A stretch of 54,208 nt of DNA from Akkermansia muciniphila. GTDB taxonomy: Bacteria; Verrucomicrobiota; Verrucomicrobiia; Methylacidiphilales; Verrucolacustridaceae. The notes beneath the pieces are model-generated. The model was not told the origin of the DNA. It ran no database searches and saw only the letters and a program-made list of their open reading frames with translations. Shown in pieces: positions 1-54,208 of this stretch. The stretch lies in the NCBI GenBank assembly GCA_945878585.1, contig CAMDXQ010000004.1, positions 1 through 54,208 on the forward strand. Direction: 5' to 3'. The number at the start of each line of letters is the position of its first letter. Position 1 is the first letter of the stretch. The position numbers and the translations under genes were made by a program.

Positions 1-8
1 GGCTCTCT

Positions 9-338
9 TTAAGCCCGCCCCAACTGCAACATCACCAATCCCACCGCCGTCAACGCGAGGCCGCCCAGCTGCATTCCCGTAACAGGCGCCTTGAACCACC
101 ACCAAGCGACCAACTGCAAAAGGACAAAACCCGATCCAAGCGTGAAGGCATACACCAGTTGGGGGCTTTCTTCACGTAAGGCGTAGGTAATGAGCACTGG
201 ACAACCAAACCCCACCACATTCCCCGCTGCAAACCACAGCCACCACTCCGTTCCACTCTTCGTGGCCGCCACCTTAAATAAAAGGTTCGAGCCAGCCATC
301 GATATGGCGTAACCCAAAACCAAAAGGGCGAATTTCAC
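9..338 (-). CDS. Small four-helix membrane protein of the DMT/EamA-SMR type
   Basis: The 109-residue product is almost entirely hydrophobic and reads as four membrane helices, the size and layout of a small multidrug resistance or half-EamA transporter. The first helix has the family-like pattern of a small-residue run followed by NLLFK, but the membrane glutamate that drives proton-coupled export in EmrE (position 14 there) has no counterpart here. A drug exporter of the EmrE kind is therefore unlikely; a small metabolite/lipid carrier or a subunit of a larger DMT transporter is possible. It lies 16 bases downstream of the aldo/keto reductase gene on the same strand and is probably co-transcribed. 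Fold assignment is fair, substrate unknown. Confidence 0.7.
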   Translation of the reverse strand: MKFALLVLGYAISMAGSNLLFKVAATKSGTEWWLWFAAGNVVGFGCPVLITYALREESPQLVYAFTLGSGFVLLQLVAWWWFKAPVTGMQLGGLALTAVGLVMLQLGRA

Positions 339-354
339 GTAAAAGAAAAGCCGA

Positions 355-1338
355 TTAGGCTACGGCAGAACCACCACAACACGCCCCGTCTTGATGCCCA
401 GGCTGGGCATGCATCGCATACGCCGCCCCACCCATCTGATCGCACCACCCGGCAAATGCTTTTCGCTCGGCCGCATCCATTGGGGCCTTGGATGCAGCGA
501 CCACCGCCTGATCCACGTATTCAAATTTATCCACCCCGATCAGATGGGTGCAGACCTCGGGGTAGCTGAGCGAGTAGCGCATCACCTTTTCCGCTGTCAT
601 TAATCCCTTCTCGCTCGATCGCTTGCTTCCACCAAACCCTTTCATCCCGATCACCGCGATCTGCCGTTTTGCCAACTCAGGAATTGTCTCGGTCTCGAAT
701 TTCCGTGAATCGAGAGTTCCCAAAGCCGAAACCGGCTGGAGGGACGCATCGAAGGGATATCCACCGTCCAAGATTTTTCGGTGAACCGCAGGATTGGTGT
801 GGCCCGTAAATCCCAAATAACGCACTTTGCCCTGCTTCTTTGCCAGATCAAACGCCTCGGCCGCCCCCCCTGGTCCGTAAAACTTATCCACCTCCTCGGG
901 CTTCTCCACCTGATGCAACATCCAAAGATCCACCCGATCGGTTTTCAAGCGACGGAGCGAATCCTCCAAATACTTCATCGCCCCCTCTTTTCCACCCTCG
1001 GGCAAAGGCTTGTGGTGGGTGCAGCACTTCGTCATGACAAATGCTTTGTCCCGGATTCCTTGGAGAGCTTGCCCCATCCACTCCTCAGCCCGGCCCCCAT
1101 GATAGCACCAGGCATTATCAAAAAATGTTACGCCACAGTCCACTGCCTCATGAGCAATCCTTGTCGCCTCGGGAATGTCTTTGGCCAACCCCAAAGTATG
1201 ACCTCCGAAGCCAAGAACACTCACCCTCTCGTCATATCGGCCAAATTTCCGGGTCGGAACGCCGCTTCCAGAAATCGCCCAGCTCTTGGCCAAACCCAGC
1301 CCCGGAATTAACCCAAGGAATCCACGCCGTGTGATCAT
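355..1338 (-). CDS. Aldo/keto reductase with Tat-type signal peptide
   Basis: This 327-residue protein is an aldo/keto reductase, an NADPH-dependent carbonyl reductase with a TIM barrel. The catalytic tetrad is readable: D74 and Y79 in FFDNAWCY, K104 in VMTK, and H142 in WMLHQ. The N-terminus MITRRGFLGL followed by a hydrophobic stretch is a twin-arginine signal, so the folded enzyme is probably exported to the periplasm. The C-terminal third carries a Cys pair near the end (GACCGG), which could bind a metal or form a disulphide. Tat-exported reductases of this kind are common in Planctomycetes and Verrucomicrobia. The substrate cannot be told from sequence. It is the first gene of a two-gene unit with the small membrane protein. 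Confidence 0.88.
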   Translation of the reverse strand: MITRRGFLGLIPGLGLAKSWAISGSGVPTRKFGRYDERVSVLGFGGHTLGLAKDIPEATRIAHEAVDCGVTFFDNAWCYHGGRAEEWMGQALQGIRDKAFVMTKCCTHHKPLPEGGKEGAMKYLEDSLRRLKTDRVDLWMLHQVEKPEEVDKFYGPGGAAEAFDLAKKQGKVRYLGFTGHTNPAVHRKILDGGYPFDASLQPVSALGTLDSRKFETETIPELAKRQIAVIGMKGFGGSKRSSEKGLMTAEKVMRYSLSYPEVCTHLIGVDKFEYVDQAVVAASKAPMDAAERKAFAGWCDQMGGAAYAMHAQPGHQDGACCGGSAVA

Positions 1339-1493
1339 GGGTCAATTCTGCGCCTCTAACCGACCTCGGCAAGCCGAGAAACCGTTCCCTCTCCATTGTG
1401 AGGAAGTGGAATAAAAGAGTTTTCAAATCCTTACCGGAACGCAATCTATCCCTTAACGGCCACTTAGGCCGTACAACCAAAGGAGAACCCTCT

Positions 1494-1697
1494 ATGCCAT
1501 TCAGCAGCGCCAGCAAGAAAAACGGAAAAACCTACTTCCTCCACAGCCGCCAACAGACCCTCCGTGGTGGAGCCACTGTCACTCTTTACTACTTCGCATC
1601 CGCACCCGGCGCTGGCGCGATCGACGCTCTTCCCGAGGGATATATCGTCACCGAGAATGAGCGCACCGGTCTACCTCTCCTTAAAAAAGCCAAATAA
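1494..1697 (+). CDS. Conserved-looking 67-residue basic protein of unknown function
   Basis: The open frame reaches further upstream, but ATG at 1494 is preceded by AGGAG at 1481-1485 with eight bases spacing, the best ribosome site in the neighbourhood, so I place the start there. The protein has 67 residues, no signal peptide and no membrane helix. It begins with a basic stretch (SASKKNGKTYFLH), has a central YYFAS segment, and ends LPEGYIVTENERTGLPLLKK. The compact, aromatic-rich pattern with a basic tail looks like a single small beta domain. I recall similar short uncharacterised proteins in bacteria but assign no function. It stands alone between two leftward units and is followed by two hairpins, so it is probably a single-gene transcript. 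Confidence 0.72.
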   Translation: MPFSSASKKNGKTYFLHSRQQTLRGGATVTLYYFASAPGAGAIDALPEGYIVTENERTGLPLLKKAK

Positions 1698-1713
1698 CTC
1701 TGCCACGGCCTTT

Positions 1714-1730
1714 CAAGCCCACAGGGCTTG
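1714..1730 (+). other. Small hairpin after the 67-residue protein gene
   Basis: CAAGCCC (1714-1720) and GGGCTTG (1724-1730) form a perfect seven-pair stem around the loop ACA, 16 bases after the stop codon of the small gene. No T-run follows, so it is more likely an mRNA 3'-end stabiliser or part of a compound terminator with the next hairpin than a terminator by itself. Confidence 0.45.
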
Positions 1731-1757
1731 GGCCTGCTTAGACCTGCAAGATTGGGG

Positions 1758-1780
1758 CCCTTTCTACGAAAGGGGCTTCT
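1758..1780 (+). terminator. Candidate terminator between convergent genes
   Basis: CCCTTT (1758-1763) and AAAGGG (1769-1774) pair around a five-base loop and are followed by GCTTCTTT. The stem abuts the stop codon of the leftward epimerase gene at 1781. Placed between convergent genes it could end transcripts from both sides. The T-run is weak and interrupted. Confidence 0.5.
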
Positions 1781-2794
1781 TTAAACCCCTGCGTACCCGC
1801 GGTACCAATCCACAAACTTCTTTATCCCATCTTCAATCGAGGTCTTCGGCCGAAAATCCACCGCCGCCGCCAAATCGTCCACCCTAGCCGCCGTCGCCAG
1901 AACATCCCCTGGCGGAACCGGTTTTTTCACAATCTTGGCCTTCTTCGCTGTGGCGGCCTCAATGGCTGAGACAAAACGCGCCAGTTCCACCGGAGCATTG
2001 TTCCCAATGTTGTAAATCCGGTACGGGGCCGGACTAGTCGCCGGATCCGGATTTTTCCCTTCCCACTTCTGATTTCCCACCGCCGGCTTTGAAATCAACC
2101 GGGCAACCGCCTCGACAATATCATCCACATAGGTGAAGTCCCTCTTCATTTTCCCCTCCCCATAAAGCTCGATCTCTTTCCCCTCCAAAATCGCTTGGGT
2201 GAATTTGTAGTAGGCCATGTCCGGCCGACCCCATGGTCCGTACACCGTGAAAAATCTCAACCCCGTACAGGGAATTCCATAAAGATGTGCGTAGGAGTGC
2301 GCCATCAACTCGTTTGCCTTCTTCGTCGCAGCATAGAGCGAAACCGGGTGATCCACATTGTCTTTCTCGGAAAACGGCATGCTCTGATTTAGCCCATAAA
2401 CCGAACTGGAACTCGCAAAAATCAGATTCCCCGTCTTCTCCGCCCTACACGCTTCGAGCACATCCAACATCCCCTCCAGATTGCTCCGCGCATAGGCATG
2501 CGGATGAGTCAGGCTGTACCGTACCCCCGCCTGCGCTGCCAAATGCACAACCACCTCAGGCTTCACCTCATGCCATATCTTCTCCACCCCCGTCCGATCC
2601 CCCAGATCGGTCTTTAAAAAACGAAATGCCCGGCTCTTTTGCAACCGCGCCAGACGTGCCTCCTTGAGCTTCACATCATAGTAATCATTCAGGTTGTCCA
2701 AACCGACAACTTCATCCCCCTCCTTGAGTAGTCGCTCGCTCAGATGGTATCCGATAAAGCCCGCCGCCCCTGTGACCAATACCCGCCGACTCAT
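1781..2794 (-). CDS. NAD-dependent epimerase, UDP-glucuronate 4-epimerase type
   Basis: A short-chain-dehydrogenase-fold sugar nucleotide epimerase of 337 residues. The N-terminal Rossmann motif is VTGAAGFIG, followed by LDNLNDYYD, a pattern typical of UDP-glucuronate 4-epimerases (CapI/LspL) rather than GalE. The catalytic Y-x3-K is YAATK near residue 150 and is preceded by the SSSSVYG segment that carries the catalytic serine. The product would be UDP-galacturonate for capsule or lipopolysaccharide. ATG at 2794 overlaps the Nudix stop as ATGA, and this coupling decides the start over an ATG seven codons upstream. Together with the Nudix gene it forms a leftward pair. Confidence 0.9.
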   Translation of the reverse strand: MSRRVLVTGAAGFIGYHLSERLLKEGDEVVGLDNLNDYYDVKLKEARLARLQKSRAFRFLKTDLGDRTGVEKIWHEVKPEVVVHLAAQAGVRYSLTHPHAYARSNLEGMLDVLEACRAEKTGNLIFASSSSVYGLNQSMPFSEKDNVDHPVSLYAATKKANELMAHSYAHLYGIPCTGLRFFTVYGPWGRPDMAYYKFTQAILEGKEIELYGEGKMKRDFTYVDDIVEAVARLISKPAVGNQKWEGKNPDPATSPAPYRIYNIGNNAPVELARFVSAIEAATAKKAKIVKKPVPPGDVLATAARVDDLAAAVDFRPKTSIEDGIKKFVDWYRGYAGV

Positions 2795-3300
2795 GCCTGC
2801 TCCATTCGAAACCATTCCATTCGATCCGCCGCAAACTCAAACCAGCCACGAAATTTTTCCCCCGCCAACAATCTCGGCATCCAATGCGCGTCATCTGCCC
2901 ACATTCGCTCGTACGGAATCTGATCCGTCCCCATCCAAAACGGCTTGGCCTCATCCGTCTCCATCAACTCCCCCTCCCAACCGTCCGCCCGATACACAGT
3001 GCAATGGAGCGAGTACCCGTCACGAAATTGAAAAGAAAGCTCCCCCGCCCAGCCCACACCCTTTGGCGTAATTCCTACCTCCTCCTGAGTCTCCCGCACA
3101 GCCGCCTGCTCTGCCGTTTCCCCCTTCTCAATTCTCCCTCCTGGTCCGTTCACCTTTCCCGCTCCCAACCCACGCTTCTTCTGGATCAATAAAATCTTCC
3201 CCTCCTTCACAATAAAACAGAGAACTCCCCGCTCCTGCGGCGTCCAGCCCGGCCCATCTACCCTCTCAGTCATTTCACTCACTCGAGCCAGAGACATCAC
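2791..3300 (-). CDS. Nudix hydrolase, MTH1/MutT-like (probable 8-oxo-dGTP pyrophosphatase)
   Basis: The 169-residue protein has a complete Nudix box between G55 and I77: G, five residues, E61, seven residues, R69-E70, then E73-E74 and G76. These glutamates bind the Mg2+ used to hydrolyse nucleoside diphosphate-linked substrates. The segment before the box (LLIQKKRGLGAGKVNGPGG) resembles the MTH1/NUDT1 branch, which sanitises oxidised purine nucleotides. Substrate is inferred from that resemblance only. There is a second in-frame ATG at codon 2 and another at codon 10. Its stop overlaps the epimerase start by four bases. It sits six bases from the end of the rhomboid-like gene, so all three may be one transcript. 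Confidence 0.85.
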   Translation of the reverse strand: MMSLARVSEMTERVDGPGWTPQERGVLCFIVKEGKILLIQKKRGLGAGKVNGPGGRIEKGETAEQAAVRETQEEVGITPKGVGWAGELSFQFRDGYSLHCTVYRADGWEGELMETDEAKPFWMGTDQIPYERMWADDAHWMPRLLAGEKFRGWFEFAADRMEWFRMEQA

Positions 3301-3306
3301 ACTCCG

Positions 3307-4158
3307 TCAACGAACCGTCCCGCTCGGCCGATCTTTTTGCATCAGTTTTGCCCTCGCCTCTTCCAAAAGTTTCCTCTCCGCAGGAGTCAATGACCCCATC
3401 CCCTCACGCGAGATCTTTTCCAGAATCGGATCCACTTTTTCCAACGGAACCAAACCCGTTTTTTTCGATACCACCTTCTTCTTGGCCGTACTTTTGGGCC
3501 GTCGCGAAAAGGAAATCTTCGGCCACGATACTCCACCCCCACGCACCCATCCCACCGCCAACACAGCCGTCGCCCATAACTGAATTCCTCCCGACCAGTC
3601 CCGTCCCGCAAAATAGGTCAGGCTATACACCGCCAAAAGAATCCACCCCACCCACCTCGCGGCCAATCCAAAGAAGAACTGCGCCCCCGGATGTAGTGCG
3701 CAAAAAGCCAGAAAGACCGCAAAGTGAATCGTCCCCGACCCCGCCAACGTCGCTGAACCCAACCAGGGAGCCAACCCCGCCAGCAACAGCGCCGGCCCCA
3801 TCGCCAAGCCCGCGTACAAAAGTCCCAGCGACCTGCGACCAATCGCCGATTCCACTTCCCGTCCAAACCAGAAAAACATCAGCATCTCCAGCGCAAACCA
3901 GATCCCCTCCTGTCGTATGTCGTGAATGAACGGATACGTAAACAAAGTCCAAACATGTCCCTGCCCGAGCTGAGCTGGCGAAAAGACCCCCTCCGCAACC
4001 CAACTCCCCAAACCCGCCGCGGTTCCCACCGCTGCCAACACCATCGCCAAGGTGTGCACCCCAACCAACAGTGTCGTTAAATCAACCCGAAGTTGACCCA
4101 AGGTGAAAATTGGTCCCTCCGCACCTTCCCAACGATTCCAAGAATTTCCCCACGCCAT
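3307..4158 (-). CDS. Rhomboid-like membrane protein, probably not a protease
   Basis: 283 residues with five or six membrane helices in the first 210, then a basic linker and a C-terminal helical tail (DPILEKISREGMGSLTPAE, about 238-256) often seen after rhomboid domains. The helix order, the FTYPFIHD segment and the A139-G-S141-G loop match the rhomboid fold, so S141 stands where the nucleophile would be. The partner histidine of the last core helix (H-x-G-G in active enzymes) is replaced: the matching stretch reads DWSGGIQ with W188 in its place. The H-x3-N pair of helix 2 is also missing. I therefore call it a rhomboid pseudoprotease, which in other organisms binds membrane proteins without cutting them. 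It ends six bases before the Nudix gene. Confidence 0.72.
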   Translation of the reverse strand: MAWGNSWNRWEGAEGPIFTLGQLRVDLTTLLVGVHTLAMVLAAVGTAAGLGSWVAEGVFSPAQLGQGHVWTLFTYPFIHDIRQEGIWFALEMLMFFWFGREVESAIGRRSLGLLYAGLAMGPALLLAGLAPWLGSATLAGSGTIHFAVFLAFCALHPGAQFFFGLAARWVGWILLAVYSLTYFAGRDWSGGIQLWATAVLAVGWVRGGGVSWPKISFSRRPKSTAKKKVVSKKTGLVPLEKVDPILEKISREGMGSLTPAERKLLEEARAKLMQKDRPSGTVR

Positions 4159-4210
4159 ATCGGTAGATTATGAAACGGAACATGGGGCGGAGCAAGCCGT
4201 GCCCCCACCA

Positions 4211-4648
4211 TCAAATCTGGTACTCGGTCGTCTTTCCCTTCGCCGCAGCCTTCGCTTTCACCCGCTCCGCCAAACGCCCCAAAGTCTCCTCCGCCAAGAC
4301 CCTACTTGCTGCGGTGGCCGCATCTTTCTGTAATTTCCGCCACACCTCCCCAACCACATCTCCCCGCCCCTCTTCGCGGCCTTGTCCCCTTCCGTCCACC
4401 CAAGCCACCACTTCGCTCATCCGAATCTTCTCCGCAGGCCTCGCCAACTCATATCCTCCTCCCGATCCACGTCGGCTCACTACAAACCCACCCTGCCGCA
4501 ACCATCGCAGAACCTGCTCCATGAACTTCCCAGGGGTTCCCGAAACCTGAGCCAAAGCCGAAGCCCTCTTTACCTTCCCACTCTCCCCCTCCAAAGCCAA
4601 AGCCACCAAAGCCCTTACCGCATACTCCGTTGTTCGAATCGCTGCCAT
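4211..4648 (-). CDS. Rrf2-family transcription regulator without iron-sulphur cysteines
   Basis: 145 residues. The start MAAIRTTEYAVRALVALAL and the recognition region with VLRWLRQGGFVVSRRG are typical of the Rrf2 winged helix. IscR, NsrR and RsrR bind a cluster through three cysteines in the C-terminal half; this protein contains no cysteine at all, so it must sense something else or nothing (as in CymR-type members, which work through a partner protein). A basic alanine/lysine-rich tail follows. It is divergent from mcsB across 93 bases, which is where Firmicutes carry ctsR, so control of mcsB-clpC is an attractive but unproven role. Confidence 0.85.
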   Translation of the reverse strand: MAAIRTTEYAVRALVALALEGESGKVKRASALAQVSGTPGKFMEQVLRWLRQGGFVVSRRGSGGGYELARPAEKIRMSEVVAWVDGRGQGREEGRGDVVGEVWRKLQKDAATAASRVLAEETLGRLAERVKAKAAAKGKTTEYQI

Positions 4649-4704
4649 CCCACCATCGTCTCGAGGGTTATTCGCTTCGTCAACTCACACATCCGCGCAT
4701 CCCG

Positions 4705-4733
4705 TTGCCAATCCCCCCTTCCAAAGGTATTCT
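4705..4733 (+). promoter_or_regulatory. Promoter of mcsB-clpC-menG
   Basis: TTGCCA (4705-4710) and TATTCT (4728-4733) are separated by exactly 17 bases and match the housekeeping sigma consensus at five and four positions. The mcsB ATG follows the -10 box by only eight bases, so transcription would begin at or next to the start codon and the mRNA would be leaderless. No Shine-Dalgarno sequence stands in front of this ATG, which agrees. Confidence 0.6.
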
Positions 4734-4741
4734 CTTGGACG

Positions 4742-5818
4742 ATGAAAGCGGAAAACGGACACTCCTCCGCCGCCCCCACCCCGGAAGCTGATCCGGGAAT
4801 TGTGATCACCAGTCGCGTTCGCCTTGCCCGCAACGTCAAAGACTTCGCTTTCCCGGGTTGGCTAAAAAAAGCCGATCGCCTGAAACTTCTCGAAACCATC
4901 CAGCCCGCCGTGGCCGACCTCGCCTCGATGCGTCCTGCGAAAGTCTCCGTCGCCATGGAAACACTCACTCCTCTGGACAAGCAACTCCTCGTGGAAAAAC
5001 ATCTCATCAGCCGCGAACACGCTGCGAAAAACGCCGGAAGCGGCTTGGTGGTCAATGGGGACGAATCCCTCTCGGTGATGATCAACGAGGAGGATCATAT
5101 CCGCCTCCAAGCCCTCCGCCCCGGCTTCCACCTTTTGGAGGCATGGGAAGCCGCTGACAAACTCGATACCGCTCTCGAGGATAAACTCGAATTTTCTTTC
5201 TCCCCCTCCCTCGGCTACCTCACCGCTTGCCCGACCAACGTCGGCACCGGGATGCGCGCTTCCGCCATGCTACATCTTCCCGGACTCGTTTTGGGCGAGC
5301 AGATCAATCAGGTCATTAAATCGGTCAACCAACTCGGCCTCGCCGTCCGTGGCCTTTACGGCGAAGGCACCGAAGCCCTCGGCAATCTGTTCCAGATTTC
5401 TAACCAGACCACCCTTGGTGAATCGGAACGGCAAATTCTGGATCGTCTCGTCAAAGTCGTTCGCCAACTCACCGAACTGGAAAACAACGCTCGCCAAAAA
5501 CTGATTCAGGAAAAGGCCCGTATGCTCGCCGATCAGGTGGGCCGCTCCTACGGAATCGTTCTCCATTCCTATTCCATCTCCTCGAAAGAAGCGCTCAACC
5601 TCCTCAGTCTTCTTCGCCTTGCCGCTGATCTCTCTCTTCTTCCTGCGAATCTGAAACCCAAGCTCGATACCCTTCTCATCACCACCCAACCCGCCCATCT
5701 CCAGCAGGCCTCCCAGAAAAAACTGGGTGCCGAGGAACGCGATGCCTTCCGCGCCGATCTTCTGCGCGAAAAACTCAAGGGAGTCGCCGAGCCCGCCATG
5801 CGCAAATTGCACCTCTAA
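4742..5818 (+). CDS. mcsB: Protein arginine kinase McsB
   Basis: McsB phosphorylates arginines on misfolded or regulatory proteins and marks them for ClpCP. The 358-residue product has the phosphagen-kinase-like catalytic core: VITSRVRLARN (21-31) in the ATP-binding region and CPTNVGTGMRAS beginning at C163, the active-site loop. The C-terminal RDAFRA at 333-338 fits the RDxxRA phosphoarginine-binding motif of Bacillus McsB, which makes the kinase self-stimulating. The frame is open much further upstream but that part is low-complexity and lies across the divergent promoter; ATG at 4742 gives the family length. clpC follows after 24 bases. No mcsA-like zinc-finger activator gene is next to it. 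Confidence 0.93.
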   Translation: MKAENGHSSAAPTPEADPGIVITSRVRLARNVKDFAFPGWLKKADRLKLLETIQPAVADLASMRPAKVSVAMETLTPLDKQLLVEKHLISREHAAKNAGSGLVVNGDESLSVMINEEDHIRLQALRPGFHLLEAWEAADKLDTALEDKLEFSFSPSLGYLTACPTNVGTGMRASAMLHLPGLVLGEQINQVIKSVNQLGLAVRGLYGEGTEALGNLFQISNQTTLGESERQILDRLVKVVRQLTELENNARQKLIQEKARMLADQVGRSYGIVLHSYSISSKEALNLLSLLRLAADLSLLPANLKPKLDTLLITTQPAHLQQASQKKLGAEERDAFRADLLREKLKGVAEPAMRKLHL

Positions 5819-5842
5819 CCCAGTTGAGCTAACCTTCAATTT

Positions 5843-8359
5843 GTGAATAATTTCACCCCACGCGCCCAGCAAGTCCTCGCCCTTGCTCGCAAGGAGGCCG
5901 ACCGCTTCAACCACAACTACGTGGGAACGGAACATATCCTCCTCGGCCTAATCAAGCTTGGGCAAGGCGTCGCCGTCAACGTACTCCAGAAAATGGGGCT
6001 CGATTTAGAAACGGTTCGGATGGAAGTCGAAAAGCAGGTCGGCACTGGGCCCGACACCAAGGTCACGGGCAATATCCCCTATACCCCCCGCGTGAAGAAG
6101 GTTCTCGCTCTGGCCAGCAAAGAAGCCAAGGCCCTCCATCACTCCTACGTCGGCACGGAGCATATTCTCCTCGGTCTTCTTCGGGAAGGAGACGGCGTAG
6201 CCGCCCGCGTCCTCAAATCCCTCGAGGTAGACATCGAACGCGCCCGTCAGGAGGTTCTCAAAGAACTCGATCCAAATTTTGAAGAAGGCGCAGAACCCCA
6301 AGGCGGAATGGAAGAGACAGCCTCAGCCGGTCCCGAATCCACCCCCTCTGCTGGAGCCGCCCCCGGGCGGAAGGACTTAAAAACCCCAGCCCTCAAGGCG
6401 TTTGGCCGGGATCTCACCGAGCTTGCCCGCAAAGGTGAAATGGATCCCGTTATCGGACGTAAAAATGAAATCGAACGTGTCGTCCAGATCCTCTGCCGCC
6501 GAACCAAGAACAACCCCGTCCTCATCGGGGAAGCCGGCGTTGGCAAAACTGCCATTGTGGAAGGCCTCGCCCAGGAAATCGCTTCGGGCAACGTGCCCGA
6601 AATTCTTCGCGACAAAAAAGTCATCACTCTCGATCTCGCCCTGATGGTCGCGGGCACGAAGTACCGGGGTCAGTTCGAAGAACGAATCAAGGCCGTGATG
6701 GAGGAAATTCGCAAGCTGAAGTCGGTCATCCTCTTCATCGACGAGCTTCATACCCTTGTCGGGGCCGGTTCAGCCGAAGGCGCCATGGATGCCTCCAACA
6801 TCATCAAGCCCGCCCTCTCCCGCGGGGAACTCCAGTGTATCGGTGCCACTACGATGAACGAGTACCGCAAGTACATCGAAAAGGACTCTGCCCTCGAACG
6901 CCGCTTTCAGACGGTTCGCGTGGATGCCCCCACAATCGACGAAGCGATCGCTATCCTTCACGGACTCCGCGCCAAATATGAAGAGCATCACCATGCAAAG
7001 ATCTCGAACGAAGCCATCGCATCCGCCGTTCGCCTAAGTGAGCGCTATATCACGGGTCGCTATCTCCCGGACAAAGCCATCGATGTGATGGACGAGGCAG
7101 GATCCCGTTGCCGCATCGCCGCCAGTATTCGTCCGCCGGAGTTCAAATCCGCCGAGGCTGAGATCGAAACCATCCGTGCCGACAAAGAGGCGGCCATCAA
7201 AGCCCAAGATTTTGAAAAAGCCGCTGCCCTCCGCGACCGCGAAAAAGAGGCTACCGCCAAACTTGAAGCTGACCTGAATGCTTGGCGGAAAAAACGGGAT
7301 GAAATCATCGTCGATGTTGGCGAAGAGGACGTTAAGCACGTCATCTCGAAATGGACTGGCATCCCTCTAACTCGGATGGGCGAAGGCGACCTCTCAAAGC
7401 TTCTCAACATCGGGGAAACCCTCCAATCCCGCGTCATCGGCCAAAACGAGGCTGTCCAAGCACTCGCAAAAGCTCTCCGCCGCTCCCGTGCGGACCTGAA
7501 AGATCCAAAGCGGCCCATTGGTTCCTTCATCTTCCTTGGACCTACCGGAGTCGGAAAAACCCACCTTGCCAAAGCTCTTGCCGAAGAGGTTTTTGGGGAA
7601 AAAGACGCTTTGGTTCAACTCGACATGTCCGAATACATGGAGAAATTCAACGTCTCCCGGCTCATCGGCTCCCCTCCCGGATACGTCGGGTACGAGGAAG
7701 GCGGTCAGCTGACCGAAAAAGTACGGCGTCGACCCTACTGTGTCGTTCTGTTTGATGAGATCGAAAAGGCCCATCCCGATGTTTGGAATGTGCTTCTCCA
7801 AATCCTCGAAGACGGGCAGGTCACCGACAGCCTTGCCCGAAAGGTCGATTTCCGAAATACCATCATCATCATGACATCGAACGTGGGAGCCGAGTTGATT
7901 CGCAAGGGCAACGTAATGGGCTTCGGCACTCCCGTTCACGAACAGGACTACAACGCCATTAAGGAAAAGATTCTCGGAGAGACGAAAAAAATCTTCAAAC
8001 CGGAGTTTCTCAATCGGCTCGACGATCAGATCGTCTTTCACTCTCTTACCCGCGAAGACCTTTCCAAGATCGTCTCCCTCGAGGTCGCCAAAGTTGCAGC
8101 CCGGGTTAGGGAAAAGGGGGTGGAAATCGAACTCACCCCAGAGGCCTCCACCTTCCTCATCGAGAAAGGCTACGAGCCCGTGTACGGCGCCCGTCCGCTG
8201 CGACGCGCGATCGAAAGATATCTGGAGGACCCGATCGCCGAAGAAGTTATTCGCGGGAAAATTAAGTCGGGAGATCGAGTCAAGGTTGGGGCCGACAAGG
8301 AAAACCTTACCTTTACGACCACTTCACCCAGCGCACCCGCCAAATCCACCGCCAGCTGA
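5843..8359 (+). CDS. clpC: ATP-dependent unfoldase ClpC
   Basis: ClpC unfolds proteins and feeds them to the ClpP peptidase, here probably those marked by McsB. The 838 residues show two N-terminal Clp repeats (about 1-145, each with [12 protein letters not shown]-type sequence, the phosphoarginine dock in Bacillus), an acidic/proline linker, the first AAA+ domain with Walker A GEAGVGKT at 229-236, a UVR-type coiled segment at about 438-473, and the second AAA+ domain with GPTGVGKT at 566-573. The start is GTG at 5843, 24 bases after mcsB. The tail after about 820 is short and Ser/Thr/Ala rich. All features of the ClpC (not ClpB or ClpA) subclass are present. Confidence 0.96.
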
Positions 8360-9042
8360 ACACGCCCGATCACGCCTCGCGGATCCGCACTCTTTTCGGC
8401 GATCTCGCACCCTCCTACGACCGCTTCAACCGCCTATTTAGCCTCGGCCTCGATGTCGGCTGGCGAAAGAAGCTTGTCGCCTCCCTCGCCCCTCTATCTC
8501 CCAAAAAAATCCTCGATCTGGCCTGTGGCTCGGGCGACGTCAGTCTGCTTCTTCAAAAAGAATTCCCCTTAGCCGAGGTGATCGCCCTGGATTTCTGCCG
8601 GCCTCTACTCGATCAGGCAAAAGCCCGGGGGGTAAAACAAACCGTGGATGGCGATGCCCTCAACCTCCCCTTCCCGAATCAATGGATGGATGCCGTCACT
8701 CTCGCCTTCGGACTGCGTAACTTTGCCGACCGCCCCAAGGGGCTTGCGGAAATCCACCGGGTCCTTCAACCAGGCGGGGTCTTTGCCTTGCTGGAATTCA
8801 GTCCTCCCCCCTTCCCATGGAAATTCTTTTGGGACTTTTACCTGTTTCATTTCATGCCCTGCGTCGCCCAACTTCTCAGCCGCCAAGGCGACTCCTTTCG
8901 CTACCTCGCCCGTAGCATCTCGGAATTCCCCGCCCCTTCCGACCTCTACCACGAACTCCACGAAGCTGGGCTTAAACTTCTCTTTACGCGCTCGATGTCC
9001 CTCGGATTGGTCAGACTGACTGTCTGCAGAAAACTTCCTTAA
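8356..9042 (+). CDS. menG: UbiE/MenG-type quinone C-methyltransferase, apparent CTG start
   Basis: This SAM-dependent enzyme makes the last C-methylation of menaquinone (or ubiquinone). DLACGSGD at residues 54-61 binds SAM, and the second half carries NLPFP, LAFGLRNFADR and HRVLQPGG, all diagnostic of UbiE/MenG. The family N-terminus (FGDLAPSYDRFNRLFSLGLD) is plainly encoded from about 8395, but no ATG, GTG or TTG occurs in frame between the stop at 8263 and 8578, which would cut off the SAM site. CTG at 8356 overlaps the clpC stop as CTGA, exactly like the ATGA junctions elsewhere here, and gives 228 residues, the normal length. Which quinone is used cannot be decided. No Shine-Dalgarno is visible, so expression would rely on coupling to clpC. 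Confidence 0.88.
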   Translation: MNTPDHASRIRTLFGDLAPSYDRFNRLFSLGLDVGWRKKLVASLAPLSPKKILDLACGSGDVSLLLQKEFPLAEVIALDFCRPLLDQAKARGVKQTVDGDALNLPFPNQWMDAVTLAFGLRNFADRPKGLAEIHRVLQPGGVFALLEFSPPPFPWKFFWDFYLFHFMPCVAQLLSRQGDSFRYLARSISEFPAPSDLYHELHEAGLKLLFTRSMSLGLVRLTVCRKLP

Positions 9043-9101
9043 TCCCCGCTCCGCAGACTTTGAATTTTTACCTCCTCGCCTCGCTTTGGAGGTAAGGGGA
9101 T
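9042..9101. repeat. Copy 1 of a tRNA-Ala 3'-end duplication
   Basis: About 60 bases here repeat at 9137-9196 with an offset of 95 and about four mismatches. The repeat contains the T-arm start, the 3' acceptor strand and the trailer of the tRNA-Ala gene. In this copy the match ends inside the T loop (ggattgatcccc instead of ggattcgaacccc), so it is a remnant without tRNA function. Confidence 0.85.
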
Positions 9102-9136
9102 TGATCCCCTTCAGACCCACCCCAGATCCATCCTAG

Positions 9137-9196
9137 ATTCCCGCTCTGCGGACTTTGAATTTTTACCTCCTCGCTTCGCTTTGGAGGTAAGGGGAT
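9137..9196. repeat. Copy 2 of the tRNA-Ala 3'-end duplication (intact gene side)
   Basis: This copy runs into the intact tRNA gene. It includes a near-palindrome on each side of the tRNA 3' end: on the - strand TACCTCC, twelve bases, GGAGGTA. The second arm imitates the 5' acceptor strand of the tRNA (GGGGGTA), so the trailer could pair with the 3' acceptor strand before processing. Copy 1 keeps the same arrangement. Confidence 0.85.
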
Positions 9197-9254
9197 TCGA
9201 ACCCCTGACCTTCTCATTGCGAACGAGACGCTCTACCAACTGAGCTATACCCCC
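9182..9254 (-). tRNA. tRNA-Ala, anticodon CGC
   Basis: A 73-base cloverleaf on the - strand. The acceptor stem pairs GGGGGTA with TACCTCC (one G-U), the D arm is GCTC-AGTTGGTA-GAGC, the anticodon arm TCTCG-TTCGCAA-TGAGA places CGC at positions 34-36, and the T arm is AGGGG-TTCGAAT-CCCCT. The discriminator is A and CCA is not encoded. It reads the alanine codon GCG. It lies 56 bases downstream of rpoD and has its own promoter candidate. Confidence 0.96.
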
Positions 9255-9263
9255 AATGAAAAG

Positions 9264-9292
9264 ACTTTAATACTCAGCACTCCCCATTTCAA
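9264..9292 (-). promoter_or_regulatory. Candidate promoter of tRNA-Ala
   Basis: On the - strand TTGAAA (9292-9287) and TAAAGT (9269-9264) are 17 bases apart. The -10 box ends nine bases before the mature tRNA 5' end, so a primary transcript would have almost no leader. Spacing and box quality resemble the mcsB promoter. Confidence 0.5.
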
Positions 9293-9310
9293 CCCCCCCA
9301 ACCCCAAGAA

Positions 9311-11161
9311 CTACAACTGATGTTCGTTCTCTAAAAATCCACGCAGATGCCGGATCCGCGTCGGATGCCGCATCTTCCGCAAAGCCTTGGCCTCGATCTG
9401 ACGAATACGTTCCCGGGTCACCTTGAACTGGCGCCCCACCTCTTCCAGTGTTCGGGAATATCCGTCCACCAGACCGAACCGCTGCTCCAATACCGCCCGT
9501 TCCCGGTCGGTCAGACTGTCCAACACATCCTTGATCTTCTCTTTCAACATCGAGTAGGCCGTCATGTCAGATGGGTTTTCGGCGCTCTTGTCCTCGATGA
9601 AATCCCCAAAGGTCGTATCGTCGCTATCTCCCACCTGCGCCTGCAGCGAAATCGGTTGCTGGGCCATCTTGAGAACCGCCCGCACCCGTTCCACCGGCAT
9701 CCCTGTCTCGTCCGCTACCTCTTCCGGAGTCGGTTCCCGACCAAACTCCTGCACCAACTGCTTCTGCACACGCATCAGCTTGTTGATGGTCTCGATCATG
9801 TGAACCGGGATACGAATCGTCCGGGCCTGATCCGCAATGCTCCGTGTGATCGCTTGACGGATCCACCACGTGGCATAAGTCGAAAACTTGTAGCCTCGCC
9901 GATACTCAAACTTCTCCACCGCCTTCATCAAGCCCATGTTTCCCTCTTGAATCAGGTCAAGGAACGAAAGTCCGCGATTCGTGTACTTCTTCGCAATCGA
10001 AATGACCAACCGCAAGTTCGCCTCCACCATCTCCGTCTTGGCCCGCATCGCTTTCCGTACCCACTCCCGCAAATCCCGGTGGTGAGTGAAAAATTCATCC
10101 CGAGTTAGCCGCGACCCGTGCTCGATTTCCTCAATCTCCTCTTTCAGGGCCTTCTTCCGGCTTTCCTGCTGCCGACTCCTGGACTTCGATTTGTGAATCG
10201 ACTCCAACTCTGCTGTCTTATCCTGTAACTGGCGGTGAATGTTGTCCGCTACGGCAATAAACTCCTCCAACACTTTCTGCTTAAAGAAAAATTTAACAAA
10301 AAGCTTTTCTGCGGCTTCCTGCTGTTTGGACAATTCTTTCAGGACTCGGCTTTTCGCGAGTGCAGATTTTGCCTCAAACATCCGGGCGTATACTTTGTGG
10401 GACTTTTCGTGAACGGAGTGGAGTTGCTTGACCAGCGTTTTCAACGCCGTCATGTATTTTTCACGCCCCTCTATTTTTTTGTCCTGAATCACCCGGTCGA
10501 ATCGCTCACGGGAATTGAGAAGCTTTTCCCCAAGGGAAATATATTCCTTCGCGATAAATCCGAACTTGTGCAAATGCAGAACCGCTCCGATGTCCGACTC
10601 CTCGATTCTCTTGGAAATCTCCACTTCCTGTTCCCGGGTCAACAGAGGAACCTGCCCCATCTGACGCAGATACATCCGGACGGGATCATCCAGAATATCT
10701 AGCTTTTCGGGCTTCTCGTCAGTGACCACAGCCTCGCTGCCATCCTCTTCCCGCGCCGGCTTTTTATACCGGTCAACTTCACTCGACTCGATCACGTCGA
10801 TTTCGAAATTACGCAAGAAAATCAGAACCGCTTCTACCTGCTCCGGCTTTGTCACCGTCTCCGGCAACGCCTCGTGCAAATCGTCGTAGGTCAGGTACCC
10901 CTGCTCCCGAGCCAGCTTGATCAGTTCCCGCAGGCGCTCCTGTTTTTCAGCGCTCTGCGCCCAGATTCCCAGCCCATTGTTCTCCGCCGTTGGGGTGGAA
11001 TCGTTACCATTCAAAGCTTCCTTGGCCTCCACCTCCGCCGCAGCCAAATCGGCCTCCGACGGTTCTTCCGACATCACGGGCGGTTCTTCTGCCTTCACCT
11101 TCGCCCTAGAAGCGCTCAGTTTCGGTGCTTTGATCGACTTGCTTTTTGCTACTTTTTTCAC
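9311..11161 (-). CDS. rpoD: RNA polymerase primary sigma factor RpoD
   Basis: 616 residues, the housekeeping sigma-70. An acidic, Ala/Glu-rich leader precedes region 1.1 (about 70-130), region 1.2 begins at [16 protein letters not shown], and a non-conserved coiled-coil insert of about 160 residues stands between 1.2 and 2. Region 2 has the [20 protein letters not shown] stretch near residue 425 that melts and reads the -10 box. Region 4 ends with the helix-turn-helix [20 protein letters not shown] for the -35 box. GTG at 11161 is the start. It follows dnaG by 46 bases, the classic primase-sigma pair of the macromolecular-synthesis operon; rpsU is absent from this pair. Confidence 0.97.
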
Positions 11162-11207
11162 TCGTTTGTCAGGGGATCAGTCTTCGTTTTAGGCATAAGG
11201 GCAAACA

Positions 11208-13064
11208 TTAAGCATTAGCTTTCACTGCCCCTGCTGTCAAACGCGCCCTTTTCCTAAGCAGTTCCCCCTGCTGGCGAAGGACTTCCACCGCGTCGGGATC
11301 TCCCGCCGGCATAGCCCGAAGTTTTGCCGATAACCTTTCCGCCTCCCGCCTTAAATAATCCCCCTCCAGCCTCCCCCCAAGACCCTCCAATGCCTTGTCC
11401 CAATCCTCTTCTTGCGACTTCTCCCACACCCCGGCTTCCAAGCCCGTCAAAAAATCCTGCTCCTCAGCCAACAGTTGCGGCAAAAGATCCCCCAAGCCCG
11501 TCCATAAATCGTTTCGGGATAAATCCCGAATCTTCAAATAGAGCTCCTCCCCGCCGAGATTTTTCAACCACAACTCATCCACCCGTCGCTCCATTTCTGG
11601 AAATTTTGAGGGCTGTCCCAACACCAGAAGAAAAAGTTCCCGCATCACCGGATGTACTTCCAAAGGTTTCGCGATCTGGATTCCCGGAGGCTCTTGTCGC
11701 TCACTCCGGACGGCGATCTTGGCCGCTACTCCCCGTGCCTTTTCCACTTCGTCCATCACTAGATTTTCTCCCAACCCAAGCCGAGAGGCCGCCCTCGCCA
11801 CCAAGCCCGTACGACTGACCGCACTTTCCACCATCCCCAACAGCTTGGCCACCGCCTCCACCACCCTCCTTCTTCCCGCAGGGGTTTCTCCCTCCTGCTT
11901 CGTCTGCCAGTCCACATAGAAATCTAAAAAGTCCACCGCCGCCTCCAGCTTTTCACGAAACGCCTCCGCCCCGCCCCGCCGAATCAAAGAATCCGGATCA
12001 TCCCCCGCTGGCAAACGCACGACCTTCACCCCCAACTCTGCTTTTGCCACCCCCCCCCAACCCTGCCCCCCTTCCAACAAAATCCCTCCCAACCTCCCCG
12101 CCGCCCGATCCCCCGCAACGTCCGCATCCAGACAAATCACAATCTCTTTTGCAAAACGCCCAATCAATTTCGCATGCTCCTCCGTAAATCCCGTGCCCAA
12201 CGGCGCCACCGCCTCCAAAAACCCTGCCGCCTGAGCCCGTAACACATCCAACTGCCCCTCACAAACAATGGCTCTTCCCTCCTCAGCCATCGCCCTTCGC
12301 GCACGATCGAATCCAAACAGTACCCGCCCTTTTTTGAAAATTACTGTTTCGGGCGAATTCACATACTTCGGCTCCTCCGGTCCCGCACCCGACAAAACCC
12401 GCCCACTAAATGCAATCACCCGACCCCCTTCATCCAGAATCGGGAACATCAGCCGATTCCGAAACCGGTCATACACCCGGCCCGACTGCGCGCGAAGTGC
12501 CACTCCAGAAGCAATCATCTCCTCCTCTGTAAAACCACTCTTCTTTCCCCAATCCAAAGTTGCCGTCCAAGCCGCAGGGGCATACCCCAAGCCAAATCGT
12601 GCAATCCATTCGAGGGGAATTTCACGCTCCTTCAAATAGGCCCGTGCGGCCTCCGCAGACGGATCCTTCGCCAACAGATCCCGCCAATGAATCGCAAGGG
12701 ATGCGTGAATCTGCCTCAACCTCTCCCGCTCCGCTCCACTTCCCCCATCTCCCCCTCCTCCACCTCCCGCTTCCTCCTCCAGATGCACTCCCGCTCGCTC
12801 TGCCAACCGCCGCACTGCCGCCGGAAAATCCAATCCCTCCGTCATCATCAAAAAACGAAAAACATCCCCTCCCGTCCCCGTGCTGAAGCATTTGAAGAAC
12901 TGCTTGTCAGGATGAACGTAGAAAGAGGGGGTCTTTTCCTTCTTAAACGGACTCAGCCCCCGAAAATTGCTCCCGACCCGTTTGAGTTGAACCACCGCTC
13001 CCGCCACCTCCACCAGATCACTCGCCCTTCTTACCCTTTCAATCGTTTCGGCAGAAAACCCCAT
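11208..13064 (-). CDS. dnaG: DNA primase DnaG with a degenerate zinc-binding site
   Basis: The replicative primase that lays RNA primers on the lagging strand. ATG at 13064 has GGAG six bases ahead and gives the normal N-terminus MGFSAETIERVRRASDLV; an in-frame start 12 codons upstream is less likely. The N-terminal domain keeps its framework (FRGLSPFKKEKTPSF, FFKCFSTGTGGDV) but the four zinc ligands of E. coli (C40, H43, C61, C64) read S38, K41, C59 and T62. A glycine tract follows at about 94. The catalytic TOPRIM core is intact: EGQLDVL with its glutamate, and CLDADVAGDRAA with the D-x-D metal pair. The C-terminal helicase-binding part is divergent. 618 residues, operon with rpoD. Confidence 0.95.
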   Translation of the reverse strand: MGFSAETIERVRRASDLVEVAGAVVQLKRVGSNFRGLSPFKKEKTPSFYVHPDKQFFKCFSTGTGGDVFRFLMMTEGLDFPAAVRRLAERAGVHLEEEAGGGGGGDGGSGAERERLRQIHASLAIHWRDLLAKDPSAEAARAYLKEREIPLEWIARFGLGYAPAAWTATLDWGKKSGFTEEEMIASGVALRAQSGRVYDRFRNRLMFPILDEGGRVIAFSGRVLSGAGPEEPKYVNSPETVIFKKGRVLFGFDRARRAMAEEGRAIVCEGQLDVLRAQAAGFLEAVAPLGTGFTEEHAKLIGRFAKEIVICLDADVAGDRAAGRLGGILLEGGQGWGGVAKAELGVKVVRLPAGDDPDSLIRRGGAEAFREKLEAAVDFLDFYVDWQTKQEGETPAGRRRVVEAVAKLLGMVESAVSRTGLVARAASRLGLGENLVMDEVEKARGVAAKIAVRSERQEPPGIQIAKPLEVHPVMRELFLLVLGQPSKFPEMERRVDELWLKNLGGEELYLKIRDLSRNDLWTGLGDLLPQLLAEEQDFLTGLEAGVWEKSQEEDWDKALEGLGGRLEGDYLRREAERLSAKLRAMPAGDPDAVEVLRQQGELLRKRARLTAGAVKANA

Positions 13065-13152
13065 ATATCTCCGTTTTCTCTCCTCCCTGCCAGCCCGCAA
13101 GCCTTTCCCCCCAGTTGCTCAACCCCCCACTTTCCTGCATCTTAATAACTTC

Positions 13153-14322
13153 ATGTCCCCCATTTCCCTCCATTCCACCCCTATCGCCACTCGGCCGCCT
13201 TCGTCTTCCCTCCCCCGCCTTCTTACAACCCTTCTTCTTTTTGCAACCCCTCATCTTCTGCCCGTCCATCACCTTCCGGCAGCCGATGCTCCAAAATCCC
13301 GCGTTGCCATGATTGAAGACCCGTCCCTCCTGACGAATTTTGATCCCAAACCCGACCGGATAAAAACAGCCGTCGCCTCTCTCCTCACCACCCTCACAGG
13401 AAAAACCACCTCCTCTGAAGCCTGGAAGGAGCTCGGCATCCAACCCTCCGATTCAGTCGCCGTTAAAGTTACTGCCCGAGGTGACCCCCGCACAGGGACT
13501 CGCCGCGAACTGGCCGATGCCGTGACTGCTAGCCTCATCGCGGCAGGCGTGAAGCCCGACCAGATCACCCTTTGGGATAAGCGTGAGGTCGACATGACGA
13601 AATCCGGATATCCTGCTCGTCAGACTCCCGGACAAGTCCAAGTCCGCGCCGTCATCGCCTCAGCCGCCTCCGATATTCCAGGTCTCGGCTTCGATCCTGA
13701 TTCCACCCCCTACTTTAATCCCACCATGGGCCAGCTCATCTATGGAGATCTAAAATTCCAGCCCTCCCTGATGGACGGCCTGCCCCTGAGTTCAGGGGGA
13801 TCCGGATCGAACTCTGACAAAATTCCCTACTGGTCCTACTTCACTAAGCTGATTACCCCCAAAGAGGTAAAAGTGGTCAACCTTGGCTCCATGACCAGCG
13901 ATCCGGACGTTGGAATCTACGGATGTTGCATTTCCCTCGCCCTTGGTAGCGTCGACAACTCTCGTCGCCTCCTCAAACCGAACGCCGATCAAGACACCAC
14001 CGTAGGCGAAATTCTCATGAGCGATCCGCTCCTGAAACCCAAAACTGTCCTCCATATCTCCGATGGCCTGATTTTAAAATTTGCCGGAGGAAAGGAATTC
14101 GATGCGAACTACTCCTCCACCCCGGGGCTTCTGCTCGCCTCCACCGATCCCGTAGCTCTCGATCTGCTCGCTTTGGCACGGTTCGAAAAAATGAGACTGA
14201 ACCCCGGCGTTGGCATTCCGCCGATTCCCAAAATTGGAAATGTCCCCCATCTGGCGGGTGCTGCCTTAGTGGGAGCGGGAGTTGGGGACTTGCAGAAGAT
14301 CGAAATCCTCCCCGCCCAATAA
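13153..14322 (+). CDS. Secreted DUF362-domain protein
   Basis: 389 residues. A basic, proline-rich N-terminus and a hydrophobic run (LLTTLLLFATPHLLPV) look like a signal peptide ending near residue 45. The mature part has the DUF362 pattern: VAVKVTARGDPRTGTRRELADAV in the first half, a following IAAGV-x-I-x-LWDK segment, and LLASTDPVALD towards the end. DUF362 proteins are often fused to or neighbours of ferredoxin-like domains, but no Cys cluster is present here. The role of the family is unsettled. It lies in the gap between dnaG and ndk on the opposite strand from both, and no Shine-Dalgarno precedes the ATG, so the start is uncertain by some codons. Confidence 0.78.
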   Translation: MSPISLHSTPIATRPPSSSLPRLLTTLLLFATPHLLPVHHLPAADAPKSRVAMIEDPSLLTNFDPKPDRIKTAVASLLTTLTGKTTSSEAWKELGIQPSDSVAVKVTARGDPRTGTRRELADAVTASLIAAGVKPDQITLWDKREVDMTKSGYPARQTPGQVQVRAVIASAASDIPGLGFDPDSTPYFNPTMGQLIYGDLKFQPSLMDGLPLSSGGSGSNSDKIPYWSYFTKLITPKEVKVVNLGSMTSDPDVGIYGCCISLALGSVDNSRRLLKPNADQDTTVGEILMSDPLLKPKTVLHISDGLILKFAGGKEFDANYSSTPGLLLASTDPVALDLLALARFEKMRLNPGVGIPPIPKIGNVPHLAGAALVGAGVGDLQKIEILPAQ

Positions 14323-14341
14323 AAATCTCTTCGAGGGCTGG

Positions 14342-14767
14342 CTACACCTTGGGGTCGGTCGACCCGAAAAACCTTCGTAGCTCCGCTTGCGCCGTTTCAG
14401 CGGAATCTGAGGCATGCAGAACGTTGTGCATCTTGTCTTTGCCTAAGTCCCCACGAATCGTTCCCTTTGGCGCCTTGGTGCTGTCGGTCGGACCAAGGAG
14501 ATCCCTTACTTTTGAAATCGCACTCTCTCCAGCCAATGCCACGGCCACGACGGGCCCCGACGACATAAACTTCTCAATTTCCGGAAAAAACGGCAGAGAA
14601 GCTAGATGGGCATAGTGTTCCTTAAGCAAGGGCCCATCCAAACGAAGCATCCGGCAGTTGAGGATCTTCAACCCGTTTTTCTCCAGGCGATGCAGCACTT
14701 CCCCTGTCAGACCCTCCTCGACGGCATCTGGTTTCACTAAAATCAACGTTGTTTCATGGTTTTTCAT
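14342..14767 (-). CDS. ndk: Nucleoside diphosphate kinase
   Basis: Transfers the gamma phosphate of ATP to nucleoside diphosphates. ATG at 14767 has AGAGGA just upstream and gives MKNHETTLILVKPDAV, the standard N-terminus; the longer frame should not be used. The phosphorylated histidine is H118 in NVLHASDS, and the nucleotide-binding GTIRGD segment precedes it. The 141-residue length is normal. It starts one base after the stop of the O-antigen-ligase-like gene and is the last gene of the rpmH-yidC-jag series, so it is probably expressed with the translation and membrane-insertion genes. Confidence 0.96.
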   Translation of the reverse strand: MKNHETTLILVKPDAVEEGLTGEVLHRLEKNGLKILNCRMLRLDGPLLKEHYAHLASLPFFPEIEKFMSSGPVVAVALAGESAISKVRDLLGPTDSTKAPKGTIRGDLGKDKMHNVLHASDSAETAQAELRRFFGSTDPKV

Positions 14768-14768
14768 A

Positions 14769-16766
14769 TTAATCCTCTTTTGGGTTGAACCTCTTAACCT
14801 GCCGAACTCCCCCGCCTTTCGCAATCCGCTCTTTTACCTGAGCCAACATTTCCTTAGCTTCGGCTGTCGAATCTTTTTCCGCTGAGTTTCCGGGACGAAC
14901 ATCGCCAGGCAGCGCAATCGCTTTTTCAAATTCCATCTTCGCACCCTCCAAATCTCCTTTTCGCCAAAGATGGTTGCCATAACTGATGGCAAAAAATTTT
15001 CCGTTCGGCCTCTTCCGCATCCCCATTCGATACAGAACCTCCGCCTCCGAGAACTTCCCCTGCAGATCAAGGACGCTGGCTCGACGGACATAATACACAT
15101 CATCCTTCGGGCTGCGTTCCTCTGCTTTTCGGTACCAAAGGATGGCAGCCTCAGCCAAACGACTCACATTCTCCTTCCTCATCTGTTCGGCCTCCGGCGA
15201 CGCTCCCTGCGGAGAAAAATAGACCTCGATCAGCTTCAACCGATAGGCGTCTCCCAAGGTTTCCGCAAGAACAGGGGACCGCGGGTCCCACCGATCCATC
15301 TCCTGTCCTGCCTTTTCCAGGTTCTCCTCCGAAAGCTTTGCCGCCTCTGCAGCTTTTTCCGGAACCGATCTCCACCCCGCCCAAGTACCCCATCCGCGAA
15401 CAACGGTAACTCCCGCTAGCACGACTGCCAGAATTATGAAAACAATATGGAACATACCCCTTCGAGCGGTTGTGCGCTCAGGCCAAACCACTGCCGTCCC
15501 AATCCCAAGAAGCAGAAAGGAGGAAATGGCCGTCGCAGGAATGTGGTAATTAAAATCCACCAACGCGTGGACCAGCATCAGCGCCGCTACCGCCCAACCC
15601 AATCCCGTGCAGGCATCCGCCTTGGAATCCTTCCCGCGGCTTTTCCCTCGACGCCACAGAAAGATCACCAGATAAATCCAAAACAGGGATACAAAAAAGA
15701 ATCCTACGGCCCCGTAATCACATAGGGTATTGATGTAGTCGTTGTGAGTGAAGACGGCCCGCGTCCCCTTTTTCCAAGGTTCCCACCGCAGATGCTCAAG
15801 ATCGAAACTCGCGGGCCCATGCCCAAACCACGGGGCTTTCTTCCATATCTCCAATCCATTCTGGGCCAGATCGATTCGAAAATCCCCCTCTCCACTCAGC
15901 AACCGCTCCCAACCCTCCCCCTTCTTTCCAATCATATTTTCCCAACGCTTCATGATCTTCTCGTCTCCACGAGCCAACCAAAGAGCCCCCGCAAGTCCTC
16001 CACCCACCAGAGCCAAAATAACGATCCGACCCACCCAGTTCAGCGGTCCCCGACGCAACCAGCGCCCCAGCCAAGTTCCATTCCCCGCCAACCACCCGAC
16101 AAAACTTCCCCGCGAAATCGAAAGCCCAACTCCTACCGCACTCGCCGCCGCACTCCAGCCTGCCAACGCCCGCAAAGGCCAAGCCAGATTCGGCCAAACC
16201 ATCAGCGTCAACGCCGCCAAACTTGCCTGGACCAGATAATTTCCAAAATGGTTCGGACAACCGAAGGTTCCCGACATCCTCGCCTCGTAGTCAGGTCGCT
16301 CCACCATCTCCCAGCCCAAAATGGGGACTGGCCCAATCGGATACGCCCCTTTTCGAAAATGCAGGAACCCGTAAAGCTCCGTTAAAAAAGCGACTGCAAG
16401 AAACCACCCGAGAATCCACGGAACCATCCGACGCCCCCCTAACTGATGACGAACGCTTAGAAAAACCACGCCGTACAAGGAGGCCCAGAGCCACTCCAGT
16501 CGGGCAAAATATTCACACGGAGCCCGCGATACCGCCCAAGCGGCATAACCCAAAAAGAGAAAAACCGGCACATCCATCCAGTCCAAAACTCGGTGACCGC
16601 TCCGCCATCCCTCCACGATTCGAAGAGCAAGACAGACCCAAAGCCCACCCGCTACTAAAAACGCCGGCCCTGCAAATTCCCGCCTTGCACCCCCTAAGTA
16701 CAGCCCGCTTCCAGTGAGAAGAGCAAAAAGAAATACCCATGCAACGACCGCTACCCCCCGACTCAC
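14769..16766 (-). CDS. O-antigen ligase/polymerase-like membrane protein with TPR tail
   Basis: 665 residues. About ten membrane helices fill the first 410 residues. A large extracytoplasmic loop near 340 carries FTHNDYINTLCDYG, the Wzy_C/WaaL type motif with H and Y that in such enzymes joins polysaccharide or glycan from a lipid carrier to its acceptor. A further helix at about 435-455 is followed by a soluble domain with TPR-like repeats (about 510-640). Such ligase-TPR fusions occur in PilO/PglL-type protein glycosylation enzymes as well as in polysaccharide ligases, so the acceptor is open. The start is GTG. It sits between jag and ndk, an unusual place for an envelope glycan gene. Confidence 0.8.
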   Translation of the reverse strand: MSRGVAVVAWVFLFALLTGSGLYLGGARREFAGPAFLVAGGLWVCLALRIVEGWRSGHRVLDWMDVPVFLFLGYAAWAVSRAPCEYFARLEWLWASLYGVVFLSVRHQLGGRRMVPWILGWFLAVAFLTELYGFLHFRKGAYPIGPVPILGWEMVERPDYEARMSGTFGCPNHFGNYLVQASLAALTLMVWPNLAWPLRALAGWSAAASAVGVGLSISRGSFVGWLAGNGTWLGRWLRRGPLNWVGRIVILALVGGGLAGALWLARGDEKIMKRWENMIGKKGEGWERLLSGEGDFRIDLAQNGLEIWKKAPWFGHGPASFDLEHLRWEPWKKGTRAVFTHNDYINTLCDYGAVGFFFVSLFWIYLVIFLWRRGKSRGKDSKADACTGLGWAVAALMLVHALVDFNYHIPATAISSFLLLGIGTAVVWPERTTARRGMFHIVFIILAVVLAGVTVVRGWGTWAGWRSVPEKAAEAAKLSEENLEKAGQEMDRWDPRSPVLAETLGDAYRLKLIEVYFSPQGASPEAEQMRKENVSRLAEAAILWYRKAEERSPKDDVYYVRRASVLDLQGKFSEAEVLYRMGMRKRPNGKFFAISYGNHLWRKGDLEGAKMEFEKAIALPGDVRPGNSAEKDSTAEAKEMLAQVKERIAKGGGVRQVKRFNPKED

Positions 16767-16825
16767 CCACGATTCCCGGGGCGAGGACCCTCCCTCCCCG
16801 TTCTTGTGAAATCCACTGCTCAGGC

Positions 16826-17293
16826 TTAGGCCGGCCGACGCGGACGAACCCGAATCCGTTTCAAACGGGACGGGCTCTCCGGACTCACCGTCTCCACTTG
16901 CGGGTCATCTCGGAAAGCTTGATGGATGATCCTGCGTTCGTAGGCGTTCATCGGTGGCAACTCCACCGTTTCCCCGGACGTACGCACCCGCTCGACCATC
17001 TCGCGGATTTCCGCCAGCAACCCCGCCTCCTGCTCCTTGCGGAAGTTTTCCACGTCCACAATCACCCGAGCCGATGACTCATCCCCTCGAGCCAACATTC
17101 GATTCAATAAAAACTGCAGATCATCCACCGTCTCCCCCTCCCGACCAATCAGACGGGATGGATTTTGCATACGGACGTGCAAAACCGAGTCCTCTCCCCG
17201 CTTCTCCTCCTCCAAAGTGAAGGCAAAGCCCAAGTGACCAAGCATGTTTTCCAACAGCTCCTTGGCTCCCTTCGGGGATGCCCCCGCGCTCAT
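16826..17293 (-). CDS. jag: Jag/KhpB-type RNA-binding protein (KH and R3H domains)
   Basis: 155 residues. A KH-like domain (about 45-105) contains NPSRLIGREGETVDDLQFLLNRML with the I-G-x-x-G loop, and an R3H domain follows (R-x3-H as RRIIHQAF, then VETVSPE). The short N-terminal part lacks the separate Jag-N domain seen in Firmicutes. Jag/KhpB proteins bind RNA and influence cell division and envelope genes, and their gene stands next to yidC in most bacteria. ATG at 17293 overlaps the yidC stop as ATGA, which decides the start over one four codons upstream. Confidence 0.92.
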   Translation of the reverse strand: MSAGASPKGAKELLENMLGHLGFAFTLEEEKRGEDSVLHVRMQNPSRLIGREGETVDDLQFLLNRMLARGDESSARVIVDVENFRKEQEAGLLAEIREMVERVRTSGETVELPPMNAYERRIIHQAFRDDPQVETVSPESPSRLKRIRVRPRRPA

Positions 17294-19083
17294 TTCCTTC
17301 CCCACATTCCACCCTTCCAGCGACCTCTCTTTACCAATTCAACCGGTTTAGCCGCCTTTTCTAACCTGGGCATGGGCTGGCGTAGGTTGTACATCAACTG
17401 TCCGATGGAGAGAAAGTTTTGCACTGTCCAGTACAACGATAACGCGGAACTGAAATTATAGCAAAACACCAACATGATGATCGGCATCAATTTCATCATC
17501 TTTGCGCCGGGATTATCCACCCCTTGCGGTTGGGGCGTGAGATGCATGCTCCAAACCATCGCCGCCGTCATAATCAAGGGCATGGGGTTAATCGGAATTC
17601 CCAACCCGGGCAGATACCCGATGGTGTCCGGTCGCGACAAATCATGGATCCATAAGAACGCTTGGCCCCGCAACTCTACCGAGCTGAGTAGCATGTAGTA
17701 AAATCCCAGAAATACGGGCATCTGAATCAGCATGGGAAGACAACCTCCCAATGGATTCACCCCGTAGTCCCGATAAAGCTTCATCATCTCAGTGTTCAAT
17801 TTTGTAGGGTCCTCTTTGAACTTTTCCTGAATTTCTTTCAACTTCGGCGCCAAGATCTGCATTTTCTTCATGCTCTGGTTCGCCTTCGCCTGCGGAACCC
17901 AGAGAATGGCTTTCAACAAAATCGTCAGGATCACGATCGACCAACCATAATTCCCCACTCCCTTCTCGATCGTGTTCATGACCACCAAGAGGGGCCGGCT
18001 CACAATCCCCATCCAGCCAAACTCCATCACCTTGTCCTCATCGTGCGCCAACCTTCGCAACCTCCAGTCCTCCTTAGGGCCGGCATACAACCCGAACGTG
18101 CGCACATTTTTCCCACCCGCGACCAAATCGAATCCTGCCAATTTCATCCAGGTTTCCACCGCTGCCACCGCCCCGCCACCATCCCTCATTTTTTCGCCAC
18201 GCAACTCCACTTTGCGCGCCTCAGCCCCGCTTGCCGGTGTCTCCTGAGGCGTTAGAACCACCGCGAAAAACTGGCTTTTTGCCGCCACCCATTTCACTGA
18301 CCGATCCTCTCGGCTCGACACCAACTCCTTCCCTTTTTGTGGAAAGAGAAACAAGAATCTCGAATCGTTAAATTCGGGCAGGTTGTGGGTCGTATACGTT
18401 CCGTCCGTTGTGAACCAACCAGTCCCCACATACGCCTCCTCTTCCGACCGGAGATGAACCGGTGCCCCGACCCCGGCAGACAATGCATACGCCGGCATCG
18501 CCAAAGGAACCCCACCGCGATTTTCCACCTCCTGAACAAAGCTTAGATCATACTCCCCCGTCAGTCGGAACGTCCGACGAATCCGGACCTCCCCCCCCAC
18601 TTGGGCGGGCGCACTCAAGATCACCTCCTGCTCATCCGCTTTCTCAATACTCCAAATCAATCCCTCGCCAGGAGGCGTCCACCCCCGCAATTCAAAAATC
18701 GCATCGGGAGATCCTAAATTCAGCCGTACTTTGCCCTCCTTGCCCTCCCCTTCCGCCCCGTGCTCGACCAGCTCCATTTCCCGGATTCCCCCGCCCCATG
18801 TTGTCAAAATCACACGCAATGTTTTGTTCGACAAAATAGCTGTTTCCTCAGCACCCTTCCGAGTCACCGATCCGGGCGCCAAACTCTCCTTCGGAGTCAG
18901 AATGGGAACAGATGTTGAGGGACTCTTCTCTTCTGTTGGATTCGGCACTGTCTCTCCCGAAGCTGCTTTCTTCAGAGGCGATGGAGGATAATAGTGCGCA
19001 ACAATCTTCGGATAGAGCAGGAGAAGTCCAAAACAGATCGCAGCCGCGATCCAAGATTTTCGATCCATTCCGCCCTTCTTCAT
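17290..19083 (-). CDS. yidC: Membrane protein insertase YidC
   Basis: Inserts and folds inner-membrane proteins alone or with Sec. 597 residues: one N-terminal helix ([16 protein letters not shown]), a large periplasmic P1 domain (about 55-340) as in Gram-negative YidC, then the conserved five-helix core from about 355 with the [18 protein letters not shown] segment, a cytoplasmic hairpin rich in K/M ([20 protein letters not shown]) and the final helices. ATG at 19083 has AAGGAG five bases upstream and overlaps the yidD stop as ATGA. A second ATG five codons on (MDRKSW) is less likely. Confidence 0.96.
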
Positions 19084-19316
19084 GAGATCTCCTTGACCGG
19101 ATCCCAACCCGAATTGCCCCATGGGTGACAACGCAAAATCCTTCGCACTGCGAGCGAACCACCACGGATCATTCCATGCCGATCAATTGCTTCTATGGCA
19201 TACTCCGAACAGGTCGGATGGAAACGACAACAGGGACCCGGACTTCCTAAAAGAGTCCGCCAGAAAAGAGCCAACCCTTGCTGGCAGCGAATGAGCCCAA
19301 CGCAAATACGCTTCAT
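19080..19316 (-). CDS. yidD: Membrane protein insertion efficiency factor YidD
   Basis: 78 residues. The family signature is complete: three cysteines in [12 protein letters not shown] with the neighbouring SPGP, and a second Cys/His patch in [17 protein letters not shown]. YidD helps YidC-dependent insertion by an unknown step and sits between rnpA and yidC in most bacteria. ATG at 19316 overlaps the rnpA stop as ATGA; an upstream ATG five codons earlier lies inside rnpA and is less plausible. Confidence 0.95.
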
Positions 19317-19747
19317 CGCTCCCCCTCCCATAATCCCGCACGCTGGTATAAGCGGATCATTTCCTTCCGCAAAATCTCACCCCCTGCCTTTCCTGCCGAG
19401 GGTCTCGCAATCCATACTGAATCGGATCCTGGGGACACCTCCGACTGCAGATTCCTCCAGCCTTCCCGCACCCAACGCTTGATTCGGTTTCTCACCACCG
19501 CGATTCCACACGCCTTGGGTACGACGATCGCCATCCGGCGGTCCTTCCGGGCAAGCTTCCGCCAATTAAGTTTGAGTTGAGTTCCACTTTCACTGCCTCC
19601 TTCACGGCGGATGGCCAGAAATTCCGGCCGGCGACGAAGGATGCGCGCCCGAGGCAGGCGCCGATCACGCCCCGGTGTGGCGGGCGTAGTGGCGCTCCAC
19701 ACCTTTGGGCAGAAGGCGACGACGACCGCGCGCCCTACGACGCGCAA
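19313..19747 (-). CDS. rnpA: Ribonuclease P protein subunit, gene overlapping rpmH
   Basis: The protein part of RNase P, which matures tRNA 5' ends. The core begins [20 protein letters not shown] and holds the RNR signature as [15 protein letters not shown], the RNA-binding helix. No start codon is available between the rpmH stop (19665) and the conserved core, so initiation must be inside rpmH: TTG at 19747 (144 residues, 83-base overlap) or GTG at 19702 (129 residues, 38-base overlap with AAAGG immediately before it). I list the longer form; the shorter is equally possible. A comparable rpmH-rnpA overlap is known from Thermus. Confidence 0.93.
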
Positions 19748-19838
19748 TCAAAGCACGCCCTCCCTTGGTTTTCATGCGGGCCCGAAAGCCAAACTGGCGT
19801 TTCCGAGTGCGCTTGGAGGGGTTGTAAGTCGGTTTCAT
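19665..19838 (-). CDS. rpmH: Ribosomal protein bL34
   Basis: [20 protein letters not shown] and the following basic [17 protein letters not shown] are the bL34 pattern almost residue for residue. The product has 57 residues, about a dozen longer than the usual 44-46, because of a tail ending [11 protein letters not shown] that is encoded where rnpA begins. It is the first gene of the rpmH-rnpA-yidD-yidC-jag series. In many bacteria this set borders dnaA and the origin; dnaA is not here, and a class V aminotransferase stands upstream instead. Confidence 0.97.
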
Positions 19839-19886
19839 TGCAGAAGATGAGTAAGGTGGAAATCGTGCCGAGGAAAGGGCTCCGAG

Positions 19887-21107
19887 TCAATCCGCTCTTC
19901 CCAAAACTTTTAGAAATTCATCCACCTCCTCGACCGTATTCGAGATGTGGGGAGAAACCCGCAGAAGCATCGTTCCCTCATGCTCTCTTCTCCAAGAGAC
20001 CCGAATCTCCGCCGCCTCCATCTTTTTAGCCAAATCCCCCCACCCCCCCTTCGGTTCTTGGAAACTTGTAATCGCCCGCGCCCCTTCCCCCTTTCCATAA
20101 ATCACAAATCCCCTCGCCCGCCCCCCCTCCCGGATCCGACCTGCCAGATCCAAAACGTGGGCCATAACTTCAGACCGACCCAATCCTTCCAGCAGCTCCA
20201 ACGACGCTCGCATTCCCTCGATTCCAGGGAGATTCAAACTACCCGGCTCATATCTTCTTCCTCCCTCCTCCAACACCATCTTCGGCTGAGCCAAAAAATC
20301 AGGACTCACGACGTTCCAAGAACCCAATAGCGGGGGCGCCATCTGATCCCACACCCTCCGCCGCACCATAAAAACTCCTGCCCCCACCGGTCCCAACATC
20401 CACTTGTGGGCATCTGCCGCCAAAAAGTCCGCCTCCGCCCACTCGGTGGGCAGGACCCCTAAAGTCTGAATCCCGTCCAGACACAGCAAAATCTTCCTAG
20501 CTCTTAACTCAGGTCCAATCACGGAAAGCTCCGGAGTAAGACCGCTTAAATAGTGTGCGGTCGCAAGGCTCACCAATTTCGTTTTGGCTGTAATTTTTGG
20601 GGAAATCGTCGCCCAGCGAATCTCCTCCCCCGCTTTTCGCTCTAGGGGAACCGGTCGCACCCCCCGCCTCACTAGATCCATCCAGGGGTAAACGTTTGCC
20701 GGGTAATCCAGCGGGTCATAAATCACCTCGTCCCCCGGTTTCCAATCCAACCCCAAAGCCACCAGGCCCAACCCCAACGCCGTTGGCCCCAATAACGATA
20801 CCTCATCCCAATCGCAGCCAAGGAAACGCCCCGCCACTTCCCTTGTCTTTCGTACTCCCCGCCACACCTCCTCCCCCTCCTGCCGCCCAGCGACGGCATT
20901 GGCCGTCCAGGCATCCATTGCCTCTCGAGCTGGCCCACTAATCGGAGCCACCGCCGCATGAGCTAAAAAAATTCCCTTCTGGGTCACCGGGAAAAGCCGC
21001 GCCCGCTCCCCTGCTCCGCCCAAACTCGGGCTCGGGGTCGTCCCGCCCTCCTTCTTCAGTCGCTCAACTCCACATTCCAGTACGCCAAATCCAAAAAGTG
21101 CCGCCAA
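19887..21107 (-). CDS. Class V aminotransferase (cysteine desulfurase-like fold)
   Basis: A PLP-dependent enzyme of fold type I. FLAHAAVAPISGPAREAM opens the domain, GDEVIYDPLDYPANVYPW is the substrate-side loop, LDGIQTLG carries the cofactor-binding aspartate, and ADAHKWMLGP (lysine at about 236) holds PLP. The active-site cysteine loop of SufS/IscS is not evident, so it is not clearly a desulfurase; isopenicillin-epimerase-like or other class V activities fit as well. The listed start overlaps the HNH gene by 52 bases. AAGGAGG lies just after the HNH stop, so a GTG or TTG further in is possible and the first 20-35 residues are doubtful. Confidence 0.85.
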   Translation of the reverse strand: MAALFGFGVLECGVERLKKEGGTTPSPSLGGAGERARLFPVTQKGIFLAHAAVAPISGPAREAMDAWTANAVAGRQEGEEVWRGVRKTREVAGRFLGCDWDEVSLLGPTALGLGLVALGLDWKPGDEVIYDPLDYPANVYPWMDLVRRGVRPVPLERKAGEEIRWATISPKITAKTKLVSLATAHYLSGLTPELSVIGPELRARKILLCLDGIQTLGVLPTEWAEADFLAADAHKWMLGPVGAGVFMVRRRVWDQMAPPLLGSWNVVSPDFLAQPKMVLEEGGRRYEPGSLNLPGIEGMRASLELLEGLGRSEVMAHVLDLAGRIREGGRARGFVIYGKGEGARAITSFQEPKGGWGDLAKKMEAAEIRVSWRREHEGTMLLRVSPHISNTVEEVDEFLKVLGRAD

Positions 21108-21670
21108 GTTTCAGGCCCGTTTCGGGAAATTTGGACGTTCAGGAACGTCCTCAACTTCGGCCTCTTCGGCTTGCGAATCAGCTTCATCGAGGCCTGCGGT
21201 GGACGCCGATTCCCTTTCCGCGTGTTGCACGGGATACAGGAACAGACCACATTTTCCCACGTCGTCGTACCGCCGTGATCCCGCGGAATGACGTGGTCCA
21301 GATTCAGGTCGCGCCGATCCTTCACCTCTCCACAATACTGGCAGGTGTAGGAATCGCGCTCGAAGATGTTCTGCCGCGTCAGCTTGACCTCTTTTTTAGG
21401 AATCCGATCGAACAGCATCAGAACAATCACCCGGGGAATTCGAATCCGAAAACTAATCGTCCGAACCGCATCCTCTCCCTCGTAGTCCTGACTCAGCTCC
21501 CGCCAACGGTGAAAATCAAACGTTCGAAAATCATCCCCCGCTCCGTTCCCTTCCACCACCTGCGCATGCCCCATGTAAAGCAGGGTAAACGCCCTTCGCA
21601 CGGAACAGATGTGGACCGCCTGCCAGAAGCGATTCAGCACCAAAACCCCTTGAGGGATGGCCAGATCCAT
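21056..21670 (-). CDS. HNH endonuclease-domain protein
   Basis: The protein begins MDLAIPQGVLVLNRFWQAVHICSV when ATG at 21670 is used (204 residues); a GTG at 21721 would add 17 residues of unlike sequence. The C-terminal half is an HNH nuclease: CQYCGEVKDRRDLNLDHVIPRDHGG with the first Cys pair and the D-H of the active site, then CSCIPCN with the second pair and the final asparagine. Free-standing HNH proteins of this exact architecture (LVLNRxWQAxxxCxxRRA plus HNH) are widespread in several phyla and lie outside mobile elements; their role is unknown. No restriction or phage genes are nearby. Confidence 0.88.
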   Translation of the reverse strand: MDLAIPQGVLVLNRFWQAVHICSVRRAFTLLYMGHAQVVEGNGAGDDFRTFDFHRWRELSQDYEGEDAVRTISFRIRIPRVIVLMLFDRIPKKEVKLTRQNIFERDSYTCQYCGEVKDRRDLNLDHVIPRDHGGTTTWENVVCSCIPCNTRKGNRRPPQASMKLIRKPKRPKLRTFLNVQISRNGPETWRHFLDLAYWNVELSD

Positions 21671-21677
21671 ATCCCTA

Positions 21678-21705
21678 TCTTTAGACGGAGAAAAGTTATC
21701 GTCAA
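21678..21705 (-). promoter_or_regulatory. Candidate promoter in front of the HNH gene
   Basis: On the - strand TTGACG (21705-21700) and TAAAGA (21683-21678) are 16 bases apart and stand eight bases before ATG at 21670. If real, it supports the shorter HNH start and a nearly leaderless mRNA. The -10 box is weak. Confidence 0.35.
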
Positions 21706-21764
21706 CGGGGCTGATTTTCACTTGCCCCGATTGGCTTTTCGTCGCCTAATTCACTTCCCTATTC

Positions 21765-23516
21765 ATGAAGCTCTTTCAATGGATTGCTCTTTTCGGTTGC
21801 CTTGCATGGGCAACTCCTGCCCAAGTCCACTCTGCGGCATCCCCCCAAGACGATTATCTCCAGATCTACGTGATGATCCAAGAGGGGGATAAACTCACTC
21901 AGGAAGGCCAAAAATCCCAAGGTCGTGAAAAGTATGAAACGGCCATCCAACGTCTTGAGAAACTGAAAAACGAAAATCCAGAATGGGAACCCACCATCGT
22001 CAAGTATCGGATCAAGTACCTGACGGAGAAATTAGAATCCCTTAAATCCGCCAAAGACTCCGCCCCCGCATCCAAACCTACCCCCGCCCCAGTCCCAACT
22101 GCTTCCCCGCCCACCACCACCGAAAAACCAGCCCCTTCCGAGCCGAAAGCGGAAATACCAGCCCCTTCTGCCCCCTCACCTACTACTACTTCCTCCCCCT
22201 CTGTTGCCACGGATGACCCCTCTGCCCTTCGACAGAAGATCATCAACCTTTCCGGCGAACTCGAATCCGCCCGGACAGAACTTCGCCAAGCCAAGAGCGA
22301 ACTCGACACAGCCGTCGCAGAGAAAAAACAGCTTCAAGAGAAACTTTCCGCTGCCCCAGCTCCCGACGCGAATCTTGCCAAGCTCCAGGAAGAAAATAAC
22401 GCGTTGCGTGGGAAGCTAACCGCCGCTGAAGAATCCTTGAAAAAAGCTGCCGGCGGGGAATTGGCCGGCGAAATGACCTCCCTGCGGGGACAAGTGGATC
22501 AGCTGGAAAAAAAGCTGGCTGAGGCCAATGGAAAATCGGCCGAGCTGGCCCGGGCCAACGAAGAATACAAAACGAAGATTGCCAGCCTTACTGCCCAGCT
22601 TCAGCAAGCCGGCACTTCCGGAAAATCCGACTCCACCTTGGCGAAGGAAAATGGAATGCTTCGCTCGATCCTGGATCGTCAGCTCAAGGAGCAGGCCCGC
22701 CGCGAAGCCGCCCGACGCCTCGTGCTGGATGAATTCAAAAATCTGGCCGTTTCCACCGATGCCCTCAAAACCCAGTTGGAAGTCCTCAGCTCGCCTCTCG
22801 TATCTCTGACTGATGAAGAGCAGGGCATGCTCAAATTCTCTGCCCCCACCCTCGTCGCTCCCGAGCCCGCCGCAGCATCCGCTCCCGCCGCGACCCCCAC
22901 CCTCTCCAGTGCAGCTGAAAAGCCGACCAGCCCAGAAACGTTCTCGGAAAAACCCCGCATCCCGGATGAATTCAAGGATACGGCAGCCCAGGCAACCTCC
23001 TTTTACAATGAAAAGAAGTTCGACGAAGCTGCTGCCGCCTACGAAAAGATCCTCGCGAAGTACCCCCAATCGATTTACGCCCTTTCCAATCTGGGAGTCG
23101 TCCGCTTTCAACAGCAGAAATATCCCGAAGCTGAGAAGGCGCTGCGCGAAGCAATCCGTGTTGCTCCCAACGATGCGTTCTCCCACTCCGTTCTCGGTAT
23201 TGCTTTGGTCCAACAAGAGAAATATGACGATGCCATCCAAATCTTGAGCCGCGCAGTCGCACTCGACCCAGCCGATGCCAAGACAAGAAACTACCTGGGC
23301 ATCTCAAGCTCTCGTAAAGGTCTGCAGGAAGCGGCAGAACAGGAGTGCCGAAAAGCCATTGAGCTGGACGACGGATACGGCGATGCCCACTTCAACTTGG
23401 CCGTCATTTACGCCACCCAAACTCCCCCGGCGAAAGAATTGGCCAAGCGCCACTACACTCGAGCCTTGGAACTTGGTGTGCCCAAAGATGCAGAGCTCGA
23501 AAAGCTGATCAACTAG
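21765..23516 (+). CDS. Secreted coiled-coil and TPR protein
   Basis: 583 residues with a clear signal peptide (MKLFQWIALFGCLAWATPAQ). The order is a short helical repeat (30-90, QEGDKLTQEGQ), a proline/alanine-rich spacer with repeated PAPSEPK-like units (100-145), a long coiled coil (about 150-350, Leu/Glu/Lys heptads such as AKSELDTAVAEKKQLQEKL), a second Pro/Ala spacer, and four or more TPRs from about 400 to the end (YPQSIYALSNLGVVRFQQQKY, EKYDDAIQILSRAVALDP). It probably acts as a periplasmic scaffold. The mixed composition is common in Verrucomicrobia. It is divergent from the HNH gene and convergent with the kinase gene. Confidence 0.85.
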   Translation: MKLFQWIALFGCLAWATPAQVHSAASPQDDYLQIYVMIQEGDKLTQEGQKSQGREKYETAIQRLEKLKNENPEWEPTIVKYRIKYLTEKLESLKSAKDSAPASKPTPAPVPTASPPTTTEKPAPSEPKAEIPAPSAPSPTTTSSPSVATDDPSALRQKIINLSGELESARTELRQAKSELDTAVAEKKQLQEKLSAAPAPDANLAKLQEENNALRGKLTAAEESLKKAAGGELAGEMTSLRGQVDQLEKKLAEANGKSAELARANEEYKTKIASLTAQLQQAGTSGKSDSTLAKENGMLRSILDRQLKEQARREAARRLVLDEFKNLAVSTDALKTQLEVLSSPLVSLTDEEQGMLKFSAPTLVAPEPAAASAPAATPTLSSAAEKPTSPETFSEKPRIPDEFKDTAAQATSFYNEKKFDEAAAAYEKILAKYPQSIYALSNLGVVRFQQQKYPEAEKALREAIRVAPNDAFSHSVLGIALVQQEKYDDAIQILSRAVALDPADAKTRNYLGISSSRKGLQEAAEQECRKAIELDDGYGDAHFNLAVIYATQTPPAKELAKRHYTRALELGVPKDAELEKLIN

Positions 23517-23522
23517 CTCGGA

Positions 23523-25196
23523 TCAGATAACTTTCTCGTTGCTCCAGCCCGGAAGTCGCATCTCTACTCTCGTCCCCTTCCCTGCCTTCGACTGAATTCG
23601 TAGCGTCCCCCCGTGGGCTTCGACCGTCCGACGGACGAGAGCCATACCCAATCCGGTTCCCCCAGGACGCCTGGACAAAAAGGGTTCAAACAGACGATCT
23701 GCCACCTCCTTCTCCATTCCTTTGCCCGAATCCTCAACGGAAAAAACCACCTCATCAGCACGCTTCATCGCTGTCAATTTTAAGCATCCACCCTCCCCCA
23801 TCGCTTCCTGTGCATTGAGCACAAGGTTAAGAACCGCCTGCTCCAACTGAGAACGATCCCCCCGAATCCGAATCGTCTCCTTTTCCGGAAAATGCAGACT
23901 CAAACGAATTTTTGCTGCTGAGAGCTTGATCCGAACCAACAAGGCCACCTCTTCCATCACCTCCCGGGCATTCACCTCCCCCATCTGCGGATCAGCCGAG
24001 CGTGCCAGATTTAATACCCGATCAAGAATTCCATTCATCTGCCCCAATTTTATTTCAATCAACTGCAAATCGCGCCCTTGTTCCTCACTTGGTTGCAATC
24101 CGCGGATCGCCGTATGCCAAAGCATACGAATCACCGCCAACGGATTGCGCACCTCATGCGCCACCTCCGCCGCCAACATTCCCAAGGAGGAAAGTCGTTC
24201 GCGTTGGTGAAGCTCCTCTTCCGTCTGCCCCAACTTCACGGCCAACTTCGTCCGCTGCAGAGCCGCCGCTGCCAAACCCGCCAACCCCTCGAATAGTCGG
24301 GTTTCTGCGTCGGAAAACCGCCGCGCCTTTCTTGTCCCGACACACAGAATCCCCAAAGCCCCCCTCTTGTCCGCCAACGGAACCGCTAGAAATGAAAGAA
24401 TTCCCTCCCGTTTCATCAATTCAGCGTGGGGATCTTGCGGACTTTCTGAAATCTGACTCACCGACCACGGCTTCTGCCGCCGAACGACATATCCCAATGC
24501 CGTTTCCGCCGCCTCCAGTGGCGGTTGTGTCTGATATCTCTTCGAACCTCCCTGACAAACTTCGAGCCGCAAAGTCTGCGTCTTCGAATCAAATAAAAAG
24601 AGGGCCGCCAAATTCGCTCCACATAACCGCGCCGCTTCCCCTGTCACTTTTCCGAGAATCGCTGAGGATGTCTCCTCCGCACCAATCGCGGCTCCCACTC
24701 CCGCCAAAGCAGCGGACCTCTCCCCCTCCTCCTGAGTTCCGGCCACTCTCCAAGCCAATCTTAGCCAACCTGTTGCTTCCTTGGCCAAAGCCGCCAACTC
24801 CCGCTCTTGCCCCGCTTGAAAATAGTTTTTCTTCCGAGTTCCCACTGCGATCACGCCCAACAAACTTTCTCCCTCACTCATCGGTGCCGCCATCTCGCTC
24901 CCCCCTCTACCCAATCCCCCCGAAGTTTTACGCAAGTCCGCCCGCGCCGCCTCTCCCCGACTCGCCACCCAGCCCACCACTCCCTTTCCCAACCCCACCC
25001 GCTTGGAACGCCACTCCACACCCACCCCCACAGAAGAGTCCATTTCCAAATCTCCCAGATTTGGATTGAAGAGGTAAATCGCAGCCCGCTCCACACCAAA
25101 CCGCTTTTGCACGGCCCGTAAAACTTTTCGTACCAACCGATCCGACCCGCCGAGGTCACTTGGTTCAATCCCCAAAGAAGCTCCAGCCGGTTTCAT
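23523..25196 (-). CDS. Soluble GAF-domain sensor histidine kinase
   Basis: 557 residues without membrane helices. Two GAF-like domains (about 15-150 and 175-320) precede the dimerisation helix with the phospho-accepting histidine in VAHEVRNPLA near residue 343. The ATPase domain shows the N box (NLVLNAQEAM, about 455), DSGKGME and GGTGLGMALVRR near 510. It therefore senses a cytoplasmic signal. No response regulator gene is adjacent. It is the last gene of the mre-rng-glnD series, starting with an ATGA overlap on glnD, so a link to nitrogen status is possible but only from position. Confidence 0.9.
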   Translation of the reverse strand: MKPAGASLGIEPSDLGGSDRLVRKVLRAVQKRFGVERAAIYLFNPNLGDLEMDSSVGVGVEWRSKRVGLGKGVVGWVASRGEAARADLRKTSGGLGRGGSEMAAPMSEGESLLGVIAVGTRKKNYFQAGQERELAALAKEATGWLRLAWRVAGTQEEGERSAALAGVGAAIGAEETSSAILGKVTGEAARLCGANLAALFLFDSKTQTLRLEVCQGGSKRYQTQPPLEAAETALGYVVRRQKPWSVSQISESPQDPHAELMKREGILSFLAVPLADKRGALGILCVGTRKARRFSDAETRLFEGLAGLAAAALQRTKLAVKLGQTEEELHQRERLSSLGMLAAEVAHEVRNPLAVIRMLWHTAIRGLQPSEEQGRDLQLIEIKLGQMNGILDRVLNLARSADPQMGEVNAREVMEEVALLVRIKLSAAKIRLSLHFPEKETIRIRGDRSQLEQAVLNLVLNAQEAMGEGGCLKLTAMKRADEVVFSVEDSGKGMEKEVADRLFEPFLSRRPGGTGLGMALVRRTVEAHGGTLRIQSKAGKGTRVEMRLPGWSNEKVI

Positions 25197-27955
25197 TGGC
25201 TAACCACCTGCTTCAACTTTTGGAAAAGCCGATCCAATCGTTCCTCCTCCACCACCGCCTCCCCATCTCTATCCACGACAACAAAGGTATCCCATGCCGC
25301 CCCCTTCTCCGTCGTGATCCGAGCCCCTGAAATCTGCATCTCCTCATCCGCAATCGCTCTTGTCAGAGCATGCAAAAGCCCGACGCGATCCGGTGCTTCC
25401 ACATGAACCAAAGTTCGACCAGGCTCACTTGTCCGATCGATCCGTAAACTTGTCGGAAACTCCGCCTCCCCCAAGGACTTCTGCCAAAGAGTGGGGCCCA
25501 CCTCAGCAATCCGTTCGGTCAGATGATCCTCCGTTTCGCTTAGCGCTTCCGTCAGAGTCTTTTCAAAAGTTGCACGGTCCACGGGGTGAGTCACCATTTC
25601 CATTCGCTCATTGCACACTCGGAATGTGTCGACCACCACATCATCCCGACGGGTAAAGATATTCGCACTAAGAATATTCAGCCCTGCTACCGCAAAGCTC
25701 CCTGCAATCTTGCTGAAAAGTCGCTCTCGGTTCCATGTGACAATCACCACCTCGGTATGTCCTTCCTCCGTTTGATCCATCCACTTGATGAGCGGCACCA
25801 ACGCGTCCGCACCCGATACCCGGCGCTCAAGAAATTCATGAATCGCCTCCAAATGACGCATCACAAGACTCGCTGGACACATCCGTAAATAAGCCGGCCC
25901 CATAAGCTCCAGATGCTCGCTTGCCTCCTCTTCAGTGAATTCCCTTGAAAGTACCATCCGGACTTCCTCCCTTCGTTTCGCCTGTTTCTCCTCTTCCCCG
26001 CGCAAAAACTCCTCCTCTCCCGCCAGCATCTTTTTTGTCTTTTCATAAAGATTCCACACCAAAAGCTCTCGCCAGCTCGACCAGTTATTTTTTCCCGCCA
26101 CCGCACGCACGTCTGCAGCCGAAATCAACATCAGCAAGTCCAACCGCTCTGGGTCCTGCACGATTCTTGCCAAAGCGCGGATCGTTTCCGATTCCTCCAG
26201 ATTCTTCCGGGCGAACTCACCCAACGTCATATGGTGGTCGACCAAAAAGGTCATCAGCCGTAGTTCTCGCCCCCAAAAATGAAACCTTCGGGCTACCGCT
26301 GCGGCATACGCTGCCCCCACCTCTTCGTGTTTTCTTGTCAGCTCGGCCTTCCCCGTATCATGCAACAAAATGGCTAGGGCAAGAATTTCTGGAACCTCCA
26401 CCTTGGCATACAACTCCGCATACTTCCGTAGATCCGGCTCCTTTGATCCCAGCATCGCATCCAACTGCTCAAGACAAACCAAGGTGTGTTCATCCGCTGT
26501 ATACCGATGAAAAAACTCGTGCTGAACAAGACAAGTCAGCGGGGCGAATTCTGGAATCATCCGCCCAAGAATTCCCGCCTCATGCATCAGACGGAGGATC
26601 CGGCCAACTTTTCCTTTCTGCCTTAGAATATGCAGGAACGTTTCCTGTACCTCTTTCTTCTGGACCAGTTCATCGGTCAGCAGACCAAAACACGACCTCT
26701 GCAAAGCTTTCAGCTCGGCGCCGGGAACCGATCCTTGGTCTTGCAGAATCCGGAACATCCGAATCATTCTCATCGGGTCTTCCACAAAAATCTGCGGGTG
26801 TGCCGCCTGAAGTTCCGCTCCTTCGAGAACAAACCCATCCGTTGCCCTCCGCGTTCCCTTCCACCCTGAGAAAAAGGACCAAAGTCCCCGCGGTTTTCCC
26901 AGTCTTTGCTGACAGAGTCGGGTCGCCGTCGAATTGCAGAGCAGATGCAGAACCCGCATATGCCCATACACCTCCCGCATCAGGGCCTCGCTCTTTCGCA
27001 GAATGTTCGGTTGGGGGTACCCCATGGCTTCGGCCAACTCCCCTTGCCTCCGCAGGGTCAACACATCTCCCGGACCTCCTTGCCCCACGTGCAACCACTC
27101 CCGAACCATCATAAGAAAGGCAAAAGCCTGTTCCACCTGCTTCGACTCCGCTTCCCCAAACCAACCTCGCTGTACCAGCTCTGCCAACGTCTCTCCCTGC
27201 CCGCACACCTTTCCCACCCACCGCAAATTATGAAAGTCCCTTAAGCCTCCAACTCCTGATTTTAGGTTGGGCTCTTGGACAAAAACTGTTCCTCCTTCCT
27301 TGGTGTGTCTCGATTCCTGATTTTCCAACCGCCACGCAAGATACTTCTCCACATGATTCTCCAAACTCCGCCGTTTGTACTCCGCACAGAACTTTTCCCA
27401 AAGTAGCTTTGACCCCGCCAGATAACGCGCGTCCAACAAGGACGTTTTGATCATCGGCTCCGATTCCGATCGCTCGATGGTCTCCTCAATCGTCCGGCAC
27501 GCGTGTCCCACTTTGCAGCCAAGATCCCATAGGATGTAGAGGATCTTTTTTACCACTTCCTCTGCCACTTCCCGTTGCGAGCCCTCCCGTATGAAGACAA
27601 GATCCAGATCACTCGCCGGGCTCATCTCCTCTCGGCCAAACCCCCCCACCGCACCCATCACTAGGTTGGACCCAGCATTGTCACCTCCCGCACGAACCCA
27701 CAACTCTCGCAATAGGGCGGAGTAGAAATGCCCACGATTCTGAGCTACCCGCAACCCATTCGCCCCGCCTCGGACTTGGTCCGCCAAACGAGCCGACTCT
27801 TCTTCAAGAAGACGTCGGACCGTCGCGCGTAACTCCTCGGGCTTCCCCCCATCCACACCCGCCAAGCTCCGGCCAACCCGGGTCTCAATCTCTCTTCCGT
27901 CATCCTCTCCAGGCAGGGCGACCTCCACCATGGATCGAGAAAGGGACTCTTCCAT
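25193..27955 (-). CDS. glnD: PII uridylyltransferase/uridylyl-removing enzyme GlnD
   Basis: Senses glutamine and adds UMP to, or removes it from, the PII protein. 920 residues: nucleotidyltransferase domain with VGGFGREEMSPASDLDLVF near 105 (the D-x-D metal pair), a helical linker, an HD domain with ILLHDTGK near 530 for UMP removal, and two C-terminal ACT domains (TWNRERLFSKIAGSFAVAG at about 737, EAPDRVGLLHALTRAIADEE at about 852) that bind glutamine. In the first motif G-R-G-E of well-studied enzymes reads G-R-E-E. No glnB or amt gene is in the window. Its ATG shares a base with the rng stop (TAATG). Confidence 0.94.
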   Translation of the reverse strand: MEESLSRSMVEVALPGEDDGREIETRVGRSLAGVDGGKPEELRATVRRLLEEESARLADQVRGGANGLRVAQNRGHFYSALLRELWVRAGGDNAGSNLVMGAVGGFGREEMSPASDLDLVFIREGSQREVAEEVVKKILYILWDLGCKVGHACRTIEETIERSESEPMIKTSLLDARYLAGSKLLWEKFCAEYKRRSLENHVEKYLAWRLENQESRHTKEGGTVFVQEPNLKSGVGGLRDFHNLRWVGKVCGQGETLAELVQRGWFGEAESKQVEQAFAFLMMVREWLHVGQGGPGDVLTLRRQGELAEAMGYPQPNILRKSEALMREVYGHMRVLHLLCNSTATRLCQQRLGKPRGLWSFFSGWKGTRRATDGFVLEGAELQAAHPQIFVEDPMRMIRMFRILQDQGSVPGAELKALQRSCFGLLTDELVQKKEVQETFLHILRQKGKVGRILRLMHEAGILGRMIPEFAPLTCLVQHEFFHRYTADEHTLVCLEQLDAMLGSKEPDLRKYAELYAKVEVPEILALAILLHDTGKAELTRKHEEVGAAYAAAVARRFHFWGRELRLMTFLVDHHMTLGEFARKNLEESETIRALARIVQDPERLDLLMLISAADVRAVAGKNNWSSWRELLVWNLYEKTKKMLAGEEEFLRGEEEKQAKRREEVRMVLSREFTEEEASEHLELMGPAYLRMCPASLVMRHLEAIHEFLERRVSGADALVPLIKWMDQTEEGHTEVVIVTWNRERLFSKIAGSFAVAGLNILSANIFTRRDDVVVDTFRVCNERMEMVTHPVDRATFEKTLTEALSETEDHLTERIAEVGPTLWQKSLGEAEFPTSLRIDRTSEPGRTLVHVEAPDRVGLLHALTRAIADEEMQISGARITTEKGAAWDTFVVVDRDGEAVVEEERLDRLFQKLKQVVSQ

Positions 27956-29526
27956 TATTCGAGGGGCTGATCCGTCGTCGCATCCAGAATCTTGAAGTCC
28001 TCCACATTGGCCGTTGGATCAGCCTTGAAGTTAAACGCCCCAGAACAGCGCCTCTGGAGCTGGATCAACAACTCGTCGTCCTCAGTCCGCAGGCGGTGCA
28101 GCACCCCTGGATGGACTAGAACTTTGATTTCATGCACGTTCGGATGATTCCGGAGAACCCGGCTGATCTCTCTTTGGATTTCCACGCTCATCGTCTCAAA
28201 GGACTTCACCATTCCTTTTCCGCGGCAGCTCGGACACTCCATATACACCGCCTTACGGATACTTTCCTGCACCCTCTGCCGGGTCATTTCGAGAAGCCCC
28301 AACGGGGATATCGGTAGGGTGTGCGTTCTCGCTCGGTCCCTTCGGAGGCAATCCTTGAACTTTTCGTAAACCGCCAGCTGATCTCGGCGAGCCCGCATGT
28401 CGATGAAATCGATCACGATGATTCCGCCCAGATTCCGCAAGCGTAGTTGGCGGGCGATCTCTTCCGCCGCCTCCAAATTGGTTCGCCGAATCGTATCATC
28501 ATGATCCTTGCCCCCACGGGACTTCCCCGTGTTTACGTCGATCGAAACCAAAGCCTCGGTCTCATCGATCACCAAGGAAGCGCCCGACTTGAGCCATACT
28601 TGTCGACGAAGGGCACTTTCAATCTGACGATTAACCCCAAACGCTTCAAAAAGTGGCTCCGCTGCAAGATGTCGCTTCACTTTGCGTAAGGACCTCTTCG
28701 AGATCGCTCCCACTAGGTCCCGAACTCTTTTCTCCGCCTCTTCATTGTCGACGAGCACCTCATCCACTTCCTCCGTCAGGAAGTCGCGGACGGATCGTTC
28801 GACTAAATCCGGCTCCTCCAGCAATACCGCCGGAGCCGTTTTTGTCTTCATTCCCTCTTCCACTTTGCGCCACTGCTCGAGCAGAAGAGCCAAATCCCGG
28901 ACAAAATAGCGCGCCTGCAGGCCTTCCCCGTTGGTCCGCAAAATAACTCCCATGCCCTCCGGGACATCCAGCTCTTGCAGAATTTTACGGAGCCGCTTGC
29001 GCTCTTCTGGATCTTCAATCTTTCGGGAAACTCCGCTCATTTCTCCAAAAGGCATCAACACAAGATAGCGACCCGGCAAACTGAGGTTCGTCGTGACTCT
29101 CGCCCCCTTGGTTCCAATCGGCCCCTTGTTGACCTGAACAATCACTTCCGCTCCTGGCGGATAAAGTCGCGGGATATCGTTGCTCGTGACCCGTGGCTGG
29201 CGGCCTCGACCGCCTTTCCGCTCCACCGCTTCAATCTGCTCATCCATCGCAGCCGGTACCGCATCCCAGAAATGCAGAAACCCATTTTTCTCCAGTCCGA
29301 TATCAACAAAAAGAGCCTTCAGGGAAGGCTCGACGTTGTGGACCCGCGCCTTGTAGATGCTTCCGGAAATACTGCGGTCTCCGTCACGCTCGATGGAGAA
29401 CTCCTCCACCACTCCTCCCTCCAAGAGAGCGACTCGCTTTTCCAAAGGCTCCACCGAAAGAAGCAGGCTCCGACGCTCCTCCCTTTTTTTCAAACCAAAG
29501 ATCCGTTTGATCGTTTCCAATATCAT
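27955..29526 (-). CDS. rng: Ribonuclease G/E family endoribonuclease
   Basis: 523 residues, the length of RNase G rather than full RNase E: there is no C-terminal degradosome scaffold. An S1-like RNA-binding domain (about 40-130, SIYKARVHNVEPSLKALFVDIGLEKNGF) carries an insert of some 25 basic residues. The catalytic aspartates are in SIDVNTG near 330 and VIDFIDM near 375, and the zinc-link CPSCRGKG joins the dimers. It processes rRNA and tRNA and starts mRNA decay. GAAAGGA stands eight bases before ATG at 29526. Position directly after rodA parallels the mre-cafA arrangement of many bacteria. Confidence 0.94.
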   Translation of the reverse strand: MILETIKRIFGLKKREERRSLLLSVEPLEKRVALLEGGVVEEFSIERDGDRSISGSIYKARVHNVEPSLKALFVDIGLEKNGFLHFWDAVPAAMDEQIEAVERKGGRGRQPRVTSNDIPRLYPPGAEVIVQVNKGPIGTKGARVTTNLSLPGRYLVLMPFGEMSGVSRKIEDPEERKRLRKILQELDVPEGMGVILRTNGEGLQARYFVRDLALLLEQWRKVEEGMKTKTAPAVLLEEPDLVERSVRDFLTEEVDEVLVDNEEAEKRVRDLVGAISKRSLRKVKRHLAAEPLFEAFGVNRQIESALRRQVWLKSGASLVIDETEALVSIDVNTGKSRGGKDHDDTIRRTNLEAAEEIARQLRLRNLGGIIVIDFIDMRARRDQLAVYEKFKDCLRRDRARTHTLPISPLGLLEMTRQRVQESIRKAVYMECPSCRGKGMVKSFETMSVEIQREISRVLRNHPNVHEIKVLVHPGVLHRLRTEDDELLIQLQRRCSGAFNFKADPTANVEDFKILDATTDQPLE

Positions 29527-29560
29527 GTTGTTTTCCTTTCTTGGGGCAAAGGCTTGGGCA

Positions 29561-30694
29561 TCAGCCCAAATGCCTTTGTCGCCATACGCTTTGCATCAAT
29601 CCCATCGCAGCCATACACACGGCCAGGAAGGTTCCTCCGTAACTGACAAAGGGCAGGGGAATGCCGGTGATGGGTACCACCTTGATTGTCATTCCCACGT
29701 TGATGAAAAAATGTGTGAAAAGCATTCCAAGAACTCCCCCTGCCAAAAGTCTGCCAGCAAAGTCTGGAGCCCTCCATCCAATCCATGCGATGCAAAGAAG
29801 AAGTGCAGCCTCCCCCAAAATCACAGTGGCACCCCCTAGAAAGCCCCACTCCTCCCCCAAAACAGAAAAGATAAAATCATTATAAGCAATGTTCTTAGGC
29901 AGAAATCCATACAGGTTCTGATCTCCATGCAGATATCCCTTCCCCGTCACCCCTCCCGATCCAATCGCGATGATCGATTGCCGAATCGTCCAACCCGCCC
30001 CCAGGGGATCCAGATTCGGATCGAAGAAGGTGCGGATTCGATTGTTCTGATACGTTTTTAAAAACGGAAGCTCTTTGCCCAGATGCCCCACGTAAAAATA
30101 GATGGCCAAGATGCCGGCCAATCCAAGGCCTGCTGGGATGAGTAGATAACGAAGTCTTGTTCCCCCGACAAAAAGGAGGCCAAAGCACATCGGCAGAAAA
30201 ACCGCAGCTGAACCCAAGTCCGGTTGCCGCAAAATAAGGAAAATCGGAATCAGCGCAAACCCCACCAAGGCCAGAACCGTACTGAACTTTTCCATTCGAT
30301 CCCGCAACTTCACCATCAATGCACAAGCTCCTGCTAGAAATGCCAATTTCATCACCTCGGCTGGCTGGAAGCCCACTGGCCCGAGGCGAATCCAACTTTT
30401 TGCCCCGTTCACTTCCCGCCCAAAAAGAAGCACCAAGAGCAGAAGGCACAATCCACCTCCAAACCAAAACCATCCCTGCTCTACCCATCGGTGATAATCC
30501 GCGATGGCAAAAAAGAAAAAGCAGACCAAGCCTAAGCCGACCCAGGCCGCCTGTTGAACCGCCGCGTGCCGCAGATCCGCGGCTTCACTCGTGTGGGTCG
30601 CGCTGTAAATCACCATCACTCCAAAAGAGCATAGCCCCAACATCAGCAGTAAGCTGGGCCAATGCATCCCTCGCCAAGCGCGTTTTGCTCTCAT
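29561..30694 (-). CDS. rodA: Peptidoglycan polymerase RodA (SEDS family)
   Basis: 377 residues with about ten membrane helices. RodA polymerises glycan strands for side-wall growth together with PBP2. Signature stretches are GAKSWIRLGPVGFQPAEVMKL (with the family's FQPSE-like motif), QPDLGSAAVF, and near the end NDFIFSVLGEEWGFLGG and PLPFVSYGG, the last two typical of all SEDS proteins. Its ATG overlaps the mrdA stop as ATGA. There is a 34-base gap to rng. Assignment to RodA over FtsW rests on the mre-mrdA neighbours. Confidence 0.95.
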   Translation of the reverse strand: MRAKRAWRGMHWPSLLLMLGLCSFGVMVIYSATHTSEAADLRHAAVQQAAWVGLGLVCFFFFAIADYHRWVEQGWFWFGGGLCLLLLVLLFGREVNGAKSWIRLGPVGFQPAEVMKLAFLAGACALMVKLRDRMEKFSTVLALVGFALIPIFLILRQPDLGSAAVFLPMCFGLLFVGGTRLRYLLIPAGLGLAGILAIYFYVGHLGKELPFLKTYQNNRIRTFFDPNLDPLGAGWTIRQSIIAIGSGGVTGKGYLHGDQNLYGFLPKNIAYNDFIFSVLGEEWGFLGGATVILGEAALLLCIAWIGWRAPDFAGRLLAGGVLGMLFTHFFINVGMTIKVVPITGIPLPFVSYGGTFLAVCMAAMGLMQSVWRQRHLG

Positions 30695-32883
30695 CGCCGA
30701 CGCAATCCCCGGCTTGCTCCACCCCCGAAGCCTTCGTCCAGCCAGTCAAAAAATCCTCCCAAGCCACCGTTGTCATTATCGTCATCCCCCGTGGCTCCTG
30801 TCCCCGGCGTATAAGACCCATCCGATGCTGTCACCCCATGAAAATGCCCAACGACCGGAGCCTGATAGACCAGTTGCGGCATGATCCCCTTCTCCATTTC
30901 AAAAAGCTTAAAGAGGATCTCGGATGCCAACGGAGCACAGGTCGACCCCCCAGAGACTCCACCCTCCACAATCACGATTACCACATAGTGAGGATCCTTC
31001 AGGGGTGCAAAGCCAGTAAACCAGGTCCGCGTGTCTTTCACCGTGCTGCCTCCAATCGTTGTCACAAATTGCGCCGACCCGGTTTTTCCCGCGACCTCGA
31101 CATCTTTGACCGCCGCATTTTTTCCTGTCCCCTCAGTCACGACCGCACGCAACCCCTCTCGCACCGCAGCAAGATTCTCCGGCTTAACTCCCAAATCGCC
31201 CCGCTTCACAGCCACCGGATACTCCTTTGTGGCTTTTGTCCCTTTTTCCGTTGTTCGTCCCACACCCTGCACCAACCGAGGCCGATACACCGTTCCACCA
31301 TTCGCCACTGCAGAAACCATCACTGCCATTTGCAACGGCGTCACCCGCACATACCCTTGGCCAATCGAGGTATTGGCCGTATGACCGTCGCTCCACCTCT
31401 CGACCGCTGGCGGAGTCGGTCGGGGAGTCTTTTTTCCGTCTGCAACCCAGGCCTCGATTTTTGTTTTGTATGCTTTTTTCCTTTGAGCCATGCGATTCTC
31501 CATCCACTCCCGCCCGGGCATCGTTCCGGGATCTTCCCCGGCAAGCGCCGGGGCTCCATCCGTCCGCAATAAAAGTCTTTCTCCAAAGCCGATTCGTTTT
31601 CCCATCTCACTGATCGACTCAATCCCCGTCCGCACCCCCAACTGGTAAAAGAAGGTATTACACGACATCGCCAATCCGCGTTTCAACGCGATGTCCCCTT
31701 GCCCGTCGGGATTCCAATCATGCCAGGTTCTCCCTGCCATTTCGATTGAGCCAGGGCTGTGGATGACCGTCTGGGGAGTGAATTTGGCCGCAGGATTTTC
31801 CAACGCGGACAAAGCCGTCAATGTTTTGAAGGTCGAGCCCGGAGCATACGCCCCCAAGGCCCGATTCAACATCGGCTTCGCCTCTGCCGTCATCAACTGC
31901 TTCCAGTCGGTGGACTTGCCTGTTCCTCCCGGAACAAAGCTGTTCGGATCGTAATTTGGAACGGAACACATCGCCAAAATATCTCCTGATTTTGGATCCA
32001 TCACTACACACGCTCCGCGCCCCACCCTCCGCATCACTCCCTCAACAATTGTCTGCACCCGCGCATCCAGCGTCAGATACACATTATGCCCCGGCACTGG
32101 CGCTTGGTACCCTTGTTCTTCGAGAATAAATCCAAGATTGTTTTTCTTAAGAATCTTTCCGCCCGGCACCCCTTCCAGATCCTGCTCAAACCCTTTTTCG
32201 ATCCCTTCTTTCCCGATCACCTCAGGTTGAAATGTCTCCAAAGTCTGCTCCTCGGGCGCCCCAACAAATCCCATGATATGAGAAGCCAATGCCCCATACG
32301 GATACCAACGCACTGGCCGAGCAGCCTCCTGGACCCCGGGGATCCGGGGATCCCTCTCTGCCATCCGTGACAGGGTCGCGAAATCAATCTGGGTCGCCAA
32401 CTGGAAGGGAGTGTTTGGCCGCTGCTGATTGTGTTTGCGCAGCTCGTCCACATCGTAATTTGTCACGATGCCCAGATTCTTCAGAGGCTCCATCGAGGTC
32501 TCTTCCACAATTTTTGCGATGTCCACCTGCTTTTGCTTCCTCTTTTTTTCCCCCACCCCCACATCCACCATCGTCATCGGCAATCGCCCGCGATGAGCCC
32601 GCGCATAATTCCCCGTCAACTCACGGACATACAAATCCACGTCGTACCTCGCACGATTTTCCGCCAAGGGCAGCCCGTTTCGATCCAGAATCAGCCCCCG
32701 GGGAGGAGACAAAAGAATCGGAATCGTCGTCTGCTGGATCAAGGTCTGAGCGTGCTTTTGCCCCTCCACGACCTGCACGACAAAGAGCCTTTGCAAAAGG
32801 ATCACCGCAGCCAGAACCACGACAACCATTGCGGCGCTCATCCGCCTCGGCAAATTTGCTTGGGGACGTGCCATCAACATCAC
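30691..32883 (-). CDS. mrdA: Penicillin-binding protein 2 (elongation transpeptidase)
   Basis: Cross-links peptidoglycan during elongation. 730 residues: one N-terminal membrane helix (AAMVVVVLAAVILLQRLFVV), a pedestal domain, and the transpeptidase with S350 in STFK, SCNTFF as the second motif, and KTG in VAGKTGSAQF. The last 50 residues or so are an unusual Asp/Gly/Trp/Phe-rich tail (DDDNDN, LGGFFDWLDEGFGGG) with a basic end, making it about 80-100 residues longer than E. coli PBP2. Start is GTG at 32883 (GTGA overlap with mreD) or ATG one codon later. Confidence 0.94.
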   Translation of the reverse strand: MMLMARPQANLPRRMSAAMVVVVLAAVILLQRLFVVQVVEGQKHAQTLIQQTTIPILLSPPRGLILDRNGLPLAENRARYDVDLYVRELTGNYARAHRGRLPMTMVDVGVGEKKRKQKQVDIAKIVEETSMEPLKNLGIVTNYDVDELRKHNQQRPNTPFQLATQIDFATLSRMAERDPRIPGVQEAARPVRWYPYGALASHIMGFVGAPEEQTLETFQPEVIGKEGIEKGFEQDLEGVPGGKILKKNNLGFILEEQGYQAPVPGHNVYLTLDARVQTIVEGVMRRVGRGACVVMDPKSGDILAMCSVPNYDPNSFVPGGTGKSTDWKQLMTAEAKPMLNRALGAYAPGSTFKTLTALSALENPAAKFTPQTVIHSPGSIEMAGRTWHDWNPDGQGDIALKRGLAMSCNTFFYQLGVRTGIESISEMGKRIGFGERLLLRTDGAPALAGEDPGTMPGREWMENRMAQRKKAYKTKIEAWVADGKKTPRPTPPAVERWSDGHTANTSIGQGYVRVTPLQMAVMVSAVANGGTVYRPRLVQGVGRTTEKGTKATKEYPVAVKRGDLGVKPENLAAVREGLRAVVTEGTGKNAAVKDVEVAGKTGSAQFVTTIGGSTVKDTRTWFTGFAPLKDPHYVVIVIVEGGVSGGSTCAPLASEILFKLFEMEKGIMPQLVYQAPVVGHFHGVTASDGSYTPGTGATGDDDNDNGGLGGFFDWLDEGFGGGASRGLRRR

Positions 32884-33392
32884 TGCCTTCCTCCCCGCCT
32901 GAGAACCCTCACAGGCTCAGACCTTCTCCCCAGCCACGTTCCAAGAACGACTGAAACTAGGCCGTTGATCGTCCCTGCAATCACCAGTGCGATGCTCAAA
33001 GAAAAAGGCCATGACCACGACCGAACTTCCCAGCAGTGCAGAAATCGGTCCCAGGTAAAAAATGCCACACCCGCTAAAATCGCCCCCACTGCTTGCTCTC
33101 CCCACGATGATCCCACCCACCAACCTTTCTGAGTCCGCACCAACATCCCCACCCCACCCATCACCAAGGCATGATGCCCCAGGGCAGAAAAAGTGGCCAA
33201 ATCCCAAAAGAGACCGACCCCCACCACCCAGACGAGCAAGACAGGCACCGAGAGGTTCAACGCCGCCTGAATGGCCACAGCTCCCAACAGATTGGTTCCA
33301 AGAGCGCTTACCCCATGCCATTCCGGACCCGCGGCACGGATGAACCAAGCCCCCAGAGCCAAAAGAACCAAACGTCCAAATACTGGATTCAT
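32880..33392 (-). CDS. mreD: Rod shape-determining protein MreD (by context)
   Basis: 170 residues, five or six membrane helices, basic C-terminus (RRSEPVRVLRR). MreD sequences diverge strongly, so the call relies on size, topology and position between mreC and mrdA. It starts with an ATGA overlap on mreC and ends in a GTGA/TGATG overlap with mrdA. It would anchor the MreC-RodA-PBP2 elongation complex in the membrane. Confidence 0.82.
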   Translation of the reverse strand: MNPVFGRLVLLALGAWFIRAAGPEWHGVSALGTNLLGAVAIQAALNLSVPVLLVWVVGVGLFWDLATFSALGHHALVMGGVGMLVRTQKGWWVGSSWGEQAVGAILAGVAFFTWDRFLHCWEVRSWSWPFSLSIALVIAGTINGLVSVVLGTWLGRRSEPVRVLRRGGRQ

Positions 33393-34231
33393 TTCTTTGC
33401 CGGAGCTCCGCCGGTCAAAATAAACATTTCCCTCAAATCGTTAAGATCCGCCGCAGGAGCGACCTGTCCCTCCCGATAAAGTCCGGAATTTTTTTCTGCC
33501 GTCAACGGAGGGGCCTCACTCACTGTTCCCACCAAAAGATTGGGCGGAAACGTGCCGCCCAACCCAGTCGTCAAAACTCTTTCCCCCACCTCAAACTTCG
33601 CTTCTCGGGTAACAAAAGTCATTTTGCAGACTGGTGTTCCTCCGTTCAACTGGGTGTCTCCGAGAAGAATTCCTCTCGCCCCTGAACCCTCGGTTAAAAC
33701 ACTCACCTTGCAGTTTTCGTCCGAAATCAACATCACCCGGGTCGTTGTCCGCCCCACAGTTCCCGTCTTCCCAACAACCCCGCGGGGAGTTACGACCGGT
33801 TGATCCTGCGCCAGGTTGGGATCATCGTTCCATCCCCGATCCACCAAAACGGAATTCCACCAGTTCGATGCATCCCGCTCCACCACCCGACAGGCCAAGA
33901 GGCGGTACGATTGCTGATCTCGGAACGCCAGCATCTCCCGAAATCGGTCGTTTTCAGTTCGCAGATAATCCACCTGACGGATCTCGGTTTGCAAACGGAC
34001 GTTCTCCGCGCGGAGATTCCGGTTCTCCTCGTCCAAGGAGTCCGCCCGACGAAGACTCTGCCGGAAATCTTCCAGTCGAATCTTGATCTCACTCCAAGTC
34101 CGAGCCAGAGGCGAAACCGTTTCAATTGTGACCTTCTCCGCTCGACGGGAACTCACGGGGGCGAAAAAGATGACCACTCCTCCCGCCAAGACGGCGGCGC
34201 CAGATCCGACCCAAACCCACTTCCGGGACAT
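33389..34231 (-). CDS. mreC: Rod shape-determining protein MreC
   Basis: 280 residues: a membrane helix (VWVGSGAAVLAGGVVIFF), a coiled coil at about 50-100 (LDEENRNLRAENVRLQTEIRQVD), and the beta-barrel periplasmic part with NWWNSVLVDRG, PVVTPRGVVGKTGTVG and VLISDENCKVSV-like motifs of MreC. It dimerises and activates PBP2-RodA. It lies 39 bases after mreB. The C-terminus contains FPPNLLVGTV, another MreC hallmark. Confidence 0.93.
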   Translation of the reverse strand: MSRKWVWVGSGAAVLAGGVVIFFAPVSSRRAEKVTIETVSPLARTWSEIKIRLEDFRQSLRRADSLDEENRNLRAENVRLQTEIRQVDYLRTENDRFREMLAFRDQQSYRLLACRVVERDASNWWNSVLVDRGWNDDPNLAQDQPVVTPRGVVGKTGTVGRTTTRVMLISDENCKVSVLTEGSGARGILLGDTQLNGGTPVCKMTFVTREAKFEVGERVLTTGLGGTFPPNLLVGTVSEAPPLTAEKNSGLYREGQVAPAADLNDLREMFILTGGAPAKK

Positions 34232-34270
34232 GTTTTTTATTTTTTTCGAAACGGACTCTTCAGGACACGG

Positions 34271-35311
34271 TTACCCGCGTCCATCAGAAGTTGTTAGTTT
34301 CGTCAAAAACTCCAGTTCATCGAGCACTTTTCCCGTGCCCTCAACAACTGCGCTGAGCGGATCCTCCGCCACATGAATGGGCAGGCCCGTCTCCTCGCTC
34401 AAAAGCCGATCGAATCCACGCAATAGTGCGCCTCCACCCGCCAACACCACCCCACGCTCCACCAGATCGCTCGAAAGTTCAGGGGGGCACCGCTCCAGTG
34501 TTAGCCGCACACTTTCCAAAATAATCTGTACCGGTTCCAAGAGAGCCTCCCGTACTTCTTGGGAGGTGATCGTCAGCGTTTTCGGAAGACCCGCCACCAG
34601 ATCCCGTCCCCGCACTTCCATTGAAGTTTCTTTTTCCATCGGATAGACAGAGCCGATCTTCACCTTGATGTCTTCCGCGGTTCTTTCTCCAATCATCAAA
34701 TTATAAGCCCGTTTGAGATAATTCATGATCGCCTCATCCAACTCGTCCCCCGCAACCCGAACGCTCCGGCTGAAAACAATCCCACCAAGGGAAATAATCG
34801 CCATTTCCGTCGTGCCTCCCCCGATGTCGATAATCATGTTTCCCGAGGCATCCTGCACCGGAAGCCCCACACCAATGGCTGCCGCCAAAGGTTCTTCAAT
34901 CAATCTTACGCTTCGTGCTCCGGCATGGGCTGCTGATTCGCACACCGCACGCCGCTCCACCTCGGTGATACCCGAAGGAACAGCGATCACTAACCGTGGC
35001 CTAGGCCTCCACCGGTTTTGGGATTTGGAAGCTTTCTCGATAAAACATTTCAACATTGCCTCCGTGACCTCAAAGTCGCTGATCACCCCGTCTTTCAAAG
35101 GCCGAACCGCAATAATCGATCCAGGGGTCCTACCCAACATCCTCTTGGCCTCATCCCCTACAGCCAAAACCCTACGAGAGGCCTGATCCATCGCCACTAC
35201 GGAGGGCTCACGCAAAACCACCCCCTTGCCACGGACGTAAACCAGCGTGTTGGCCGTACCAAGGTCCACACCCATGTCGTTCTCTAGAAAAGGGAAAAGC
35301 TTACTCAACAT
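34271..35311 (-). CDS. mreB: Actin-like cell shape protein MreB
   Basis: 346 residues with all actin-fold phosphate and adenosine motifs: [19 protein letters not shown] at the start, [17 protein letters not shown] in the middle, [11 protein letters not shown] near the end. It polymerises under the membrane and guides wall synthesis. ATG at 35311 ([14 protein letters not shown]) gives the usual N-terminus with an amphipathic membrane-binding helix; the frame is open for 44 more codons but that part runs through a terminator-like hairpin. It is the first gene of the long leftward operon. Confidence 0.96.
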
Positions 35312-35360
35312 AAACAAGTAAAAAGTAGCTTCCTCTCTGTTCTCCTTTTCGTCAATCTCC

Positions 35361-35395
35361 AAAAGGCTGAATTTTACCTTTCCCAGCCTTTTTTT
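35361..35395 (+). terminator. Strong hairpin with T-run between divergent mreB and LON genes
   Basis: AAAAGGCTG (35361-35369) and CAGCCTTTT (35384-35392) form a perfect nine-pair stem with a 14-base loop, and three more T follow on the + strand. On the - strand the stem ends in TTTT then GGAG. It lies 50 bases ahead of the mreB start, between two divergent genes, where a plain terminator has nothing to terminate unless a transcript begins inside mreB or inside the LON gene. It may be a leader attenuator of the mreB operon. Next to it, GTATGCATAC (35402-35411) is a perfect palindrome. Confidence 0.6.
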
Positions 35396-35414
35396 CCCAG
35401 TGTATGCATACTTC

Positions 35415-35999
35415 ATGAACTTGCCCGAGCAGGTTGGTGTCATGGTCCTCCCCCAAACGGTATTTTTTCCCCATCACCTTCTTCCCCTTCATATCTTCGA
35501 ACCCCGTTACCGCACGATGCTCCAGCAAGCGCTCGAAGGGTCTCGGATGTTCGCCGTCACCAGCCTGTCCCGCCCCTCTTCCCACTCACCGCACATCGGT
35601 GGCCTCGGTCTGATCCGTTCTTGCGTCCTGCAACCCGACGGAACTTCCAATCTCGTCCTTCAGGGCCTCGCTCGAGTTCGACTCGATCATCTTTTGCAAA
35701 CCTCCCCTTTTATCATCGCTTCCCCAGAACCCGTCGAAGATTCGGAACCCTCCACCCCTGGCGCAATCGCCACGCAAGAGGCTCTCGTCGCAAAAATCCT
35801 CGAAAGAATTGAAAACATCGAAAACCCGGCCGGCCCTTCTTTCGAGGATGTTAAAAAGTTCATCCGTCACCTTGAAAACCACCATGCGTTTGTCGACCTC
35901 ATCGGTGGCTGCTTCCTGCGGGATCCAAAAATCCGCCAAACCGTTTTACAAACTACTTCTCTCACCGAACGCCTTCGCCTCCTTCTTCACTCCCTTTAA
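35415..35999 (+). CDS. Stand-alone LON substrate-binding domain protein
   Basis: 194 residues from ATG at 35415 (GTG at 35400 would add five). The sequence [24 protein letters not shown] and the following GRxGLI-like and [10 protein letters not shown] segments are those of the N-terminal domain of Lon protease. ATPase and protease parts are absent. Such single-domain proteins are common; they may bind misfolded proteins, but no function is established. It is divergent from mreB and is probably a single-gene transcript. Confidence 0.86.
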
Positions 36000-36031
36000 T
36001 TTTTATTTTTCGGGAAAAACTAATTTGTTAT

Positions 36032-36059
36032 TTGACAACTTTCATTCGTATGTTACTTT
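36032..36059 (+). promoter_or_regulatory. Candidate promoter of the dehydroquinase gene
   Basis: A perfect -35 box TTGACA (36032-36037) is followed after 16 bases by TACTTT (36054-36059). The -10 box is only fair. Transcription would start near 36066, giving a leader of about 90 bases before the ATG at 36157. The -10 box sits in the loop of the inverted repeat 36040-36078. Confidence 0.5.
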
Positions 36060-36078
36060 TAGGACATGTCGAATGAAA
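36040..36078. promoter_or_regulatory. Inverted repeat overlapping the -10 region, possible operator
   Basis: TTTCATTCG (36040-36048) and CGAATGAAA (36070-36078) are perfectly complementary, and inside them ATGT (36050-36053) pairs with ACAT (36064-36067). The 39-base dyad brackets the -10 box and start site of the promoter above. No T-run follows, so it is not a terminator; an operator or an RNA hairpin at the very 5' end of the message fits better. Confidence 0.5.
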
Positions 36079-36156
36079 TCCTGACTATCAAAAAGTTGCA
36101 TATCTCTAAATCGATATTAATGCTCTCTTATACAAAGAATTAGGAAATTCTCTTAT

Positions 36157-36921
36157 ATGCCAATGACTCCAACTGCTTCGGATATCAGCACCACGGTTCG
36201 CCCCCCCGCAAAAAAAACAATTTCCTGGAAAAATGCCCCCCTCACTGTGGGGACCATTTCTACAGGTCCCGGCCTAGCCCATCTCATCGAAGCTCCAGAG
36301 GGGATCGATCTGGTCGAAGTACGCCTTGATCTACTTCTCTCCAAAGGCGTCTCCCCAGACAAAATTCAGGAAGCCATGGCCCAAAGATCTATTCCCGCCT
36401 TGCTCACTTTGCGGACACGGGAAGAAGGAGGGGCTTTTAATTGGCGCTCCCGCCAAAGGGTTCTTTTCTTTCTGAAATTCATACCCTTCGCCGATGTCGT
36501 CGATCTTGAGCTCACAAACATTCCCCGCTTAGCCCGTGTTTTGCGGATGGTTCGCCGAACGAAAAGGGACCTCATCGTCTCTTCCCACTCGTTGAAAAGA
36601 AAGCTTACTCCTCTTCGCCTTCGCCGCCTTCTTTCTCAATTCCGAAAAACCCGAGCCAGCCTTTATAAAATTGTCGGCTTGGCCCGGAGCCGTCGGGATC
36701 TCCGTGCACTCGCTGAACCCCTCATCCACCAATCCCATATGCGACTCGCCATCATGGCTTCCGGTCCTTTGGCCACTGCCTCACGACTCTCCCTGCCAGG
36801 CCTGGGTTCCCGCCTTCTCTACGTCCATCTAGACGAACCCGCAGCCCCAGGTCAGCCTGGACACAAAACGTCCTTCACCTTCCCCGAAATGAAATCCAGC
36901 TTTTCCCCAAAAGGGGTTTAG
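36157..36921 (+). CDS. aroD: Type I 3-dehydroquinate dehydratase (AroD-like)
   Basis: Third step of the shikimate pathway, Schiff-base mechanism. 254 residues in a TIM barrel. The catalytic residues are E54 in EVRLD, H144 in SSHSL and K171 in YKIVGL; the His-Lys distance of 27 is the same as in Salmonella AroD (H143, K170). The substrate-binding SR (ATASRL) is kept, but the serine of the SAPGQ loop is alanine here (AAPGQPG). The N-terminal 25 residues are extra and low in complexity, and the protein is unusually rich in arginine. No other aro genes are near, so it is a scattered pathway gene. Confidence 0.88.
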   Translation: MPMTPTASDISTTVRPPAKKTISWKNAPLTVGTISTGPGLAHLIEAPEGIDLVEVRLDLLLSKGVSPDKIQEAMAQRSIPALLTLRTREEGGAFNWRSRQRVLFFLKFIPFADVVDLELTNIPRLARVLRMVRRTKRDLIVSSHSLKRKLTPLRLRRLLSQFRKTRASLYKIVGLARSRRDLRALAEPLIHQSHMRLAIMASGPLATASRLSLPGLGSRLLYVHLDEPAAPGQPGHKTSFTFPEMKSSFSPKGV

Positions 36922-36926
36922 CTCTT

Positions 36927-37715
36927 CTAGCTCACACTGCGCTTCGGGCGAAGCGCGCCTGGGACAGAGTTCTCGACCTTCCCGACACTGCTCGAAACAA
37001 CCGGAAATCCGCCTGGTGCAGGACCGCCACGACCGATAAATCCCACGACCAGTCCATGCAGCCCCAGCAAAACATAAATGACCGCCGCACCACCCGTGCC
37101 ACGCTGTGCTTTCCTTAGCCTCAACGCCATCGCCTCTTTTTCTTTTCCCTTTTCCTCTTCCCAAACCTTCATCCGCCGCTCCAACTCCCCCGCCAACTGG
37201 ACACGCTCCACCCGCCACTCCTCCATCTGCCGTAACCTCTCCTGCTTCTTGGCCTCAAACTCCCGACGACGAACATCACTTGCACCCTCCGGCAACTCTC
37301 CAACCTGTGCCGATTCCCGATCCAACTGGGCCATCTTGCTCTCCACATCCTTCAATCGATCCCGCACCGACCAGCTCGCCTCCCCCGGAACCTCTTCAGA
37401 ACCTTTCCCGGGAAATTCCACCCCCAAGGGAACCGCCGCCAAACCATAAACTCCAGCCGCCACCAAAAAACCCAAGTTTAAAAACTGAAAGCCCGCCACG
37501 CGGGCAACACTCTTTCGAGCCGGCAAGGGTCCACGGAGAAAAAAAAGCCCTAAAAGAAACAGGGGAGCCAACTGAACCATCGCTTCTCGGTTGTCCAGCA
37601 ACTGCTCTTTGGCCGCCAAAATTCCTCCCGCCTCCCCCAGACGCCACAGGGCTAAGACCAACAACCCAAGCCCCGCCGTACGAAAAAGAAATCCTCGGTC
37701 TCCCCCGTCGTTCAT
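36927..37715 (-). CDS. Membrane protein with coiled coil, function unknown
   Basis: 262 residues. Three hydrophobic helices (about 10-30, 47-63, 73-97) are followed by a charged coiled-coil segment of about 90 residues (125-215: DRLKDVESKMAQLDRESAQVG, RRREFEAKKQERLRQMEEW) and a fourth helix (GTGGAAVIYVLLGLHGLVVGF), then a Pro/Gly tail. I recognise no family with confidence. It lies 58 bases downstream of recA on the same strand, so it is probably part of the cinA-recA transcript. Its 3' end contains the perfect hairpin GCGCTTC-gggc-GAAGCGC (36956-36939 on this strand). Confidence 0.72.
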   Translation of the reverse strand: MNDGGDRGFLFRTAGLGLLVLALWRLGEAGGILAAKEQLLDNREAMVQLAPLFLLGLFFLRGPLPARKSVARVAGFQFLNLGFLVAAGVYGLAAVPLGVEFPGKGSEEVPGEASWSVRDRLKDVESKMAQLDRESAQVGELPEGASDVRRREFEAKKQERLRQMEEWRVERVQLAGELERRMKVWEEEKGKEKEAMALRLRKAQRGTGGAAVIYVLLGLHGLVVGFIGRGGPAPGGFPVVSSSVGKVENSVPGALRPKRSVS

Positions 37716-37773
37716 GTCGCTACCTTGGCATCCTCCCGAACCTCTTCGAACAAAAAATCACCTCCCCCACAAC

Positions 37774-38907
37774 TTACTTTTCCTTCCCTCCCACCACCAC
37801 CATCGGCTCTTTTCCTTTTTCTCCATCCTTCTTTTCAGTCTCTTTCCCCTCCCCTGCCAACTTGGCTTTCAACGCTTTCTCGACCCTTGCGTACAAGGCA
37901 GGATCCTTTCGCAACTCCTCCTTCGCCGCATCCCTTCCCTGAGCCAACTGTTTGCCCTCAAAGGCAATCCAAGCCCCCTTCTTCTCCACTGCGTTGTGCT
38001 CAATCGCCGCATCAATCAGCGATCCCGTCCGCGAAATTCCCTCATTATACATGATGTCGAACTCCGCCTCGGCAAACGGGGGTGCCACCTTGTTTTTCAC
38101 AATTTTCACTCTCGTCCGATTCCCTACCACTGTTCCATCCGGCAATTTTATCGCCGTGACCCGGCGAATATCCACCCGGACACTCGAGTAAAATTTCAGC
38201 GCCCGCCCTCCGGGTGTGGTTTCAGGACTGCCAAACATCACTCCGATCTTCTCACGGATCTGATTTGTAAAAATGGCCACCGTCCGGGCCCGACTGATCA
38301 GTGCTGTCAGCTTTCGCATCGCCGCACTCATCAAGCGCGCTTGAGCTCCCACCGTCACATCCCCAATCTGTCCCTCCAACTCATGCTTGGTGACCAGAGC
38401 CGCCACGCTGTCCAACACCACCACATCCAGCGCATTCGACCGAATCAGAGTCTCTGCAATGTTCAACGCCTCCTCACCTGAGTCAGGTTGCGAGACCAGC
38501 AACTCATCCATATTCACACCCAGCTTCCTGGCATAAGCCGGGTCCAACGCATGCTCCACGTCGATGAACGCTGCCGTCCCGCCCTGCTTCTGCGCATTCG
38601 CAATCGCCGTCAACGTCAGGGTTGTTTTTCCGGAAGATTCCGGCCCAAAAATCTCAATGATTCGTCCCCGAGGAAATCCGCCCGCCCCCAGAGCCTGATC
38701 GATCGCAAAGCAGCCCGTTGGGACCACGTCGATCTTCAGCTTCGCCGCCGCATCGCCCAAACGCATGATCGCGTTCTCCCCATACGTTTTTACGATCGAC
38801 TGCAGAGCGAGATCCAAATTCCGCCGCTCCGAGGCTTTCGCACTATCCTTGTGGGCCTGAGTTTCGTTTCGTTCGTTTTTGTCGGTTGCTGATGTTTTGA
38901 TCGCCAT
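37774..38907 (-). CDS. recA: Recombinase RecA
   Basis: 377 residues. Walker A is GPESSGKT at 88-95; [11 protein letters not shown] is Walker B; loops L1 ([20 protein letters not shown]) and L2 ([21 protein letters not shown]) bind DNA. An extended hydrophilic N-terminus of about 25 residues precedes the conserved [13 protein letters not shown]. The C-terminus is Lys/Glu-rich, more basic than the acidic E. coli tail. RecA drives recombination and induces LexA cleavage. cinA ends six bases ahead, the same order as in streptococci, which couples both genes. No lexA or recX gene is nearby. Confidence 0.98.
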
Positions 38908-38913
38908 AATAGA

Positions 38914-40158
38914 TTAAACCTCCGTTTTATGAAAAGGGTTCGCTAAAAGTTTTACTCTAAGCAGATTCAGGGCGGCCTGGGAAGCCATCGCCTTAAAAGT
39001 CTTCCTCTCCGGAACCAACTTCTTCTCAATAGTTTCTACCCCACCCGCACCTGCAATTCCCAAATACACCAACCCTACCGGCTTGCCCGGACTTCCCCCC
39101 CCGGGTCCTGCGATTCCCGTCACCGCCACCGCCCAGTCCGCCCCCGCCTTGCGCCTCGCTCCCTCTGCCATCTCCCCCGCCACCGCCCCACTCACCGCCC
39201 CATATTTCGCCAAACTCTCCTCCTTCACCCCCAACTCCCGAACCTTCGCCTCATTCCCGTAAGTCACCCACCCCCCCAAGAAAATCTCTGAAGACCCCGG
39301 CACATCGGTGATCCGACTCGCCACCAACCCCCCGGTGCAGGACTCTGCCGTCGCCAGCCTCATCTTCGCCGCCCGAGCCAATCCCACCACCACCTCCTCC
39401 ATCGTTTCCACCCCCTCCCCATACACCGCTACCCCCAACAACTCCCTCAACTTCTCCACGCCGGCCTGTAAAATCTTGGCCCCCGCCCCGCGTAACCTCA
39501 CATCCACCTCCCCGGGCCTCGCACAATAGCCGATCTCCCCCACTCCCAACTCCCGTAAAGCCGCTTCGCACTTCTCTTGTACCGCCGACTCCCCAATTCC
39601 CGCGACCCTTACAACCCGCGTCCCTTCCCCCGGCTTCGCTCGACCCCGCAACTTCGGCTCCACCCACTCCTCAAACATTGGTCCCAACTCCCTCGGCGGA
39701 CCCGGCAACACCACTAACATCTTTCCCTTCTCTCCTTCCTCCCAAAAAAGCCCCGGTGCCGTCCCTCTCTCGTTCGGCAAAATTTCCATCCCCTCCGGCA
39801 CCATCGCCTGCACTCGCACCATCTCCGGCGCCTTCAGGCCGCGCCCCGCAAAATATCCCAGAATCTTTTCCAGAATCTCAGGATGAAATTTCATCTTTCG
39901 ATTCAAAAATGCAGCCACAGCCTCCCGGGTCACGTCATCCGAGGTCGGACCCAACCCCCCCGTCACAATGACTAACTCACTCCTCTCCCACGCCTCCTTC
40001 ACCACATCCGTAATTTGCTCCTTCCCATCTGGAATCGACGTCTGCCTCGCCAATCCCAACCCCATCTTCTCCAGTCGACCCGATAAATAGCCCGGATGAG
40101 AATTGAGAACCTGCCCCAAAAGCAACTCCGACCCGGTTGTGATCAGCTCAATCTTCAC
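38914..40158 (-). CDS. cinA: CinA-family NMN amidohydrolase-like protein
   Basis: 414 residues from GTG at 40158, which gives MKIELITTGSELLLGQVLNS, the family start; AGGCGGG stands just ahead. ATG at 40170 and longer frames up to 40287 are possible. The N-terminal part is the MoeA/MogA-like nucleotide-binding domain (IVTGGLGPTSDDVTREAVA), the C-terminal part is the CinA/PncC deamidase with ESCTGGLVASRITDVPGSS and TGIAGPGGGSPGKPVGLVY. Family members recycle NMN or hydrolyse ADP-ribose and are co-induced with recA in competent streptococci. It is the first gene of the cinA-recA unit. Confidence 0.93.
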   Translation of the reverse strand: MKIELITTGSELLLGQVLNSHPGYLSGRLEKMGLGLARQTSIPDGKEQITDVVKEAWERSELVIVTGGLGPTSDDVTREAVAAFLNRKMKFHPEILEKILGYFAGRGLKAPEMVRVQAMVPEGMEILPNERGTAPGLFWEEGEKGKMLVVLPGPPRELGPMFEEWVEPKLRGRAKPGEGTRVVRVAGIGESAVQEKCEAALRELGVGEIGYCARPGEVDVRLRGAGAKILQAGVEKLRELLGVAVYGEGVETMEEVVVGLARAAKMRLATAESCTGGLVASRITDVPGSSEIFLGGWVTYGNEAKVRELGVKEESLAKYGAVSGAVAGEMAEGARRKAGADWAVAVTGIAGPGGGSPGKPVGLVYLGIAGAGGVETIEKKLVPERKTFKAMASQAALNLLRVKLLANPFHKTEV

Positions 40159-40271
40159 CCCGCCTAGCATACCCGCTTTTCCCATCTGCCAAGCCCGACC
40201 TCTCCGCCTTCCCCCTGCGTCCCGGAGATTCACCTGATGTCCTTTTTGCTTTGTCATGCGAATACCTTCAC

Positions 40272-40297
40272 ATGTCGTAAAGGACATTGGCTGTCCT
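40272..40297. promoter_or_regulatory. Two overlapping dyads ahead of cinA-recA, candidate operator
   Basis: ATGTC-N6-GACAT (40272-40287) and AGGACA-N5-TGTCCT (40281-40297) share their central half-site, so three half-sites stand ten bases apart, one helical turn. The arms of a longer repeat, ATGTCCTTT (around 40233-40241) and AAAGGACAT (40279-40287), use the same half-site, and ATGTCCTTT recurs around 40340-40348. The site lies about 120 bases ahead of cinA and 100 ahead of the divergent methyltransferase gene. A damage-response repressor is an obvious candidate binder, but the LexA box of this lineage is not known to me. Confidence 0.45.
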
Positions 40298-40395
40298 AGG
40301 GTTAATAATTTTTCTTCATTCTCTAACTCCAGTTTTTCCCATGTCCTTTCCTAGGGGAAGCTTGAGTTCTCCCGCTCTCAAACCGATGCTCTTCT

Positions 40396-41934
40396 ATGGC
40401 CAAGAAGTCCTCCCAATTCACCCAAGACCTTTACCGGGAGCTCCGCGCTGTACCCTGGCTGCGTCTTTGGCAGGAAGAGGTTCCCCGATTCAATCTCGCA
40501 TCCCCCGAAGAAAAACTTCGCCGCGTCGCGCTCATCCGAGCCATTGGTGCTGGCTTCTCTTTGGCCGAGCAACCTTCCCTCAAGGAGCCCGTTCGTCAAT
40601 GGCTCCTCTCCCTCCTTTCCGACCCAGCCGAAAAAGTCCGTCGCTACGCCATGACCGCCCTTCCGAAAATCGGCGCCGGCCGTACAGAGGAGCGCCAGCT
40701 CCTCGCCCTACTTTCAAAAACTTCCGCCGACCGTGAAAAAAAGTTCCTCGGTAAAGCCCTCGAGAAAATCGGTGGCTCGGCCACCCTTGATCTGATTCGC
40801 AACCAAGGCACCTCCCTCCCCATCCTCAATGAACAGAGGGCCAAAGCCAACCTAGCCCGGCAACAAAAACCCACCTCGATCCGACTTTCCACTCCCTTTT
40901 CCGATCTTTCTCAACTTCGCGTCCATCTCCGATGCCGCACCGGACTCGAACCCATCCTTTCCGACGAAATCAAAGAGCGCGGAACGAAATTCCGCATTGT
41001 GGAGATTCGGCCCGGCCTTCTCACCCTTGCTCCCACGGCTCCCTTTCGCCTGGACGATCTCTACTCTCTCCGCTGCTTTTCCACCGCCTCCTTCCTCCTC
41101 GGGACCCTCCCCAAATCCTCCTCCGTAGTAGAACCCCTTGCCACTCTCATCGCCTCTCCCCTCAGTCGCTCCCTTTTTCAAGCCTTCACCGACGGCCCAA
41201 TCCGCTATCGCCTCGAATTTGTCGCCAAAGGCCACCAACGTGGAGCCGTCCACAAAATCGCCCAACGCGCCTATGCCCTCTGTCCGGATCTTCTCAACGA
41301 TTCTCGCGAAGCCCCCTGGGCCGTCGAGGTCCACCCCAGTTCCCTAGGCGACTTTGTTGAACTTCGCCCCCGCCTCTCCCCCGATCCGCGCTTTCCCTAC
41401 CGCCAACAGGACGTGCCCGCTGCCTCCCATCCTCCCCTCGCTGCTGCCATGGCCCGACTCGCCGGCCCCTTCCCCGAGGAAGTCGCGTGGGATCCTTTCT
41501 GCGGCTCTGCACTCGAACTTATCGAACGCGTCCGCTTAACCGGAGTCCGCAGGATTTTGGGGACCGACCTGTCCCCCGATGCCATCCAAGCCGCACGAGC
41601 AAACTGGCAAGCCGCCCAATTCCCCGGCGTTTCCGCCGATTTCGTTCTTCGCGACTTTCGCCAGTTCGAAAAAATTCCGGGCTATGGCCCCGGCAGCATT
41701 TCTCTGCTCATCACAAACCCACCTCTCGGCAAACGCGTCCCTATCCCTAACCTCCGTGGGCTTTTCGAGGAACTTTTCACTGTCGCGACCCTTGCCCTTC
41801 GACCCGGCGGCAGGATGGTCTGGATCAACCCCCTCAAAATCAAACCTCCTGCCTCCTCTCTTCGGCTCGAATTTCAGCAGACGGTCGACCTCGGCGGCTT
41901 CAGTTGCCGACTCGAACTCCTCCGCAAACGCTAG
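40396..41934 (+). CDS. HEAT-repeat/THUMP/methyltransferase fusion, probable tRNA or rRNA guanine methyltransferase
   Basis: 512 residues in three parts. Residues 1-145 are helical repeats of HEAT type (LLSDPAEKVRRYAMTALPKIG). About 175-265 resembles a THUMP RNA-binding domain (LRCRTGLEPILSDEIKERG). The C-terminal half is a Rossmann methyltransferase with DPFCGSALELIE from 366 and a catalytic-type NPPL at 441-444, where Trm14/RlmL/TrmN enzymes read NPPY or NPPF. That motif class methylates the exocyclic amine of guanine in RNA. The HEAT extension and the Y-to-L change are unusual. TrhO, another tRNA enzyme, follows after 58 bases on the same strand. Confidence 0.78.
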   Translation: MAKKSSQFTQDLYRELRAVPWLRLWQEEVPRFNLASPEEKLRRVALIRAIGAGFSLAEQPSLKEPVRQWLLSLLSDPAEKVRRYAMTALPKIGAGRTEERQLLALLSKTSADREKKFLGKALEKIGGSATLDLIRNQGTSLPILNEQRAKANLARQQKPTSIRLSTPFSDLSQLRVHLRCRTGLEPILSDEIKERGTKFRIVEIRPGLLTLAPTAPFRLDDLYSLRCFSTASFLLGTLPKSSSVVEPLATLIASPLSRSLFQAFTDGPIRYRLEFVAKGHQRGAVHKIAQRAYALCPDLLNDSREAPWAVEVHPSSLGDFVELRPRLSPDPRFPYRQQDVPAASHPPLAAAMARLAGPFPEEVAWDPFCGSALELIERVRLTGVRRILGTDLSPDAIQAARANWQAAQFPGVSADFVLRDFRQFEKIPGYGPGSISLLITNPPLGKRVPIPNLRGLFEELFTVATLALRPGGRMVWINPLKIKPPASSLRLEFQQTVDLGGFSCRLELLRKR

Positions 41935-41992
41935 CCCACCCTTGCCACCCTCTTTCCCTTCCTGCGAAGATTTACGCGTGGATCGGAAAGTC

Positions 41993-42841
41993 ATGAATCT
42001 CTCCTGCTACCAGTTTACCCCTCTCGATCGCTTGGAGGAGTGGAAATCCCTTCTCAAAACAAAGTGCCTCGAACATGGAATCAAAGGCACCATCCTCCTC
42101 GCCACCGAGGGAATCAATTTTTTCCTATCTGGGACCGCCTCCCAACTCGATCCCATTCTACAAATTATCCGCTCCATCCCCGGGTTGGCCGCCATTCGAC
42201 CCAAAGAAAGCCCTGGCTCAGATCAACCCTTTCAACGAATGCTCGTCAAAATTAAGAAGGAGATCGTCAGCTTTGGGGTGGAAGGAGTCGACCCCGCCCG
42301 CCATCCCGCTCCCAAAATCTCCCCCCAAGAACTTAAGCAGTGGCTCGACGAAAAACGCCCCGTCACTCTGCTCGACGTCCGCAACGAATATGAGGTCCGC
42401 TTGGGCACCTTTCACGGCGCCCTGGACCCCCACATCCACAACTTCCGCGATTTCCCTCAAGCGGTTGAAAAACTTGACCCCGCACTCAAATCCCATCCCC
42501 TCGTCATGTTCTGCACCGGTGGAATTCGCTGCGAAAAAGCAGGCCCTTTCATGGAAATGCAGGGCTTTCAAAACATCCGTCAACTGGACGGCGGTATTTT
42601 AAAATATTTCGAACTCGTCGGAGGAGACCACTATCAGGGTGAATGCTTTGTTTTTGATGAACGCGTCGGGGTCGATTCCCAGCTCAGGGAAACCGACTCG
42701 GTCCTTTGCTACAACTGCCAGATGCCCCTCCTCGCCTCCGACCTCAAGCACCCGCACTACGTTTTTGAAAAATCGTGCCACCACTGCTTCCACGGAAAAC
42801 CTAAAGGCCGTGGCAATACGGCCAAAAAGACAAAATCGTAA
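41993..42841 (+). CDS. trhO: tRNA uridine-34 hydroxylase TrhO (rhodanese family)
   Basis: Makes 5-hydroxyuridine at the wobble position with oxygen. ATG at 41993 gives 282 residues; GTG at 41978 would add five. The N-terminal acylphosphatase-like part (GIKGTILLATEGINFFLSG, then MLVKIKKEIVSFG) and the rhodanese part with C174 in MFCTGGIRCEKA match YceA/TrhO. The C-terminus has two Cys pairs (CYNC, CHHC), a probable zinc site as in the family. The open frame runs about 400 bases further upstream inside the preceding gene and should be ignored. It is convergent with the FAD oxidoreductase four bases away. Confidence 0.92.
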   Translation: MNLSCYQFTPLDRLEEWKSLLKTKCLEHGIKGTILLATEGINFFLSGTASQLDPILQIIRSIPGLAAIRPKESPGSDQPFQRMLVKIKKEIVSFGVEGVDPARHPAPKISPQELKQWLDEKRPVTLLDVRNEYEVRLGTFHGALDPHIHNFRDFPQAVEKLDPALKSHPLVMFCTGGIRCEKAGPFMEMQGFQNIRQLDGGILKYFELVGGDHYQGECFVFDERVGVDSQLRETDSVLCYNCQMPLLASDLKHPHYVFEKSCHHCFHGKPKGRGNTAKKTKS

Positions 42842-42845
42842 CTCC

Positions 42846-44459
42846 TTACGTCGGCCGCTCCAAAATCTGACCCCGCTCCCTCAGTTTTTCGCTCAAAGCC
42901 GAATCCCCAATTTCCTGCACCGCAGACCGATTTCGCATCGCCATCGCCGCTGCAACTCCCGCTGATTCCCCCAGCATCATCCAGACCGGCTCCATCCGAA
43001 TCGAAGTCATCGCCACATGACTCGCAGAACAGCAAACCGGCACCAGCAGATTCCCACACTCCTCTTTTTTCGGAGTGATCGACCGATACGGAATCTTGTA
43101 AATCCCACGATGCGCCTCATCCAGACACACCCTCGAATACATTCCGCCATTCAGGGCAATTTTGCCATTCAACGGAAACATCGCATACGGCCAATCGTCC
43201 ACCCCATAAGAAGCCAGGGCCACCGAGTCGCTCGGGTCGGTTTTTCCCTCCATATCCTTTTGCGTCACCACATAAGCAGCGACCATCCGTCTTGCCTCCC
43301 GCACATAAAGCTGATGCGGCCACCCCTCCGTCTCGTCAAACGGCCCCCTTTGAAATCCTATCTTCTGGGCCTTCTCCTTTAAATCCGACCTCGCCCATGG
43401 ATCGGTCCGAAGAAAATGGGTCATCCCCGAAAAGAAGATCTGATGGAATTTCCAAATCTTGGATCTCTCTTCCCAATTCCCATCCGGATAACCCGCGTTG
43501 GCACCGAAAACGGTCGGAGCCAGCAAGCTCCGAGACAAATTACCGGAACCCATCGCATAAATATGCCCCTGTTCCGGTTCCTTCGTCCCTAGCTTTCGAA
43601 TCCGCGATCCCGCCAGATTCAGACCACTGCGAAACGCCCGCCGATAAATCTCAAACATCTCGGGGTCATAATTCCCGATCAACCCGATCGGCATCTGCTC
43701 CTTCTCTAAAGTGAACTTCCAGCGAAAGCCGTAGCCCATCGTCAACTTGTCCGCACTGCCCACCGGTCCTATCACCCGATCCTGCAACAAAGGCAGATAT
43801 CCACTCTTGGGTTCTCCCGGAGTCACATAAGGGTCGATCTCATACTCTGCCATGTTCGGCGCCACTCCCCCCAACGATTCCCCATACTGCTCCGCCGATT
43901 CCCGCCCATACGTGTATCCCACTCCCGACTTCGCCATCAGATCCCCCTCATAGGAACAGTCGATGAAGATAGGTGCGGTGACCCGTACCGCTTCACTCCT
44001 TCTTGCCCGTCCGATCGGACAACCCAACTTGTCCGGCGGAGCGTACTCCAGCGTGATCGAATCGATCCTGCCCTCAACTTTCCGCACCGACTCCAACCGA
44101 TGTTCATAAATCACCGGAATGGAATACTCCCGCACTAGCCCAAGAAAGATCTTCCGGTAGGTCGCATCGTCATTCTCATCCTTCAAGATTTGTCGGGTCA
44201 TTCCACCAACCGCATCCTTCTGCCCCCAATCGATGTGCATCAATCCTCCACCCGTCATTCCCCCAAGCCAACGGCTCGGCTCAATCAAAAGCACCCGACA
44301 CCCCTCCTTCACTGCCGACACAGCAGCCATCACTCCGCTCGCTGTCGCTCCATAAACACAAACTTCCGTCTCGACAGCTTTTGTCCCACCGCACCCCGTC
44401 CAAAACCCAGTCGGCAGAACCGACGCACCGCCCATGGCAAGAAATTGTCTCCGGTTCAT
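42846..44459 (-). CDS. Exported FAD-dependent oxidoreductase
   Basis: 537 residues. MNRRQFLAMGG is a twin-arginine signal; TGCGG at about 21-25 could be a lipobox-like site, so a Tat-exported lipoprotein is possible. The FAD-binding Rossmann motif follows (ETEVCVYGATASGVMAAVSA) and then IEPSRWLGGMTGGGLMH, the arrangement of the FAD_oxidored family abundant in Planctomycetes and Verrucomicrobia with sugar-degrading enzymes. FIDCSYEGDLMAKSGVGYTYGRES is another family signature, and the end has PVCCSASHVAMTSIRMEP. Substrate unknown. It ends four bases from trhO (convergent) and follows manA by nine bases. Confidence 0.87.
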   Translation of the reverse strand: MNRRQFLAMGGASVLPTGFWTGCGGTKAVETEVCVYGATASGVMAAVSAVKEGCRVLLIEPSRWLGGMTGGGLMHIDWGQKDAVGGMTRQILKDENDDATYRKIFLGLVREYSIPVIYEHRLESVRKVEGRIDSITLEYAPPDKLGCPIGRARRSEAVRVTAPIFIDCSYEGDLMAKSGVGYTYGRESAEQYGESLGGVAPNMAEYEIDPYVTPGEPKSGYLPLLQDRVIGPVGSADKLTMGYGFRWKFTLEKEQMPIGLIGNYDPEMFEIYRRAFRSGLNLAGSRIRKLGTKEPEQGHIYAMGSGNLSRSLLAPTVFGANAGYPDGNWEERSKIWKFHQIFFSGMTHFLRTDPWARSDLKEKAQKIGFQRGPFDETEGWPHQLYVREARRMVAAYVVTQKDMEGKTDPSDSVALASYGVDDWPYAMFPLNGKIALNGGMYSRVCLDEAHRGIYKIPYRSITPKKEECGNLLVPVCCSASHVAMTSIRMEPVWMMLGESAGVAAAMAMRNRSAVQEIGDSALSEKLRERGQILERPT

Positions 44460-44468
44460 TCGATCGGT

Positions 44469-45404
44469 TTAGGGGAACTCGACCTGCACCACCGTGCTCT
44501 CCTCCACTCCATGTAAAATCAAAGACGAATGATCTGCAGTGACAAACCTGCCGCTTCCCTTCAGCCACTCCTCCCCGCTTTCTTCCTCCCGGACCTTGCC
44601 CTCTGCCACAAAAAGGTACCGAAAACTTCCTGCATCAGGCACCAACTCCCGCACTTCCCCCGGCATCAGCCACCAGCGCGTCACCTTGAAAAAATCACAA
44701 ACCAACACCCTCTCCCCTCTCGGCTGAATCCAGGTCGGCTCCACATCATCCCAGCGGATGGAGCTCAACGCCTCCCGCACATGCAACTCCCGAGAGTTCC
44801 CTTTCCCATCCTTTCGCCCCCAATCATCCACCCGATAAGTCGTATCCGAATTTTGCTGGATCTCCAAAATCACGTTTCCTGCCCCAATCGCATGAACCCG
44901 GCCGGAAGGCAGAAACATCGCCTGCCCCGGCTCCGTCTTCAGCCGATGGAAGCACTCCGAAACCTTTCCCTCTTTAAGCGCTTCCTCAAACTCCCCCTTC
45001 CCCACCCCCTTTCGCAATCCCACATAAATTTCTGCACCAGGCTTCGTCTCCAAAAAAAACCACATCTCTGTTTTCGGCTCCCCTCCCAACTCCTTCGCCT
45101 TTTCCGCCGGCGGATGCACCTGCAGGGAGAGCTTCTCCTCCGCATCGAGAAGTTTGATCAAAATCGGAAAGTGCCCCCCTTCAGGCGCCTTTCGTCCGAA
45201 AATTTTCTCTCGGTCCGCTCCCGACCAGAGAGATCCGATCGTTGCCCCAATTCCTTCCACCACCGATTGCGCCTCTTGGCGATCCACTAACTCCCAACTC
45301 TCTCCGATCTTCTTTCCTTCCGACAAAACCCGCCCCAGCTTCTCCAGATTCCGCCCGCCCCAGATCCGCTCCTGCATCAACGGCTGCAATTTCCAGATCG
45401 CCAT
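44469..45404 (-). CDS. manA: Class I mannose-6-phosphate isomerase
   Basis: Interconverts mannose 6-phosphate and fructose 6-phosphate, feeding GDP-mannose synthesis or mannose use. 311 residues from ATG at 45404 (a start three codons earlier is possible). Zinc ligands are seen in LSLQVHPP, KTEMWFF and PSGRVHAIG; EIQQNSDTTYRVDDWGR is the class I signature. The length and short C-terminal jelly roll match the Bacillus-type enzymes rather than the longer E. coli ManA. The FAD oxidoreductase gene follows nine bases later. Confidence 0.93.
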   Translation of the reverse strand: MAIWKLQPLMQERIWGGRNLEKLGRVLSEGKKIGESWELVDRQEAQSVVEGIGATIGSLWSGADREKIFGRKAPEGGHFPILIKLLDAEEKLSLQVHPPAEKAKELGGEPKTEMWFFLETKPGAEIYVGLRKGVGKGEFEEALKEGKVSECFHRLKTEPGQAMFLPSGRVHAIGAGNVILEIQQNSDTTYRVDDWGRKDGKGNSRELHVREALSSIRWDDVEPTWIQPRGERVLVCDFFKVTRWWLMPGEVRELVPDAGSFRYLFVAEGKVREEESGEEWLKGSGRFVTADHSSLILHGVEESTVVQVEFP

Positions 45405-45444
45405 ACAGAACACTAGGCCAGATTGACCTCTGGATCAGCCAAAA

Positions 45445-45876
45445 TTAAAAATCTTCCCCGTCCCAACTTCGCCCGTCCCGATACGCCGCCGCCACTCTCC
45501 ACTTGCCATCCTCCCAGACAAACGGAAGAACCATCCTTTTTTCTTTCCCCCCCGCCACTCTTCCGATTTCCGCCTCTGCATAACTCCTCTCAAACTTCGG
45601 CACGTCCCTCAACTGGTAACTCGCTCCCTCATCCCGATCCCTTCGTGCCACCACCGCCAAAGCAGCCTTCGGCTCCCAACCCTCCGACCTGACCCTGCCC
45701 TTTAATCCCTCCGACATCGCCCACTCCAACTCTAGATATTTGCCCCTCTGAGCCTCCGCAATCATCCCCCGCACCTCCCCCTCAAACCTGCCCCTCGGAT
45801 CCGCCCCACACCCCACCCAAAGCCAAACCCCATACCCCACCCAAAAAAACCATAAACTTACCTTGAGAAAGCGCAT
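45445..45876 (-). CDS. Small putative lipoprotein, function unknown
   Basis: 143 residues from ATG at 45876 (a TTG four codons upstream is less likely). The N-terminus has a long hydrophobic run ending GVWLWVGCGAD, an imperfect lipobox with Cys at about 23. The mature part is charged, with two Trp-rich stretches (LELEWAMSEGLKGRVRSEGW, VWEDGKWRVAAAYRDG). The W-x-V final strand pattern recalls the cystatin/NTF2-like folds of small secreted proteins, but nothing decisive is visible. It lies 40 bases upstream of manA on the same strand and 30 bases from divergent ftsK. Confidence 0.65.
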   Translation of the reverse strand: MRFLKVSLWFFWVGYGVWLWVGCGADPRGRFEGEVRGMIAEAQRGKYLELEWAMSEGLKGRVRSEGWEPKAALAVVARRDRDEGASYQLRDVPKFERSYAEAEIGRVAGGKEKRMVLPFVWEDGKWRVAAAYRDGRSWDGEDF

Positions 45877-45906
45877 CCTTAGGCTCAATTAGACTCCTTC
45901 TCGCTT

Positions 45907-48432
45907 ATGGCCAAACCTAAACCTACCCGCACCGGACCCAGCCTTGGCCAGGAAGTCATAGCTCTCGCGATCCTCGGCTCCGGCATCCTCCTTCTTCTCG
46001 CACTCTTTTCCTTCGATCCGCGCGACCTTTCCTTCTACTCCCAACCCCCCCAAAACCCCAAAGCCAACCTCGTCGGACCCGCTGGCGCCTACCTGGGCGG
46101 AATCCTTTTTCTTCTCTTTGGACTCGGTTCTTATCTTTTCCCCGTTGTCTTTATCGCTGGCGGACTCCTCCTCTTCTTTGCGAAAGAAGTCCGCTACTCC
46201 CAAAAATTCATCCTTCTTGGAATCCTCCTCGTCACCGGCGCATGCCTCCTTCAGCTCGCCGCCCCTGTCTTTGGCCCCTCCCTTGCCAACCCTCTTTTCT
46301 CAGGAGCCCGCGGTCTCGAAGGCACCCCCTCTCCTGCAGGCAAAATGCCCGGTGGCTACATCGGCTACTTTCTGAATGACAAATTCCTCGCTCCAATCCT
46401 CGGCCAAGTAGGGGCCGTCCTTGTCTTCGGTCTCTCGTACCTCGTAGTCCTCGTCCTTCTTTTTGAATTCCGTCCTGCTGAACTTGCCCGCGCTTTCGGC
46501 GAAGCCGGTCGCGCCCTCGTCGATCAGTACCTCGACTACCGAATCCGCAAAGCCCAGCCCTCCGAACGACTCGAACTCGAACAGAAAAAACTCGAGATCG
46601 AACAAAAAAGACTCCGTCGCCGCCTCGCGAAAGAAAAAGCCGCCACCCCTTCCCAAGCACCTACTTCCTCCACCCCCCCCACCCCCGCTCCTCAGCGCCC
46701 CGCCCCAAAAATTCTCGATACCACCATCACCCCTCTCCCCACCTCCCTGCCAGATTCCGGCAAAACAAAACCAGAAAAGCCCTCCAAACAGGAGAAAACC
46801 GAATCGAAAATCAAGGAACTCGGCATCCCGACCTCCCCTCTCCCTTCCCTCCCATCCGATTCCACTCCCAAACCCAAGCCCGCTCCCAAACCCACCCCGC
46901 CTCCCACCCCCGCCACAACCCGTCCCACCTACGACAAATACAAACTCCCTCCCATCCATCTTCTTCAGAAATCGGAAAAAGACGTTCGCCCCACCTTCTC
47001 CGAGGACGAACTAAAAGCGAACCAGCAGCGAATCGTCGAGACGCTCTCCCACTTCGATATCGAGGTCAGCCCCGGCGACATCACCCGCGGCGCCACCATC
47101 ACTCGCTACGAACTCTACCCCGCCCCCGGGATCCGCGTGGAACGAATCTGCAACCTCGAACGCGATCTTGCCCGATCGATGAAGGCGGAACGCATCAACA
47201 TTCTCGCCCCCGTCCCCGGTCGTGACACGGTCGCCATCGAGGTCGCCAACCCCTCGAAAGTCAAAGTCCTCCTCCGCGATCTCATCGAATGTGCCGAGTG
47301 GAACTCCTCCACCGCCCATCTCCCCGTTTCCCTCGGAAAGGACGTGTACGGGGCAACCCTTATCGACGATCTGGCCGATCTCCCTCACGCCCTCATCGCC
47401 GGCACCACCGGATCGGGAAAATCGGTCTGCATCAACACTCTCCTCCTCAGCCTCCTCTACCGATTTAGCCCCGACGATCTCCGCCTCATCCTGATCGATC
47501 CCAAGGTCGTCGAGCTTCAGGTTTACAACCGCCTCCCCCACCTCGTCGTCCCCGTCGTCACCGAACCGAAAAAAGTTCTCCTCGCTCTTCGCTGGGTCAC
47601 CGTCGAAATGGAAAAGCGGTACCGCTATATGGCAAAAGCCGGCGTCCGAAACATCGCCACTTACAATACCCGAGTCCGCGTTCCCCACCGCGTCGAGGAG
47701 CTTGATCTCGCCCCGCAAATGGAAAACGGGGAAACAGCTCCGCCCTCCTCCTCCGAAGAACCTCTGCCTGATCGCCTTCCCTACATCGTGGTCATCATCG
47801 ACGAATTGGCGAACCTGATGCAGGTCGCCCCTGCCGATGTAGAAAACGCCATCGCCCTTCTCTCCGCCAAAGCCCGCGCCGCCGGCATCCACCTCGTCAT
47901 CGCCACCCAAACCCCACGTGCTGCAGTCATCACCGGGGTCATCAAAACCAACGTTCCCGCACGAATCGCTTTCCAAGTTCCCTCCGGAGTCGACTCCCGA
48001 GTCATCCTCGATGAATCAGGCGCCGAAAACCTGCTCGGTAAAGGAGACCTCCTCTATCTTCGCCCCGGCGCCAGTAAACTTATCCGAGCCCAAGGCGCCT
48101 TCGTATCCGACGAAGAAGTCTCTCGCGTCATCGACTTCATCGCCGGTCAGGCCAAACCTTTCTATGAACAGGAAATACATGCCAAATTGACTAAACCCTC
48201 CTCCGGCGACTCCGAACTCTCCGAAAAAGACGAAGATCTCCTCCAAAGCGCCCTCGAAGTGGTGAAACTCGAAAAGCGCGCTTCTACCTCGTTGCTACAG
48301 AGGAGGTTAGGACTGGGCTACGGACGTGCTGCATGGGTGATTGATCAATTTGAGACCCGAGGTATTATTGGACCCCGCGATGGAGCCAAAGATCGTGAGA
48401 TCTTGGTCGACCTCGACGAAGTCCAATTATGA
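45907..48432 (+). CDS. ftsK: DNA translocase FtsK/SpoIIIE
   Basis: Pumps chromosome ends through the division septum and activates dif recombination. 841 residues: four membrane helices in the first 190, a Pro/Lys-rich linker of about 130 residues (with repeats such as PKPKPAPKPTPPPTP), then the motor with Walker A GTTGSGKS at 499-506 and ILIDPKVVELQVY. IVVIIDELANLMQ is Walker B. The C-terminal gamma winged helix (about 775-841, TSLLQRRLGLGYGRAAWVIDQFE) reads KOPS-type sites. The rodZ start overlaps its stop as ATGA. Confidence 0.96.
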   Translation: MAKPKPTRTGPSLGQEVIALAILGSGILLLLALFSFDPRDLSFYSQPPQNPKANLVGPAGAYLGGILFLLFGLGSYLFPVVFIAGGLLLFFAKEVRYSQKFILLGILLVTGACLLQLAAPVFGPSLANPLFSGARGLEGTPSPAGKMPGGYIGYFLNDKFLAPILGQVGAVLVFGLSYLVVLVLLFEFRPAELARAFGEAGRALVDQYLDYRIRKAQPSERLELEQKKLEIEQKRLRRRLAKEKAATPSQAPTSSTPPTPAPQRPAPKILDTTITPLPTSLPDSGKTKPEKPSKQEKTESKIKELGIPTSPLPSLPSDSTPKPKPAPKPTPPPTPATTRPTYDKYKLPPIHLLQKSEKDVRPTFSEDELKANQQRIVETLSHFDIEVSPGDITRGATITRYELYPAPGIRVERICNLERDLARSMKAERINILAPVPGRDTVAIEVANPSKVKVLLRDLIECAEWNSSTAHLPVSLGKDVYGATLIDDLADLPHALIAGTTGSGKSVCINTLLLSLLYRFSPDDLRLILIDPKVVELQVYNRLPHLVVPVVTEPKKVLLALRWVTVEMEKRYRYMAKAGVRNIATYNTRVRVPHRVEELDLAPQMENGETAPPSSSEEPLPDRLPYIVVIIDELANLMQVAPADVENAIALLSAKARAAGIHLVIATQTPRAAVITGVIKTNVPARIAFQVPSGVDSRVILDESGAENLLGKGDLLYLRPGASKLIRAQGAFVSDEEVSRVIDFIAGQAKPFYEQEIHAKLTKPSSGDSELSEKDEDLLQSALEVVKLEKRASTSLLQRRLGLGYGRAAWVIDQFETRGIIGPRDGAKDREILVDLDEVQL

Positions 48433-49316
48433 GTAAAAAAACCTCGGCTACTGTTGATACTCCGGAATCCACCGATCCCGTTGCTTCTCAATTGGGGGTT
48501 GCCCGTCTTCGGCTCGGTTGGACTCTGGAGGAAGCCTCCGCTCGGACACGCCTTCACCTGAATGTCATCCGACGCCTTGAAGCCGGAGACTTCGACAAGT
48601 TTCCAAGCGTCGCCTACGCCCGCGGCTTTCTCCGAATCTACTCCCGCGAGCTCGGTCTCGACCCCAAAAAAATCCTGCGCGATTTCCAGCCCCTGTCCGA
48701 CTCGGAGGACTCAATCCTCGATCTTCGCCCAGAAATGCTCGAAGCACTCCCGACCCGCGCCTCGGAGCCCATCCTCACCACCCGAGGAATCGGTTTGGGT
48801 GTCATGGGCCTGGTCGGCGTCTTCATCGTTAGTGTTGTCGGCATCCAGCTTTACCGCGTCTGGCCCGTCAAATCCCCGAAAGATCCCTCCACACTCGCCC
48901 CGATCGGTGCCGTCGAAAAATCAGACTCCCCATCCTCTAGCCCGAAAGCAGAAACCTCCTCTTCAACCCCCTCCGCAAAACCAGGCGAGCCCCTGTCTTC
49001 GCTCCCGATGGTTCAAACCTCCGAAAATAATCCCACACCAGCTCCCGCCGCGCCCCAACAGCTCCGAATCAAGGCCAAGAAAGACACCTGGGTTCGTATT
49101 GTCGCTATTCGCGACGGCAAAGAGGTCCAACTTTTTGAAGATACCATCGACGAAGACGATATCGTTCCAGCCAAGGACGATCCCGCTTGGACCGGAGAGG
49201 CGTTTGTCGTCACCACCCGAGAAGCTGCGGATGCCGAAATCATTTTCAATGATTCGAACTTCGGTCCGTACGAAAAACCCGGCCCCCAAACCTTCCGCCT
49301 CCCGGCAGGTTATTAA
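48429..49316 (+). CDS. rodZ: RodZ-like cell shape protein
   Basis: 295 residues. A cytoplasmic helix-turn-helix domain (about 20-90: LGVARLRLGWTLEEASARTRLHLNVIRRLEAGDFDKFPSVAYARGF split over two helices) is the MreB-binding part of RodZ. One membrane helix (about 122-142, GLGVMGLVGVFIVSVVGIQLY) leads to a Ser/Pro-rich linker and a C-terminal DUF4115-type beta domain (RIKAKKDTWVRIVA, FNDSNFGPYEKPG). It links the MreB filament to the wall-synthesis complex. Here it is coupled to ftsK and not to the mre genes. Confidence 0.9.
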   Translation: MSKKTSATVDTPESTDPVASQLGVARLRLGWTLEEASARTRLHLNVIRRLEAGDFDKFPSVAYARGFLRIYSRELGLDPKKILRDFQPLSDSEDSILDLRPEMLEALPTRASEPILTTRGIGLGVMGLVGVFIVSVVGIQLYRVWPVKSPKDPSTLAPIGAVEKSDSPSSSPKAETSSSTPSAKPGEPLSSLPMVQTSENNPTPAPAAPQQLRIKAKKDTWVRIVAIRDGKEVQLFEDTIDEDDIVPAKDDPAWTGEAFVVTTREAADAEIIFNDSNFGPYEKPGPQTFRLPAGY

Positions 49317-49340
49317 TGCAAGTTCCCCATTTCAACAACC

Positions 49341-50378
49341 ATGTCACATCCCAAACCCGTGCTCTTGCTCCACGTGGGTCCACACAAGACTGGTTCCACT
49401 GCAATCCAGACGTTCTGCGAGCAGAACCGTGAGGGACTGACCCGAGCTGGGTTCTGGTATCCAAAAGCTGGCAATGTCGGCGGGCAGCATCTCCTACTCC
49501 CAGCCTCGTACTTCCAGCATCATCACTGCCTTCCGAAAGACCTCTTAAATGGCAACCCGGAACAGATTTTGGCCACCATCGAGGCCGAGACACCTCGCGG
49601 CCTTATCCCCCTTTTGAGCAGCGAGGTCTTCTGGGAACTCCATACCGACTTGCCAGACGCGTTTGAATCAGTTCTTGCGTTGCTCGACCAGCGGTATCGA
49701 GTTCACTTCGTGATGGTCGACCGTCAGGAAGACGAGCGAGTGTGGAGTCTTATCAAGCATTTCACACGACACGGCTGTGCAATCAACCCTGCCGTGTTGT
49801 TCACCGCAATTGTGAAAGCAGACCCCCTATTCTGTGCCAGACTTTCTAAACTCGGGTATCCGTTGATCCGCGTGCCCTATGATGCCATTGACTGCGTCTC
49901 CAGATTCCTGATGATGCTCTCTTCGCAACTGAACCCTTGGCAGGTTGCCCGACGACTATGGCTCGCCGCCCTCTTGCGGAGGTGCCGAAAATATTGCTCG
50001 AGACATCGTGTAAATGTTGCGCCGAAAGAATCCTGGGCCTCCGCCTTCATATTGGAATTTTCGCGGCGGCTCGAGGCGAAAAACAACCTCCCCTACCAAG
50101 ACGACCCCGAAATTCAGGCGTTCTTTCAGGAAGTACTTATTATAGGCGACCAGTTGCCATTGGTTCACTGTCTACCTGATGACAAGACTATGTTTCAACG
50201 CATCAAGCACGCGAACGGCTCGCCCGCCTGTCTCCTGACACCAATGGAACTTCGGGCATGGAAATCCATTTGTAACCACCCTGTTACGCAGTTCGCGGCA
50301 CAGAAAGCCGGGTGCTCCGACAAATTGAGGGCGGTGAGTCTGCCAACTGACCACCTCCAACCGGACCTCGTCGGCTGA
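49341..50378 (+). CDS. Sulfotransferase-like P-loop protein, probably acquired
   Basis: 345 residues. The N-terminus LLLHVGPHKTGSTAIQTFC matches the 5'-phosphosulfate loop (K-T-G-S/T-T) of PAPS-dependent sulfotransferases and related glycan enzymes; the 3' loop (R...S) is not clear. Family members sulfate or otherwise modify glycans. The gene's G and C counts are nearly balanced, unlike its C-rich neighbours (hand counts: 49441-49500 has 17 G and 19 C; 47401-47460 in ftsK has 11 G and 24 C). It separates rodZ from rimO with no Shine-Dalgarno. Transfer from elsewhere is inferred. Confidence 0.7.
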   Translation: MSHPKPVLLLHVGPHKTGSTAIQTFCEQNREGLTRAGFWYPKAGNVGGQHLLLPASYFQHHHCLPKDLLNGNPEQILATIEAETPRGLIPLLSSEVFWELHTDLPDAFESVLALLDQRYRVHFVMVDRQEDERVWSLIKHFTRHGCAINPAVLFTAIVKADPLFCARLSKLGYPLIRVPYDAIDCVSRFLMMLSSQLNPWQVARRLWLAALLRRCRKYCSRHRVNVAPKESWASAFILEFSRRLEAKNNLPYQDDPEIQAFFQEVLIIGDQLPLVHCLPDDKTMFQRIKHANGSPACLLTPMELRAWKSICNHPVTQFAAQKAGCSDKLRAVSLPTDHLQPDLVG

Positions 50379-50407
50379 CGCGCGCTTTCCGCGCCCCCTC
50401 CTCTCCC

Positions 50408-51769
50408 ATGGCCACCAAAGTCGGTCTTATCTCCCTCGGTTGCGCGAAAAATCTCGTTGATTCCGAAATCATGCTCGGGCACCTCCGCTCGGCTGGGATC
50501 GACCTGACCTCTGACTCCGCCGACGCCGACGTCCTGATCGTCAACACCTGCGCCTTCATCGATTCCGCAAAAACCGAAAGCATCTCCGCCATCCTCGAGG
50601 CTCATCGTGACCGTGGCCTCCACCGTCGCCGCCCCGATCAACGCCTCATTGTTGCCGGTTGTATGTCCCAGCGCTTCTCCACCGAGTTGACCGGGGAACT
50701 CAGCGAAGTCGACGCCTTCATCGGCCTCGACCAACTCGAGGAAGTCGCCCCAATCGTCCGACGTGTCCTTGCTCGCACCCCGGGAGCTCCGCCTGAAAAC
50801 CTTGTCCCCGATCATCTCCCCGTTTACATCCCCGACTTCAACACTCCCCGTTGGCGTCTCACTCCGAAGCACTTCGCCTACGTCAAGATCGCCGAGGGTT
50901 GTAACCACCCCTGCTCCTTCTGCGTCATCCCCCAGATGCGGGGAAAACACAGAAGCCGCACCATCGAGTCGATTCGTCGTGAAGCCGAACAGCTCGTTTC
51001 TGAAGGAGTCAAAGAGCTTCTCCTGATTTCGCAAGACACCACCTACTTTGGGATGGATCGCTGGACCGAAGGTCGTGGCCCCCGTGCCCAAGTCACTGCC
51101 GCCCGCGGTGAAAACCTGATCGATCTTCTCGAGGCTCTTTCCAGCGTGAAGGGGGATTTCTGGATCCGCCTTCTCTACACCCACCCCGCCCACTGGTCCG
51201 ATGAACTCATTGCGGCCATCGCCCGCCTTCCCAAAGTCGCCCGCTACGTCGATATGCCCCTCCAACACGTCGAGGAGGGGATGCTCCGCGACATGCGTCG
51301 GGAAACTTCCGAGAACCATATCCGCGATCTCGTGAAGCGTCTCCGCGCCGGCATTCCCGGCCTCGCCATCCGCACCACCTTCATTGCAGGCTTTCCCGGA
51401 GAAACCGATGCTCAGTTTGAGACTCTCCTCGGTTTTATTGAGGAGGCCAAATTCGACCGGATGGGCATCTTCACCTACTCCCAGGAACAGGGCAGTCGGG
51501 CTGCCAAAATGGAAGGCCAAATCGCTCCTTCGATCAAAAAATCCCGATACCGGAAAGCCATGGCCTCCCAACAGAAAATCGCAAAAGAGCGGGCCGCCTC
51601 TCTTGTTGGTAAAAAGCTACGTGTTCTGGTCGACACCCCCGACACCGCCCGCACCGAAGCCGATGCCCCGGATGTGGATGGAAAAGTTCTCCTCCAAAAA
51701 CCCCTGACCCCCGGGGAATTCGCCGAAGTCACCATCACCGGCCACAAGATCTACGACCTGATCGCTTAA
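50408..51769 (+). CDS. rimO: Ribosomal protein uS12 methylthiotransferase RimO
   Basis: A radical-SAM enzyme that adds a methylthio group to an aspartate of uS12. 453 residues in three domains: N-terminal MTTase domain with the three cluster cysteines in SLGCAKN, VNTCAFID and VAGCMSQ; the radical-SAM core with C165, C169 and C172 in GCNHPCSFC; and a C-terminal TRAM domain. ISLGCAKNLVDSE and QMRGKHRSR are specific to RimO against MiaB. ATG at 50408. Next gene pgsA after 38 bases. Confidence 0.95.
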   Translation: MATKVGLISLGCAKNLVDSEIMLGHLRSAGIDLTSDSADADVLIVNTCAFIDSAKTESISAILEAHRDRGLHRRRPDQRLIVAGCMSQRFSTELTGELSEVDAFIGLDQLEEVAPIVRRVLARTPGAPPENLVPDHLPVYIPDFNTPRWRLTPKHFAYVKIAEGCNHPCSFCVIPQMRGKHRSRTIESIRREAEQLVSEGVKELLLISQDTTYFGMDRWTEGRGPRAQVTAARGENLIDLLEALSSVKGDFWIRLLYTHPAHWSDELIAAIARLPKVARYVDMPLQHVEEGMLRDMRRETSENHIRDLVKRLRAGIPGLAIRTTFIAGFPGETDAQFETLLGFIEEAKFDRMGIFTYSQEQGSRAAKMEGQIAPSIKKSRYRKAMASQQKIAKERAASLVGKKLRVLVDTPDTARTEADAPDVDGKVLLQKPLTPGEFAEVTITGHKIYDLIA

Positions 51770-51807
51770 TCTTTCTTCCATCTCAACTTAAACCTAAACT
51801 GCGTTTC

Positions 51808-52380
51808 ATGACTCTACCCGATTGGCTTACGATCAGCCGCGTCATCGCGACCTTTATTTTGCTGATCCTTCTTCAAGCCTGTGCCCATCCTCCCGTGCCC
51901 GTCTGGACCGCTTGGCTCGCCCTTACCCTCTTTGTCGCCGCCGCCCTCACCGACTGGCTCGACGGCCATCTCGCACGAAAATGGAAAATCGAATCCGACT
52001 TCGGCCGCCTTTTCGACCCCCTCGCCGACAAGCTTCTGGTCGCCATCGCTTTTATCGGTCTCCTCGGCGCCGGCCTTCTTCCCGTCTGGTTTGTCTCCCT
52101 CGTGGTCGCCCGAGAGTTTCTGATCACCGGAATCCGGCTCGTGGCTGGACAAAAAGGAGTCGTTCTCGCTGCGGAGAAAATCGGGAAACATAAAACCGCA
52201 ACACAAATGGTCACCGCCATTCTTGGACTTCTCCTGCTGGCCATCGATCCCGCACTTCCTTTTGGTCGCACTCTTCTCGATCTTGCAGTTTTTGCAACCG
52301 CCATCGTCACAGCCGGATCCGGCATCTACTACCTGATCCGAAACTACCCCCTCCTCATTCCCAAGGTTGACCGCTCATGA
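51808..52380 (+). CDS. pgsA: Phosphatidylglycerophosphate synthase
   Basis: Transfers the phosphatidyl group from CDP-diacylglycerol to glycerol 3-phosphate. 190 residues with about five membrane helices. The CDP-alcohol phosphotransferase motif is perfect: D52-G-x2-A56-R57-x8-G66-x3-D70-x3-D74. The opening DWLTISRVIATF is the PgsA version of the N-terminus. Its stop overlaps the next start as ATGA. The order rimO-pgsA is also seen in other bacteria. Confidence 0.95.
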   Translation: MTLPDWLTISRVIATFILLILLQACAHPPVPVWTAWLALTLFVAAALTDWLDGHLARKWKIESDFGRLFDPLADKLLVAIAFIGLLGAGLLPVWFVSLVVAREFLITGIRLVAGQKGVVLAAEKIGKHKTATQMVTAILGLLLLAIDPALPFGRTLLDLAVFATAIVTAGSGIYYLIRNYPLLIPKVDRS

Positions 52381-52874
52381 TTCAGGGATTCAAGGAACTT
52401 GCCTCCGTCTGCACTGCCATCTCCACTGGATGCCAATCGGTTCTCCTTCGTAAAGCCGGCCTTCGCGAATCCACCGCCGAGAGCGGATTCCACGCAAAAT
52501 CCTTCTACCTCATCCCCACCCAGTATCATGAAAAGGGGGCAAAAAATGATGCTCCAGACTTTTCTGTCTCGCTTCGAGCCGAAGTCATTCGTTCGGGTGA
52601 CCTTCTCGATTGGTCTCAGATCGAAAAACTTCTTCCTCTCACTTCCTACGACCCCACTACCATCCGGGAACACTTTGAGTCGCGCGACCAGAAGCTTCTC
52701 CACTTTGCCCTGATCCGATCTTTCTCTTTATCTCCCGTCTGGCATCTCCCCCACTCCCCTGCCCTCTCCGGCTGTCGCTCCTGGTTCGAACTGCCTCCCC
52801 CGCTTTCCGAAATTCAAGAGTCTCCCGTTCCTTCAACTGACCTCTCCCGGAAAACTGCCGATCTTCTCTCATGA
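52377..52874 (+). CDS. DUF1802-family protein
   Basis: 165 residues, no signal or membrane helix. The N-terminus GFKELASVCTAISTGCQSVLLRKAGLRE and the following FYLIPTQYHEKG segment are those of DUF1802, a family of unknown function often close to nucleic-acid enzymes. Many members have an HQ-type end to the second motif; here it is YHE. It is joined by four-base overlaps to pgsA upstream and to the MBL gene downstream, so strict co-expression is likely. Confidence 0.82.
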   Translation: MIQGFKELASVCTAISTGCQSVLLRKAGLRESTAESGFHAKSFYLIPTQYHEKGAKNDAPDFSVSLRAEVIRSGDLLDWSQIEKLLPLTSYDPTTIREHFESRDQKLLHFALIRSFSLSPVWHLPHSPALSGCRSWFELPPPLSEIQESPVPSTDLSRKTADLLS

Positions 52875-53677
52875 ATCTCGAAGACACCCATCTCGACGTC
52901 CTGATCAAAGCCCAAAAGGCTCAGGGAATCACCGATCGAGACCTCGTCAAACTCGCCGGAATCACCGTCCCTGATCTGAATAGCCTGCGGGCAGGTCGAC
53001 GTGAACCGACCGCCCTGGAACGGGTCGCACGCACTCTGTCGCTCCGACCTGATTCTGTCATCGCCTTGGCGAACGGAGCCTGGAGCGCCCCTGCAGTGGC
53101 TCTACCTGCCACTGTGTTGAAATTCACCACCCCCTTCGCCGATATGGCCGTGAATCACTATCTCGTCTGGGATCCAAAATCTCTGAAGGCGGTGGCGTTC
53201 GATGCTGGAACCGATGCCGACCCACTCTTCGCCGCACTGGCTCGGCACAAACTCGCGTTGGAAAAAATTCTTCTCACCCACTCCCACGGAGACCATATCC
53301 TTGAACTCGATCGCATCCGTGAAAAAACAAAAGCGGAAGCTTTCGCACCAGAAGCCGAACCCGTGGACGAATGCCAACCCGTTGGAAATGGAAAACGTTT
53401 CAAAGTCGGTGCCCTGACAATTACCGCCCACACGGTTCCCGGTCATTCCCAGGGCGGCACGGTGTATGAAATTAAGGGCCTGGATACCCCTCTTGCAGTT
53501 GTCGGAGACGTAATTTTCGCAGGATCGGTCGGTGGGATTCGTTCCCGCTATCGCCCGGCTTTGGAATCGATCCGAGCGGGCGTCCTTACCCTGCCAGCAG
53601 AAACAATTCTTCTCCCCGGCCACGGACCCCTGACCACTGTAGCTCACGAACTCGCCCACAACCCCTTCTTCCCGTGA
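52871..53677 (+). CDS. Metallo-beta-lactamase-fold hydrolase with N-terminal helix-turn-helix
   Basis: 268 residues in two domains. Residues 1-65 look like an XRE/Cro-type helix-turn-helix (KLAGITVPDLNSLRAGRREPTALERVARTL, shown here as two helices). From about 80 it is a glyoxalase-II-like MBL domain with all metal ligands: THSHGDH, PGHSQGG, VVGDVIFAGS and LPGHGPLTTV. It probably hydrolyses a thioester or similar. The fusion of a DNA-binding-type domain to such an enzyme is uncommon. It overlaps DUF1802 (ATGA) and queC (GTGA). Confidence 0.85.
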   Translation: MNLEDTHLDVLIKAQKAQGITDRDLVKLAGITVPDLNSLRAGRREPTALERVARTLSLRPDSVIALANGAWSAPAVALPATVLKFTTPFADMAVNHYLVWDPKSLKAVAFDAGTDADPLFAALARHKLALEKILLTHSHGDHILELDRIREKTKAEAFAPEAEPVDECQPVGNGKRFKVGALTITAHTVPGHSQGGTVYEIKGLDTPLAVVGDVIFAGSVGGIRSRYRPALESIRAGVLTLPAETILLPGHGPLTTVAHELAHNPFFP

Positions 53678-54208
53678 AAGTCATCGTTCTTCTGTCCGGC
53701 GGCCTCGACTCCGTAACTGTCCTTCACCACATGGCCGCCACCGAACAAGTCGTGGCCGCCCTCAGCTTCGACTACGGAGCGAAACATAACGCCCGAGAAC
53801 TTCCCTGCGCCGCCGACCAGTGCCGCGGCCTCCGGATTCAAAACCAGATCGTCCCGCTCACTTTTTTGGCCGAAACATTTAAATCCGACCTCCTGAAATC
53901 CGGAGGCAAAATCCCAGATGGCCATTACGAAGAGTTGACGATGAAGAAGACTGTCGTCCCCTTTCGGAACGGCATTTTTCTTTCTCTCGCTGCCGGCTAT
54001 GCCGAAAGCATCGGCGCCGAAGCCGTGGCCATCGCGGCGCACTCCGGCGACCACGCCATCTATCCCGATTGCCGGGAATCCTTTTTCAACCCCATGGCAC
54101 AAGCGATCGATGCCGGTACTTACGCCAACATCAAACTCCTGCGCCCTTTTGTATCGATGGATAAAACAGCCATCGTCCGTCGCGGATCCGAACTCAAGAT
54201 CAACTACG
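53674..54208 (+). CDS. queC: 7-cyano-7-deazaguanine synthase QueC, 3' end outside window
   Basis: Makes preQ0, the precursor of queuosine and of 7-deazaguanine in some DNA. GTG at 53674 overlaps the MBL stop as GTGA. The 178 visible residues begin MKVIVLLSGGLDSVTVLHHM with the ATP-binding PP-loop SGGLDS, followed by SFDYGAKHNARE and VPFRNGIFLSLAAGYAESIGA. The HSGDHAIYPDCRESF segment is diagnostic of QueC. The zinc cysteines of the C-terminus lie beyond the edge. Queuosine and the TrhO product both occupy tRNA wobble positions. No other que genes are seen. Confidence 0.94.
   Translation, partial: MKVIVLLSGGLDSVTVLHHMAATEQVVAALSFDYGAKHNARELPCAADQCRGLRIQNQIVPLTFLAETFKSDLLKSGGKIPDGHYEELTMKKTVVPFRNGIFLSLAAGYAESIGAEAVAIAAHSGDHAIYPDCRESFFNPMAQAIDAGTYANIKLLRPFVSMDKTAIVRRGSELKINY

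Follow-up and report, generated by a model that had tools for sequence, protein, structure and literature searches.

A single-copy replicative DnaG primase lacking three zinc ligands, and the recurrent zincless state in Verrucomicrobiae

The window, the whole stretch of 54,208 nucleotides analysed here, carries dnaG on the reverse strand at 11208..13064, encoding a DNA primase of 618 aa, with rpoD (sigma-70 family; 9311..11161, reverse strand) immediately downstream. The gene begins with an ATG at 13064, as it does in relatives; an in-frame TTG at 13100 is a possible alternative start. The full-length model TIGR01391 (dnaG) scored 385.9 bits against a cut-off of 283.6. PF01807 matched residues 5-98 with 96.9 bits (cut-off 24.9), and PF08275 (DNAG_N core) and PF13155 were both matched as well. 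The N-terminal CHC2/zinc-ribbon domain (ZBD; residues 5-98, 12771..13052, reverse strand) is followed by the RNA polymerase/TOPRIM domain (about residues 112-440, 11745..12731, reverse strand). The C-terminal region (about 441-618, 11211..11744, reverse strand) is predicted to be helical and is presumed to be the helicase-binding domain; a weak match to PF10410 (residues 393-433) lies just upstream of it. The catalytic TOPRIM residues E269, D273, D313, D315 and D356 are invariant across our alignment, in agreement with a sequence-only reading of the locus, which had described them as kept.

Elsewhere in the window, a ubiE/menG-like methyltransferase gene follows clpC (8356-9042, forward strand) and has no ATG, GTG or TTG at its N-terminus. 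Its start is likely the CTG at 8356, which overlaps the TGA stop of clpC (CTGA) and is also present in two relatives (L432, L440).

The source genome, from a lake bacterium, is a draft MAG of 1.48 Mb in 120 contigs, about 88% complete. A profile search of it matched PF01807 once, in the dnaG of the window, and one DnaB was counted. Seven complete, one-contig genomes of the order each have one CHC2 match and one DnaB, and no match to the Prim-Pol family. The earlier statement that this is the only DnaG, adjoining rpoD, was borne out, and a second DnaG with intact ligands, which would have spoken against that reading, was found neither in the source genome at its 88% completeness nor in the seven one-contig genomes. 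The window's DnaG is the cell's ordinary replicative primase, present in a single copy. Some genomes of families f4 and f5 have a second, long primase-like ORF of about 900-1000 aa (L124; G280:C89, G220:C8, G235:C145); these ORFs probably lie on mobile elements.

Alignment to zinc-type DnaGs places S38 (AGT, 12951-12953) at the column of E. coli C40, K41 (AAG, 12942-12944) at H43, and T62 (ACG, 12879-12881) at C64. C59 (TGC, 12888-12890), at the C61 column, is the sole ligand kept. All these codons are on the reverse strand, and the ligand spacing of 3, 18 and 3 is the same as in zinc-type DnaGs, just as the sequence-only reading had described. The framework around the site, which it had called intact, is indeed kept (G31, P39-F40, E43, P46-S47-F48, G66), and G31, P39, F40, E43, P46, S47, F48, C59, G66, F80 and A83 are near-invariant in zincless and zinc-type domains alike. 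Three further positions on the reverse strand enter into what follows: S61, the Ser at the column of E. coli G63, which together with T62 occupies 12879..12884; Y49, an aromatic residue (12918..12920); and K58, directly before C59 (12891..12893). The C-x2-H ... C-x2-C ligand pattern of PF01807 is absent, with S38, K41, C59 and T62 at its four positions. Judged by its sequence, the domain is a CHC2 (PF01807) member by descent without a zinc-binding CHC2 site, and with these residues a normal tetrahedral CHCC zinc site would be impossible.

An assembly error or a contaminant might be suspected in a draft MAG of this kind. However, every member of the genus with a readable N-terminus has S-K-C-S or S-K-C-T, in independent assemblies, which rules out sequencing error, and the same state occurs in one-contig genomes of the order; we regard the chance of an artefact as negligible. 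The close named relatives, 77-94% identical, are mostly labelled 'Verrucomicrobia subdivision 6' or are unclassified Verrucomicrobia MAGs, and the order is probably Methylacidiphilales/subdivision 6. Throughout this order, the one-contig genomes of about 2.3 Mb included, the columns read S-[N/K/Q/T]-C-S wherever the domain is readable. Only genus g7, in family f5, departs from this, being CHCC. One contig titled 'Candidatus Paceibacterota' (JASGCJ010000011.1, L035) has the genus's dnaG at 93% identity and is probably from a mislabelled or mixed MAG.

We surveyed the ligand columns in about 260 domains, mostly from Verrucomicrobiota, with one truncated row set aside. CHCC was found in 145 of them; the remainder have lost C40, H43 and C64 together, and a partial state, with one or two of these three lost, was seen in none of the roughly 260. 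Within the class, 18 of the families sampled are zincless only, and f5 and f19 are mixed; 65 families of the phylum are zinc-type only. Every family sampled outside the class is CHCC, as are all sampled domains from Acidobacteriota, outside the phylum. Because the families sampled outside the class are all CHCC, the zincless state is derived within the class. Viral contigs show the same binary pattern, with 24 of 80 zincless. For Bacteroidota the evidence comes from phages and plasmids: the Flavobacterium and Cellulophaga phages are zincless, as is a Persicobacter plasmid (S-N-C-Q), and Prevotella is CHCC. What had been read as a peculiarity of one primase is therefore found in nearly the whole order, originated more than once within the class and is frequent among viral contigs; the proposed alignment of the four columns across many genomes showed a state that is shared and binary.

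The H43 column of the zincless domains varies (N/K/T/Q/S/A/V), and nearly all of them have Cys at the C61 column; family f45 and some phages have Asp there. In f45 (L222, L224, L227) the last ligand is thus also replaced, giving S-N-D-S; some primases of Flavobacterium phages likewise have the Asp, an apparent convergence.

To count changes of state we used a tree built on the DnaG catalytic core, with the ZBD excluded. This tree needs 7 switches, of which well-supported branches force at least 6; a single change of state was found in 0 of 200 bootstrap trees. A single origin, with all zincless rows constrained to one clade, was rejected (p_AU 2.6e-8). The constraint that placed the zincless rows of the order in a clade excluding g7 was also rejected (p 0.007); the alternatives are therefore a regain of the full site by g7 or several additional losses. 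In the best tree the zinc-type f19 sequences are nested inside a zincless, Opitutales-like clade, a placement that was not significant (p_AU 0.25). On these data, zinc use at the CHC2 site behaves like an all-or-none trait, with repeated losses in class Verrucomicrobiae. It is conceivable, but we think unlikely, that the site is a reversible toggle between two discrete, stable states, CHCC+G and S/T-x-C-S-S/T with an aromatic residue at column 49, that g7 regained all three ligands inside a zincless order, and that the zincless state alters the choice of primer start.

All-or-none switches are also what a transfer or swap of the N-terminal segment between DnaGs would yield, and the recurrence could then be explained by exchange instead of repeated substitution in place. 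However, with the ligand columns aside, the ZBD of g7 most resembles zincless domains from its own order; the zincless f19 ZBDs resemble one another most and, after that, the zinc-type f19 domains. Because the g7 and f19 ZBDs resemble domains of their own lineages, a swapped-in segment is unlikely.

Loss of the ligands might also mark a domain in decay. In animal Twinkle, the primase part of a DnaG/T7-type protein has changed in sequence and its zinc motif has been lost, and in the window three of the four ligands are gone. Against decay stand the low dN/dS of the ZBD (0.007-0.05 within the genus, where estimable), which indicates constraint no weaker than that on the polymerase domain, the near-invariant framework common to zinc-type domains, the retained catalytic residues, and the persistence of the zincless state across whole families and an order. 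We consider degeneration with loss of ZBD function highly improbable. A Twinkle-like inactive primase domain was rejected, as the TOPRIM residues are kept. Since the ligands were lost repeatedly while the shape of the domain stayed under strong selection, this essential protein can evidently do without zinc.

The AlphaFold model of the window's DnaG has a pLDDT of about 84-92 over residues 11-90 of the ZBD, and in a Foldseek comparison the predicted domain matches zinc-bound 1d0q at 0.9 A over 92 columns. The prediction is supportive rather than independent, because 20 of the 29 rows in the input alignment were zinc-type and AlphaFold may impose the zinc-type fold. The sequence-only reading had offered a fold without zinc or a replaced stabilising core. 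The fold is predicted to persist; the replaced core is so far suggested by recurrent substitutions at two positions. In 34 of 35 zincless genera the Gly at window column 61 (E. coli G63) has given way to Ser. An aromatic residue occupies column 49 in 25 of 32 zincless rows, against 3 of 34 zinc-type rows; across independent pairs it accompanies the loss of zinc in about 4 of 6, with the opposite association almost never seen (p about 0.06-0.13). The recurrent Ser at 61 and the aromatic 49 would fit a substitute core, for which they are suggestive evidence.

A metal could still be coordinated by C59 together with new ligands, such as an acidic residue at column 53, or Y49 and K41. C59 is nearly always kept, and column 53 is acidic in 53% of zincless rows, up from 9% of zinc-type rows. 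But no fixed new Cys or His takes the place of the lost ligands, the H43 column is variable, and C59 is itself Asp in some lineages; we think a non-canonical metal site quite unlikely.

Zinc sparing across the proteome in a zinc-poor niche could have driven the loss, and a precedent exists in the C+ and C- forms of ribosomal protein S4 (PMC3087516). The PriA zinc-ribbon model, however, was matched in 20 of 20 genomes (L269-L288), zincless-DnaG lineages included, with eight Cys kept (one locus was read in part), and the four-Cys zinc site of LigA is kept in the window's genus. The zincless lineages also presumably span very different habitats. Because the PriA and LigA zinc sites are intact, the loss is not genome-wide zinc sparing, an explanation to which we give very little weight. 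Among the proteins tested (PriA and LigA), the residues present indicate that zinc-site loss is specific to DnaG.

We consider it likely that the window's ZBD is a metal-free, structurally compensated template-recognition domain in an ordinary replicative DnaG. We infer that metal is absent in vivo and that a substitute core would replace zinc in holding the ribbon fold. In detail, the C40 and C64 columns would contribute Ser or Thr to this core, the H43 column Asn, Lys or Thr, and the G63 column Ser, along with the Cys that persists at C61 and, in most cases, an aromatic residue beside the TPSF motif. Template recognition would be retained, with the zincless ZBD still docking the start site of the template against the polymerase domain. 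In B. subtilis, template binding requires the integrity of the ZBD plus the polymerase domain (PMC5429622). In C. difficile the preferred start moves between CCC and CTA according to a single residue adjoining the zinc ribbon, K70, with K favouring CCC; A. aeolicus and C. perfringens also have K at this position, and G. stearothermophilus, like apparently others, has H (PMC5204125). We take the K70 position to be the residue directly before the third ligand, which would be K58 in the window's DnaG, and by analogy K58 predicts a CCC-type start preference. Since K58 is at the K70 position, any shift in priming may be set by K58, not by the missing zinc.

The surprising part is the recurrent all-or-none switching. 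Zincless and zinc-type DnaGs within the same families are natural matched pairs, which separate the role of zinc (fold stability, template recognition) from the role of the domain, and the missing intermediates lead to the prediction of a fitness valley. The findings also caution against annotating, or drug-targeting, the CHC2 zinc site as universal. A review describes the DnaG zinc ligands as highly conserved (PMC6163395), and we found no published description of a zincless DnaG in the open-access literature; public genomes plainly contain such sequences.

Compared to the DnaGs of G. stearothermophilus (1D0Q) and A. aeolicus (2AU3), the window's protein has the same domain order, fold (0.9 A, predicted), ligand-column spacing, TPSF framework and TOPRIM residues; it differs in the three replaced ligands, the G63 to Ser change and the lack of a zinc site. 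The zincless primases of Flavobacterium, Cellulophaga and other phages (L191, L192 and viral contigs) share the S-x-C/D-S replacement and, in nearly all, the Ser at G63. However, they are carried by phages or plasmids, several have Asp at C61, and the aromatic 49 is often absent. Animal Twinkle, a T7 gp4-like protein, is described as having helicase activity only (PMC3610141), whereas the window's DnaG keeps its catalytic residues and is the cell's only DnaG. Ribosomal protein S4 is likewise an essential information-processing protein whose zinc and zinc-free forms are scattered over the tree; in S4 the Cys residues were lost gradually, from two to one to none, with horizontal transfer also involved (PMC3087516), whereas the loss in DnaG is all-or-none, apparently in place, and without a pair of paralogues.
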